A stretch of DNA of 64,000 nucleotides, taken from contig NW_026570240.1 of assembly GCF_019649055.1 (NCBI RefSeq), positions 620,001 to 684,000 on the forward strand. The letters are read 5' to 3'. The DNA comes from Paramacrobiotus metropolitanus (taxonomy: Eukaryota; Tardigrada; Eutardigrada; Parachela; Macrobiotidae). Made by a program: the position numbers and the translations under genes. The notes beneath the pieces were generated by a model. It had not been told where the DNA came from. It saw only the letters and a program-made list of their open reading frames with translations, and ran no database searches. Positions 1 to 64,000 of the stretch are shown in pieces. Each line of letters starts with the position of its first letter. Position 1 is the first letter of the stretch.

Positions 1-783
1 CCTACTCCATGCCTTGACGCATCCACTCCGGAACTGCTGTACAAATGGAGCGAAATCATTCCGGACAAGGTGGTGACGGATCTCCTCCCCCTAGCCGAAG
101 AAATCAGTGACATCGTGGATAACTCTTTCGAAGAATGGCGATCGAAAAAGCTGTTTTGCCAGTGTGCGTTAAGGTTACTCAAGCTCTTGCCAAAAGATGT
201 TCCAGACAGGAAAGTGCGAATCGCAAAGATACTGCTGATCGAGTATTTGTTCTTTATGTACAATAAGCCGATCAAACCACTTCCGGAGCAGGGTGAGATT
301 TGTGAAATATGGAATTTCTGGTTGGAATTCTTCGTTTTCTAAACTTTTTTCAGATTTTTTGCCGAAAGCAGCTCCTCGAACAGTGGCTGATTACTTAAGG
401 AAAGAATTTACGAAGCCATCAATGACTGCTGCTAAGCACAGGTAAATTAACAATAGTAGCATACTGGGAATGTTAAGTTGTTCTAGTAAGTGACGTTCTC
501 TTTTTAGAATGATAAACCCCAAAGGAAAAAATAAGATTTTGGCGCATTTGCTGCTGATATTGTTGAATCTGGAGGACTATACATCTGATGTTACCACATT
601 GCTGGCGGATATGCCTGGAAGAGAGCGAAAAACGTATGTGCTAACAGTTACATGGTTCCGTAACCTGCTTCTTGCTCTTCTAGCTTTTTTTCGTCTACCT
701 CTTTAAGCCGTGCTTGCAATATTTTCTACAAGAAACCGCTGCGGCTTCGCCTCCGCGTTTCTTGTGATCCACGGCCGCTTTGA
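1..783 (+). CDS. POLR1E: RNA polymerase I subunit A49-like, C-terminal part (partial at left edge)
   Basis: Likely exons are <1..292, 354..441, 508..633 and 684..783. All are joined by GT-AG introns of 50-66 bp in one continuous frame ending in TGA, giving 201 visible residues. The order of features matches the A49/RPA49 C-terminal domain: a helical part (IAKILLIEYLFFMY), a linker with P-x-x-V and an LxxxFT block (VADYLRKEFTKPS), then K-x-KILAHLLLILLNLEDYTSD, which parallels the tandem winged-helix region of POLR1E. In that family A49 forms a heterodimer with A34.5/CAST and aids initiation and elongation of rRNA transcription in the nucleolus. The N-terminal dimerization part lies outside the window. 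The final exon (FFSSTSLSRAC..., ending RLRVSCDPRPL) is supported by frame and splice sites only. Divergent overall, so the family call is moderately sure. Confidence 0.6.
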
Positions 784-868
784 ACAAATCATTCCATTTA
801 CAGTAATTCGTTAGTAAATTCACTAACTGCCTTAGCAGTTATTGTAAAACTTCTTAGGCAAGAAGTCT

Positions 869-1395
869 AGCTCGGTCACTCAATCATCTAGCAATTTTGT
901 TTACTGACAGTGGTGGTAGCTCGGTCACTTACTCATCTAGCAATTTTCTTCAACTGGGCAGTGGTCGGTCACTCACTCACCTAGCAGTTTTGTTTACTGA
1001 CAGTGGTGGTAGCTCGGTCACTTACTCATCTCGCAATTTTCTTCACTGGACAGTGGTGGTAGGTCGGTCACTCACTCACCGAGCGATTTTGTTCAGTGGA
1101 CGGTGGTGTTGGCTCGGTTACTCACCCCTAGCGATTTTGTTCAGTGGACCGTGGTGTTAGCTCGGTTACTCGCTCACCTAGCAATTTTGTTCACCTAGCA
1201 ATTTTGTTCACTGGGCAGTGGTGTTAGCTCGGTTACTCGCTCACCTAGCAGTTTTGTTCACCTAGCAATTTTGTTCACTGGGCAGTGGTGTTAGCTCGGT
1301 TACTCGCTCACCTAGCAATTTTGTTCACTGAACAGTGGTGGTTGCTGGGTCACTCACTGCCCTAGCAGTTTTGTTAACTAGGTTTTGTTTCCTTC
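869..1395. repeat. Minisatellite, about 11 copies of a ~50-bp unit
   Basis: The unit runs from AGCTCGGTCACTCACTC through CTAGCAATTTTGTTCACTG to GGCAGTGGTGGT. Copies start near 869, 918, 965, 1011, 1061, 1111, 1159, 1226, 1293 and 1343. Two copies are 67 bp because a 17-bp piece around CACCTAGCAATTTTGTT is duplicated inside the unit. Copies differ by point changes, so the array is not freshly amplified. An open frame across 897-1160 is a by-product of the repeat. Confidence 0.9.
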
Positions 1396-3102
1396 GAAAC
1401 CTGGGCTAATTTAAGCATGGTTCGGAATTCGGATTTTTTTAGGCATTTGAACAGCAATCAGGCGATTAAAATTCAGCATGTTTGCAGATAAAATAACTAC
1501 AAATTTATTATAGTTTAATACTTTAATAAATGTTCTAAGCAACTGGCACTGCTACTATTCTCAAGGTCACCTTGAAACTTGACCGAAGCCAGTTTTGCCG
1601 AAACCGGCATCGGTGGGACGGGTTTAAACAATGTTTTTAAGAAATAAAATGCATGTGACACAGTTTCTGAATATGCTGAATCTAATGGCGTTTACGGTTT
1701 TTTTATTGGGTTCTGGTTTTTCCGATCTCGATGTCTCAGCTTATTGCTCTTTAATTATAGATCTTGTTCCTTGATAGATTCCAACATCTGACATCCATTA
1801 TTGGTGCGAGATTTTCTGAAAGCTTTCAGAAGACCGGTGATAAATTCTCTGTGAGTATGAGCCATCCATGGAACTTTCCAAAGAATCTGGCTGGCTCGCC
1901 TCGGAAAAGAAAGCGCTAGCTCTGCCACGTTAAAAACGCGAAATTAAAGTGCTGAAGTTGGATGAAATTTTACATAAAGCACTTGCATGTCTGCAGAGAA
2001 TTTGCATTGATGTCATGTTCTTTGTCAGTTTACTCATGTTCAGTAACGTCGATGCATTAAAACAGCCATTCTAGCCATTGGCTCTCGTGTGGTCATCAAA
2101 TGCTCAGAAACGTTTGTCATTTTGCTCGCATCTTTTGGCTTACGGTGGTCACGGAGTTGCAACATTTGTACTGTACAATGCAACGAGATCTTTTAATTGT
2201 CAAATCTTCCTAGTTTTCTCACAATTTTACAATTAAGCTTTGAGTATTTACAATCTTTCTAAATTTTACGACTGTTTTCGTGCCAGTAAATCGTAAAATT
2301 ATAAAAACATTCAGCCGTTGGAGGTTATTGCTTAATGGCTATCTTTGCTTCCAGCATTAATTACAGTATTTTTTAGAACAAAATAATTAAAATGCAAGAT
2401 GGAAGCTGGTGTGGAAGTTCATCAGTGACGAATTCTGGGAGGTGTTATTCAAGTTCACGACTGTACCCGACTCTGATTCAGGAATGAGAAGACCTGAAAA
2501 AGAACCATAAATAACACACAGACAAGTAGGACAATACGGGTTACATCACCAATTGTGCGTCGTATTGCGTACAATAAAAGACAAAATATTCAAGATAAGC
2601 AGATGATAATTGTCCACTTGTACCATTACGAAGATGTAGAACTGTGGTGCTCGTAGCCTTGTACTATAGAAACCAGGCACCGGTAGACTACATACATATT
2701 CGCCATCTTAAGTCATTTTTGACTTTTAGATAAGCTTCGATCTGAATGTGTGCATATGATGATACGGCCATAATTTGAACCAAATAAGAGCAGTTCAGCG
2801 CCTTCTTCTGATAAGATTAAGGTGGTCAACATTAATAATGTCTGGCAGACCATTGCCCCGGAAAAAAACCAGCTGCTCTTGAAATAAAGGTGACTATGTA
2901 CAAATGTACCGGTTGACTTTTATATGGTAACTTTCGGTGCGCCAGGGCCAGTGCCGCCATTTCCATTTTCTCCCGCCAGCTAAGCCAGCGCACGGCGCAC
3001 CATTTCCCCGTTTTCTACCGGAGGGAGAAAACAGGTTCTGCCTCCTTTTTTCCCCGCCCCCATTAAGACGGGCCCGACCGGTATCATAATCAAAATGCAG
3101 TG
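1396..3102. other. Intergenic, no gene seen
   Basis: This lies between two convergent genes (the A49-like gene and the SLC28 gene). It is AT-rich with a C-rich patch near 2940-3070. No open frame with splice or homology support was found. A single TCAAGGTCA (1561-1569) resembles an ERR/FTZ-F1 half site but could be chance. Confidence 0.5.
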
Positions 3103-6100
3103 CTACCTATCAGAGCATAGATGTATATCATGTATACGATATTTCGTACCAGCCATTGATGCTGTCAGCATGTTCGCGGTAAATCCAGCAAAAAGCGCTC
3201 GCAAAACCAAACGTGTAATATCCTTTTTACGTGTGGGCGCCATGATGGAAAAGTTTGCCAGTTGAATTCCCACGGAAGCAAAGTTCGCAAATCCACAAAG
3301 AGCATATGTTGCAATGATCTTTCCTTTGTTCTGCCAAGCAAAAATGGTTTTCAACATGTCTAATCCTCAATTCGAAGACGCAAGCGCGGTTACACACCGA
3401 CAGCGGAGTCGCCAGTTTGCCGAGTTGTTCATAGGCTACGAATTCATTAATAAATGTTTTGAAACCCAGCAGTTGTCCTATCGTATAGCATTCTTGCTGA
3501 TCCACTCCCATAAGGAAAGCAATGGGCCAAAAGACATAACCGGAAATCATCTAAAGTATCAAGCGAGTGCATAATTCGTTAAAGGTAAACTTGCTTATCA
3601 ACGCTAAGTGGCCTTACCGCTAGTGTCAAATCTTGCACATCTGCTAATCCACCTAAAAATGAGAGAACCGCATCCACAAGTTTGAGGAACGCTGTGGCGC
3701 AGATTAACATGGCCAAAATTCCGGCAATGGCCTGAACACTGTTCGTCGCCGCCATCATCGCTGTCAACGGAGAATTTCTGAAGAACTGTTCCTTTTCTTT
3801 CCGAAAGTTGCGCACACATTAATACTGTCTCACCAGCATCCAGCACATTGTACGCCGTTCTGAAATACAAAAATCTTTTATAAAAAACCACAATCAACAA
3901 CAACATAGTCCACCTGTAGGCTTGTAGCTATCAAAGGTCGAATGCACTGAGCAAATTTAACTACGAAAGCGTCTACGTATAACGGCATAAGGTGAAGCTA
4001 AAGTAGTTATGGCATTCACCCTTTATCACGTTTCATGTTCTTGAAATCCGTTTTTGATTTCTGTCCTAAAATCCACAATAACAGTTGATTGGTGCGATTC
4101 TATAAGATTTCGAGTCTGATGGAGTTCATAAGCACACGTACGTTCCGGGTAGAGCAGTTTTGCCATCACCAAGGCTGCAACAATTAAAGTCGATTGAACC
4201 CATGATATAGAAAGAAACTGCAGAAATTTTTTGGATAGAGCTTACCTGATGGAGCATTCATAACAGATGCTGCTAGCAAATTTTTTGCTTCGACACCCAT
4301 TGTGGCGTATGTAGCCATTAAGCTGCCAGAAATTGTTGCAAATCCACCAGACATGACCTGCGATAATACGGCATCCTTCAGATAATTGCATGCAAATACA
4401 AAAAAGTATCAGGAACTGCAGTTTACCGCCATTAATTCGCTGACGGTCAGAAGAGGAATGTACGGTTTTATTGTTAAAGGGGCTTCTGTCTGAAAAATTA
4501 TAATAATTCATAGCATCAGTACAGTATCCACTATCCAGTACGAGTACTTTAATTCAGGAACCTCCTCCACATAAAATCTTGCCTATTTCCATGTCAGTCA
4601 AAACTTTAGCTTTTTCTTGCGTTACAATACTTTTAATGACAAACAAATATACTTTGTATATGCCATGCAATCCAATAAAATATGGATTATCTATGACACC
4701 AAGGCTTGCTCACCTGTCCAAGAAAAACATTGGCTGCCGCAGAAATGGATTCGGCTGCGGTAGTTCCCAAACTGCAGCAATATGAAAAGATAACTGTTAA
4801 ACAAATTCGCTCGAGCAACGCAATCGATGCATTCTCATATATACCATAGATAAATCACCCATCCAACTTTCTCGACAAACCATCCCATTGCTCCAATATG
4901 ATACAAGATGGCAATGAGAAAGCTGGCAAACAGCAGAACGGGCATGACCTTTAAGAGATCACAACGGCGTCAGGGTAAATACTTGCAGTTGTACTAAAAC
5001 CGGTACTGCATGTATAAAGTTTGTCTGTACCATGAATGCCATTCGATGTTGATCCTCGCCTGGGCTGAAGACGAACTTAGACCCTTCATTGGCAAATAGC
5101 AAAATCCATTGCAAAAAATCTCCGAGTTTTTCAAAAATCAGTTTGCCGGTATCCCATCGCAGAACAATAAGGCCAAAAACAAACTGCACTGCAATTCCGG
5201 CAGCGACAATTCTCCAGTTAATGTGTCCCGGACTGTTTGATAAAAGAATGCCCAAAAGTATAAATGTGGCCATGCCAGCCAGAGCGCGCAGGCGGAGAGG
5301 GTCGTGGTAGGCGTCGATTCCCAAGAATATGCCCATTCCAATCACAAAGGCCAGCAACAATCCTCTGACGGGAGAAGGAATTATGTTTTTTCATGTCACA
5401 TCCGATCTTAACTTTGACTCAGTTACTTCAATAATTTATTTTGATTGTTTACGTACATTCTGGCCCACTTCTGGATGTTTTCGGTGAAACCCTCCTTTAA
5501 ACCGCTTTTCATTGCGAGGTAATACGGACTCGCTACAAGCACTGGTTTCACCAGCTTGAAATAAATCACCAAGCCGACTACGGCAACAGTTCCCCACAGC
5601 AAGTACCTGCAAAAAATTAATCTGGAACACGAGCTTTTTTTGTTCGAAAGAAACAGCATTGGCCTATCCATCACAAACCGAATATCAGAGGCGGAGAGGC
5701 CGTATTCCCGGCAAAATGCATACCGTAGATGCAAGCAATGTTAAACAGGCAAAAAAAAGAAATATTTACGCACACGTTACGCTTTGGGGGAATATGTACT
5801 CTAATATACTCTATACTCTTTGTTCGAGAAAATTTTTGTTACTGCCAAATTATCGTGAATCACCTTCATTTCATAAGACGTCTGTAACAGTATTGTGAAT
5901 AAATACACTCCTAGCCTTTTACTGCTGCGTCCGGTACGTACTGTGCCCTTTCAAAATTCTTGACGCAGACGTAAGTCAGGTATCCAATATAAGCTCCCAG
6001 AAGCGTGCCCAGTAGGATGTAAACAAACACCGCTTTGTTCCTCTTGATAAATTGAAAGACAAAATCGCGGTACAGCTCATAATATCCCAAAAATCCTTCG

Positions 6101-6583
6101 TAACTCGGTGCCGGCTCACTTGAAGTGATCGACTAAAACATGCAACGCAATTTCAAATTTACAATTTGTGGGTGTGCATTTACTCACAAGTCTCTGAATT
6201 ATACTCGTATTTTCTCGTTTGAGCATAAGTAAGTAATTGCAAATATGTATGAGTAGCCAGACTGTAGAAAATCATTCATTTATGTTCAGCACATCTGCAA
6301 AATACTGCCGCATTTCAAGCCCTAAGAAGTACTTAATAATTAAAATCAGGGAAAAAATAAATTTATGCACCTCGTTGTCTGACAGTTTTTTCGTCAAATA
6401 ATCCGCATCAACGGCGACGGAAACTGCTTCCAGTGGTATTGAATTGGTTCTGGCATTTTTATGCGTGTCGGAGTCAGGATGATAAGCTGGGTTGCCGCTG
6501 GCAGTCCGGTCTCTGCCGCACGTGCAGTTGGTTACAAGAGTGGCCGTGCTGGAGCAACAAGTGCTGCAGTTTGTGTGGTCCAT
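3103..6583 (-). CDS. SLC28: Concentrative nucleoside transporter, SLC28 family
   Basis: Fourteen exons (minus order): 6583..6371, 6132..5942, 5606..5457, 5364..5031, 4948..4845, 4771..4714, 4489..4427, 4357..4246, 4174..4138, 4065..4030, 3859..3834, 3760..3618, 3550..3398, 3330..3103. Together they give 615 residues with consistent phases, close to the ~650 of animal CNTs. It imports nucleosides with Na+ (or H+) across the plasma membrane. Diagnostic stretches in order are VRDxxRLRALAG-type helix 3 (ILLSNSPGHINWR), FASFLIAILYHIGAMGW, LGTTAAESISAAANVFLGQ, TEAPLTIKPY, MSGGFATISGSLMATYA, NSVQAIAGILAMLI and GFKTFINEFVAY. The last matches the CNT signature (G/A)xKx3NEFVA(Y/M/F), near residues 518-529. 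The Gln/Thr and TEAP loop residues that hold substrate are present. An alternative upstream ATG at 6658 would add 25 residues. Exons 9-11 are tiny (37, 36 and 26 nt) and their exact edges are the least sure part. Confidence 0.92.
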
Positions 6584-9234
6584 TTTAGTGTGAAAAAGTT
6601 TCAGGGACAGAACTCGGAAATATCTTGGAATTGAGTGCAGTATTTCCCTGACCTTCAAATGGGAATCACAGCTGGTGAAATCATGTATACACTTTACTAA
6701 TCGTAAAATTAATTATCGTGCAAGGACAGCTGCGGTTGGTTATCGTTGCAGAGAATCGATAATACGTAATAAAATTCTCATCGTCGTAAACTACGTAGAA
6801 TTAACTACTCGATCAACTGCTGGTAAGTGGTAGGCTACTGGCAGAAAATTATCAGTATGGCGAATAAACTGCGCAACAATACAGGGATGAAAGGCTGTAG
6901 GTATTTTTTAAAAAAAAAATACCGACGAAATAATGCCACTTACTCAGCAAGAAACGGCAACCCTGACGGAGAAGACCTTAAAAATTCCCATGAAAGCGAA
7001 AGCTGTAACTGCCATAACGCTGCAATATAATCACACCTTTTTGTTCATACAGGCAGTTCTTTCGAGGCCGATAGCGTAATCAATAAAATTGTTCTATTGA
7101 ATGATATGATTATACACTGCAGCTGACTATCTTCTAAAATGTGATTTACAGTAATCTTCACCAATAAAATCATAGATTTCCGGTAATTACGTATCGCTTT
7201 ACGGTACCGGTGACCGGCGTACTGTAGCGCATGATATACACATACTGTACTGGCGGTGAGTGTAAGCTTTTTGGCCATGATAATATCGTAAATGCGAGCT
7301 ACCGGTGACCGTCCAGACCATATAGTTATCATACGTAAACAAAACCGCCAAATGACAAACAAAAAGGGAAGCAAATAGCAAAACTACCGCAATCTTTGTG
7401 TAAGATTCTTTTTTTCTAGTCAGCACCAACTTATTTATTTCGATCTATAAAAATAAATGTTCAAATACTATTTAACTGTCTTAACAATTAAAACAAAAAT
7501 CACAAAATGGTTATTTAAAATACTCGTAAGCGTTTTTCTGCATACAGCAAGTCGAAACATCGTAACAATAAATTTTGAACTTCGATCATTCTGATCGTGC
7601 GCAGGTTTGTTCACATAACGCCCGGCCTTACTGGCCCAGGTCACCAGGGTTTATTTTGTAACAGTAGGTTTATTTTGTAACAGTATGCCCCTACGTATAC
7701 TAGGAAAGTGCACCGCTGCTGGCTAGCACTGAAAGACCGAAGCGAAGCGGGAAAAAAATTAAATAAACACTTAGTGAGGTTTATCTTTTTTTTAAATTTC
7801 CCATTTCCACTTGTTTTTTTTTTGTGTTCATCAGTTTTCAACATTTTTTCCCAAAAATTCCCAACAACAAAATTCCCTGTTATAAATTTTTTTAAATATG
7901 AAGGCGTGACCGACGTGACCGACAAAAGTCCCGTTTTCTTGAACATAGAGGACCTTCGCTTCGCTTCGGTCGAAAATGACAGGGCGAGAAGAGCTCACCA
8001 AAAAAATAGGTGATTACCGTATTTACCACTGTTAGTAAAAAACTGACGATGTATCGAAATTTCCCGCTTGGCAATTATGTATTAATTAAGCTGTAAACCG
8101 TTAGCACTTAGCAGTTCGTACTGATACCGCGTATGTTCGCACTATACCGTATAAGTTTAAACAAGTAAGTAATGTAATTAAAGATGCATTTTTTGTAACG
8201 GCCAGTTTGTTACCTACATTAATACTGTCCGTGTGGGAGCAAGTTCCGAGCAACAAGTACATGCAGCTTGCACGGTCAACTCTGGTGGGACACAGTTATT
8301 ATTATGTCGCAATATCAGGCGGATAGGAGTCGGAAATATTGTATCATTAAAATGACTGTGTCTGTTTCCATTCGACCTGCAAACGTAAAATAAATATTCC
8401 ATGCAGTAGTTTATTGTGCAGAGAGGCTTACAGGGCTTTACGTGCTATCGGACCGATCGGATGTCCGATAGTACAGTATATTATCATTAATTTGTCTTTT
8501 CGTCTAGTAATTAATTTTTTTTTTATTGGCCGCCCTGAAATGAATAATCCTATATTAATTTAGAACAATTGACTGTTAACGCTGTTAGACTGTTTTCTGT
8601 TCCTGACAGATCGAAGCTAATACTTAATAATTATTTCGTAGGTACGGTAACTGCTCTGCAGTTACACTGACCGGTATGTGTGCCAATGCGAGTCTTCGAC
8701 CAATTTTAAAAAGGATCTGTTTGTAATAATTTTGCACTAACAAAGGTGCAGTTGATTGTGAGTATTATAAACAAATTATATAAAACAATTATACATAAAT
8801 GAGAAGGAGGCACTCGGCAAAAATATCGATTTTTTAAACATGGTTTGACATTTTACGGCGACTTTACGCATTACGTCACTGCCGCTAGCAACCCAGGCAA
8901 ACAGCGGCGTTTCCCAGTGTGTAGACCCGCCCATTTTTATGCTCTTGAGTCTATCACTTTGCTTTGTGATCTTTGTCCGTGTTTTGCCGCTCTTGTTGAG
9001 ACATCTCTGGTCTCACCAATCAGTACTGCAAATCAGTAAGTACGAGTACTGCAAAATTACTTATGTTTTGCATTTCCTCGCATTGCAAATCTGCTGTAAT
9101 CAGTCCGACGAGTTAATTTGCAAAATCAGGTTTCAGTCCTTATACCTTTCCTGCGCTGATCTACCGGCTGATAATTTTTTAATCAGTCTGCGGCTTGTTA
9201 TTGTTCCGAGTTATAGTGAAAGTACTTGTCAAAG
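6584..9234. other. Intergenic between divergent SLC28 and HHE genes; small repeats only
   Basis: No supported gene. It holds a perfect 2 x 19-bp tandem repeat at 7648-7685 (GGTTTATTTTGTAACAGTA) and a 15-bp inverted pair GACCGAAGCGAAGCG at 7735-7749 with its reverse complement at 7957-7971. The latter flanks a poly-T/C-rich stretch and may be a degraded foldback element. A 12-bp TACCGGTGACCG occurs twice (about 7204 and 7302). The promoters of both flanking genes must lie here. Confidence 0.5.
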
Positions 9235-10562
9235 ATGTCTGCTTCCGAAGGAGCCCATGCTAAGACATCCCGAAACCATGATGTTGTGGATCTGATTTTG
9301 GAGGATCATGTTCTGACCAAGAATTTGTACAAAAAGCTGCAGCAAGACGCAGGATATGGCGAACACAAAAGGAACCACGAGGTAGAAGACATCACAATGG
9401 AGGAACTGAAATGGAGCATCGCCAAGCATGCCGTCGCCGAAGAGCTGGTACTCTTAATTTTTGGTCCCTGCAATGTTCTGATGCATGCGATATTGTGATA
9501 TGATGGTACACGGCAAAACAAATTTTGTGCAGAACAGTACGTTTTGTAACTTCTCTGAATATTTGTTCTGCTTTCCGAATGGTTTGCGCGACTTCAAATA
9601 GATTTGTTGTCTAGCGCCTCGCTGTCGGCTTTTTGCGTGTTTCCGCATCTTTATGCTTTCTTTCAATTAGGTATTCTACCCATTGCTGGAGAACCACATG
9701 GGGAGTGATGGGAAGCGCCTGGCGCGTGAATCGCGCGACGATCACGAGAAGACGAAGAAGGCCATGGACAAGTTGGATGGGGTCCCGATGCCCGACTGCC
9801 GACCGAATTTGGATATCATGATGACGGAGTTGATTGAGCATATGGAAAAGGAAGAGACCCAGGATCTGGTGGAAGTCCGTAAACAGTTGTCCAAGGAGAA
9901 GTTGGTTGAAGCGGCGAAGGAGTTCGAACTGTGCAAGAAGTTTGCGCCGCAGGCCGGAAAAGAATTGAAACTGCCGTTTGATACCGCCAACCAGCTGATG
10001 CAGGCTCCCCGTTATCGACTGGCTCAACTGATCGAAGAATTTGGAAAGAAAACCGATGAGAGTGCTGACGCGGGTGGAACGGATAAGCGTGACGATGAGC
10101 AGGAGCAGGAAGGCGGTGGTCACTACAACCTTCGCCAGCGCGACAATCAAGGCCACGCGGTGTGCGAGGAAAAAGAGAAACTGGATTTGGGGCACGGCGA
10201 TGACGAAGGCCCGCAGTTGGCCAGCCACAAGCACGCGGAGAAGAACGGAAGTGGGGCGGAGTCCAACGGAGCCGGGAAAAAAAGCCCATCAAAGACCGCA
10301 TCGCCCAATCAGAAGCAGGGCGGACAGCGTGCCGGGGACGCCGGTGAAGAGGGCACGGGAAAGCGCAAAGAGGAAGACGACGAGAGTCTGGAGCCCAGCC
10401 ACAAGAAGCTGGCTATTCGGTAAGCATGCCGGCAATTTGATCGTTTCTCGGCTTGCTAAATCTCGATTTTGATAAACTATGCGGAATCGTTTTAAATTGT
10501 GACCATATTTCAGAGAGGATAACGAATCTGGTGGAACGGAAAACGACGCAGAAATGAAGTAA
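9235..10562 (+). CDS. Hemerythrin-like HHE cation-binding domain protein with long charged tail
   Basis: Exons are 9235..9447, 9671..10419 and 10514..10562 (336 residues, phases consistent). The N-terminal ~150 residues show the four-helix HHE ligand pattern: H25 (LEDHVLTKNLYKKL), H65-x3-E69 (KHAVAEELVFYPLLENH), H96 (RDDHEKTKKAMDKL) and H128-x3-E132 (ELIEHMEKEE). These are the expected di-iron ligands, so metal or O2/NO binding is plausible. The function in this organism is unknown. Residues ~195-336 are low-complexity, rich in Glu, Asp, Lys, Gly and Ser, with basic clusters (KKSPSK, HKKLAIR), so they are probably disordered and possibly nuclear. The ATG at 9235 starts the first exon; the frame just upstream has no other ATG close by. 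Single-domain HHE proteins of this form are best known in bacteria and fungi. In animals the domain is better known from FBXL5 and blood hemerythrins, neither of which this resembles in layout. Confidence 0.8.
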
Positions 10563-11268
10563 TCCTCGGACTCTGATTCATTACTTGGTAGTATTGGTTT
10601 TTCGCTCATTTATCAAAATATAGAATGATCTTTTTTTGGCTTAAGTTTCCGTGTTGGCTTCCTTTTATCGGTTCCGAATTCTGATTGTTCGCGGAATCTG
10701 GTATCTCATTTTTTATCTCATTTTATGACATAGAATTGAGTTTTTTTGTATGGGTTTTGGGCAGTGATCTGCCGGTGCGATATTGCTTTCGTAAAAGAAT
10801 GGTGTTTGGATTGTGTAGTAAGAGGTAAAATTAAAAATGCAAAACATATCTTACTATCTAGCGCAGTTTATACTCATGCTTTTTTAGTTATTACGATTTA
10901 CGATATCTTGAACACATTTGTCAAGTTAATGATATTTACACAGGACCTTATCAAATACCGCAGCGATGCTAAGTCCACGTTTGTTTACTGTATTTCGACG
11001 TAATGGTTGATTAGCAGGAAATTAAGAATCCCGACTTATCAAAGTGTGTAGCGATAAGGGATACGGAGACAGGACTAGTCGCCGATAAGGGCAGCAACGG
11101 CGTGCTGCACAGGCTGTTATCGTTGGCCGGTTTCCATGCATGTGTTTTTGTTGGATCATATTCGCGATGCGGATTGCACGGTGATTCCTAACTTTAAAGT
11201 GTCTGGAAGTAGAAGAAGAGTTTCAGCAGTTGGATATATAACTGTCGAGAATCTTTCCTATCAGAATA
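10563..11268. other. Intergenic, no gene seen
   Basis: This is the 3' flank of the HHE gene and the 5' flank of the SLC23 gene, which are in the same orientation and 0.7 kb apart. It is T-rich with no supported open frame. Confidence 0.5.
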
Positions 11269-14200
11269 ATGGAACGTACAAATCGTAAAGAGCAGGTGCC
11301 GTTGGTAAGCTAATATCAACTTCCAGCCTTCTATACGCTTGTTTACAGATCATTTTTTAATAACTTAGCCGATTTTGATCTAAATTGTGTAAATGGTAAA
11401 TGCTTGATTTACCAATGATGGCACAGTGGTTTGGCGACTCGGTTAAAGGTGATCGTTTCGGAATACCGTGAACCGGAAACGTCCATCGACGAAGGCACAA
11501 GGTTACAAAATGGGCAGTTTGATGTGGAAAGCCAGCAGCCTATGCCCGCGGCAGAAACGATATCGATTTACTGCAAAGACACCTCAAATGCTGTACAAGT
11601 ACCTGAATCCATGCTTCTGTACAATATTACAGATGAACCGCCCTGGTTTTTGTCCATTTTATTGGGAATGCAAGTGCGTCGGTAACAGCTATGCGATTTC
11701 ATCGCAAATAATGAGCATAAAACGTGAAACAGATGATAGCTTCTTTGATTTACCGTACCGGTTTTTTATCGTTGAAATATTACAAATTATTTGAATGCGT
11801 TGATTGATTGCGCTTAAACTACACCTTATGATTTTAGCATTTCTTATTGCTTTTCGGCGGAACTGTATCGCTGCCTCTGCTGCTGGCGCCTCATTTATGC
11901 ATATCTCCAAAGGATTCCGGCGTCCCTTTCTTGATCTCTTCCATCTTTTTTGTTGCCGGTCTGGACACTTTATTGCAACTTACTTTGGGTGTAAGGTAAG
12001 TGAAAATTAATTCACATTCCGTACTCTGCTTAAAAAATTGTCGCAGTTCGTTTGAACTCGTAATACACTGCCTTCTGAATATGAGGTAATTCGTAGCGGA
12101 TAATACAGGTTACCGATTATTCAAGGATCGACCTTTACGTTCTTCGGACCCGCCATAGCCATTTTACAATTGCCGCGGTGGCAGTGCCCGAGTGAATCCG
12201 CAATTGGTTTGTTGATGTTTTAAATAGAAGCATTGTTTACATAGCAGTATATTCGTTTAATCGTTTCTTTGGTAGAAATTATTATTTTAGCGAATGGCAG
12301 CGTACCAATGCTAAACTGCCGTAATCCATGAGTCGACAGCGTGATCTGCGTCTGATTTTTATTCGGATTCGCTTTACAGAATCGATGAATTACGAAGATC
12401 GACAGGAATTGTGGTTCAGTCGCGTACGCGAGGTGAGACATTTGACGCTTAGGAGATAACGCAAATGCGACAGATTCAATTAGACAAAGTTTTTTTCTGC
12501 GCAAAGGGTAACTCATTTCCCCTTGTCTCATTAATGCAGATGCTTCGAAATTATATAGATCCAAGGCGCAATCATTCTGTCTTCTTTGGTGGAAGTGCTG
12601 TTGGGCTTTACCGGAGCAGTTGGGTTTTTGGTGCGCTTTATTGGTGAATATTTGCACAAACCTGCAGTTTTCGATGGGAGGTACACTTCCGGTCATTAAC
12701 AGTTGTTTCACCTTCGATGTTAGGTCCTTTGACGGTGGTTCCGACCATTGCTTTGACCGGTTTGTCATTGTTCGGCGTTGCTGCGCCATGGGCAGGAAGG
12801 CACTGGGGAATTACTATTTTGTAAGCAATATCTGACATGCACAATCTTTACTGGCTTCGATTCGGAATAGTTTTTGATTTGTTAAAATTGTTTCGCAGTG
12901 CATGCACATTACATTGTCGCTGCAATTGCAGTAGACGCGAACACATGTAGCGGTAGTTTTTTTATTTACATGTGTATTTCGGTAAGCTAAAGGTGATTAT
13001 GATATTCAGAAATACCGTTGTGGTACCATTTGCAGTGCCATTGCTCTGTTGACCTTCTTCTCCCAGTACGCTCCGCGTATTCGCTGGCGCTGTGTCAGTG
13101 TGGCGTGGGAAGAACGCATCCGCACAGCCTGCCAACTCTTCCCGGTGCTGATGACTGTGGTCATCGCGTGGAGTCTGTGTGCCATCCTGACTGCCGCCGG
13201 TGCATTGCCGGATGACCCCAAAGCCTACGGGTACAGTGCCCGCACTGACATCAAACTAGACACGCTGAGCCAGACGCCCTGGTTCCGCTTCCCGTATCCC
13301 TTTCAGTGGGGCTGGCCGACGTTTTCTCTCAGCGGCTTAAGCATGATTTCCGGGGTGCTGGCAGGGATTGTAGAGAGTATTGGCGACTACTACGCCTGCG
13401 CCAGAATAGCCGGTAAGTGACGGTGTCAGGCTTTCTTGTCAATCTTGTGTATATCTTAAATGCGTAGAATGAATAAGGATGCGCAGCGTCTGTGATGTGC
13501 AAAGTTCGATATTTTATATTATTTTTATTATCCAACCTCCAGAAAAGTTGGATTTCTGTAATTTGTGAATTTTAGGCGCGCCTCCTCCACCGACCCATGC
13601 AATTAATCGGGGAATCGGAATGGAAGGTCTGGGTTGCGTTTTAGCAGGAATTTGGGGCACCGGGAGCGGCACTACATCTTACTCCGGTTTGACTGAGAAA
13701 TTGAATGAGTTTCATTATCACGATTTGTATGGTGCTAACAACATGCTTTTGCAGAAAATATTGCGGCTCTTGGAATAACAAAAGTAAGCGCGTTATGACA
13801 GTTGCGGCTGGATTAGGCTCTGAAGTTCGCATATGCACAGAAAGCAAGTTGACCTTTGCCATATTTCAGCAGAACTATGCACTATAGGTTGGAAGCCGTC
13901 GAGTGGTAATGTGCGCTGCGGTGGTTATGATGGGAATCGGCATTTTCACCAAATTCGCCGGATTGCTGGCTACCATGCCGGATCCGATTGTGGGCGGACT
14001 GTATTGTGGACTGTTCGGCATGATCAGTGCTGTTGGACTTTCCCAGCTGCAGTCCGTGGACCTTAATTCCACCCGCAATCTTTTTGTTTTGGGATTTTCT
14101 CTTTTCATGGGATTGACCGTGCCGCATTGGGTTAGCGAGCATAAAAAAACACTGGACACGATGACCAGTAAGTGCACTTGCTGATTAAAGTTGCAAATTG

Positions 14201-14833
14201 ACCATAAATCCGACTGCTCTATGTACAAACTATCATGTTCGAACTATCTGTAGCTTATATATTACATAAGAATCTGTAATATTTTACTTGCTTAAGATAA
14301 GTAAATTAATGTATTCTCATTGTATGGATTTGATCCATATGAGAGCAAACAAATCATTGCTGGTCCTGCAGTGTGCTTACAATATACATTGCTGGTTGCA
14401 GGTGTCTCCCAACTGAACCAAGTAGTGCAGGTACTCTTAACAACCAGCATGTTCGTCGGCGGATTCCTTGCGTGTCTTCTCGATAATATTCTTCCAGGTA
14501 AATAAGCTCAGCAAAATTACTTTTTAAAATATCAGATACCCGAAAATATCTGTAAGTAATGCGTACTATCTGTTTGTTAACGATCTTGGGTTACATGTTG
14601 ATTGACCTTTATAACACCAGCTGTGGGTAATTCGAATTTATACCCCCATAGGTACGCCACAAGAGAGAGGTCTAACCGCCATGCACTCTTCGGTGAGCAC
14701 CGAAGACGGACACTTAATAAGAGAAATCTATCATCCACCTGGGTTCTTAATCCGACTGTTTAATCGGTGCTGCTGTACCAGCTATCTACCTTTTTGGCCG
14801 AAGCCGCACAAGGAAGAGGAGCCAATCGACTAA
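11269..14833 (+). CDS. SLC23: Nucleobase/ascorbate transporter, SLC23 family
   Basis: Thirteen exons: 11269..11304, 11449..11673, 11838..11995, 12109..12206, 12380..12432, 12559..12643, 12724..12820, 13036..13412, 13576..13686, 13755..13783, 13888..14167, 14402..14497, 14652..14833. They give 608 residues, the usual SLC23 length. It is a plasma-membrane Na+-coupled importer of ascorbate or nucleobases. Family marks are [24 protein letters not shown], the [10 protein letters not shown] stretch of helix 3, [63 protein letters not shown] and [17 protein letters not shown], and [22 protein letters not shown]. The NAT signature reads [10 protein letters not shown], so the usual Gly at its fourth position is Ala. 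The splice junction between exons 9 and 10 falls inside this motif. Exon 2 start (after AAAG at 11448) is chosen for frame and is less sure. The substrate cannot be told from sequence. Confidence 0.9.
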
Positions 14834-15735
14834 TAACTTCCGTTACGTTGCGTATTTCCAGGCGCAAGATGCCGAGCAGTTCAGCTTCAGAATCGTATCA
14901 GGGAGTTTAAAACAAGACAAAGTTTAGCGGAAATTATGTGGCAAAATTTTGCATTTATTACGAGTGTTTGAGCGTTTTAGAGGGGCAACCGGGTTTGATC
15001 TCAGTCTCAGTAACGTTAACCAACCGAGTGCTGATTTGTATTGCAGAATTTCAGAAGTAGGTATTTTGACTTTTACTGGGTTGGGTTTTCGACATTCGTA
15101 CGGAGCTGCAGATTTGCTTAACTCGTGATGGTGCAGCCTGCGTACAGTATTTTTCGTGCTCGTTGACATGTTATCGAAGCCAGTAATCAGGGTGCGGTAC
15201 AATTAATGCTGGAAACTTCGAATATAAATTTATGTGCTTTTTACCGAAACACCGTTGCATCAGCACCGACCGAGACAGGTATCTATAGCATTAGCTGGCG
15301 GGTATCGACTGTAAACGTCTACTACAACAGTTGTATTGGCGAACGACAAAAGCACTCATTAATTTAAAAAAACGATTAATTTATTTGAGCACTTAGTACA
15401 AAATAAACAGATAAACATTTAAATATAATCAGAAAATCAAATACGAGCCGAATGTAGAACCCATAAATTTTAACCAAATTACATCCAAAAGCCCGAAGTG
15501 ACAGCATCGGCTACAGTACTTGTGAATGGCGCGTGTAACGACAAAATTGGAATAAAAATTACTTTGCCAAATACCTAACATACAACAATAAAACCTACAA
15601 CTATCAATAAAAGTAAAACACGGGCATGAAATTGTAGAAGTGGAAGAGCCAAGCACCGGGCCGAAAACAGTTAGCTGACAGCAATGCTGATCTCTTAATC
15701 GAAAACGCACATCACTCACTTTCTGCAGTTCACAA
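14834..15735. other. Intergenic between convergent SLC23 and dynamin genes
   Basis: No gene seen. The stretch near 15360-15735 is the likely dynamin 3'UTR. On the minus strand it contains AATAAA-type signals (TTTATT on + near 15379). Confidence 0.45.
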
Positions 15736-18700
15736 TTATCTGGGCTTGGTGGGAACCATGGGGCGGTCTGGTATCCGAGGAGGAACATTTGGGTTGCTGA
15801 CGTTCATAGGCTGCTGACCGGGCCGATTGGGGATCAGGGGCGGCGGAAGACCACCTGTCCCGTTGGGTGCTCCGCCCCATGCTCCGTTCATTGTCCCGTT
15901 GGATAAATCGTTCATGCTAGGTGATGGCCGCGCCGGAATTCGCGGACCATTAGCCAGCATTGGGCTACTGGCTGACCCCATAGGGGGCGGAGCAGGCGCC
16001 GAACGATTTGGATTGACTGCTGCTGCTGCTGATGGTTGCATAGGCGGCCGGATGGTGCCTCGGCCAGCTGCCATTGCAGGGTGCCCTCTTGGCCCATCGC
16101 CTTGACCGTCGGGTCTAATCCAGTCGTCATTCACGGGCGGAGGTACGGGCGTAGAAACCGTCTGCACGGTAACGTCACCGATGATTCGTAGTGCCTCTTT
16201 GCAAGCATCATACATGCGCAGCATTTCTTCCCGACGCACAGCTTCCTCCATGGACTCTTCCATCAGCGAATTCTGATCTCCAGCAGCGTACATAGACGCG
16301 ATCAGTTCAGCCTTTATAAACTCTTTACCCTCGTTGATCATGAGGTACATGATGGTCTTCGGCACCAGATCACGAATGTTCTTGCTGACAATGCGCATAT
16401 ACGATTCCACCAAATTGCGAATGGTCTCCACTTGCCTTTCTAACTGCGGATCCATCGAAGTTTCATCGCTCTATAAAAAAATATCTCTGGAGACTGAACA
16501 AGAACAAATCGAAAACCGCGAAAAGGCGTGTAGCACCGTCAACCACTTACCTCTTCCTCTTTGACAGCTTCACTGGATTTATCCGGATAAACACCAGCCC
16601 GTAGAAAGGACGCTTTCCATCCGTCGGCATCATCCTGACTTTCGCATGACAAATCCAGCTGTTTGAATTCCTTATAAATATTTCGCCCTTCCGGATGATA
16701 CAAAGTGAAAGCATGTCTTTTTGAGGACATAAATCCGCTATCCATATCACGAATCTTCAGGCCTTCTAAAGGCAGCATGAACTTCTTTTCAGCTTCCGTT
16801 TCATCTTTGAACCACGACAGATTTTCACTGGTCAGTACAAAGTAAGCGTCCCTTGCTCGACTAAACATGGATCCTCCGATATTATGCATCGCCAGGAATC
16901 CTTTCCGTATCACTTGATTGCCTAGTTTCTGCTTTTCCACAGCCTGTGCAGCACCCTGAGCGGCTTTGGTAAATCCAATGAAATCTTCGTGATTGGTGTT
17001 CATGTACGCCAATTCGATTTCAATCATCTGTTGGATATGCTCCTTTGTCCGCTGCTCCTTTTCTCGAATATGCGTAGTAACCACGCGTTCAATCTCATCC
17101 CGCAGGCGGGGATAGCGAGCCAACTTCTCGGTTATTTTTTTAATAATACCAGAAAGTTCAACGACAACCAAATCCACGCATTTGATAGCCGGCTCCTTCA
17201 GTTTTACTATTTGCCCTTTGACGGTATTTTCGAAAGCTTTATCAGGAGTGAACAACCCCACTCGGACACCGTGAATGTTGCGGATGGCAATAGCGATATG
17301 CTTGCGGAGCTCTTTCTCGGAATACTCGATCTTAACCATCTCGAAAGGAAAGCGCTCATGAAAGATTCGGTTGATTCGCGCTCCTCCGCTCAACTCTATG
17401 GTGTTGACATCATTGCTGGTACCAGAACCTTCAATGGAGCGCTCGAAATCCGATGAGAAGTTCTGGATCATCTGCAGCATGGCTTTGGTTTTTCGAGAGG
17501 GATCATCCGGTCGAAAGTTCTTGTACTCCTCAACGTCCTTTTCCATCAACAGAACCTGCTTCTGCAGTTTATCCCGAAGGGCTGGGAGGACATCGCGAAT
17601 ATGGTTGGTCAACTGCTGATTTAGTACCTGTTGCAAAAAAGGAGTGCCCATCCGCTGCACCATGTGCCTGGAACACAGAGAATTCGTTCATGCTAAAGAA
17701 TATCCCAAACATTATTTGCTAGTATTTCAGATTGTGGAAAGACAAGACGAATTTGTAAGTAGTCTATTACTGAATCGCTGCTGAATGCATTTACCAAATT
17801 TAAAGTTATCGATTTATCAGCTTAAAAAACACCGTTTCCCTTTTTCATTCGTGAGATGATTTGTCTGATCAACTAGCGCAGTGTTTGTGTGGATAATCAT
17901 TTTATTACTGCAATTTTTAGCGAAAAAATCAATCATTTATTCCTTTCAAACTCTGATCGTTTCTCTTTAATACGTGTGAATCGTCGAGTGACTCAAACGA
18001 AGTACGCAACCATTTTTTTGTTCTTTGCGATAACGAACGGCCCTTTATACTGCGGACCGCCTCACAAAGTACAAACAACGAAGCTGCTCTTTCGATGTTA
18101 TGAAAACTGAAAGCAGCGATAAAGGAAGGATAAACAGCTACCACAATACCCGATAATACCAGTACGCACTGATTTGATTTCACCCAGCCTGTTCCTGAAA
18201 ATCCCAAAAATTGCAGCGTGCTCTGCACTGAATCCAAGTTTTTCACAACTTATAAATTACAATATTTTCTTGCAATAGCCATGTCTGCTCACTGTTCCAA
18301 TAAAAAAATCACCACAGAAATTTTTTTCCATACTTCGAAGTCCAGACATCAAAATTTGCCCATTAAAATTAACACTCAGTTTTATGTCACCATTGGTTCG
18401 TTACGCGTACTAATACGCGGGAGGAAGGCTCACAAACAGGCTATGAACCAGTACCATTAAAACCGTTTCCTAGTCCAGAAAATAACTGGTCCTAAATTTT
18501 AGGACCAGTTATTTTCTGGGCTAGGAAACTATTACATAGAAAGAATTAAAGCACATTATAAAAACGAAAGCAGCCAATTCTACTGCTGAAACTAAACATT
18601 TCTGGCGTTAGCGCTATCTACTCGTTGCACACAAATTAATTCTGATATTAAAGAAATCAAACAAAAGAAAGAGCAATCTAATCAAAATAGATCACGGTCT

Positions 18701-19795
18701 GTCTTATTTAACATTTTACAAAGCAGATACGAATACCGAGCCCACTACCCAGTAAAGCCAGACTGCTGTTTCGCTAATACCTAAATCGATAAACATCTGT
18801 TGCGCGCTGAAACCGCATTCTTGGCAAACAGCAACAGATCCATGCGAACGATGCGATCAATAATCCGAAAATCAATAATATCGATGGCCTATAAAAACAG
18901 AGCTCAGGCATAACTCACCTATAAGCTGGATGACTAAGAAAAAACCGGCGCTCTGCTTCCAGCGCGGCCTTAATGTCCTTGCGGCCGTCAATATCCTTCT
19001 GACTGCGATTTACCACTCCCACATAACCGCGGCGCAGCGGGAGCAGTTTGTTCTCCAAAATATCCCGCGCATCGGTGCCTTCGTCCATCAAGTCCAGTTT
19101 GGTGATGACGCCGATGGTGCGCAGTCCCTGCGGATCGACTTCCTTGGCCACTTTCAGCGCGTCCGAATTGGCCAGATCGGAATTGGCCGGCGAGACGGCC
19201 AGAATGAGACAATTCTCTCGTTTGACAAACTGCATAATCATTTCACGGATCTGCATTTCAATGTCAGGCGGCTGATCACCAACGGGCACTCGCGTCATCC
19301 CGGGAAGATCAATCAGAGTCAAATTTAATACTGTACACAAAACATAACACTGATCAGCCAATTGGTACCGATCTACTCAAGCAAGAAATTCTTACCATGA
19401 GGAGAAAATACGCGAAGATTAATGGGCAGAGATGAAATATTTTTCGAACTGCCAGTAACGCGATCTGTCTCATCTTCGATTTCTTTCCTTATCGCATCGA
19501 AATCCGTATATTTTCGCCCCTTCTGATGAAGGAATTCTCCATATTCCACGTTGGAATGCTGTAGTTGCAGAATCAAAGGTCGGCGAGTGACGATACCCGA
19601 GCCGCGCGGAAGAAAATCCCGACCCACAAAATTCTCCAGCACACTACTCTTGCCTGCACTCTGGCCACCAACCACGGCAATCTGTGGCAGGTCCAGTGTG
19701 AGGGCCGATCCCATCTGGCTAAAGGCATCCTGCAGTTTGTTGACGATGGGGATCAGGGCCTCCATGCCCGTGTTTCCAGGGGCTCGGTGGGACAT
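15736..19795 (-). CDS. DNM: Dynamin (classical, Shibire/DNM1-like)
   Basis: Exons (minus order) are 19795..19396, 19330..18919, 17667..16551 and 16470..15736, giving 887 residues. It is a large GTPase that assembles on the neck of endocytic vesicles and cuts it. All domains are in order. The GTPase has P-loop GGQSAGKSS (43-51), switch Thr in [16 protein letters not shown] (141-144), TKLD and NRSQ. The middle/stalk domain holds [13 protein letters not shown] and [18 protein letters not shown]. The PH domain begins near [17 protein letters not shown] and contains [12 protein letters not shown] and [12 protein letters not shown]. The GED starts at [20 protein letters not shown] and includes DQNSLMEES. 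The C-terminal proline-rich tail carries several SH3-type PxRP/PPxP motifs ([27 protein letters not shown]). Intron 2 is 1.25 kb and holds a palindrome. The 1.1-kb third exon is uninterrupted. Confidence 0.97.
18465..18529. repeat. 65-bp near-perfect palindrome (hairpin) in dynamin intron 2
   Basis: The left arm GTTTCCTAGTCCAGAAAATA continues to CTGGTCCTAAA. The right arm is its reverse complement with a single T/C mismatch. The arms are about 32 bp with essentially no loop. It could be a miniature foldback element made of two joined terminal repeats. Confidence 0.9.
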
Positions 19796-21077
19796 GATGG
19801 TGGGGGGACGGTGCTGAGTAATGAACGAGAGAAAATAATACAGCGGACTAACTGGTTCTGGTGCTTCTGTGTGCTACTTCACACCCACAAATACAATCGC
19901 ACTGGTATTGATGACTGCTAGCGAACGACGAGTTTATGGCTGCCATGCACAACACAGCACTATTGATCATGCGATATCAATGAGGCATGTATGCTGTATA
20001 GAAAGAACTTGTTGAGAGAAACACGCATACACACGGGCTCACCACTAGCCAGCTAAATTAGTTAATTATTCCATAGATGAGTTTTTGGTAAAAAAATCTA
20101 TTTAGTGCACACGTAGTATCCCAAATTAGAACTATTTTTAATTTTAAAGAAATAACCAATTTCAAGGCTTCAAACACTTACGTACTGTAACATTGTAACA
20201 ACGAAAAACGCTTCTTTATAAATTGCAACAAGCTATCGTATGATTTTTCTGATTTGACTGTCGCGATCGCACCAGACCGTTCCAATTCAGGTTTATCACA
20301 GTTTGTTGTGATTGGTCGCTTCTGCACCTGATTACTAATTCCGTACGGTTTCATTTGTCTCCGCTCTATACTTTGAACTTACAACATCTGAATGAATCAT
20401 AGCACCGATTCTTATGAATGAGCCAGAATGGCTCACCAAGCAACAGGCATTCGCTGTGTGCAATGGTGCACCGCATCTCTGAGCGGTTGCACTAATTATT
20501 GACTCGGGCAGTGCAAAATGCAACAGGAGCGCGACATACCCCTAATCCACTTCCGGTGAGCGCATTATGCATCCCTTCTGTATCTCGAACAGGATTTTGC
20601 CAATGTATGCAGTGCTAGATGGGGTACTACTAACGTGCAAAGTAAAATTAATATTATAGAATTTAAGAAAGACACGAAAAGCTCGATAAATCATAAATGT
20701 ATCCTCGACATTGTTTTACACTCGGCACATGCGTGCCGTAAAACGGTCAGTGCTTCTGATGGTGAGCTATCAGGAATGTTCGTGACATTACAATGCATAT
20801 ATTTTTCAGTATCGAGACCAGTTGCACTACATTGCATGAACAATGAACATCCACCGTGCAGGCGATAGTAAAGCATGAAAACAAAGTTTAGTTTAATACT
20901 TTTCAGCTGTCTTAGCAAAAACAAGGGAAAGCACACTACGTGCAGCGCTGCGCCGGAAGTAAAGCGCACAAATGATTGTGCGAGGAAAGCAGGCTCGTGC
21001 CGGTATCCACACGCTGGCTCTTTGGTAGGTTGAATACGGGAGCAGTTAATATTTTGCTAAAAATCATCGCGAAATGT
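19796..21077. other. Intergenic; dynamin promoter and 3' flank of the Gly-Tyr gene
   Basis: No supported gene. Open frames on both strands here lack splice or homology support. Confidence 0.45.
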
Positions 21078-23459
21078 TCAGTCACAGCAACAATCATCAC
21101 CACCACCACCACCCCAACCCCAACCCCAACCACCGTACTCACCTCCCCAACCACCATAGCCACCACCGCCGCCATAACCGCCACCTCCATGCCCGCCACC
21201 ACCATAACCACCACCCCCGTAGCCACCTCCACCACCGCCGTAACCCCCTCCTCCACCTCCATAACCTCCGCCTCCATATGAATCTCCTTTGCCATACCCT
21301 CCGCCACCATAACCACCACCGCCATAACTTCCGCCGCCGCCGCCGTAGCCGCCGCCTCCGTAACCACCTCCACCGTACGAACTGCCGCCACCTCCATAAG
21401 AGTCTCCCTTTCCGCCGTAACCACCGCCACCGTATGAGTCACCTTTACCACCATATCCACCTCCCCCATAACCTCCTCCACCGTAAGAATCCCCTTTTCC
21501 TCCATACCCTCCTCCTCCCCCGTAGCCGCCACCTCCATAGGAATCACCTTTTCCACCATAACCACCACCGCTATACGAATCGCCCTTGCCGCCATATCCG
21601 CCTCCACCATAGCTCATGCCACCTCCGTAGGAGTCACCTTTACCTCCATAGCCACCTCCGCCATATCCCCCGCCCCCGTATGAATCCCCTTTGCCTCCGT
21701 ATCCACCTCCTCCGTAACCGCCTCCCCCATAAGAATCACCTTTTCCTCCGTAACCGCCTCCCCCATAGGAATCTCCCTTTCCGTAACCGCCACCGCCACC
21801 ATATCCGCCTCCGCCGTATGAGTCCCCTTTGCCTCCGTATCCGCCACCCCCGTAACTGCTGCCGCCATATGAATCACCTTTCCCATAGCCACCGCCGCCG
21901 CCACCATAACTGCTCCCACCGTATCCACCACCGCCGTAGGAGTCACCTTTGCCGCCGTATCCTCCGCCCCCGTATGAGTCACCTTTCCCTCCATACCCGC
22001 CTCCACCGTATCCTCCGCCTCCGTAGCTGTCTCCTCCTCCACCGTAACTGTCGCCGCCACCATATGATCCGCCTCCTCCGTACCCGGACATGCGTTTCTT
22101 TCGAAGATGCTACCACAAAAGAAACATTAATTTATCCGAGGCCGCAATTATGAGCCACAGTATTGGTGCAGCGGTCCGTATTACAAGAACATAAGAAATG
22201 AACAGAAGTGGTGGAATACCAGAATCCAGTTCAAATTTCGTTTTGTTTGCTTACCTCTGTGTCGCTCTTTGCAACGTTGGTAGACATCAGTATTTTGCCG
22301 TCATCTCCTAAATTGTGTATTGTATTAACGCTTACTAGTTGCGTGTATTGTATTCGGGTACGTTTTCTTAAATAATTAACTTTATGCCAACTGCTTATTG
22401 CCGAAAATAATATCGATGATTTACGTAGGTACGTAGGCTTGGAGAGCTCACACCGTGAGAACATTTATCACAAAATGTACAAGCGCCAATACCGTGCAAA
22501 CATTTTTTATTACCAGAATTATGTATTTGCAAAGTACATAGGAGTACCAAAAATTTTTATTGGAAGTACTTTATCAAATTTCACCCAACGCCTGGCCACG
22601 GAATATATCACGGGCTTTTGAATAGAAGTGTTTAAGAAATCTGACAATAACCAACGAAGCAAAAACATACCTTTTTGACGGCGTCGGTATTCTTCCATGA
22701 ACTTCAAATATGAGTTGTAAGTTCTGTAATGGAAAGGAACTGCTTTAGACTTGCATGTTAACGGTTCATGAATACTAGTACCATAGTCTGACCTTTTGGG
22801 TAATCAGTGATCACGACTCACTACTGACGATGACCACATACCGTCAACCACGAATTTCTATATACCGAATCTATGTACCACTGTTATTATTTTTACGGGA
22901 TTATGATGCTTTTCTGAAAAGTCAGTACACAGCATTATTTAAATGAAAGTGCAGACAAAGACACACTCATCCCTAACTATTTACAAACATCCCATGCAGT
23001 GCAAATTCTGAACTGCATAAGTCCGTAGTTATCCGGGCTACGCAATATGTACGCACCTTGGAGGTGTACGAATCAAACTGCGAGACTTGTTTTTGTTTTT
23101 TTCCGTTAAATCCATGAGACCGAAAATGTTTGCCTTTTTAGGAAAAAGGCTCAGTAAAAATTCGGTTCTCGATAACGACTTTTTTACAAAGTCGTTAGCT
23201 GTTGCAGCTGTGCTCAAAGATTGATTGCCATTTCCGGTGACGTTGCTGTTATCAAAGGCAGACGGTTTTATTCGGTCCGGTACTGCTGCCGATATGAACA
23301 GAAGATAACAAGCTAGCTGTAAAAGAGTGAAACATTAATGTCACACTAAATGCGCGCAACAAAACCGTACCAACACTGCAAAAAATGCCCGACATGACGA
23401 CATTTAATCCTCCTAATTTTTACACTTACGCCAATCCACACCCTTATAGCGGAAATCAT
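21078..23459 (-). CDS. Secreted Gly/Tyr-rich repeat protein with pro-region and furin-type site
   Basis: Five exons (minus order): 23459..23430, 23316..23057, 22723..22671, 22307..22255, 22109..21078. They form one continuous frame of 475 residues with good splice sites at every join. Residues 1-~22 (MISAIRVWIGLACYLLFISA) form a signal peptide split by intron 1. A pro-region of about 110 residues follows, including SRTEFLLSLFPKKANIF and TYNSYLKFMEEYRRRQK. It ends in HLRKKR just before MSGYGGGG, a perfect R-x-K-R furin-type site. The remaining 337 residues are built of GGYGGKGDSYGGGG-type units with about 14 KGDSY cores. The end is Trp-rich then Cys-rich (WGWGWGG...DDCCCD). The product is probably an extracellular structural, adhesive or cuticle-like material; Lys and Tyr could be cross-linked. 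I do not recognise a named family. If only the last exon were real, it would lack a signal peptide. Confidence 0.7.
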
Positions 23460-26151
23460 TTTTGCTATTTCCTAACAGGTCTGGCATCGACGCCAGAAAT
23501 ATTTCTGGTCGCAAACGATCCGGACAACCTGTAGATCAGAAAAGTATTACTTGGTCAGGTTGCAAAATTAAGTCCCTACTTCTTAATTGTTAATAAAAAG
23601 CGAACATCGGTAGGTAGGTATAATGAGAAGTGTACTTGATAGTGGTATTTACCAATTTACAATGCCAGTTGTCGGAATTTATCAAACGGTAACTGCCAAT
23701 TTAGCCAACAAGTGATCAGCAACTGTTACATGCAATGCACCAGATTCCAATTAAACGACGTATCAACCCAACCATAATTATTCAAACGGATGGACAATCT
23801 CGTCTCTGGCCAATTTTGCACAGCATCATGTTAAATATACCACTTGCTAATCTACTTCTATGCACGAATGATATAACCAGAAATACGAGAATCATTGTCC
23901 TATTCTGTTGAGTTTTTCTTTTTTTAATTGTCGCAGTGATAACTTCGGAGGCCGGCGAACGGAACGTTTTTCAAACGTGGTTTAACGTTGAGGATTTACA
24001 ACTGCACAAATGGAAAACAGCGGATTCAATAAATGTGTATGCATTTGTACATAATATTTGCGTCAGTGCACAAAGAAGGTGAGGTGACCTCGACACATAT
24101 GGGTGCAAGGGTAGTGGAGCTGCACGAGCCCCCGCGCGCACCGCGCCGTCGTCGTGCCGCACTTGTCATGATTTGGATCCAATCCGTTAACAGAGCGTAA
24201 AAATTATAAAACTCATTGTTTCGAATTCTGTTGTTCTTACGGTTAGGCTTGCTCATACGGTCGTATTGCAACGGAAAAAACTCATGTAGGTGTTGCGATA
24301 TAACGTTTAATCGCTAACTGAAACAGTATTCTTTTACTTCTTTGTGTAATACGAAGTTATATAAGTGCATCGCAGGAGGAGTCGGTAGAAAAAAGCAACA
24401 AAACGTGTGTGCGTAACAGATAAGAAGCAGATTCTACTTTCTGGAGTATTAACCTTTACTTGCAAAAGCTGAAACTAAAATTGGCGGTAGAGGATCAAAT
24501 CACGTGCATGTACTTCATAAAGAAAATTCCTGATATGATTAAGAAAAATTTCATAATTAGTATTTACAGCTTTATAAGTATTATTATATCGAATTACAGT
24601 AGCCGAACTCCATGAACCAGACTTAACAGAATATTGAAAAACTTTTTGCTTACTTAATTTTGAAAATTTTGCACGTTTTTTTGTTAGCATATTCTACCGG
24701 TTTATCACAGTAAAGGTACTTATTTCGTAGTGAATCGTACGTATCGAGCAAATTTTTATTTAAAAAATATAATACATTTAAGTTAAAGTTTTTCTTTAGA
24801 ACCGGACCACGCATAAATAAAGTCGAACAGATTCAGAACATTTTTCTTGCTTGCTGCACACTGCCAACTAATTAACACCTGTATAACAATATGTGTAGGG
24901 ACATATTGTTTTATTTTTCGAAATATCTGTTTTTGAATAAATTTGTATTATTTTTACTACGTAGTACTTGCTGTAGCATTCCACTGTTTCAAACATTCAC
25001 CACTAAAACCTTTGTTTTTACTAATTACTAATTATGAATTAAATGTCTTCTGCAACGGGACAAACCCCCATTCGCATATGACAAGATGGCACGCCATATT
25101 ATCATATGAGAATAAGACAATTAATGACAAGAACGCAATAGTACATAACCCCAAAACTAAATACCTAACTCCATCCTACTGCAAAGCGCATTTTTCTACA
25201 AAAGCAAACTGGTTAAAACGAAGTCGGAACAACATAGGATATAATGAGGGGTAAGTTGTAACAGATTTTAACTAACCAGGTAAGAGTAGGTATTTAAGTT
25301 TTCGCAACCATTTTTACTGATATTCTTCCAATACTACTTCTGATAAACCAATATGCCTGTTGCAGTACAAAAGTACAACGAGAAAAATATTTACCACTGA
25401 CCACCGGCCAAGAAAACCGGTTTACTGTGTGCACACTGCACGTTACTGCCTCCATTAGGTAACTGCAGTAGATGATTATAAGTATGATACATTCTTTTCT
25501 GCATGCATTAAAGCAAAAGAAGCGTGTTTGGTTCAAGTAGCACATTTTTTTTATTCGCAATTATGCTGTTATGACTGAGAAAAAAACTATAAACACCTAA
25601 TGAGATCGTTTCGGTTACTTTCACTAGCACAATGCACGCCCGTTCGGTGCTAAAAGTATTGAAGATGTACAATAACCATGCAGCGATAAAAAATTTAAAT
25701 AGTGATGTCCACCAACATCTCACTTTTGTTTTTCCTTAGCAGCCTTTAGGTACTAGGCCATGATAATAAGGTTACCTCACCACAGCTCACTTCACTATAT
25801 TTTCCACAACATGCTAACCCTACACGATATGTCTACGCAATTACCTACTTTTCACAGACTTCGTAATGGATCAAAGACTTTTTGCACCGAATTTGGATCA
25901 CTTTAGTGAGCTCTGTGAGTACATATTCTGATGAAGCAACGCACGTTTACATAATTGTTTCCATATACAGAACATTTGCAAATCTTTGCATGCGTTTTGA
26001 CCAGCGACGATTAGCTTGCAATCCATCTTGTGACATACACAAACACAGTCATCTTTCTACATCAGTATCCCACCGCAGCCTACAATCCATGCAGTAGTTG
26101 TTGACTGGGAGCTAAATTTATTCTTTTCTAATATTGTATTTTTGCATCAAG
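23460..26151. other. Intergenic between divergent secreted-protein genes
   Basis: AT-rich with no supported gene. A GC-rich patch with CpGs at about 24090-24165 stands out. Short open frames there (an Arg-rich one on the minus strand) have no further support. Confidence 0.45.
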
Positions 26152-28856
26152 ATGATCTGGGCTTTAGCGTCCAATTTGGTGCTATTCGGACTTTCCGTCG
26201 TTAATGCGGCAAAATATTCGTCGACATACGGCGGAGATGACAGCTATTCTGGGGGCAGCAGTAGCTACAGCAGTCCAAGTGGTGGTGGAGGTGACTACGG
26301 ATATGCTACCGGGGGCGGCAATGCTTACACGGGAGTGGCACAAGCACCGTCCAAGTATCCGCCGGCAATGACACACGAGCGCAATCGTCAGCTGACCGGA
26401 TACACCCTTCCGCCCTCTGCCAAGCAATTCCAGCAAAAGTTTGAAGGACTTTTTGATGATTTTCCCGGACCAAAAACAAAAGCTAAGGTGTATTACCCTG
26501 GCAGAGGGTAAGATCAGAACTTTATTGCTAATGAGTAATGATTATTTGATAGACCAAATCTTCTTTGTTTAATAGTTCATATTGTTAAGCAAGCTTAAGT
26601 GTTCTTACATTCGTTCAACTGGATAACATCATCATAACATGATTTTTCGGTTTGTTTCTTTAACTTATCCTTTTTAGGGACGTTAGAGCACAACAATAAC
26701 AAATAGCAAATAGTACAACCTACGTTTGCCCAAATAAGCATAAATTCTGATTTATGTGCACCGTAAGTTATTTAATAATAATAATTCCATAATTACTTTC
26801 TAGGTATATAACTATGCAAGTACCAGTTCAGCAACCTGATGCTTATGGAAAAGGGCAGTCCTATTCATCGTCGTCGTACTCGGCGCCTAGTTATGACGAC
26901 AACAGCTACTCCAGTGGACCCAGCTATAATCCGGCCCCGCCTCCTCCTTCGTATGGTGGCAGTCGTCCGTCCTATCCAGCAGGATCCGCCAACGAAGATG
27001 ACGATTCGCCTTTCGGTTACATGGTGAAGAAAGGTTACTCGGGGTCATCGTCTAGCAGCTACTCTCCTTCGCCGCCGGCATATCGCCCGCCTTCTCCGTC
27101 CGCCTACAATCCTGGACCCTCTTCCTACCAGCCACCACAGCCCAGCTACGGAGGAGGAGGACCTTCAGGTCAGTACAGTGCATACAAGGGCAACAGTGTG
27201 CAGCGTACTAGTAGTCCAGCTCCGCCCAGCACATCCTTGTACATCACGTTTAAGGACGCTGCAGCCAAACCGTACTTGACTGCGCATACTCCAGATGTTT
27301 CTCTTGCATCAGGAGGTTATAACGGCGGATCAGGTGGTGGCGGCGGCGGTGGAGGCGGCTACAATCCCAGTGGGTATAAGCCGTCTTCCTATCCCTCCAG
27401 TTACCCAGGAGATGCCGACTCGTCGGGTGCATATCCCAGCCAAGACTATGGAAATGGGTAAGTGACCTTTTTCCCAGCTCACCAATTAGTTTACAGCATG
27501 CACTTTAATATAAGAACTGCTCAAGCTATACTCAAGCAAAATGAATATCTAGCTATTCGATGCTGTTACTAAATCCTGCACCTATCGCTCTATCGTAAAA
27601 TTGCACGAAAGGTGTGGCGCTACGTTTAGATACTATACGTTTTACAAAATTATGTGCTACCGCTGACGCATGACTGGATAGTAATTTGAACTTAACCTGT
27701 TAATCAGATTGCAAGCAATGGATTTACTGTACATGTTGCATGAATTCGTAATGGGAAATTCTTACCATCCTGCGAACTGACAGTAATAGTTGCATGGTTT
27801 CAATATCGTCAATACACATCATTTTTATAGTTTTTGAAACAATCAGTAACCAGATCATTGCGAAGCATTAAAGAAAATAGAATAATTGTGCAACGCAGAA
27901 GATATCCAAAAAGCATGCTAGCAGTATGAAGCGGATTGCTAAAATTTGTGTTTTCGGCAATATGTCATTTTCTTCGGACAGTTTTACGACTGCATGAACC
28001 AGATCTTCTTTAATTAATCTTTTTTATTGCTTTTTCGCAAATATCCTTTACACTTACAGTATGGTGAATCTATTGTTGCCGCATGCATGCACAATTTTCG
28101 GAAGTTTGGACTTGATTGCACCTTTTCTCTTTTAATTAACAGTTGCGGCATAGCATAAAATAATTATGTGTTTTCGTAACGGGTAACCGAAAATTGATTT
28201 CACGATATAAAGGTACCGATCCCGTCCATATATGAGATGATGATTCCCATATTATGTGAAGGCCAATTGCTTGCAAATATCGATGCAGGTATGCAGAGCC
28301 GCTTTTGTGACTTTAATAAAGCGTTTCTGAACTAGACAATGCAATTTTTAGCTATGCATATCCTAGTGGTATATAACTTTATTAGGCTTAAGCCAGTATA
28401 CATAACAATTCGCGTGCGCAGCTTTACACTAATTAAAAGCACAAATTTTATATTCCTAATGGTTTAACTACACACATGATTACTTAACCAATGATTCACA
28501 TTTGCAGTAATGAACACAACTAAAAATAATACAAGTGCTTTACCTTTAAAACAACTCCACGCTACTTCAATAATTATTATGTGCAAGCAGTATTACGTAA
28601 ACAACAGACGCCGAAGTACACGCTGTCACTTACAGATAGAACACTCGTAGCAAATGTGTGTACAGATACTTTTATTGCTGCTGCAAAAAGTTTACTGTGG
28701 TTGGGCGATCACTTTTTCTAGTAAAGTCAAATAAATTAATTGACGAACGTCTTTAGAAATTAATTCGATGTTGCTGCATTTGTTTCCAGCGCCCGCTCCA
28801 ATTCATATAGTGGAAACAGCCACGACAGAGATTTTTACGGACCCGCAGAATCTTAG
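26152..28856 (+). CDS. Secreted Ser/Tyr/Gly/Pro-rich protein
   Basis: Exons are 26152..26507, 26804..27457 and 28790..28856 (358 residues, phases 2 and 2 close correctly). The signal peptide is MIWALASNLVLFGLSVVNA, with mature start near AKYSSTYGG. Composition is dominated by Ser, Tyr, Gly and Pro (YSSSSYSAPSYDD, PPPSYGGSRPSYP, a poly-Gly run near residue 315). Two more ordinary, possibly folded stretches occur: HERNRQLTGYTLPPSAKQFQ with FDDFPGPKTKAKVYYPGRG, and SLYITFKDAAAKPYLTAHTP. The last exon was found across a 1.3-kb intron. It continues the same composition (GARSNSYSGNSHDRDFYGP) to a stop, which supports it. It is probably an extracellular matrix, cuticle or secretion protein. No named family is recognised. 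It lies between two other Gly/Tyr-rich secreted genes. Confidence 0.75.
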
Positions 28857-28990
28857 AGCCGACGATGTCCGAAACTGTTTTATATTTGTGAATTTATGGG
28901 TAATACTGGACCTTTGTTCATTCTTTCTGAAGCTGTTTGTGTTATTATTTTTTCCTATGCATTTGTACCATTTCAAATGCCGAATCCCTC

Positions 28991-28996
28991 AATAAA
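28991..28996 (+). terminator. Poly(A) signal AATAAA
   Basis: AATAAA lies 135 bp after the stop of the Ser/Tyr/Gly-rich gene, in the correct orientation. Confidence 0.5.
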
Positions 28997-30097
28997 GTCT
29001 CTAAGGGTGACTTCGTGGTAAAGACGCTCATATGCATACTGGAAGTGTAATAATGGCACTGTAGCTGATATTAAACGATAAATTGTCACTAAAACACCAA
29101 TTTAAGTTAATTCTAACCAGGGTATATCGTTTCGTAGTACATAAACGTAATCAGTTAACTAACTTGTAAGGTTACACTGCATCTGATTATTAAGCAAACT
29201 ATTCATTAGTGCATTCACGACTTCAGTGCTAGTAATCTGTAATCTCAATAGTTAACTTAGTCAACTTCTGGGTGCTTAATTGCAGATTTATTATTTACTT
29301 TATATATAGATACTGACCAGCAATCAGCGAAACTCCGATATTACTGAATCAGCATTCGGAACCGCTTGCTTGGTCTACTGAAGTACATAATTGTCGTTTT
29401 TGTTGTAGTATCAAAAAGTTTAAGGCCGTTAACGGTAAAAGTCATTGGAGATCTGTAATTACGAGAGCCGAAAACCATGTTTAGCAACCTTCGTAACTGT
29501 CGTCGACGTACAAAGAAAAGTGCGTCTGCATTCAAGTGTGATCCAAGCCAGTGTTGATATGTTCCGCATTGACACATCGCGATTAATTGACCGCTAATAC
29601 GTAAACTGTATGCGGCTCATACCGATCAAATAATGTCCACTATGGTGGACGTGGAGCAAATGCGCACTGCTACTAGCGACATCGTAATTGAAAAGGACAT
29701 CGCTCAAGCAGGATTGGCTTTCGTGTATAATCATTACGGTAACGAATATCACCGTACATTGGACATGTAACATACGGCACAAAACATTCAACCAAGTAGT
29801 CCGCGCAAAATGCCGATTCTTCAGAGCTAAGGTTGTACATGAGTGGCCAAAGAACTAGAGCAGCGCTCCGCGAACAGCTCCCGTACGCCGTATGCAAACG
29901 AGCTTTCAGGTTAGATTTCCGGCATACCGTCGACAGTAGCCGTCGAGGCCTTGAACTTCCGCCGCGTTGTATATAAGACAGCTTGTTAGGCAACACCAAA
30001 TCATTCACTTCTCTTTCATCCGCTTACTGGTCTTTGCATATAGCTGCCCATTACGACCGTAATCCTTTCGATCGGTTCCCTGCTCGACTCTTCTACA
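28997..30097. other. Intergenic, no gene seen
   Basis: This separates two same-strand secreted-protein genes. Open frames on the minus strand (29594-30008) have no splice or homology support. Confidence 0.45.
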
Positions 30098-30669
30098 ATG
30101 CAATCCATTTTGAGAATGGTAAAACTTGTTGTCCTGTTTATTTTCTGTTGGATATGTTAATTTCAAAGAGAATTGTTGCTTTCAGATTTTGATCTCCCTG
30201 TGCGCGGCGTGCTTCCTGTTTGTGGTAGCGGAGTGTGCTTCGAGGCAGAAAAGAGGAGGTGGTTACGGCGGCGGATATGGTGGTTACAACCTTTACGGGT
30301 ATGCGGTGCCTATGTAACACGAATTTTCACGAAACAGACGCTGTACCCTCTCTTGTATTTGCAGCCCCTATTACGACAAATTCGACTTTTACTACGGTAA
30401 GTACAATAATAATTATTTCGGTGCATCGTATCATAATTCAGCGATAAAGGTCATAGGCTTAGCAGTAACCTGAAATTTAATGCGGTTTTGCTTTAGGAAT
30501 TCCCGGCTTCCATGTTTACTCGAAATACGGTAAGATCTTATGCAAATTTTCCAACTGAAATTCCTGCCAAATAGGATATTAAATAGGATCGGGAGATTAT
30601 GGATACGGGAAGGCCGTGTTCGCTGGAGAGCATGGATATGGAGGAGGTTATGGAGGTGGTGGCTATTGA
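30098..30669 (+). CDS. Small secreted Gly/Tyr-rich peptide with furin-type site
   Basis: Five small exons: 30098..30118, 30186..30298, 30365..30396, 30497..30529, 30587..30669. They join in one frame of 93 residues. The signal peptide (MQSILRMILISLCAACFLFV, ending VAECA) is split by intron 1. After it comes SRQKR, an R-x-K-R furin-type site, then GGGYGGGYGGYNLYG, a Tyr/Phe-rich middle (PYYDKFDFYYGIPGFHVYS) and a second Gly-Tyr tail (HGYGGGYGGGGY). Three introns interrupt the Gly codon of a YG pair at phase 1 or 2. It is probably an extracellular structural or antimicrobial-type Gly-rich peptide. The family is unknown. It shares signal peptide, RxKR and Gly-Tyr design with the 475-residue protein at 21.1-23.5 kb. 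Confidence 0.75.
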
Positions 30670-31492
30670 TATTAAGGATTAATAGAGCGCTATACGTATA
30701 GTAACTCACATTTATATTGCTATTCGGCATACAATATCCGAGAACTCTACGGTTGCCAGCCGGTTGCCGAAATGTTTTGCTGATTGTGTTAATACTGATG
30801 TAAATGGGTTAGTTTTGTGGGATGATCTAAGACTATGGATAGCTGTGAATGACATTTTCGTCTTTGTGCTCAAAATATTTCAGCAAGACTGTGGGCATGC
30901 TTGGCAAGGGCTTATACAATCGTTTCCCTTCTTGTCCTAAATTAGCGGTGCTTCAGTTATAAGCTTATAATTAGTATTTCTCATTTTTCCAAAGGGCGTC
31001 TGAATTTCGCTCGTTGTTACTAGTTTAGAGTCACTCTGGATATCTGTTGCTGCTTGTCTTTTAGCGGTTTGCTGGTTCACCTTTTTGTATGTGCTTGAAT
31101 ATTTCTATATCTTGCAATAATCAGTTGGTACGCGCAGTGCTATCATGACGGCCAATACACGGAGAAATAAAAATCCTCCTAACTCCCATTTTCATGGTTG
31201 GTACGAGCCACTAACAATAATGACATTCTTTTTCGTGCAACGCAACCAAAGAAGCGATCCAGTATACAATACAGTTTTTATACAATAGTGTTTTTGTTTG
31301 ATTTTCCAGTACTTACTTAGATCATAAGTTAAGATACAGGACTTAGCCCAGTGCCGAAAACCATTGTATCCTTTTATCCATTATATCACTTTTATTCTCC
31401 ATTATTTTTTTATGCTTTAGTAAGAAAACAATACTGCTATACGTATCCAGCTTTCGGCCGCTATCGAAAACTGCACCAGTCTCGATTAGCAT
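30670..31492. other. Intergenic, no gene seen
   Basis: AT-rich flank between the small Gly/Tyr gene and the tRNA gene. Confidence 0.45.
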
Positions 31493-31586
31493 GTGGAGGT
31501 GGCCGAGTGGTTAAGGCGTTTGGCTGCTAATTTTCTCAGTAACCAAATGGGCTCTGCCCGCATGAGTTCGAATCTCATCCTTCACG
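31493..31586 (+). tRNA. tRNA-Ser(GCT) with a 12-nt intron
   Basis: The acceptor stem GTGGAGG pairs with CCTTCAC (one G-T). The D arm is GGCCGAGTGGTTAAGGC. The anticodon stem TTTGG pairs with CCAAA around the loop C-T-GCT-A, and the anticodon GCT is at 31526-31528. The long variable arm (GGGCTCTGCCC) is typical of tRNA-Ser. The T arm is ATGAG-TTCGAAT-CTCAT and the discriminator is G. The twelve bases 31530-31541 (ATTTTCTCAGTA) sit after position 37 and are the expected intron site. Confidence 0.93.
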
Positions 31587-31588
31587 AA

Positions 31589-31595
31589 TTTTTTT
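31589..31595 (+). terminator. RNA polymerase III terminator (T7)
   Basis: A run of seven T starts 3 bp after the tRNA discriminator base. Confidence 0.85.
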
Positions 31596-32171
31596 GTTGT
31601 TCTCGTGTCAGTAGTGTCATTATAATAAAATTATGATTTTTGTTCACCAGCAAATATGCCGCTCTCCGTCCCTGCCAATCCAAAAGACGACGAATTCGAT
31701 TTTTTTTGATAAAATAATCCAGAAAGCCGTTGAGTAATTCCGCACAGAGTCGACACCGAGGTACAGGCATTTTATTTTAAACAACAGTATTATCAGAAGG
31801 AAAATATACAGACAGACAACGAAAATCCGAAATATATCGAGCTGACATATACGGCGAAAACAACCCAGTCGAATGTAGTCGCCGCTGGTTTTGATGTTTG
31901 AATGAATGCTTTGTGAATGCATTCCCATACAAAATAACGGCCAATAAATTTACAGCCGAGGCTTTACGGGACATTACTGTATATTATCGAAGGCCAGTAG
32001 TAACAGACGACACCAGCCAGGAAACGATAAGCCTGCAGCACATTCAATTCCGGAAAGGATGCAGTATGGAAGAGAAATCAATATTGACTTCCGTGTTTTC
32101 CTGATCCGAGTCTACGAATTTTATCCCAGATAAACCAAGAGCACACCGAAAACTTGCTGCAGAAATGTGAA
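31596..32171. other. Intergenic; 3' flank of RBM22
   Basis: No gene seen. The RBM22 stop overlaps a GTAA that could act as a splice donor, so a short extra 3' exon around 32044-32150 cannot be excluded. Confidence 0.4.
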
Positions 32172-34220
32172 TTACCTGGTAGGATCTTGAGAAGGATAAT
32201 AAACAGGCGGGGGTCCCATAGGAGGGGCTCCCAGTCCAAGGTGCACGGGGGGTATTTCCATTGGTGGCTGGAGAAGTAATTTCTCGGGAAGGGGAAGAGC
32301 GCCCGGCAATCCCGGAACGAATGGCAGTTTCTCCCGGGGATCGCCCGTGCCGCCTTCTTTCTGCTTCGACTGCGGTTTGGCCCAACGCACGTTCAAGCGG
32401 ATACCATGCAAGGTAACCTAAAATTAAAATACTGTACTTATTAGAAAACTGGCATCAGCAGTTTCAGAACAGAGTCAACTGGCCATCAACCAATCAAAAC
32501 GTCACTTAAAACGAATAACCGCAAACCTTATTGAAGGACTGATCAGCAGCAAGTTCGGCGGCTTGTCGAGTGGTGTATTCGACAAAAGCGCAATGCTGCT
32601 TGTGGACGAGCTTCAAATTCCGGATTTCTCCATACTGATAGAAAAAATCCCTAAACAGAAGTAAAACTTTAGAAATTTATTCACATTTTTTCAGATTCGT
32701 CAAAAACCCACCGGAGGTCCTTATCCGTGATCGCCTCCATAACATTGCCGACATACAGAGTGGTTATATTTGGATCTTCGGGGGGCTCCAGTTTGGGTAA
32801 TCGGGAGAGTTTCTTCATCAACTTATCGGCAACAGGGTCATTATTACCGTAATAACGGTCCCGAATGTTTTGCGATGATAAAGGATCATCGGGATCACTA
32901 GGCTTCTCATGACGGTAAGGACATTCTTCGCCCCGCTTGCATTCGCCCTTGAGGTAGAACGAGCAGATGTGTGGAGCATTACGCTTATAGTACGGCTCAT
33001 GTCGGCGTAATTTTCGCAGCTGGTCGTTCTGGGACTGAGTCATGCCCAACAAATCCAATCCAGAAACACTGCCCCCTGCCTCCGTCATCTAAATTAATCA
33101 AATATGCAGCATGATTTTGCTTTAACTGAGCATGTGCGCTATCAGTTCCTGCCATTAAGCATATAATTTGTATTCCCAGCAAAATAAATCTTCAAACTTT
33201 AAGAACAGTTGCTTAAAATTTTCCAAACCAAACATTAAACTCTTCATAACGGAATGTGGTGTACAAAACGAAAGCTGTACAGCGGCCACTCGCCAGCAGC
33301 ACATTTTTGTAGTAACAGTAACTTACGGCGACTTCCATATTCTGGGTGTAATATTCCCGGTTGACAAGGGATTTCGGAATGTCGTGTTTCTGTCCGAGGA
33401 CATTGTCCCGCACCTGCACGGGCAAGCCTAAAGGTGTGAAACAGTCGGTAATCTTCGAAGAAGTTTGAAGTGTTGTGCACAATTATTGATATACCGTATT
33501 CCAAATCCAGCAAGCACGTTTGACAGACATTTTTCATTTTGCTGCAAGTCTGGCAGACTATAGTGCTCTTGTATCGCATTCCTTTGCCAGGACACCATCG
33601 AAAAACCGTAAAGGGCCGCTGGCAGATGTTACACTCGCTTCCGTACTTTTCCTTCATCTAAGTGAGGAACCCATTCACATATTAGAAGAAGTCCACACGA
33701 AAATGACAAGAAAATGGTTAAACACATCAAATTAGCGAACCAGTGACAACTTCGACCTCCACAAATGGACATGTTCCTCAGTGTGCAGTATGCTCCTTTA
33801 GTGTGATTTTGTTATACAGTTAAATTTTCGGACTTACCATCCTCAAATAAGGATTGTCACCCAAACAAGTTTGACAAAGTATCGGGAAATCCTACAATGA
33901 AAACATACCGTTCAACTTCTATGATCATCTGTTGCCAAACAAAGATCACAGAAATCACCACATCAGTAAGAAACACTGGTTGTGCAGTAGAACAACCCAC
34001 TTAATCTATCTCGTACTCGTCAATCAACTTACTTGTGACTTCTAAGAATCTAAGCTCACACAAAACTTAACTAATACAAGTTACAAAAAGGAAAAACTAC
34101 ACCACTAGAGATCTCAGGAATTGTGGTGATTATCATATTGACAGATTATCAGATAATGGTACATACCGCGTCTTCCCATGACATCCGATTATACGGATTA
34201 TTTCCCAGAGATAAAGTCAT
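32172..34220 (-). CDS. RBM22: Pre-mRNA-splicing factor RBM22
   Basis: Exons (minus order): 34220..34167, 33891..33838, 33657..33495, 33427..33327, 33088..32712, 32650..32527, 32417..32172. They give 372 residues (human about 420). It is the spliceosomal protein that contacts U6 snRNA and the intron in the activated complex (yeast Cwc2/Ecm2 equivalent). The N-terminal Cys-rich zinc region ([59 protein letters not shown]) is followed by the CCCH finger [19 protein letters not shown] (C-x7-C-x5-C-x3-H). The RRM has RNP2 TLYVGNV and RNP1-like CAFVEY, and the Pro-rich tail ends PSQDPTR. The start [18 protein letters not shown] parallels the known N terminus. The CDS stops earlier than vertebrate RBM22, where about 11 residues follow PSQDPQR. 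Confidence 0.96.
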
Positions 34221-34703
34221 TTCTGTCAAAATTCCGTATCAGATTTTTAAGTTCAAAATGATCGGCCAATTTCCATTCCGCTAAAAAGTACAGTACAGGA
34301 AACGAGATTCTGGGGTTCTGAGGTTTTGAAATTTGACTTCCAAAATTGCTGCTGATTTTTTCTTCCGTCAGGACTTGTTGGTTGATGCATGACTTCGGTC
34401 CGCAGTGAGTGCAGATATAGGCATATGTGCAGTCACGCACGAAATGTCTGTGAAGCTACGCTCGAAGCAGGTACGTCTACGTGACGCAGCGTAACGCAGC
34501 CGTGTCGTGCATTCGCGCATCGTGCAGCAACTGCAAAACTTCTAAAAATTTACAGTACTTCGTACGTACTTTTTAAGAAGTTTTAATAAATTTTCCAGAC
34601 TTCGGGATTCTCTGTCATGTTCTCATCAAATTTGTAAGGTATTGAAGTTTTCTTGCACGGTAGTTATTCGCACACCTGGTGGGCTTCTAGAAGTCGACAC
34701 AGG
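34221..34703. promoter_or_regulatory. Head-to-head intergenic region of RBM22 and HSD17B10-like genes
   Basis: Only 483 bp separate the two divergent start codons, so both promoters and 5'UTRs lie here. It includes a CpG-bearing stretch near 34430-34520 with repeated ACGCAGC/CGTGCA. No TATA box is convincing. Confidence 0.5.
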
Positions 34704-36011
34704 ATGTCCGGTGCAGCTAAGGTAAGGCGCTCGTGAGGAAACTGCGTATTCCGGACTCCCGTTTCTTTGAAATAAGACTTACGGTAACTTGCGGGATGAT
34801 GATTAATGGCAGACATTTAGTGATGATACAATGATCTTTTAAATTGTTTTTAGAGTTTGGTGGTCCTAGTAACCGGAGGGGCATCCGGCTTGGGAAGTGC
34901 GTGCATTTCGCGCTTCGCTCGTCAAGGAGCAAAAGTTGTCATTGCGGATCTTCCATCTTCCAAGGGCCAGGAACAGGCAGCTACGCTGGGAAAATGTGCA
35001 CTCTTCACGCCGATTGATGTAAGTACTCTGGGATAATTGGAAGTGCATTGATCATTTGAACGCAGAGCGAATTCTTTGTTTGGTCTGGTCCTTACCGCAG
35101 ACATTAAAGTTCTAATTATTTGGTGCCGCCGTGTTGCATATTTAGAGCATAACTAAATGATAATTTTAGCATAGTTAATCATATCAGTCGTATGTAATCC
35201 ATTAGCCGCTATATCAGCCTATATGGATTCTAATTAATCAGATGTCTCTACTGTGCGCCTAGGTGACTTCGGAAAAAGATGTGACGGCATGTCTCGAGCA
35301 GACGGAAAAGGCTTTCGGAGGCTTGGACGTATGCATCAACTGTGCAGGCATTGCCGTTGCATATAAGACCTACAATTTTAATAAAAGTTTTGCTCATAAA
35401 TTGGAGGACTTCACAAAAGTGTTAATGGTAAGTGTGTAAATGCATCATCTGGTGTACGAGTACCGTACAGATGAGCCGTTCTTCTGCAGGTGAACACTGT
35501 CGGTACGTTCAACGTGAGCCGCTTAGCAGCCGGCTTAATAGGGAAGAATCAGCCGGATAGTGACGGATATCGTGGTGTGATTATCAACACTTCCAGCGTT
35601 GCAGCATACGAGGGCCAAGTGGGCCAGGTGGCTTATGCGACAAGCAAAGCAGCCATTGCTGGAATGACGCTGCCAATGGCCAGAGATTTATCAAATCAGG
35701 GCATCCGAGTGGTTTCCATTGCCCCAGGTACGCATTCACATTCTGTGCATCATTGAAAAGCTCAATTGCTGAAAATAACTGTAAAGGAAATGATGCATTG
35801 GCCTTTGAATGCTCTTTAAGGTTTGTTTGATACGCCGTTGTTGCGTGCCTTACCGGAAAAAGTAAGAACATTCTTGGCATCTACTATCCCTTTTCCACAA
35901 CGATTGGGCAATCCCGACGAGTATGCGCAGCTGGCGCAGTCGATTGTGGAAAATAAGTTCATGAACGGAGAGATTGTTAGGATTGATGGTGGTTTACGTA
36001 TGCAACCGTAA
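34704..36011 (+). CDS. HSD17B10: 3-hydroxyacyl-CoA dehydrogenase type 2 / 17-beta-HSD 10 (SDR)
   Basis: Exons are 34704..34721, 34854..35018, 35263..35427, 35490..35727 and 35821..36011 (258 residues; human 261). It is a mitochondrial NAD-dependent short-chain dehydrogenase of isoleucine and fatty-acid breakdown and, in animals, also the MRPP2 subunit of protein-only mitochondrial RNase P. Seen directly are TGGASGLG (13-20), the adenine-site Asp in VVIADL, NCAG, catalytic Ser152 in [14 protein letters not shown], Tyr165 and Lys169 in YATSK, the family-typical [12 protein letters not shown], and C-terminal [16 protein letters not shown]. All junctions are GT-AG and in frame. It shares its promoter region with RBM22. 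Confidence 0.95.
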
Positions 36012-37252
36012 GGAATCTTATGTTTGCTAAATTTTTGGATCTTGTTTTATTGTTTTAGCTTCATTTGTTGGCTTTTAGCGTTTACTGCGAAAATACTATA
36101 AAGGGCAAACCGAGAAGATGATAAAAAAACGTAATTCAGCTCGCACTTGTTGCCTTCCTGCATGCACGGCTACAGGTGATGAACCCGATAGCAGTTTTCC
36201 GTAATAAATGGGTCTTTTAGTAGTGAAATTAAACTTTAGCAATGTGTCAGCAGTTGTCGATCGGATCCACATCTTCATTAAGAGGTTCCGTTGTTGCGTT
36301 TTTTTATTAAGTGATAATTTTCACCTTTAATGCAAATTAATAGAATACTGAGTCCAGCAGCTTTTGACTGCCATAAGTATTAAAGTAGTGGGATACACTA
36401 ATAAGTGTATGCAAGTACTTACTATAGTGTGAGGTTACTACCTCTAGTAAGTTCTTGGTGTATGCTTACGAGGTGACGTAACACCTTTATTAGAAAGGGC
36501 AACTTGTGCAAAATAATAAATACTATCGAATACTATATAATTATTACTTGTCAATTTATTAAGCAAGCTCAGTACTTCCACTTGCTTTCTCGGAAGAAAT
36601 AGCCGAATAAAGCTTAAACAATCGCCAAATACGGCTTTGTTTTACTACTGTCCTACGTCCCGCCGTTGTTTCAGTGATTGGAACTAAATGTGCATTTTAA
36701 AATGTTAGAATATTGAATACGAGTACTGATGAATAAAACTGTCAATAAATAACTAACCTCGATTTCGTTAATACAAATTTACACCAAATCTGGGTGTATC
36801 TCGCTTGACAATGAGCTACAAGTACATTGTACTGTGCGTGCAATGAGGTATGTACAAGTATACGAGTACAATGTACAGTACTGGCATTTCTATAGAACTA
36901 CCGCATAGCACAAATTTTTAGCCTGAAGCTCTAAGTGCAAGTACTGAATAACTGACGTTTAGTGTGTACAATGCATGCTAACTCTAGTACATTTTACAAT
37001 GAGGTACTTATTGTTAGTTGTTTTGCCCGAAACCAAAGATGTACAGACCCGTCTGCTGGGAGAGGTACGCGAAAACATTGCTTTTGAAAGGTTTTTGGCC
37101 AACACTGGCCGTAATTCGCCTGCGTTTAACTTTACGCAGTGATAATTTAGCGAATTGATATGCATAATTGGTAACGCGATTTGACCATGACCACTGGATA
37201 GTCGGATAAAATCATTAACAAAGATGTCGCCAGTGCGGTAGCCAGTTGTGCG
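36012..37252. other. Intergenic, no gene seen; GTAC-rich stretch
   Basis: No supported gene. The interval 36815-36900 is rich in GTAC-containing short palindromes (TGTACAAGTATACGAGTACA, then ATGTACAGTACTGG). Confidence 0.45.
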
Positions 37253-39415
37253 ATGGATGTTCGGTGGTGGATTCTGATCTGCTGCAGTCTTATCGGATTC
37301 TGCAATGATTTTTTCACAGAGCTTCCGGGTATTGTTGTGCAGCGTCTAACGGGCACAGCCGACGCCTGCAAGGACCAAACCGACAACTGCACTTACTTGA
37401 ACGTCAAACAGTTTAATTTGCTATTTACTGCGAGCAACTTGGCTTCCGGTATTGGGGCATTCTGTGCGGGGCTTATCATTGACCGGTACGGATGCAAATA
37501 CGCATTATGGGGATCATCTATTCTTCTGCTCTTCGGCGGGTAAGGAACATTTTCTGCGCTTGTTTTCGGAGGGTCAGGGTAGTGACTGCTGTACCATCAA
37601 AAGCTAACCATAAACATGAAATGCAGTGCAAGTTGTATATATAGGCATATACCCAGTAAGTAGACGCAAGTGATTGAAATAATCCAGTATAAGCAGACGA
37701 GTTTAAAACAAAGTTTGAAAATGCTTGACTGTTCGTGCAGTAGGTATTTTTGAAAACTGCATTGTCTAGACTCTGGACGCACAAAGTGCGAGCACTTATT
37801 TTTAAATAGTTCAGGTCCTAAGAAGGGGCTTGCTGTTAGATATGATCAGTTGCTGCTGACGGTGGTGTTCTTCTACAGAGCGTTGTTTCTTGGCGGCACA
37901 TATTTCAAAGATACACCCTCAGTATTCACATCTATGATCATCGGCAATATTATCGCCGGTATTTCAATGGGAGCGACGGCAGTCATTTGCCATCGCATCA
38001 AAGCATCCTGGTTCCTGTATAAGGAATTAGGTGTGGCTTTCTCCGTCCACATATTTTGCGGTCGACTTGGCAGTGCCACTTCATATCTGTTGATCGGGGC
38101 AGTCCTGCCCAAGATCGGCCTGCATCCTTGTTTGTGGATCGGCTTCGGTCTCGCGCTGATCGCATGCGGTGCCCTTGTTACCATGTCTTTCCTGGATGAG
38201 CGCGGAGCGGCCATGGTCAACACGTCTCCGCCTGATATCTCCACCGGCGTCATCCTGCGCTTCTTCAAAAGCCTGGATTCAGTTTATATCTGCTTCGCCG
38301 TTATGGTGCCTTTTTACTACGGAACAGTGGCCACTTTTACTGCTAATGGACCAAACTTCTTAGCGGTAAGTATGTGGACAGCAGTGCGATGAGTTATAAA
38401 AATGCTACGCGAGTAAAGTGTAACTTGTAAAAGGAAGTGTAACTTGTGAACTCTATGTGAAAATTTGCGTAATGTCCAACTGTACGTGCCAATATGTATT
38501 GTCCGCGTAGATTCTTGTGGGCTCTGGTCACTAACATGTTATGTATAACTTACCCATGTAAAACAATGTACCCTACCAGGCAATGACTAGGGTAGTCTAT
38601 CGGATTACGTGAGTAACTGCAATAATTTACCACAAAATTTGTTATTAGCAGAAGTAGTGTACATTCTTATAATAAAAATATTTGTTTTTTAAAATCAGGC
38701 TATGAACTGATCATTTTTGCGATATGTTTTGCAGAAAGCGTACGGATATTCAGAATCTGCTGCCAGTTATATTGTGGGATTGGTGTACGACATTGCGCTG
38801 TTTTCGGTACTTTTCGGCTGGTTAACAGATCGCTACGGTCATCGCGAGGCATGGTTTCTCGCCGCAGCCGGGCTCTTATTCATGGCGTTCTTGCTATTGG
38901 TTATCACAGCTCACTTTCCGGCATGGTTGTTGACCACACTCGTTGGATTCGGCTACACGATATTCGGCCCCACAATCTGGTCCAGTGTGGCCCTGGTGGT
39001 GGTTCCGGCCTATGTTGGGAGCGCTTTGGGACTGCTAAAATTCTGCCATTACGCCGGAGTGGGTGTGTTAACGGCAGTGGCTGGTGAAGTGTTACAGATT
39101 TCCCCGGATGACCCTAAACTACGCGGTCCGTGGACCGGCTTCATTATTCAGCTGCTAGTCACATCTGTCGTTGTTCTGTTAGCCACGGGAATTATGACGT
39201 ATTTTAATAGTGTGACCGGAAGCCGGTTAGTTCCGTCCCAGCGGGAAAGGGAGAGCAAAAACGGATTGCAGGAATTCACGCCTCTTTTTGTGGATTATGG
39301 AGCTAAGGAAGCGGATCTTGTCGCTCCTAGAGCTAGAGTTGATGCAAGATCGGAAGACGATGAACGGATGAGAAAAATCTCTGAGGATCTGACGCGGATT
39401 CTTATTAATCGTTGA
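37253..39415 (+). CDS. MFSD1: MFSD1-like major facilitator (lysosomal transporter)
   Basis: Exons are 37253..37539, 37879..38365 and 38735..39415 (484 residues), the expected size for 12 transmembrane helices. Matches to the MFSD1 branch include MDVRWWILICCSLIGFCNDF, FNLLFTASNLASGIGAFCAG followed by LIIDRYG (MFS motif A region), GRLGSATSYLLIGAVLP, and in the second half FGWLTDRYGHREAWFLAAAG, GFGYTIFGPTIWSSVALVVVP and GSALGLLKFCHYAGVGVLTA. Vertebrate MFSD1 is a lysosomal dipeptide exporter partnered with GLMP. Here the substrate is inferred only. Two potential N-glycosylation or loop Cys residues occur in ACKDQTDNCTYLN. The frame is open a little upstream of the chosen ATG, so a short 5' exon might exist. 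Confidence 0.75.
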
Positions 39416-40857
39416 GTAGCAGTAGCACAGACCCAGAGCTCCTCTAATATTGGTCCCAGTCCTAACCTCCAGTTCGCTTAGCGTAGATGATCCGAATCGT
39501 ATGTGTTATATGTGCTACTTACCGAATATGATACTAGTCTATAGAGCGCAAATTAGGCGTTGTTATGAAATATGTTCACATTTTAGGCAGGTGTACAGCT
39601 TGCGCTGTTTAAAGCAAGCTGGATGCCTTCCATTACGTGCGTTTTTTCAGCGGAAAGCCGGCAAAGGTTGGCGGCTTATTCGATTAAAAGTCTCACAAGT
39701 CAGGATGTTTTCCGTCTCTAGGTTTATTGTAACTGCGGCCGTAAAATTAAATTAAGGCAGAACCGGCAGATCACAATATATTCTGTTCACGAACAGTGTT
39801 TTATGTCACTCAGAAGTTTTAATTTAATTATTGTGGACCGCCGTAGGTCGTGTAGTTGTTTTTATCTGTACAGACTCTGTACGAAGATAATAATTATTAC
39901 GAATAAAGTGTTATTCAAATAATTAACACACAAAATAGTAAATGCGGACGTAGTGTACATAAAAATAAGTACTGTACGTATTTTTTCTGCTCAGCACTCC
40001 GTAGTCCGTACCTTCAGTCGGCAAAAACCGCTGGGCTGATTTTGAATTCAAAGGTTGAATTCAATTAATGAAAAACAAGGCCGGAGGATAAAATTATAGA
40101 AGTTCCAAAGGAAAAAAGCAAATGCCTTATGCCGAATTCTGAAGTGCGCGTAGTAACCCAAACGCTGTTCCGCTTTCGCATTAAAGTAACATCATTAATT
40201 TTGTAACCGCCGTATTACCAGCGGTAGTCGCGGGTGACTAACTGCGCTACGTGGACTTGTCGTGTCCCGTGAAACATGAACCACACTTTTTTGGAGTTTT
40301 TTCAGTAAACAGTCAGAGCTAAAACTTAAAGCTATTCAGTTGTTAGAGATATGATAACGTTGTGAGAACTGTAAATCAGTAAATACTTTATATTCACGAG
40401 TTTTATCTTTTCTGGTGAAGAGTTATCAGCTTTTTGACTCCTGTGAGTGAAGTCGTTAAGTAGACGTTCAAGTGTTGTATCTGTAATTCTGTACGAGTAT
40501 GTTTTGCACTCGTAGAGTCGTAGTGCCACCACTTCCATCGTTGCTTTATGAGAGTTTGTAAACCCATGGTCGTACAATATGCAGAAAGGAACAAACCGGG
40601 AAAGGTAGGTTCTGCATCTGTATGTAATGGGTAAACAAAGCTTTGCTAAGCAAGCAGTTTGGATTCTTAGTAGCTGACTCCGAAATGTACATTATTGTTT
40701 GCCATGCCGTGTCTAACAAGTAACAGTTGTGAGTTGTGGTATGTATTGGTCTCGTTGCAGTTTCCCCTGCGTTGGATGGAACTCTGAAGTTGCCCAACAT
40801 GAGGCGTAATTTTTCCTTTGTGCACGATATAACCTGAACAAAGCATTTGTGGTTATC
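39416..40857. other. Intergenic, no gene seen
   Basis: This covers the 3' flank of the MFSD1-like gene and the 5' flank of the golgin. The region before the golgin ATG has several plausible AG acceptors, so a non-coding first exon is possible. Confidence 0.4.
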
Positions 40858-43434
40858 ATGGCCTCTTGGTTGAAGCAGGGCCTAAGTACATTAGGCGAAG
40901 GAATTGCAACGCTGACGAAGGAGATAATCAGCGAGGAGCCACTGCACGAATTTCCTCGACCGCCTTCCTCCACTCGCTCCTCGACCCCGAAACCCGCGGA
41001 GGATGCCCCGTCACAGCATACGATTGACGACAGCAGACCGGACTCGGAAGCGGATGCTCTTCGTACTTTGGAGGAGAAACTGCGCAACGCGGAGTCGCAG
41101 CTTAGCAGCAGTAATATCCAGTATCAGCAGATCATAAAGAATTACGAGGCCCATATGATTGGGATGCGCGATCAGATTTATGAGCTGCAGGCGCAGCTGG
41201 AAAACCGCTCGAAAGATGTTGCGCTAGAGCCCGCCGTGTCGGATGTCATCGACTCACCGCAGTATGTTGACGTCGATCTGACCGCCTCGTCGCCGTCGCC
41301 AAACAGCTTGGAGGCTGCTGTCGAAGCGCACACTTCAACACAGTCATTTCCCACCAGTCTGCCCGAACTGCAGTCCGCGCGTTCGGTGGACGAAGTGTCT
41401 GTTCATGCGCTGGAGCATGAACTGGAGGAAAAGGACGCCACAATACGGCATCTGACGCAGGAATTGGCGCGGGCGCGAGCATCCGTCGCGCTGCTGGAAT
41501 CGCAGATCCCTGTGGACGACGGTAAAATCGACGCGGAAATGCAGACGGTACCTGGCGATGTCTTCCCTGATCTGACGGCGGAGATTGTTGAGAAGAGTGA
41601 TATGTTTATGCAGACCGACGATGATCTGAAGCGCAGCTCGGTGGACTATGGTGTACAAGTGGATCCGGTGCAGGATTTGAAGGAGATGAACACCTTCTGC
41701 CTGATTAATTTAGGAGTCAACGACGGCAGTTCGCAGACGTCGTCCAGTCCAGAAATGTTGGTTCCCGAAAATCTTGACCAGGGTACGCAGTGGGAAGACA
41801 ACCAGATGGATTCAGAAAAGGAGTGCAAAGTGTTCAGCGATGGTTCATGCCAAACTGAAGCGGAATTTGTTCAAGTTGTCAATACTCTACAAGAAATGCT
41901 TCCCTCCAAAGATTTAGAAGTTGTGGAATCCTTTCAACAGACCGACTACATTATGTTGGATGAAATTTGTCAGACGTCCGATGAAAGAGATTACAGCGAT
42001 CGTGATATTCAGACAGAAGCGGAGGAAAGAGCGCCTCAAAAGGAATTCAGCAATGCGGAGTCGCAGTTCACTTCGGAAGAGTCTGGTTCTGAAATATGGA
42101 CACAGACACCGGACCACAAACCCGAAAACCAGAGCATTCAGACAGATAATCCCGCCGGTCACGATCAGGACAGCCAGACCGAAGTCCCACATCCTGTGGA
42201 TGCCAGCACAATGGCCGAACTTTTTCTGGATAGTTATGATCAAGAAATTCAGACAGAGTTTTCCGGGGGCGTTGTTTCGGAAACCGATTATTTATTGCTT
42301 CGCCAGTCGGCTGAAGGGGCTCATTCGGAGATGAGCCAGTTGGTAGCCACCAACGATCGACTGAAAAAGGAAGGCGATAGATTGCGGGCACACCTGTTGG
42401 GCGTTGAACAAGCCTATGCTCAGGATTTCCAGACCGTCCAAGGGAGAGAGGAAGAGCTGAACAAGGTTATTGTCCAGTTAGAAGAACAACTGCGCGCGAC
42501 TACCGTATCACAACAGCAGACTTCTAGTGAAGTGAAAGAAAACATCGGTTTGCTGCAGGAACAGGTTATGCTGTTGACGCATGCGCGCGACGAAGCCATG
42601 ACAAAGTTGCGAGATAGTGAGAAAAGGAATCACCTGATGGAATCATCCCTGTCGAATATTCATACGGCACTGGAGCACATGAAGAAAGAACACCGTGGGG
42701 AGATGGAAGTGGACAGGGAGAGAGCAAAAAAAGCCGCGCGATATTTGGAAGAGCAGCTACATGAACTGCGAGTGGAAAACACGAAGTTAAAGGAGGTGGT
42801 TGCGGATATGCACAAGGAAAAGACTAGTGCTGTACAGTCGCTGGCCGAAAGTCAACTGCTGAGAGACGCAGTCGAAGATTTAAAGAAGCAGCTGGATGAA
42901 AAAGATATGTTCCTGAGTAAAGCCTTGGACGATGCGGCTACGATCAGCTCAAATAAAATCGACAAAGCTTTCATTCGGAGTATGGTGTTGGGATTTGTCG
43001 CAGGACCGAAATCCACTCAGGGCGACATTCTGCGAATGTTAATGTCCACTTTAGATTTCAGTGAGCAGGATAAGCTTAGAGTGCAGGCTGCTCAGAGCTC
43101 CGGACTTCGTTCTTTCTTCTCCAATGCGCCACAGAAGGCTGGTCCATTACCGGACGACACCTTCAGTAATTTACTGGTCAAGTTTGTTGAACAAGAAAGC
43201 CAGCCAAAAGGGAAGTCAGCCGCAGAGGCTCATTCTGTGTCCAGTCCAAAATCTCAGATTCCTTCTGCAGCCGGAATGTTTAGTAACCTGCCCGTTGCAT
43301 CCAAAAGACCGGTTGCGGTTGGTTCGACCAATTTCGTTACTGTGTCCGATGAATCTGTGGAGAAGCAGGATAAGGTTTTGCAGAAAATTTTAGATGAACC
43401 GCTCGGTCAGCCAAGTTCAGTGGATACAGTTTAG
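40858..43434 (+). CDS. TRIP11: GMAP-210/TRIP11-like golgin with array of QT motifs, intronless
   Basis: One uninterrupted frame of 858 residues. The N terminus MASWLKQGLSTLGEGIATLT has the spaced Gly/Ser/Thr amphipathic pattern of the GMAP-210 ALPS curvature sensor. Coiled coils are visible near 60-120, 180-215 and 475-695. The C-terminal block at about 697-742 (KIDKAFIRSMVLGFVAGP followed by STQGDILRMLMSTLDFSEQ) matches the GRAB/GRIP-like Arf-binding domain of TRIP11. So it is expected to tether vesicles at the cis-Golgi or cilium-directed membranes. Human TRIP11 is more than twice as long. Unusual: residues 229-466 contain 11 clear Q-T motifs (Gln at 229, 252, 293, 332, 361, 372, 385, 416, 428, 440, 465) plus two degenerate ones (267, 311). 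Most have acidic neighbours, as in DIQTE, SIQTD and WTQTP. This is the layout of multi-site LC8 dynein light chain ligands. A start at 40849 is not needed. Confidence 0.8.
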   Translation: MASWLKQGLSTLGEGIATLTKEIISEEPLHEFPRPPSSTRSSTPKPAEDAPSQHTIDDSRPDSEADALRTLEEKLRNAESQLSSSNIQYQQIIKNYEAHMIGMRDQIYELQAQLENRSKDVALEPAVSDVIDSPQYVDVDLTASSPSPNSLEAAVEAHTSTQSFPTSLPELQSARSVDEVSVHALEHELEEKDATIRHLTQELARARASVALLESQIPVDDGKIDAEMQTVPGDVFPDLTAEIVEKSDMFMQTDDDLKRSSVDYGVQVDPVQDLKEMNTFCLINLGVNDGSSQTSSSPEMLVPENLDQGTQWEDNQMDSEKECKVFSDGSCQTEAEFVQVVNTLQEMLPSKDLEVVESFQQTDYIMLDEICQTSDERDYSDRDIQTEAEERAPQKEFSNAESQFTSEESGSEIWTQTPDHKPENQSIQTDNPAGHDQDSQTEVPHPVDASTMAELFLDSYDQEIQTEFSGGVVSETDYLLLRQSAEGAHSEMSQLVATNDRLKKEGDRLRAHLLGVEQAYAQDFQTVQGREEELNKVIVQLEEQLRATTVSQQQTSSEVKENIGLLQEQVMLLTHARDEAMTKLRDSEKRNHLMESSLSNIHTALEHMKKEHRGEMEVDRERAKKAARYLEEQLHELRVENTKLKEVVADMHKEKTSAVQSLAESQLLRDAVEDLKKQLDEKDMFLSKALDDAATISSNKIDKAFIRSMVLGFVAGPKSTQGDILRMLMSTLDFSEQDKLRVQAAQSSGLRSFFSNAPQKAGPLPDDTFSNLLVKFVEQESQPKGKSAAEAHSVSSPKSQIPSAAGMFSNLPVASKRPVAVGSTNFVTVSDESVEKQDKVLQKILDEPLGQPSSVDTV

Positions 43435-43958
43435 CAGTTCATGATTCGATGAAACTGCTTGTCCAGTTTTCAACCTTTTAGCACAGAAGAACAATTCTCC
43501 GTTTCGATTGTTGCCTTTTGGGTTTGTAGTTTTACTTTGTGATTGTCGATAAAAGGGAGATCCAGTTTATATTTTGAAATTTCGCGCTTCGGGTTTCTTT
43601 TATGAGTTGAAGTGAAGGCTGCGGCGTTAGAGAATAAATTTTCAACCAAGACAGTTTTGGCCTTTTGGGTAAAGTGATATTGCAGCCAGCTTTGTAGATT
43701 TCAAACCAGACCGCCAATTTTATAGTCCTTTTATCTGGCAGCGCAAACCAACAATGAATTCAAGATTCTGGTCCATAAAATACAACAATCATGAAAAATC
43801 TTTAAACAAAATCAGTGCTACTATAAGTAATGGCAAATCCTTCAATTTCCCGCACGAGATAAAACACTCTCACTGACGAGTCTATTATGTAGAAGTATCG
43901 AAGTACATATAACAACATCTTAACACGAACGTTCCACTCCATTCGTGGCTAGGAAAGC
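43435..43958. other. Intergenic between convergent golgin and UNG genes
   Basis: No gene seen. Both 3'UTRs lie here. Confidence 0.5.
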
Positions 43959-46765
43959 TTATTCTTCCTGAAGATGTGCCCAGTTAATTGGTTTTTTTCC
44001 TTTCTTATTCAAGAAATCATTTGCAGCCGAAAAATGCTTGCATCCAAGAAACTTGGTGACCGACAATGGCGAAGGATGTGCTGCCATCAGTACGCAATGT
44101 CGCTTCTATCAAACACGACCAAATACAAATTTCCATGGAACAGTATTTCAATACAAGAGCTTGCACTTTAGCCTCTTAAACACCGGAACAAAGCGTGAGT
44201 GCCAACTTAAATGCTGTAGTACATGTTACAAGTACGTTGAGGAACAAGCAAAATAATATTTGTGTTCCCAGTGTCACTTCCCACCTTATCCAATTTTCCA
44301 CATTTTGCTTGAGCATATCGTCCCCAAAGCACGAAGACCACCCCAGACAGATTCAAATTAAGCCACTAAAACCAAATTACAAACTATGAATCTTCAAACC
44401 CATTTCAGTAGGATTAAGGTATGCAAATATTTACCTCAATAACTGCGTCCGTAAAAACTTCCCATCCTTTGTCTTTGTGGCTGTTCGCGTTTCCTGATCG
44501 CACCGTCAAGACAGCATTCAACAAAAGCACTCCTAAAAGGTCCAGAGTCAGACTTCACAAAAAAAGCACACACATAAGCATTAGATCACACAGGTATAAG
44601 TACCACAATGAAAACATAAAATTATTAATTTTCATGTTACGAGTTAAAAGAACTGGACAACGCCCACCTATGTTCAAATTCAATAAGCAATGCAGATATA
44701 TTAACAAACAAGGGAGATCTTTGCGGAATAAATTTAAAAGTTATTACAAAAGACAGAATATAAGTGCATTCAAAAGTTTGCGACTTGTTAATTACAAAAA
44801 CAAAAAATTTACACTTTTGGGCAGTGGGCTACAGACTTAATGCAGTTTTCGGAAAATCTTAATTTATCTACCTTGTTGAGCCCAACCCGTCAAATTGCCA
44901 TGAGATGGCGCACAGAATGCGGGAATATCAGTGGACAGTTCCTTGTAGATGTTAACAAGGCTGGGAGGAGGAGGTACTCCTTTTTGAACGCTGAAGCACA
45001 GACCTGAGAACGAAAACAGCCCACACACATACAGAAAACGCTATAAGTTATATATGTTCTTTTGTTGTAGATTCATAGACACATATAACAACTGCACTCT
45101 ATCCATGCACTTCAAATGAGTGGTACGTACCATCAGGCAAAATTTGTACAGTTACAAAGAAAACATTATGCTCAATACCGAGTACTCATAGCAAAATCAG
45201 CAAAGAACTGAGTCGCCGTTACCATGAGCTTGACGCACGCCATGATATGGGTCTTGTCCCAGAATCACAACTTTGGTCTAGAATGAGAAAAAAATTGTCC
45301 TCATTCGCTATCAATAAGAAAACTTAAGCACGACTTACATCCTGAATAGGAAAATGTTCGGTCCAAGAGAAAACCTGATCAGCTGGTGGAAATACGGTGC
45401 CGTTTTGGCGCTCTTTTGTTACAAATTCGGAGAGTTTCAAAAAGTAATCTTTCGAGAATTCCTTTTCCAGAGCTTCGAACCATGTAAGGCCAAATTTTGG
45501 CGTCAACAGGGGCAGTCTGCGGCAGTGCTGTATCAACTTGGCTTTCAGAAAATTCTGATGCGCTCGTTTTTGTGGGTCTTCACTGATGACGGGAGTAACT
45601 TTCGCATCAGTTGCATTAGCCGATGACTCAACATCGCAATCGCTTTTCAACTTCTTCGATACCGCTGGATTGTCCAAATCAGACCCAACACTACGCTTTG
45701 GTGCCTGTAAATGAAAAAAGGCTCAATGGGAGACACAGTATTAATTACGAAGATAATGAAACCGGCTACGCACCATATTCACAACCAGTACTGCACTATT
45801 AAATACTGATATTCCTACGAAAAAGTCACTTGCATTTATGCTGTATGGACATCGCATAATTCCACATAGATTCCGGAATCATTATATAGGTAAGCAGATT
45901 CCGCAGCTTCGGCACAACATGATTTGTATGTAGTCGAGCTCGAAAAAGCGTGGAGGAAAATGATACAAACATTCTTTCGAACAGACTGTTTGAAACATAT
46001 TCCTACAAGCTTCAACGCGAAATGCAAGATTAATAGTAAGCGCAGCGCACTAGACTTTCGAGCATCTATGGTACTCGTAAGGTACAGACTACAGAGGAAG
46101 TAAGTCTAAATTCTAAAACCAACAATTTTACTCGCATCAAAGTTAAAATCATTTATTTTTTAAACTGAAAAAATTTTTAAAAAAACTTTAATAATCCTTA
46201 TAAGCCACAATGATACCATGGATTTTGAGCTGCCTAAACCGTTTCAACTGCGACACAGTAAGCCCTTATTTAATTTACCTGTACCTACCTATGCTGTTTC
46301 CACAATTCAAGTTATTCAAACATAAAGCATAAGTACATACCTGTAGAAGTATGTACTGGTATGTACCTACATAATTACATATATTATTACATAAGATGAT
46401 AAGTAAGTACATATTTATTACGTATGTAATGTACATACGTAATAAACGTCTGGGACAGTACGAGAACAGAAATTGTCCTACAGAGTACACACCCTTTTGT
46501 AACTTTTAATATTAAATTCGTCTTCAGGGAGGTTTCGCGATAATTCAACACTGACCCTGATCCAATCAACTGTAACCACCCTCGATGGCCCAGGCAGCAA
46601 TACGCAGCCGTGTCCGAAGTCAAACTGCCAATGTCTTGGGCCCTTCAATATGCAACTAACCTGCTGCGGAACCACTACAACCGCGGGCCCAGCCAAATTC
46701 GGAGTGCCTTCAGGTTTCGGAACAGACTGGAAAAATGAAAGTAAAGTCTTTTGATGGGCAGGCAT
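43959..46765 (-). CDS. UNG: Uracil-DNA glycosylase, nuclear type (family 1 UNG)
   Basis: Exons (minus order): 46765..46661, 45704..45339, 45277..45223, 45003..44872, 44532..44435, 44365..44285, 44105..43959. They give 327 residues with all phases closing. It removes uracil from DNA as the first step of base-excision repair. The N terminus carries QKTLLSFF, a PCNA-binding PIP box in the same position as in human UNG2. A basic/Lys-rich linker (APKRSV, KKLKSD) follows. The catalytic domain shows [12 protein letters not shown] with the water-activating Asp (about 166), [25 protein letters not shown], the [10 protein letters not shown] strand, [11 protein letters not shown] and the minor-groove loop HPSPLS with the catalytic His (about 289) and intercalating Leu. 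The C terminus [11 protein letters not shown] is typical. It diverges from the AP endonuclease gene 1.4 kb away. Confidence 0.96.
46414..46446. repeat. 33-bp perfect palindrome in UNG intron 1
   Basis: Arms TTTATTACGTATGTA and TACATACGTAATAAA flank a 3-base loop ATG. It lies in an AT-rich stretch with many TAC/GTA repeats. Confidence 0.85.
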
Positions 46766-48144
46766 GATTTCTTCCGGCTCCAGCGGCCCAGCCGAGTCGA
46801 ATTTCTAAGACAAAGCGAACATGAGCAGAAATACAACGAGTAATCGAATTTCAAGGAGATCGCCGTATTAAGCCTATTACCAGTGCATTATTCTTAAAAA
46901 GTTCAAAATTCAATAACAACTCCATTTATTCCACCTTGCACTGTTTAATCTAATAAGCTTACGGTTGAAGCTTTAACCTTATATCAACGAAGCGCTATCA
47001 ACATTGCTGTTAACATTGTCATTTACGGTTGATTTACCGATCAAAACAAGCAGCAACAAAGTTACAAAATGCCAACAATGCATTTTCCTAAAACGAAAAG
47101 CCGAAAAAGTTCTAGCCTTAATGTTTATACTCTGGTCACAGTCTAGTGTTACTCAAATTGCAGCCTTTATAAGTTTCAGCAGAAAGCAGAAACAGAAGTC
47201 AAGGAGCGAAAATACATCAGGCCGTACCATCCAGTGACCACAATGGTAAGTGTCAGAACTTAGAATCGCATCGTATCAGTCGCATCGTATCGATCCTTTT
47301 CAGTGGCATTCACATCAGCCAGAGTGGGTCTGAACTTTAACGCTGGATATGTTTAAAATAAATTTTTATTGAACAACTCAATTCAATGCCAAAATTCACA
47401 ATCAAAACAGAACAAACAAAAGAATCTGAAAAAGATATCCCAAAAACCGCGGCAGACTTCTCACGTGCCATGAAAGTGAGAAACTAAAGAAAGTAGTGAC
47501 GCTCATTTTTCCGCCGGTTAAACTGGTATTAAAGGCGCAATGATGCGCCGAACGGCTCTTTACAGTAGGTATGTTTTCGTACTTGCTGCCTTGCTGTTGT
47601 GAGTTGCACTGTGCACCGCTGCGCCGTTGCTGCAATGCTCTTAGCAGCCATGCACGCATGCAGTCAACGCGCCGTTCTAATGCCTGAAAATACTTGCATC
47701 CCGCCTGTTTGAACGAATTTTTTTCGAGCGGTTTGTTGTTGTTGTATTTTTAATTAAACCTTGAAATATTTTTTTATTTTGCTTTTGACTTCCTAAATCT
47801 TTAGCCAGGTGGAATAGTATTCTTAGTGTTTAGTTAACTCGGATCGAGGTCTTGCCATTGTAAGTTTGAAGTGGAAAAGCATTTTATTAACGTGCTTGAG
47901 TCTTGGCTAACGTCTGCGAGATGTGTACGTTATCAGGAAATTGAGGTTACGTAATCGCAAGGACGGCAAGGTGTTCTGCAATCCGTACCTATTGAGTATT
48001 GATTGATAAAAAGTTACTTAAAAATTGTTGTGCCTGTTCTTAGATCTTCGTTCTTTTTATAATGATGAGTATCTTGACCGTATGTGTTGAGAGTGTTTGA
48101 TTGGATGGTTGTTTTGATTATATACCAAAGGGGAAAGATTCAAG
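46766..48144. promoter_or_regulatory. Divergent region between UNG and AP endonuclease
   Basis: 1.38 kb between opposite start codons. No supported gene inside. It is expected to hold both promoters, and the part 47700-48140 looks like AP endonuclease 5'UTR/promoter (T/G-rich). Open frames at 47004-47237 and 47402-47659 lack support. Confidence 0.45.
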
Positions 48145-51100
48145 ATGGAAAGCAGTCCTTCTGTAGCGCTGGACCATGGTTCCGTAGCCGTTGAAGCCAT
48201 CAGTTCAGTGGAAAACAGTGCGTCGCTTGCAACTCTTCCCGCGAAGGCGGCAAAACGTAAACGAGGCGCTCGCCAGGCTGCCCCGGTCACGATGAATCTG
48301 CGATCTCGGAAGTATTTGGTATCCGTTAAAGAAACTGCTGAAAGCCAGAGCGTGCAGCCTTCGACTTCAACTGGGAGCACTGTGAGTAGAGCGATGCTTT
48401 CTGTCTAATCTGGCCTGCGATTACTATTTTACATTTTTTCGGAAATTGGTTTCAGAAGAATGAAGCGTATGCGCACACAAAAGTGGAGAACGCTTCGCCT
48501 TTGAGCCACTGTAAAATGGAAGATGCGAGGTTGGCCGAGGTATGGGTTATTGATTGGTTTTCAGTTCTAATCAGACTTGTAAAGCGCTCCGAGTTGATTT
48601 GCATTTTATGTACACCGGTTATGTTCTTGTTTTATCAATATTTTAAGCGTTTTGCCGCGTGCTTCCGGTTGTTTGAGTTCGATAAGGGATAAGATTTTCT
48701 GCTGTAGAAGAATGTTGATGGATCTGCTGAACCCGATGACGAGAACGCCAAAGGCGAACTCTGCTTGCATAGTAATCCTGAAAATAATGCGCAGTCTGGG
48801 ACAGCTGAGCAGGTGCGACTCATAAGGGCAGTTTCACATTGACCGCCGGCTTTGAACAAAATATTCAACAGTTGATCGAAGAACACTGAAGTTTCCGTTC
48901 TATCTTCAGACATGTCTCGGAGCACTTGCGGAAAACGAAAGCCTGCGTGGCGACACAACCGACACTGCCCAGAACTGTAAACCTTGTTCAGGATATACGG
49001 ATGTTCCATTGGGGAATGCTGGCGTGAATGCAGTCTTTATCAGTGAAGTGAGGGCGAGTCATGTGATTTTAGCAGGGTAATTGTTAAGCTGTTTTTGGCT
49101 GTTGGCAGGATGAACCGAAAGATACCCCACCGGAACATATGTCAGTTAACCGAGAAGCTCCCGACGCAGAGGACGCTCCCCAGATTGTGCGGCGTTTGCG
49201 GCGGCGGTCTATTTATGCTCCTTTGGTAAGGTTATCACCTGGATGCGCTAGAAAGTTGTGCAGTTAATTTTCATGATATCATTAGTTTGCGAAAACCTTT
49301 ACAAATGGCCGGAAAAAGCGCGACAACGATCGAGCTAAATCTTCGTCTTCGGACGGAACGCTGTCTGGTAGTGCTAGTCCTGTTCCAAGTGGACCGTCAT
49401 CTGGAGAGACGAGCAATGAGTTGAAAGCTTCGTTGAGTAGCCCAGGTCGAATCGTCAAGCGTCGACCAAGTCTGAGCAATGTTAATCAAAATGTGAGGTT
49501 CTGTGGCTTCTGCATGTGCTACGAGATGTGCTGCTTGTCCTTCGTGTAAACTTTTGTTGCTTTCTGTGAAGAATGATGTTTCATTACTATTTGAACCTAC
49601 TTTTTCAGATAATGCATATATTATATTTATAGCATCACTTTACACACAAGTGAAGTTTTAATTAAATTGCGGTGTCTCTGATGTATGTATTATAGATTCG
49701 TGCTGAAATAGCAGAGAAGAATTGCGAGGACAAACCTGTTGATCACAGTGTGGATGTTGGAACTCCGCAGAGCAGCGATGTTGCTGGATGTTCAGTTGAA
49801 TCTGACCTCTTATCGGAAACAGTGCCAGCAAAGAAAATACGGAGCCGGAGACGGTTAACGTAAGCGCATTTAAATGTGTACTTCGAGATAAGTTTCGAGA
49901 TACGAAGTATATTGTGCAAATTAGTCCAGCTTAACGTACGAATTTAAGGTATTTAAAAGCGAAATTCCCGGCGGGAATGATGACCCATTCTGGTTGTGGA
50001 TCTAGGATCTCATCACCGGAAGTTGCTGGAAGAGTACTGCGTAAAAGAAAGGCTGCATCGCCCGAAGAAACACACAATGATTTAGTAGTATCGGCTTGTG
50101 GTCCTATTCGTGATTTCGAATTTACTGGCTCTTCAGCTTCGTTGACCTTGAGTTCTTCTTCAACGGATCTCTTGGATCATACATCTGGACCCCGCGGAAT
50201 TTTAAAACGACAAGAACATCCCCACAAACATCGACGATTGGCTTTTATCGACGAATCTGCTGAAGATCGCGAAGTATTTTTAGCCTTTTTGTTCTTTAAT
50301 GTTTCTCCAGAGCAGTGAATTTTCTTTTTGCTTAATGAAACAGAGGCTGGCTCAAGATCGTCGAGTGGAGGTCGAAGCAAACGTTGATGAAGCACCTATC
50401 CCGCATTTATTACCGCTGTGCCCGAGCACCCTTGCCACGGCTCAGTCACAAGAGGCCAAATTAAGAGTGTCAAATTTCCGTGTTTTGTCCTGGAATATAG
50501 CTGGACTAAGTGCATTTTTGCAGGTTGTACTTCTCAGGTGCTTTATCTTGTTATGGAACCAATTTTTAACTGAATGTTTTGAATAGAAAAACACGTGGCG
50601 AGAAATCAACGCCTATCTTCCAGATGTCATTTGCCTTCAGGAAACCAAAATTCAAAGTAATGAATTGTTGGAAGGTCTGGGCGTGGACGTTGGGACATCC
50701 TGCGCTTACTGGCACCAGAGTGTTGTCAAGGGGCATGCGGGCGTTGCATTGTTATCAAAATTCAAACCGATTAATGTGCTTTATGGATTTCCTCGTAAGA
50801 TCCACTTTGAGATGTTGGCTGGGCATTCCATTTAAAAATTAATTTTTCCAGGATCTAATGGACGCACATTTTCTGAAAAGGGACATGTCATCACGGCTGA
50901 ATACGACAGAATGTTTGTGGTGAACGCATGTACGTTTCAACTCTGTAGTTTTGAATGCGTGAAAGAATGACTTTTTTTTATAATGGGCGTCCTTGACTTT
51001 ACTTACTGATGGGTTTGTTACAGAGTTAGGGTTATTGTTGTCCGTTGATTTTATTACGTATTTTTTACTGCAGACTGATATGAAGCAACGGTTGCACTAT

Positions 51101-51778
51101 CTTTAGATGTCCCGAATTCCTCCATGAAGTTGAAGAATTTGGAAGAACGTTTGGCTTGGGATGTTGATTTTCGGGGGTTTTTGGCCGAACTGCAAACTCG
51201 CAAGCCGGTGATTGTAGCCGGTGATCTCAACTGCGCTCGTTTGGACATTGATCTAACTTACCCCACAAAGAATCACAAAAATCCTGGATTTACGGAGCAA
51301 GAGCGACATAGCCTGGCTCATACGATGGATGAACTGAGACTAATTGATGTTTACCGACACATTTACCCAGAAGAAACCGGAGCTTACACGTTTTGGAGTA
51401 ACCGCTCTAACGCTCGAAGCAAAAACATTGGGTGGTAATTATTGGCCGCAAACATAACACGCTCATTTTGCCGAAAAATTCTCTTATCACGAATGTTGTA
51501 GGCGTTTGGATTATTTTCTATTATCCACCGCTTTGAGGGAATCCATTTGCGGCGTTAAACACTTCACGTGAGTCCGTAAATTTCAAACTCCAAAATTCTC
51601 GAAGCATTCGCTTATCTTTCTAAACTGAACATTTTTATGCGAGCTCGGAGCATCTACATCTCAACAAACGCTCCACTGGAAAAGCATAGTTTGAGTTTAA
51701 TTGAAATTAATTCTTTTTTATAGAACGATTGGAGGAAGTGACCATTGTCCAATAATGTTGTATCTCAACTTTCCCTAG
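48145..51778 (+). CDS. APEX1: AP endonuclease (ExoIII/APE1 family) with long disordered N-terminal extension
   Basis: Fourteen exons: 48145..48381, 48456..48539, 48708..48812, 48910..49047, 49109..49225, 49286..49492, 49696..49859, 49949..50273, 50344..50523, 50587..50794, 50852..50929, 51107..51434, 51502..51567, 51724..51778. They give about 763 residues. It cleaves DNA 5' to abasic sites, the step after UNG. The catalytic domain starts near residue 500: RVLSWNIAGL (Asn510), VICLQETK (Glu538), VVNAYVPNSS, IVAGDLNCARLDIDL (Asp654, Asn656), [29 protein letters not shown] (Asp727) and SDHCPIMLYL (His753). The first ~500 residues are Ser/Glu/Lys-rich and low-complexity with basic patches (AAKRKRGARQ, RRLRRRS, KIRSRRR, RVLRKRK), suggesting nuclear localisation and DNA or protein contacts. 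Human APE1 has only ~60 such residues. Drosophila Rrp1 has a comparable extension. The first six introns are all phase 0. Confidence 0.93.
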
Positions 51779-52000
51779 AGCGAAATGCAATCTCGCCTGC
51801 CGAAATTGACCTTTTTTGGGTCTAGCTTTCTGTATATGAAAAAGCCTACAGTTGTTGTCTGTTGAGATCTTCCTGGGTCGCATTACTTACTTACTTTACG
51901 CCTAAGTATCTGAAATTCATTTTTTCGTTTTTTGAAGATGTGAATGGATAAATAGTATGCCGTGTTAGTCGTTTCAGTATTGCTTGTGAATTGGACCAAA

Positions 52001-52606
52001 TTAGGGGCAGTCGATTGCCTCAACCGTGTATGGCTGCAGCGGGCGGTTGTCAGGCGACAGCAAAACGCCATTCTATGCTATAAAATTGGTCGCCTCGTCG
52101 TTACTTTCTCCATTGACTCCTGTGTTAAACTCAGACACTTGCACCTCGTTCATTTCTCAAAAGAGTTACCTAACCGATATCTTAAAAGATAGGGAAAAAA
52201 TAAAGACGATTTTTGAAACCAAAAAAGGTGCTATTGAAAGCAAATCAGACAATATAGAGCCATTAGGGATTTCTCGTAGACAAAGCACTGAATGCCTGGT
52301 CAGGGTTGTACGCAGAGATCCTATACTATGTCTACGAGAACCTGAAATGGGAACATCTTGGCTTAATCGCCATCAATGGCACCTTGTTTGGTATCGAAAA
52401 ATGTCTTAATTTTTTCTCAATCTTTGGAGATATCGGTTGCATGGTTTCATTTAGAAATCCGTAAGACACAAGTCACACAAGTCGATGAGCTTAACGTATA
52501 AGTCTATGGGATGAAACACTGTGAGGCGACCAATTTCATAGCATTGCACGCTGTTTTGCCAGCCGCCCAGGGAGGCGTACACGGTTGAGGCAATCGACTG
52601 CCCTTA
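52001..52606. mobile_element. 606-bp foldback (hairpin) element, MITE-like
   Basis: The outer ends TTAGGGGCAGTCGATTGCCT and its reverse complement at the other end are near identical for about 30 bp. The reverse-complement match continues along the whole length: ATGCTATAAAATTGGTCGCC/GGCGACCAATTTCATAGCAT, ACCGATATCTTAAAAGATAG against CAATCTTTGGAGATATCGGT, CTCGTAGAC/GTCTACGAG. The arms are 52001-~52300 and ~52306-52606, with roughly 75-85 percent symmetry and a short centre. No transposase frame is present. Target duplication is unclear in the AT-rich flanks (AAATTA versus TTAATT). Confidence 0.8.
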
Positions 52607-53066
52607 ATTGAATCAATAAGTATACGACTATGCATTGTCTTTATGCAGAAGCTCGTATGACAACGAAATTTAGCATATCAAACGTGACCATCCCGGCGTT
52701 TGATAACAGCCAGAGTACTCGCGGTCACCTTTCGATGTATGATGTACCGACTACAGAGTAGAACAAGTCCTTTAATGTCTCAAGTCAAGGCTTCGAAGTA
52801 TCTTCAATTCAAAGGCAGAGCTGTAAACTAGTATGCCTGTATGCAAACCGTATTCCATCGTCGCATTAAGCAAAAACTGAAGGGTAAGTACTTATAAGAA
52901 CGCGAGTTTCCAGCCGCAATGAAATTATGAACATGCCATTCTTATGAACATATTTGTACCACTAGTTTACCACATAAACCATCGCAAAAATCCTCGCACG
53001 AAAAAGGTATCTGAACAACATTTCTAACGAAATATGCTAATGGAATATCAAATTAGTGCATAACAT
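52607..53066. other. Intergenic, no gene seen
   Basis: This is the flank between the foldback element and the ferritin stop codon. It contains the likely ferritin 3'UTR. Confidence 0.4.
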
Positions 53067-55369
53067 TTATGCAGATCCACCATCCAGAGTTTCATGGTCA
53101 AACTGATATTCGCCCAAGCCAGGTCCAACCCGTTTCAGATTGGTAACATACTCCGAGATCTCCTTGATTGACTTCACTTGCTCCTCAAGGTACTCGGTTT
53201 CAATGAAGTCGCACATCTGTAAATAAAGTTCAGATTTCGCTTTGTTTCAAAAGCAACTCATCAGGACGCTAAAAGGTAACAGCTGCTGCACAGCAGAACA
53301 ATTCCAGCTAATGTTTTCAAAAAACAACAATAAGAGGCTTTCAAAGGGTTATCCTTTGAATTTTTAAAGATCAGACTCAGCAACCTGGAGCTCCATTCGT
53401 GAACTGCATAATCTTGCAACGAAATGCAGACAAGAATTGATAAACAGGTTTTTGCCTTTAAGTACCAGTAACTACCAAAGTCCAAAATTCAGCGATACAA
53501 AATCAAGATAAAACAGAACCGACACTTCGGTTTCCACATGCAAAAACTGTTAGAATTCACTTGCTTGTTTTTCCTATGCAAGCCACATAGACACCACGCG
53601 TTACTTTGTGGAAACCAAATAATACAATACGCAAAAATTATTGGCCAGAACAGCAGTTACACAATACACATGTTAGAATATAAATTTCCAAGATTACAAG
53701 TCTTTTGATACGGGCTCGAATTTAGAATTTCCATTAAAATACCATAAATTAAATTTTATTCTTTAGACTATCTTATTATTATACCCAATCCTAAAATGAC
53801 CTAACAAACATTACATTAACAATGTGAATTCCAGATAACAAAAAATTCATTTTCAATACCCAAAAAGCATGAGAAATGAAGTCAGCAAGATCTTCATAAG
53901 CGGCCGAATTCCTCAAATGTCCGTATTTAAAGATTGAAACACCAGAGAAATAAATAGGCGTCCGTCACAAGAAATATTCTGAACTAGTGACCATTATGCC
54001 GTTATGCTATCGTATTAAGATTAATGTTTTTTATAGTTCACTGGCAGCTATTAAATCGACACCGCATCTTTCTGTAATGAATTGATACCTGTGGATCGCC
54101 GTGTTTGTTAGCAATGCTGTGCACTTCCAGCAAAGCCGTATTCACGTTCTTCTCCAGCTGCAATGCTGCAGACATCGCATCCAAACCACTTCCCCATTCA
54201 TCGCGTTCAGGTTTCTGAAATCAGCCAGTGTCATTTCTGGGAATGAGACAAATGTGCCTTCAACGAACAGTAGTCGTAAATAACAAGTTTCAAAGCGTAA
54301 ATACGGTAACGACTTGAAGGGCACAATCCTTGCACTGATTTACTGACTGGTATTTGTGAACCAGAACAAACAAAACCGACAGCATAATAAACGGAAGGTT
54401 CTCAGTTAGACATAATTGTAATCACCAATTTCCTTATCTTTAATTGTACTACAATAACGATAACACAAATAATCGTACACTAGTGCACCACTTCAACAAC
54501 CTGTAATTGCTTTCTCAGTGCAAACAAGTAATATTACCAATTTTAGCAAAAACATAGGTACAGTAATGTTAGCAACTACAAATTATACAGCACAGCCTCA
54601 TATTAGATAGCCTATCAATGACTGATATCTGTTTCTTCACATCTGCATAGAAAAATTTTCGAAGCAACTTCGGCTTATTAAGCATCAACCAATAAAAGCG
54701 GCCTAATCACAGAAAATTGTCTATCGATTGTACTGTGCTGTCAGTGACTTACTAAAATATAATAAGTACGTAAATAAAAATTAAAGGGCACCCTTGCATG
54801 AACTCATGAAATAACTATCTAGGATACCAATCTAGCAGTCATAAAGCCTGAAGCCTAAACCGTTAATTACACGGGTAAGAAAGTAACCTTGATGTCCGCC
54901 AGAACGATTCTTCCACCGCGCATATTCTGGTACTTCATCAATTTCTCAGCATGTTCCCGTTCGTCATGGCTCTGTTTCATGAAGAACTTCGCGAATCCCT
55001 TCAGGGCTACGTCATCCCGATCAAAATATGCAGCCTACGATTACGAAAAGCCAACTGGTAAAGCGGCAACTGATAGTTGGCATTAGCCAATCGCCTGAAG
55101 CGTGTCTGTATAGTTATTTTTATGGTGTCCAGTCTTCCAGAAACCCACCATGGAAAGGTAGGTGTACGAAGCGTACAGTTCCATATTGATCTGTCGGTTG
55201 ATGGCGGCCTACAAAAAGCCGTTCTTTTAGCATAAAACAACACTTGTAACAGAGTGCTCGTTAAGTGTTGACGAAAACCGATCTGACTGATTTATGGGAA
55301 ACACAAACGTACTTCGCTTTCTGCATGGTAGTTTTGGCGGACCGCACTAACGTTTCCTGGATTGGCCAT
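53067..55369 (-). CDS. FTH: Ferritin, H-type subunit
   Basis: Exons (minus order): 55369..55313, 55208..55149, 55034..54888, 54214..54089, 53216..53067. They give 179 residues, normal for a cytosolic ferritin. There is no signal peptide ([15 protein letters not shown]). It assembles into 24-mers that oxidise and store iron. The ferroxidase ligands are all present: Glu29 and Tyr36 ([12 protein letters not shown]), Glu64 and His67 ([13 protein letters not shown]), Glu109 ([15 protein letters not shown]) and Gln143 ([11 protein letters not shown]). So it is an active H-type chain. [18 protein letters not shown] and [14 protein letters not shown] are classic. No iron-responsive element with a CAGTGN loop was found just upstream, but a 5' non-coding exon may lie further away. 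Introns are unusually long for this window (0.67-0.87 kb for the last two). Confidence 0.97.
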
Positions 55370-56126
55370 CTTTGGGAATCGCAGCACGCTAAAGAGGAAA
55401 TACTAGGAGTTTAATAATCGGAAAAACTTCTACCAGTTTAGTAAATCTAGCACGAAAGCAAGAAACTATCGCGAAAGAGTTTTCATGAATTATGAGTAAC
55501 TGCAGAGTACAGACTACAGTAAATAACGTTTGTGAAAGGCGAAGTCGGCTGACGGAGCACGTAAGTACAGAATTTTGGGTACGCTCCATGGATGACACGT
55601 ACCGTACCCGGAATGTGCGCATGCGTTGCCTGTACGCGGCACACGTCATACTACGAATACATATTTAAAGTAAATATTTTATTAATTGGCGGTATACAAA
55701 GGCACAATTTTTCTATCATAATAAAGACGTACTAAGCTAAATCAATAAAAACTTAACTGATTGTGAAAAATAAATTCAGTTACTTAAGTACTGCAGCTAG
55801 TAACTACATACAGATACGATAGAAAAGCACGTAAAAGCACTAATTAACAGTAAGTAATGTTTTACAGCAGTTTTCATCTGATGGTTAAAAATACCTTCAA
55901 GGCCGTATCTAAAATTGGTGAATAGTCATGAATTCGATAAAGTGAATTACAGATACACTTGGAAAAGAGACGTCAACAATAAGTACTTATTCGAACGTCC
56001 GAGTATTTCTACAGCTTATGTAACTCACTTTTGTTAAATGTGACTTGAACTTATTAACCGTAAGTCTTGTTCTCGCCCGGCAGTGTGTTGTTTAATTAAA
56101 AGAACCAAATATTTCTAGTCAAATTT

Positions 56127-56161
56127 TGCCGCTAACATAACCTCCCTGCCGCTAACATAAC
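56127..56161. repeat. 2 copies of TGCCGCTAACATAAC
   Basis: Identical 15-bp copies at 56127-56141 and 56147-56161 (period 20). Confidence 0.9.
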
Positions 56162-56281
56162 TTGTCTACTAAAGAATGGTTTAAAGAGTGAGAAAATATA
56201 ACCTAATTATCAGGATTTTTGCTTGCACGTGTACGAGTGTACGTGTCCAGGAAAAAAATTAAAAACTTTGAGGTATCAAAG

Positions 56282-56329
56282 CAGTAAAATTGTAAACCAG
56301 TAAAATTGTAAAGCAGTAAAACTGTAAAC
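56282..56329. repeat. 3 copies of a 16-bp tandem repeat
   Basis: CAGTAAAATTGTAAAC (56282), CAGTAAAATTGTAAAG (56298) and CAGTAAAACTGTAAAC (56314). Confidence 0.9.
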
Positions 56330-56735
56330 CGGTTTTAAATTTAAAGGTGTATAGTACTTATATTATCATGATTATAACGTTGTAATTACTGTTCAAATGT
56401 ACATTAACACATATAACGCGTGCGTCGTGGTGTAAACTGCAACATGAATTAATTAATTACCTAATGATGTATAAAATTAATTGTTCTCCCTGAGAGCCAT
56501 GATAGATTTAAAATAGCAAAATTCTGTTTAATTTCAAAATAAAACTGTAAAACACTTATGGTTAGAGTAGGTAATCCAGGCTATAAAACATCCAACTAGA
56601 CAGCTTACTGTTCAGTACCTACAGTACTTACCTTTCTAATTTGGATAAACTAGCCTGCAGTTAGTAAAAAGTAATACTCTGCCATTGATCTCCGTCAACA
56701 CCAGAGTTCTGTTTGTTAAACCATTTTCCACATAT

Positions 56736-56795
56736 ACATTTTTGGGTAGATTATCTGCAGTCGAGACATTTTTGGGTAAATTATCAGCAGTCGTG
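56736..56795. repeat. 2 copies of a 30-bp tandem repeat
   Basis: Two adjacent 30-bp units beginning ACATTTTTGGGTA and ending GCAGTCGAG/GCAGTCGTG, with three mismatches. Confidence 0.9.
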
Positions 56796-57253
56796 TTGGA
56801 TAATCAGGCGACCGGCGACCACTGCCAACCACGACCAGTGAGAAAGGAACTCGCCCCTACTGTGCAGACCAACACTGCACCAGCCTTTTAGAGCCCAAAG
56901 AAGTTGCCGACCAAAGAAACTTTGCTCTTCCATTTTTTATATGGAGCAAATATCTATATTATAATACATACAGATGCATATCAACTTCATAGTAAATCAT
57001 GTGCATGCAATACAACATTAAATTTTGTGAATTATGAATTATTAATATGTATAGTTAATCATGAACGATTTTGTTTATAAAACTCAGCGGCGGCCATTGG
57101 TCGCACAAAATAGCCTATGGTGCAAAAACCACGTAATTGTACAAACATATGGTGCTGAAATTGTGGAATATGCGGTTCATGATATCAGAAATAATTATCG
57201 AGCATGACTAAGCCTTTCCATTTTCAGGACTAGCCATGGTTAGAGGACGTTTA

Positions 57254-59400
57254 TTAAACAATAAGCCTGGGAGCCAGGCGATGCTTTCTTTCCGCCGGTG
57301 GAAGTTTCCCTTCTCGTCTTAATTGGCTTTCTAAAAACTCCAAAGTCTCCCGGAAGCCCGGGTTGATTTTCAGGACACGGGCTAATTTGGTAACCCGAAA
57401 CGCTGCCTGCATGTTCAAACGGTGAACCTGCATCAGGTACTGAATCACAGCCACTGCCGACCGGCCTTGTCCACGCACAGAATGCACTAGCACTTTCCTG
57501 CCGCTTCGTCGGATTGCTGTATGAAAATATTCCCCGTTATGCATACTATATGTTTCATCGAGTTACTGTACGCAAACAGATTTATCAAGTTTCAGTTAAT
57601 TATAAATTATAGAAACAGTAAAATAAATTTCCCTGCAGATAATTTATGCATTCAGCCAAATCTTTAGCAGAAAGCCATACGATCTCACATTCAATAAACC
57701 GATTAATTTCGTCGAAGTACAAATGGATGTCCTCCGATTCTTGATTTTTGACGCCGAGGATCAGTTTCGCTCGTTGATGATTGGTGCTAATTGGACAAGT
57801 GCAGGGAATATGGCAAGCCTTTAATTTCCGGACATCAGCGGGCCGAAGATTACTCATATCAACCTAAATAAGTCCGCAAAGCTATGTTTAGGAATGCAAA
57901 GAATTAAATTACCTCAACAAAAAAGCAGGAGTAATATACCGGCAGTTCTATATGCTGTCACGTGCAGTATTTATAAATCATCATCATTACTAGGTGCATT
58001 AACTGTGCTTGCAGCGGCACTTACAATTGCATCAATATTTAATCGACACATCAAATGATCATTGTTTGCAGCGTAAATGTCACCGATGTACAAATAATCC
58101 GTTATCTGCGATAAATTCTGCAACAAAATAACGTTGATTAATAACAGAACTCAGTTAGATCAGACATTTTACAATGAATACGTGTGATAAAAAAACTTGA
58201 CCTCACGCATTGGCATAGCATAATTTTGCGCGTAGAATTGAAATGTTCAATGTTAGCAAAACTGACTATTTGCGTTTGATGAGGAAATAGTTTTTTGAGA
58301 ATTACAGTAATTTTTCGACAGCAGGGCTAACCTCGTCATGGTAAGCAGTTTGGCCAAACTGCAGGAGGGCTTCTTCCGTCCATATTTTCAACGGAGGTTG
58401 CGAGGTCGCCACGGTCGAGGTACTATCATGATCTTCCCACGCAACATATGCTATACTTCCAGACGGTGTGCGGGGTTGTCCAGGGATCCGCGGTGTAATC
58501 GTTCCGATTGACAGTAATGAATTTTCCCTTTGAATGTGAACCTGTATCGATATAGGCGTATTAACCGTTCTTACATAAAATTTGATATAAATGCAAATTA
58601 TTGCAGCCTTTAACATTACTAACCTAATAATTCACAAATGTTTTAAACGTTTTACTACGGTATTGTTCCATGTAAGCAGTAAGCACTAAGATAACACAAA
58701 AGGTCATCCCATCATAGTTACCCCTGCGTTATACGCACGACGTTAACGTACATGCAGACATTCACTTGTCTAGTAAGCATACTGCAGAGGCTAAAATTAT
58801 CAGTTGTGCTGTTGTAATTTACTTGCTACTGCTCCGATATATAGTTTAATTCACGATCAGGTGCAGGCATTCTCGGCACTTGAAGAGCTGATTAATGTTC
58901 TTCACAATATGTATCCCCAATCGCAACAAAATCAACTGTTTTTTGCTTACTCTAACATCCGTGACAGATGCCGATGAATCATCAGGCTGGTCATCCAGTT
59001 CAGATATGTCGTCGCTGCGGGAACGCGTTAGACGATCACGGGTCACAACGAAACTTCGCGAACGCGTAACGTTTTCCGCCACTTCCATTTGATCCACTCC
59101 CAGCTGCGGGCTGCGAAGGCTATTTTTCACCGTCACAAAACTATCGAAAATGGAGGCCCGATGTTGGGGTGCAGCTTTTAGTTTGCCTGAGCCGGTTTTT
59201 CCAGTCGGCCATTCGGAACTGGTACTGGCTGGGCTCAGATGTTTGTTCGATGTAGTGGGATTCTGAGCCGTTAACACATTGGTGGCCGGCGCGGCGGGAA
59301 TTGGCTGCTGCGATCCAGTTGCACCGTTGTGGCCAGCGATATTGTTGGAAGCAGGTATGCCGCCGCTCTTGACAATGGTTGCAGTCGGATACAGGCTCAT
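57254..59400 (-). CDS. Dual-specificity phosphatase-like protein with Cys-to-Ser active site (probable pseudophosphatase)
   Basis: Exons (minus order): 59400..58855, 58541..58332, 58117..58025, 57863..57689, 57516..57254. They give 428 residues with phases closing. The N-terminal ~250 residues are Ser/Thr/Asn-rich and likely disordered, with Arg-Ser patches (RSRSFVVTRDRLTRSRSDD). The DUSP fold begins at ITDYLYIGDIYAANNDHLM (LYLG-type start). It continues through VDMSNLRPADVRKLKACHIP and IHLYFDEINRFIESIRRSGR to KVLVHSVRGQGRSAVAVIQY, then INPGFRETLEFLESQL. In active enzymes the loop is H-C-x5-R-S/T. Here residue 354 is Ser, with His353, Arg360 and Ser361 kept. The codon is TCT. By analogy with STYX-type proteins it would bind phosphoproteins without cleaving them. 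An upstream exon beyond the ATG at 59400 is possible. Confidence 0.82.
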
Positions 59401-61836
59401 CGTGTACGTATAAACGCTGTGATACTAATGACAAGCCAACTTCTAATGCCTACAATTAAAAGTCATAAGTAATACTACTAACTGTAAGAAAGTCCCGCTA
59501 CGATATACTTTATAATCATCGCATTATGCGCTGTTTTTTAAACTGTTGATCAAGACAACGGCATTTACAAGTTAGTTGAATCTGTTCAATGAAGGGAAGT
59601 CTTTATCGGAGTATTGTATTTATCGGAGCTGATGCAGTGTTTTTGAACGGCAGGAGAAACAGAAATAAGAATTAGAATTAACTAACCTTTATGTAAATGA
59701 TATCGGAGAAAGTACTGTTGATATCGGTTATGAGAAACAACATAACCTTTCCGACATTGGACAAGAAAAGTGCTTCGTTTTCCTGTGTGGAAATGCAGGC
59801 TCCCGTCTGAGAGGCTGGATGATTGTCTAATCTGTATATTCTATTCTATGCCTGGCACATAATTACGAAGGTAGCCCTATGAGTGTTTGTTCATCGAGAT
59901 CATTTTGTTGCTGCAGTGCTATTTTGCTGGCAGTCCCGCAGCTCATTTTTCTAATCATTGCAAGTCCCGTCTGAATACGTCAGCGCAATAGCGGTCTTTA
60001 CCTAATCTAATGACGGCTGCAACCCAAGCTGCCGGATATCGATACAGTAGGAATGTGTTCTTTCAGAAACCTAATCAAAAGAGAAAATTTCATTAATCAG
60101 AAAATCGATACGGCTTGCAGTTAGCATAAACAACGGTATTCCTGTAATGTTTCCAGCTGCTGCTGTGTACAGTGCATCGATGCGTGATATGAATGCAGTT
60201 TCATATCGACATTCTACCGGCATGTATATCCAGGATCCAATATTATGTACGAGCTTGTGATTGATGTCTGAATCCAGGTAAAACGGAGGATTGTTCAAAC
60301 TTTTCCGTATGCTGCCAGTAGCAAGCAATACAATCTTTCAAGATGCGTAAGGCAGTTAAGTTTATTATTTTTTTTGTAAAATGAAGTATGGCTTCTCGCT
60401 GTTCTTCTTTATAAACAGTTAGCTCATAAGGTCACAGGTCTTGCCTCCCTTGGTACCTGCGTTCAGCAGCAAGGGTCATGTAATCTCATACGCTGTGGGA
60501 TTCGCTGGTTGTTGCTTTGATTTGATTCTGCCGTACTCGTCTATCCATGAACCCAGATATTAAAAATATAAAAGCAGTACAAAGTCATAGACGAAAGGAT
60601 TCGCAATGAAAAAAATATATTTTAAAGAGAATGCAAACACTGTCAAATATTTATTATCGTGCGGCTGTGCCGTGTGATACATTACTCTTATACTAGCAGT
60701 AATTTGGTACTGCCAGTATGGTTAATGAAATATCGTAGTAACAATAATATTTATCCACACGGCGCCCTCTAATTAAAACGACTGCGGTCTAGCCTGAGCT
60801 AACTTATAAACACCAATGCAAAACATTAAAACTCTTTATAAGCTGCAATGATCATTATTGTTCTTTAAATTTTCTATCAGCCATAAACTGCGCCGATCAA
60901 TAATTCTTTATAACTTTCTCAACTTTAGTGTATAGTAGCGTCAAGATTAGTTATCGAGACAAGATTATTATTTATGTCTTCATGGCGAAAGTGGAGGAAA
61001 ATGTTACTTATGCAGACAGCAATGTAATTTATTCAGGATCATGTTTGCAGAACCAAAATACCGACAAAAGAATTCGTCATAAAAAAACACTGTTTCGAAA
61101 GTATTAACAGACAGGGTGAAAATTTGTCGTGTCGCATAACAGTTACTTTAGCGTCAAATTTGCTGTATAATAATACATGTACCTAGTACCGTAAAAGCTG
61201 ACCGTAATGAAAAAATATCGAAAGGAAGGTCCAGAAGGCCCACAGTTTTGCATTACTAAATGACGTAAGGAGGGATAGTCAAAGGAAGACGCATTCCGCA
61301 TTTACAGCTGAGTGTACTGTACACAGCATACGCAATTAACCATTTCAACTTCACCGTGACAAAATTACTTAGTTAACTATTAACGCTGTCTCAAAACCGC
61401 AGACTCTGTCGCCAAATAAGGCATTTACGAATGTTAAGCAAACAGGATATTTACCAAATCAACTATTTTCTTAGCTCCTGGCAGCAATAAATTTTTGCTG
61501 CACTGTAAAGCAACTTTTAGACTACTTACTATACAATCTAGGGATCCGGCCACACGGTCCAAGTTTTCTTCCGCGAGTGCTGGTGAATCCGTGCAAGTTA
61601 AAAGTAAGCGCTAACTTCTGCAAAGACTCGGTGTTATATCGACGAAAAGAGAAATCGTATTCAAGATCAATTAAAATTCAAGCATTAAACGCCACATCTC
61701 TATCGGTAATAACTAACAACTACAAATGACAGTAATTTCAATAGCTCTTTAATCCCCATTATGCGGTCTCATTTAGTGCAAGACTATGTATTCAGCGCGC
61801 CTCAACCACGAAGACTGTAGAAGGAAACTGGCCCAA
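59401..61836. other. Intergenic, no recognised gene
   Basis: AT-rich. An 85-codon open frame on the minus strand at 60071-60328 has no family resemblance or convincing splice sites. Confidence 0.4.
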
Positions 61837-62036
61837 TTAGAAGCATGCAGCAGGAATGTTGTCCTGTGGATCAACACAGGGTTCTCGATCATTTAGCACA
61901 TAGGCGCGATTCAATATTCCCGTGTACGGCTGTCGATCCATGTCGGAGCTACCTGTGCGATCACTCCACATGACCAGCTTGTACGAGGATATGATTATCG
62001 ATTTTGCAGATAGGAAGAAGATACCAATAATTTTCC
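61837..62036 (-). CDS. Possible terminal exon of an unrecognised protein
   Basis: A minus-strand frame follows a possible acceptor (GGTAG at 62037-62041). It starts with a hydrophobic stretch (KIIGIFFLSAKSIIISSYK) and ends in a non-repetitive Asp/Asn/Pro-rich tail (NREPC-type, DPQDNIPAACF) before TAA. The phase would fit an upstream GC-rich frame ending at a GTAAAG donor near 62340 (HGVIYRPG). No family is recognised, so this is a weak call. Confidence 0.2.
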
Positions 62037-63274
62037 CTACCGTATGTACATACATAATATATTATATTATTTTACTGTGCCATACCTTGCCGGTAAGTAT
62101 AAGAAATCAATAACCGACAAGCTGCTCCGGTACCGGTATGAGCGAGTGCATGCTGCATATAACAGTGCCATATATGTGCCATGCGCAGTGTGCCAACGTT
62201 AACACAGTGCACTGGCGATCGATAACAGGGAGAGGAGCGGGGATCGAAGAGTCAATCAGTAAGCATCATTAGTACAGCATAGGCGTAATATCAGGTACTT
62301 ACCTTAAAGAGGAGAAATGTTAGTTTTCACCTCTTTACCTGGTCGATAAATCACGCCATGTTTTTCTGCTCGCGGAGCACGTCTTCGTGCCACTCGAGTG
62401 GATGCACGGCGCACGCGCATTGATGCTGAAGAGCTGGGTAGTGCGGGTCGGGCACGGCCGCGACAACGGGAGAGAAAAGGATGAGCTGCCACTCGAAGCC
62501 GTGGGTCACGTTAGACGCTACTTGCTTGTTTTCCATGCGCGCGTGGGTATGTCTTCCTTCTCGGCCTTTTTCTCCGACATGTACATGTCCAAGTACTGCC
62601 ATGCGCACAACTAATTAAGTGATCAAATGCAGGTGACCTTTCGCTACCACGCCTATGAGGCATTAACTGCGCAAAACAAACGATTCCAGTGATTCTGCAC
62701 CCTGCACGCTTTAATGGACCACCATAGCATACCTATGTGCATGGTAGGTTCTGGGATGGTTTCCGATGTTTCGTGATGACACCAGGTGACAGGTCATCCG
62801 AGCAGTTGCGCACAACCGACATGCATGTCCATGCATACGCATACGCATGTCCACATTTTTCCACATATGTGTGCAGCGGTTGCAGAGTCAAAGACAGACC
62901 CATTTACTGATAAAATACAGCATTTTCATATTATCTCACAATTGATACTCATTCACTACTATGCCCTTCATACAACCACCGACGGATCGAGAAACATACC
63001 TACACTTACAACATCTTTTCACTTGCGAGCACTTCAGAATTTTATTTGATCATCCATATGTTTTTGTCGACAAACGACGAAGAATGTCGGACAGGTGCAA
63101 AATCTGTTAATACTATTATTCTATGTAGATGTGGTGCAACGTAGATTATAGAAGTTTTCACTTATAAACAGAAAGAAAAAATCAAAAAATATAATAAATA
63201 ACCCGAATTACGAACGCAAACAACAACAATCAATCTGAACTGTGCCATCAGAATGTTGTTTTCTCTAGCGCCGA
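62037..63274. other. Intergenic, GC-rich patch, no recognised gene
   Basis: The 62340-62600 patch is GC- and CpG-rich with overlapping open frames on both strands (Arg-rich on minus). It may be a promoter or first exon. 62820-62870 contains ATGCAT/CATGCATACGC repeats. Nothing else is supported. Confidence 0.4.
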
Positions 63275-63921
63275 TCACGAAGAAGCTTGTTTGATTAATT
63301 CTCTTGCGATGATCAACCGCTGAATTTGGCTGGTGCCTTCATAAATCTACAAAAAAAGGAGAACTGACAGCTCAACAAGAAGGACGTGGACAGAATACTG
63401 AAGTCTTGCCTGGAAGATTTTTGCGTCACGCATTAATTTTTCTACAGGATATTCACTGTTGAAGCCATTGCCACCGAAAACCTATCCAGTCATGATGAAA
63501 ACGCGAGAGAATCAGACGAGGCCCATTATTTACCGGTAACCAAATGTCAAAAGCATTTGTGAGTTATTACCTGAACAGCATCCGCGGCTACTTCGTTAGC
63601 AATATCCGCTGCATAGCATTTGGCAATGCTTGCGTAGTATGTGTTATTCCTGCCCTGATCCACTTCCCACGCCGCCCGGTATGTTGCCAAGCGGGCATTC
63701 TGCACTTTAATGGCCATGTCAGCCAAAATGTTTCCCACGGATTGATGCTATATCAGTAACCGGCCTTTTTCGTTAATTAACCATCTACAGTTTCACGTTA
63801 AATGGCAAAATACCTCGAAAATAAATTTGCCAAATGTCTTCCGCTCCGTGCTGTACTTGACAGCCTCATCCATCGCCCGTTGTGCCAACCCGACAGCACT
63901 TGCGCCTACGGGGGGTCTGGT
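63275..63921 (-). CDS. ACADM: Medium-chain acyl-CoA dehydrogenase, C-terminal exons (partial)
   Basis: Visible exons (minus order) are 63921..63814, 63747..63571, 63481..63410 and 63346..63275. Upstream exons lie beyond the right edge. It is a mitochondrial flavoenzyme for the first step of beta-oxidation of medium-chain acyl-CoAs. The sequence follows MCAD closely: [100 protein letters not shown], and [16 protein letters not shown] with the catalytic Glu of the YEGT motif. The intron 63347-63409 begins GCAAGA after a perfect exon end CAG, so it is a GC-AG intron. The others are GT-AG. Confidence 0.95.
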
Positions 63922-64000
63922 CTGATCTGGATGAAAACCGAAAACATATCCTTTAGTGTGATTAAAATTAAGCAATTTCGTATAAATCTAGATTTTAAAA

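What the first reader, a model, noticed from the sequence alone, without database searches (positions are those of the whole stretch)
21078..30669. Local cluster of three secreted Gly/Tyr-rich proteins, two with R-x-K-R directly before the Gly-Tyr domain
Within 10 kb there are three unrelated-length genes (475, 358 and 93 residues), all with signal peptides and strong Gly/Tyr/Ser bias. The 475- and 93-residue products share the design signal peptide, (pro-region), RKKR or RQKR, then (M/S)GYGG or GGGYGG. This suggests that a sticky or self-assembling Gly-Tyr polymer is kept quiet until furin-type cleavage. I know of no described family with this layout. It could be an adhesive, silk-, eggshell- or cuticle-forming system.
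Basis: partly seen in the sequence, partly recalled or inferred. Interest (0 to 1): 0.75.

Follow-up and report, generated by a model that had tools for sequence, protein, structure and literature searches.

The report
Tardigrade secreted glycine-tyrosine-rich proteins
Three neighbouring genes in what is most likely the tardigrade Paramacrobiotus metropolitanus seem to encode secreted glycine-, tyrosine- or serine-rich structural proteins, two of them with a furin-type cutting site just before the repetitive part; such genes are common in this genome, and the cutting site is the only unusual feature.

Summary
The genes are probably real. The 475-residue (G1) and 93-residue (G3) models rebuild exactly with GT-AG introns; the middle gene (G2) comes out at 343, not 358, residues. 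The host is a eutardigrade, most likely Paramacrobiotus metropolitanus.

GY-rich genes are an ordinary class here: a strict GYGGGGYGG pattern finds 19 loci, one GY protein has a chitin-binding domain, and another cluster lies on contig 14. The cluster itself is not special.

R-x-K/R-R directly before the Gly-Tyr part is rare: two cases in this window, none in the same frame at the 17 (of 18) other GY loci fetched. The layout is not unknown: RxxR occurs in 45 of 56 signal-peptide-bearing C. elegans cuticle collagens, and signal, pro-peptide, glycine-rich region in antimicrobial peptides.

Best reading: extracellular matrix proteins (cuticle, eggshell or mouthparts), two perhaps trimmed by a proprotein convertase. 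Cleavage, tissue and 'kept quiet until cut' are untested; I had no RNA data and no second tardigrade genome.

The parts
23430..23459 (-). G1 exon A (MISAIRVWIG), first part of signal peptide; position uncertain, several alternatives score alike
23057..23316 (-). G1 exon B: rest of signal peptide (LACYLLFISAAVPD) and most of the pro-region
22671..22723 (-). G1 exon C: pro-region (TYNSYLKFMEEYRRRQK)
22255..22307 (-). G1 exon D: end of pro-region; weak acceptor (-0.5)
21078..22109 (-). G1 exon E: HL-RKKR then a 337-residue Gly-Tyr domain (62.9% G, 16.0% Y; 13 KGDSYGG; DDCCCD tail)
22092..22103 (-). RKKR furin-type motif of G1
26152..26507 (+). G2 exon 1: signal peptide MIWALASNLVLFGLSVVNA and Y/S/G-rich part
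26804..27457 (+). G2 exon 2: S/G/P/Y-rich domain; no RxKR beside it
28289..28310 (+). G2 terminal exon (provisional), AATAAA 4 nt after the stop
29970..29976 (+). TATATAA 128 nt before the G3 start codon (weak evidence: 36 such motifs on this strand of the 64 kb window)
30098..30118 (+). G3 exon 1 (MQSILRM), start of signal peptide; an alternative at 29892-29909 has a higher splice score
30186..30298 (+). G3 exon 2: signal peptide core, RQKR, GGGYGGGYGGY
30243..30254 (+). RQKR furin-type motif of G3
30365..30396 (+). G3 exon 3
30497..30529 (+). G3 exon 4
30587..30669 (+). G3 exon 5, Gly-Tyr end of protein; weak acceptor (-1.4)

Best explanation
G1, G2 and G3 are genes for secreted glycine/tyrosine/serine-rich structural proteins of a eutardigrade, belonging to a broad genome-wide class of such proteins that probably build an extracellular matrix (cuticle, gut lining, mouthparts or eggshell). 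In G1 and G3 the chain enters the ER and loses its signal peptide; a proprotein convertase then cuts after RKKR or RQKR, freeing a Gly-Tyr polymer, which associates through its aromatic residues and is cross-linked through tyrosines (and, in G1, perhaps the C-terminal cysteines). Cutting may serve secretion or the timing of assembly. Shown: Gly-Tyr frame, consistent exon chains, motif positions, the genomic class, presence of convertase domains. Inferred: secretion, cleavage, cross-linking, tissue.
For: Exon models, shuffle tests, codon-position test. Tardigrade identity (genome size). 19 strict GY loci; 11 of 17 GY exons tested (16 loci) have a candidate signal peptide in the same exon or across one intron; one GY protein with a CBM_14 chitin-binding domain, E 6.7e-10. 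Convertase P-domain matches. Precedents: RxxR in 45 of 56 C. elegans cuticle collagens with signal sequences, tyrosine cross-linking of those collagens; GGY motifs tied to silk and cuticle hardening (passages).
Against: No transcript, peptide or cross-species data. Codon usage barely supports G1's pro-region (about 2.7 bits). No Pfam or PDB match for the pro-region and none for G3. G1's N-terminal part, G2 exons 1-2 and G3 match only themselves in G000, so no paralogue confirms the exon joins or the motif. 6 of 17 GY exons tested gave no signal peptide with my simple rule. Some other window stretches reach G1's splice score (15 of 1,211 at 27 or more).
Confidence: 0.55

Rival explanations
1. 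The proteins are secreted structural Gly-Tyr proteins, but the basic motifs are not cut: RKKR and RQKR are basic patches or coincidences, and two neighbours having them is post hoc selection.
For: Only two cases, no conservation data; the RxxRGGGY pattern hits the genome no more often than its control (4 against 3).
Against: Both motifs are full R-x-K-R, both sit at the boundary of the Gly-Tyr part, and in the 17 other GY loci fetched none was found in the same frame before a GY stretch (a motif parted from the GY exon by an intron would be missed).
Confidence: 0.22
2. G1 starts at the ATG directly after RKKR; RKKR is then 5' untranslated and the protein is intracellular. Exons A-D belong to another transcript or to none.
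For: An ATG follows RKKR directly; codon usage in the upstream exons is near neutral.
Against: A chain with four introns keeps the frame into the Gly-Tyr exon and scores above all 2,000 shuffles; other GY proteins of this genome have candidate signal peptides (11 of 17).
Confidence: 0.1
3. G3 (and perhaps G1) is a glycine-rich antimicrobial peptide released from a pro-peptide, not a structural protein.
For: Glycine-rich antimicrobial peptides are described as signal peptide, pro-peptide, glycine-rich region (PMC11772090, passage); G3's mature part would be 63 residues, 38.1% G and 23.8% Y.
Against: The genomic class looks structural, one member with a chitin-binding domain; no Pfam family at all for G3.
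Confidence: 0.13

Closest known systems
C. elegans cuticle collagens with N-terminal RxxR, cut by BLI-4 (PMC10538796)
   Same: Secreted repetitive matrix protein, N-terminal segment ending in a furin-type site, tyrosine-based cross-linking (section 18)
   Different: Triple-helical Gly-X-Y collagen, no Gly-Tyr repeats; no sequence relation claimed
Glycine-rich proteins of ticks and insect cuticle, GGY group (PMC11772090 passages; PMC11794139 abstract listing)
   Same: Signal peptide, Gly-rich chain with GGY motifs, cement or cuticle role
   Different: No furin site mentioned in the tick review ('furin' 0 occurrences)
Glycine-rich antimicrobial peptides (attacin, acanthoscurrin and others named in PMC11772090)
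   Same: Signal peptide, pro-peptide, glycine-rich region as described there
   Different: Known members are immune peptides; G1's 337-residue repeat domain looks structural (judgement)
Other GY-rich proteins of the same genome (L018-L030, L032-L034)
   Same: Gly-Tyr repeats, candidate signal peptides in 11 of 17 exons tested, some clustered
   Different: No R-x-K/R-R beside a GY stretch in the same frame

Membership tests
Secreted glycine-rich proteins (GRP) | Glycine content of 20% or more (definition in the abstract of PMC11772090) - G1 and G3 | tested here: met
   G1 GY domain 62.9%; G3 25.8%
Secreted glycine-rich proteins (GRP) | Glycine content of 20% or more - G2 | tested here: not met
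   G2 15.5% G; it is an S/G/P/Y-rich protein
Secreted glycine-rich proteins (GRP) | Signal peptide | tested here: met
   Hydrophobic core plus (-3,-1) rule for G1, hydrophobic core for G3, by eye for G2; no SignalP
Secreted glycine-rich proteins (GRP) | Presence in cuticle, cement, silk or eggshell | not testable with these tools
   No expression or proteome data at hand
Convertase-processed proproteins | R-x-K/R-R after a signal peptide | tested here: met
   RKKR and RQKR; G2 has none beside its GY-rich parts
Convertase-processed proproteins | Cleavage at the site | not testable with these tools
   Needs peptide N-termini
Nematode-type cuticle collagens | Gly-X-Y triple-helix repeats | tested here: not met
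   GY repeats instead; no Pfam family
Glycine-rich antimicrobial peptides | Antimicrobial activity or immune induction | not testable with these tools
   Needs an assay
Arthropod cuticular proteins (R&R chitin-binding type) | Chitin-binding domain (Pfam) | tested here: not met
   No Pfam match for the GY exon of G1, exons 1 and 2 of G2, exon 2 of G3, the G1 pro-region and whole G3

The most novel reading that the evidence does not exclude
Tardigrades make some of their Gly-Tyr matrix polymers as proproteins: a convertase cut exactly at the polymer boundary releases a silk-like chain only at the right place and time, and this locus holds the proprotein branch of the class, evolved outside collagens.
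Probability: 0.2. Interest if true: 0.6.

Novelty: new variant of a known kind. Interest (0 to 1): 0.36.

Why it matters
The rows listed by my paper searches showed no work on Gly-Tyr proteins of tardigrade cuticle, eggshell or mouthparts; I did not see all rows. A genome-wide class of Gly-Tyr proteins gives candidates, and two with convertase sites would let one ask whether proprotein cleavage controls matrix assembly in ecdysozoans beyond nematode collagens.

Tried and rejected
No result or little use: Pfam on the G1 GY exon, G2 exons 1-2 and G3 exon 2 and on the G1 pro-region and whole G3: none; PDB search with the G1 pro-region: none; searches of G000 for paralogues of G1's N-terminal part, G2 and G3: self only, and low-complexity parts may have been skipped; lipocalin search and FABP comparison for a taxon marker: uninformative. 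Three pattern hits fetched as possible further members (L015, L016, L017) are not GY proteins. L031 looked like a further RxKR case, but its GY part lies before RKKR and neighbouring exons look like an alpha-2-macroglobulin-type gene (by eye). The natural-stretch control with coding scores is not clean, since stretches with real genes score high in it (75 of 607 at 30 or more); I added the splice-only control, in which some other places also score as high as G1. The comparison of 12 KGDSYGGG units was picked by protein identity, so only the third-position figure (5.0 of 8 codons differing) is informative. A paper search for glycine-rich, tyrosine, furin cleavage site, signal peptide and cuticle together found 0 papers; one for furin and vitelline membrane gave 4 papers, none with 'furin'. 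An intron inside the signal peptide as a mark of cuticle genes was looked for in print and not borne out by the one paper found. Structure prediction was not run: disordered repeats and an orphan pro-region.
Full report
What it is in. The window is G000:C20:620001-684000 of a 169.8 Mb assembly in 533 contigs. A 23-residue query built on the H. exemplaris PDF-2 neuropeptide (peptide printed in PMC11879619, passage; basic flanks added by me) hit two loci (E 7.9e-5 and 0.002), whose frames read KRNSEILNTLIGLPAKLRLRG and KRNSEILNTLIGLPARLKLKG. Together with the reported 170 Mb genome of Paramacrobiotus metropolitanus (passages of PMC11191345 and PMC9224920) this makes a eutardigrade, most likely that species. 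Its public assembly has accessions 1 to 684 (PMC9592077 passage), so 533 contigs is not an exact match; the species remains an inference.

The three genes. G1, minus strand, five exons, 475 aa: signal peptide of about 20 residues (MISAIRVWIGLACYLLFISA, end judged by eye), about 118 further residues ending in RKKR (residues 135-138), then 337 residues of Gly-Tyr repeats (62.9% G, 16.0% Y) ending DDCCCD. RKKR is the only R-x-K/R-R in G1. G3, plus strand, five exons, 93 aa: MQSILRMILISLCAACFLFVVAECA-SRQKR-GGGYGG; the 63 residues after RQKR are 38.1% G and 23.8% Y. TATATAA lies 128 nt upstream of its start codon; the same motif class occurs 36 times on that strand of the window, and G1 and G2 have none within 400 nt, so this is weak. 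G2, plus strand, three exons in my model, 343 aa (reader: 358), 17.8% S, 15.5% G, 12.8% P, 11.4% Y, no RxKR beside its GY-rich parts.

Are the models real? The Gly-Tyr frame of G1 has third-position entropy 1.87 bits against 1.17 and 1.15. For the upstream exons, a mini gene finder with generic splice matrices (recalled consensus values), a hydrophobicity rule for signal peptides and codon usage from seven stretches of the window taken as coding gives a best chain of 30.1, and 29.7 for the 475-aa chain; 1 of 2,000 shuffles reaches 25 and none 30 (maximum 25.9). On splice scores alone 27.7, against 10 of 2,000 shuffles at 20 and none at 23. Of 1,211 other window stretches 47 reach 20, 40 reach 23, 25 reach 25 and 15 reach 27. 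The 25 lie at five places: two at G2 and G3, three others that I did not examine, one of which reaches 30.8. Weak points: the pro-region's codon usage adds about 2.7 bits; alternative first exons score within a few bits; G3 has an alternative first exon with a better splice score (6.8 against 4.3) and a weak last acceptor (-1.4).

How unusual? GYGGGGYGG occurs 66 times at 19 loci (0 in the reversed control). I fetched 17 of the other 18 (not C254). All 17 contain GY-rich frames. Of 17 GY exons tested from 16 loci (L031 left out) 11 gave a signal peptide candidate, some weak, and 6 did not (L019, L022, L023, L025, L028, L034). L030 joins a GY part to CBM_14 (same strand, neighbouring exons, join not tested). 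GY exons lie at C14:24.6-25.2, 26.3-26.5, 27.3-27.9 and 28.9-29.8 kb and again at 49.4-50.0 kb. A scan of 6,009 frames in the window and 23 loci found R-x-K/R-R with a GY stretch within 25 residues after it twice, both in this window, and once with the GY stretch before it (L031); motifs parted from the GY exon by an intron would be missed. Genome pattern searches: RxxRGGGY 4 hits (control 3), of which I read G3 and L017; RxKRxxGYG 49 hits (control 16), of which I read four (two here, L015, L016).

How it may work. Convertase P-domains exist (8 stretches over the cut-off). In C. elegans 45 of 56 cuticle collagens with predicted secretion signals have RxxR; cleavage-site or BLI-4 loss traps two collagens in the cell, and the authors offer that cutting may prevent premature assembly; these collagens show tyrosine-based cross-linking (PMC10538796: abstract and section 18). 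A tick glycine-rich protein phase-separates and forms viscoelastic solids (PMC11794139 abstract start; PMC11772090 passage). By analogy G1 and G3 would be trimmed in the secretory path and then cross-linked. This is inference.

Literature limits. No paper on Gly-Tyr proteins of tardigrades was among the rows listed (3 of 3; 12 of 4,462; 0; 12 of 359; 12 of 39; 3 of 3), all within the held open-access library.

Noticed in passing
L031:919-1248 (-), C42: GY-rich insert followed by DDDRKKRSSDDD inside a gene whose neighbouring exons look like an alpha-2-macroglobulin/thioester protein (by eye; the GY exon has no Pfam match)
   Followed up: partly
L030:2737-3508 (+), C30: GY-rich frames beside a CBM_14 chitin-binding domain frame, probably one secreted protein
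   Followed up: partly
L024, L026, L032: Three paralogous GY genes share the block GDLFSFPFGYSSGYGYGYRRYIPVPWWIWYPSSFGYNKGFGFG
   Followed up: no
L018, L019, L027: Long Gly-rich frames: L018 and L019 share VIVGTPV repeats, L027 has the near form VVVGTPV
   Followed up: no
C14:24589-29769 and 49409-50036 (L021, L035, L022): A second cluster of GY-rich exons
   Followed up: partly
window 31493-31586 (+): tRNA found by Rfam (94 nt, so possibly with an intron) but not by ARAGORN
   Followed up: no
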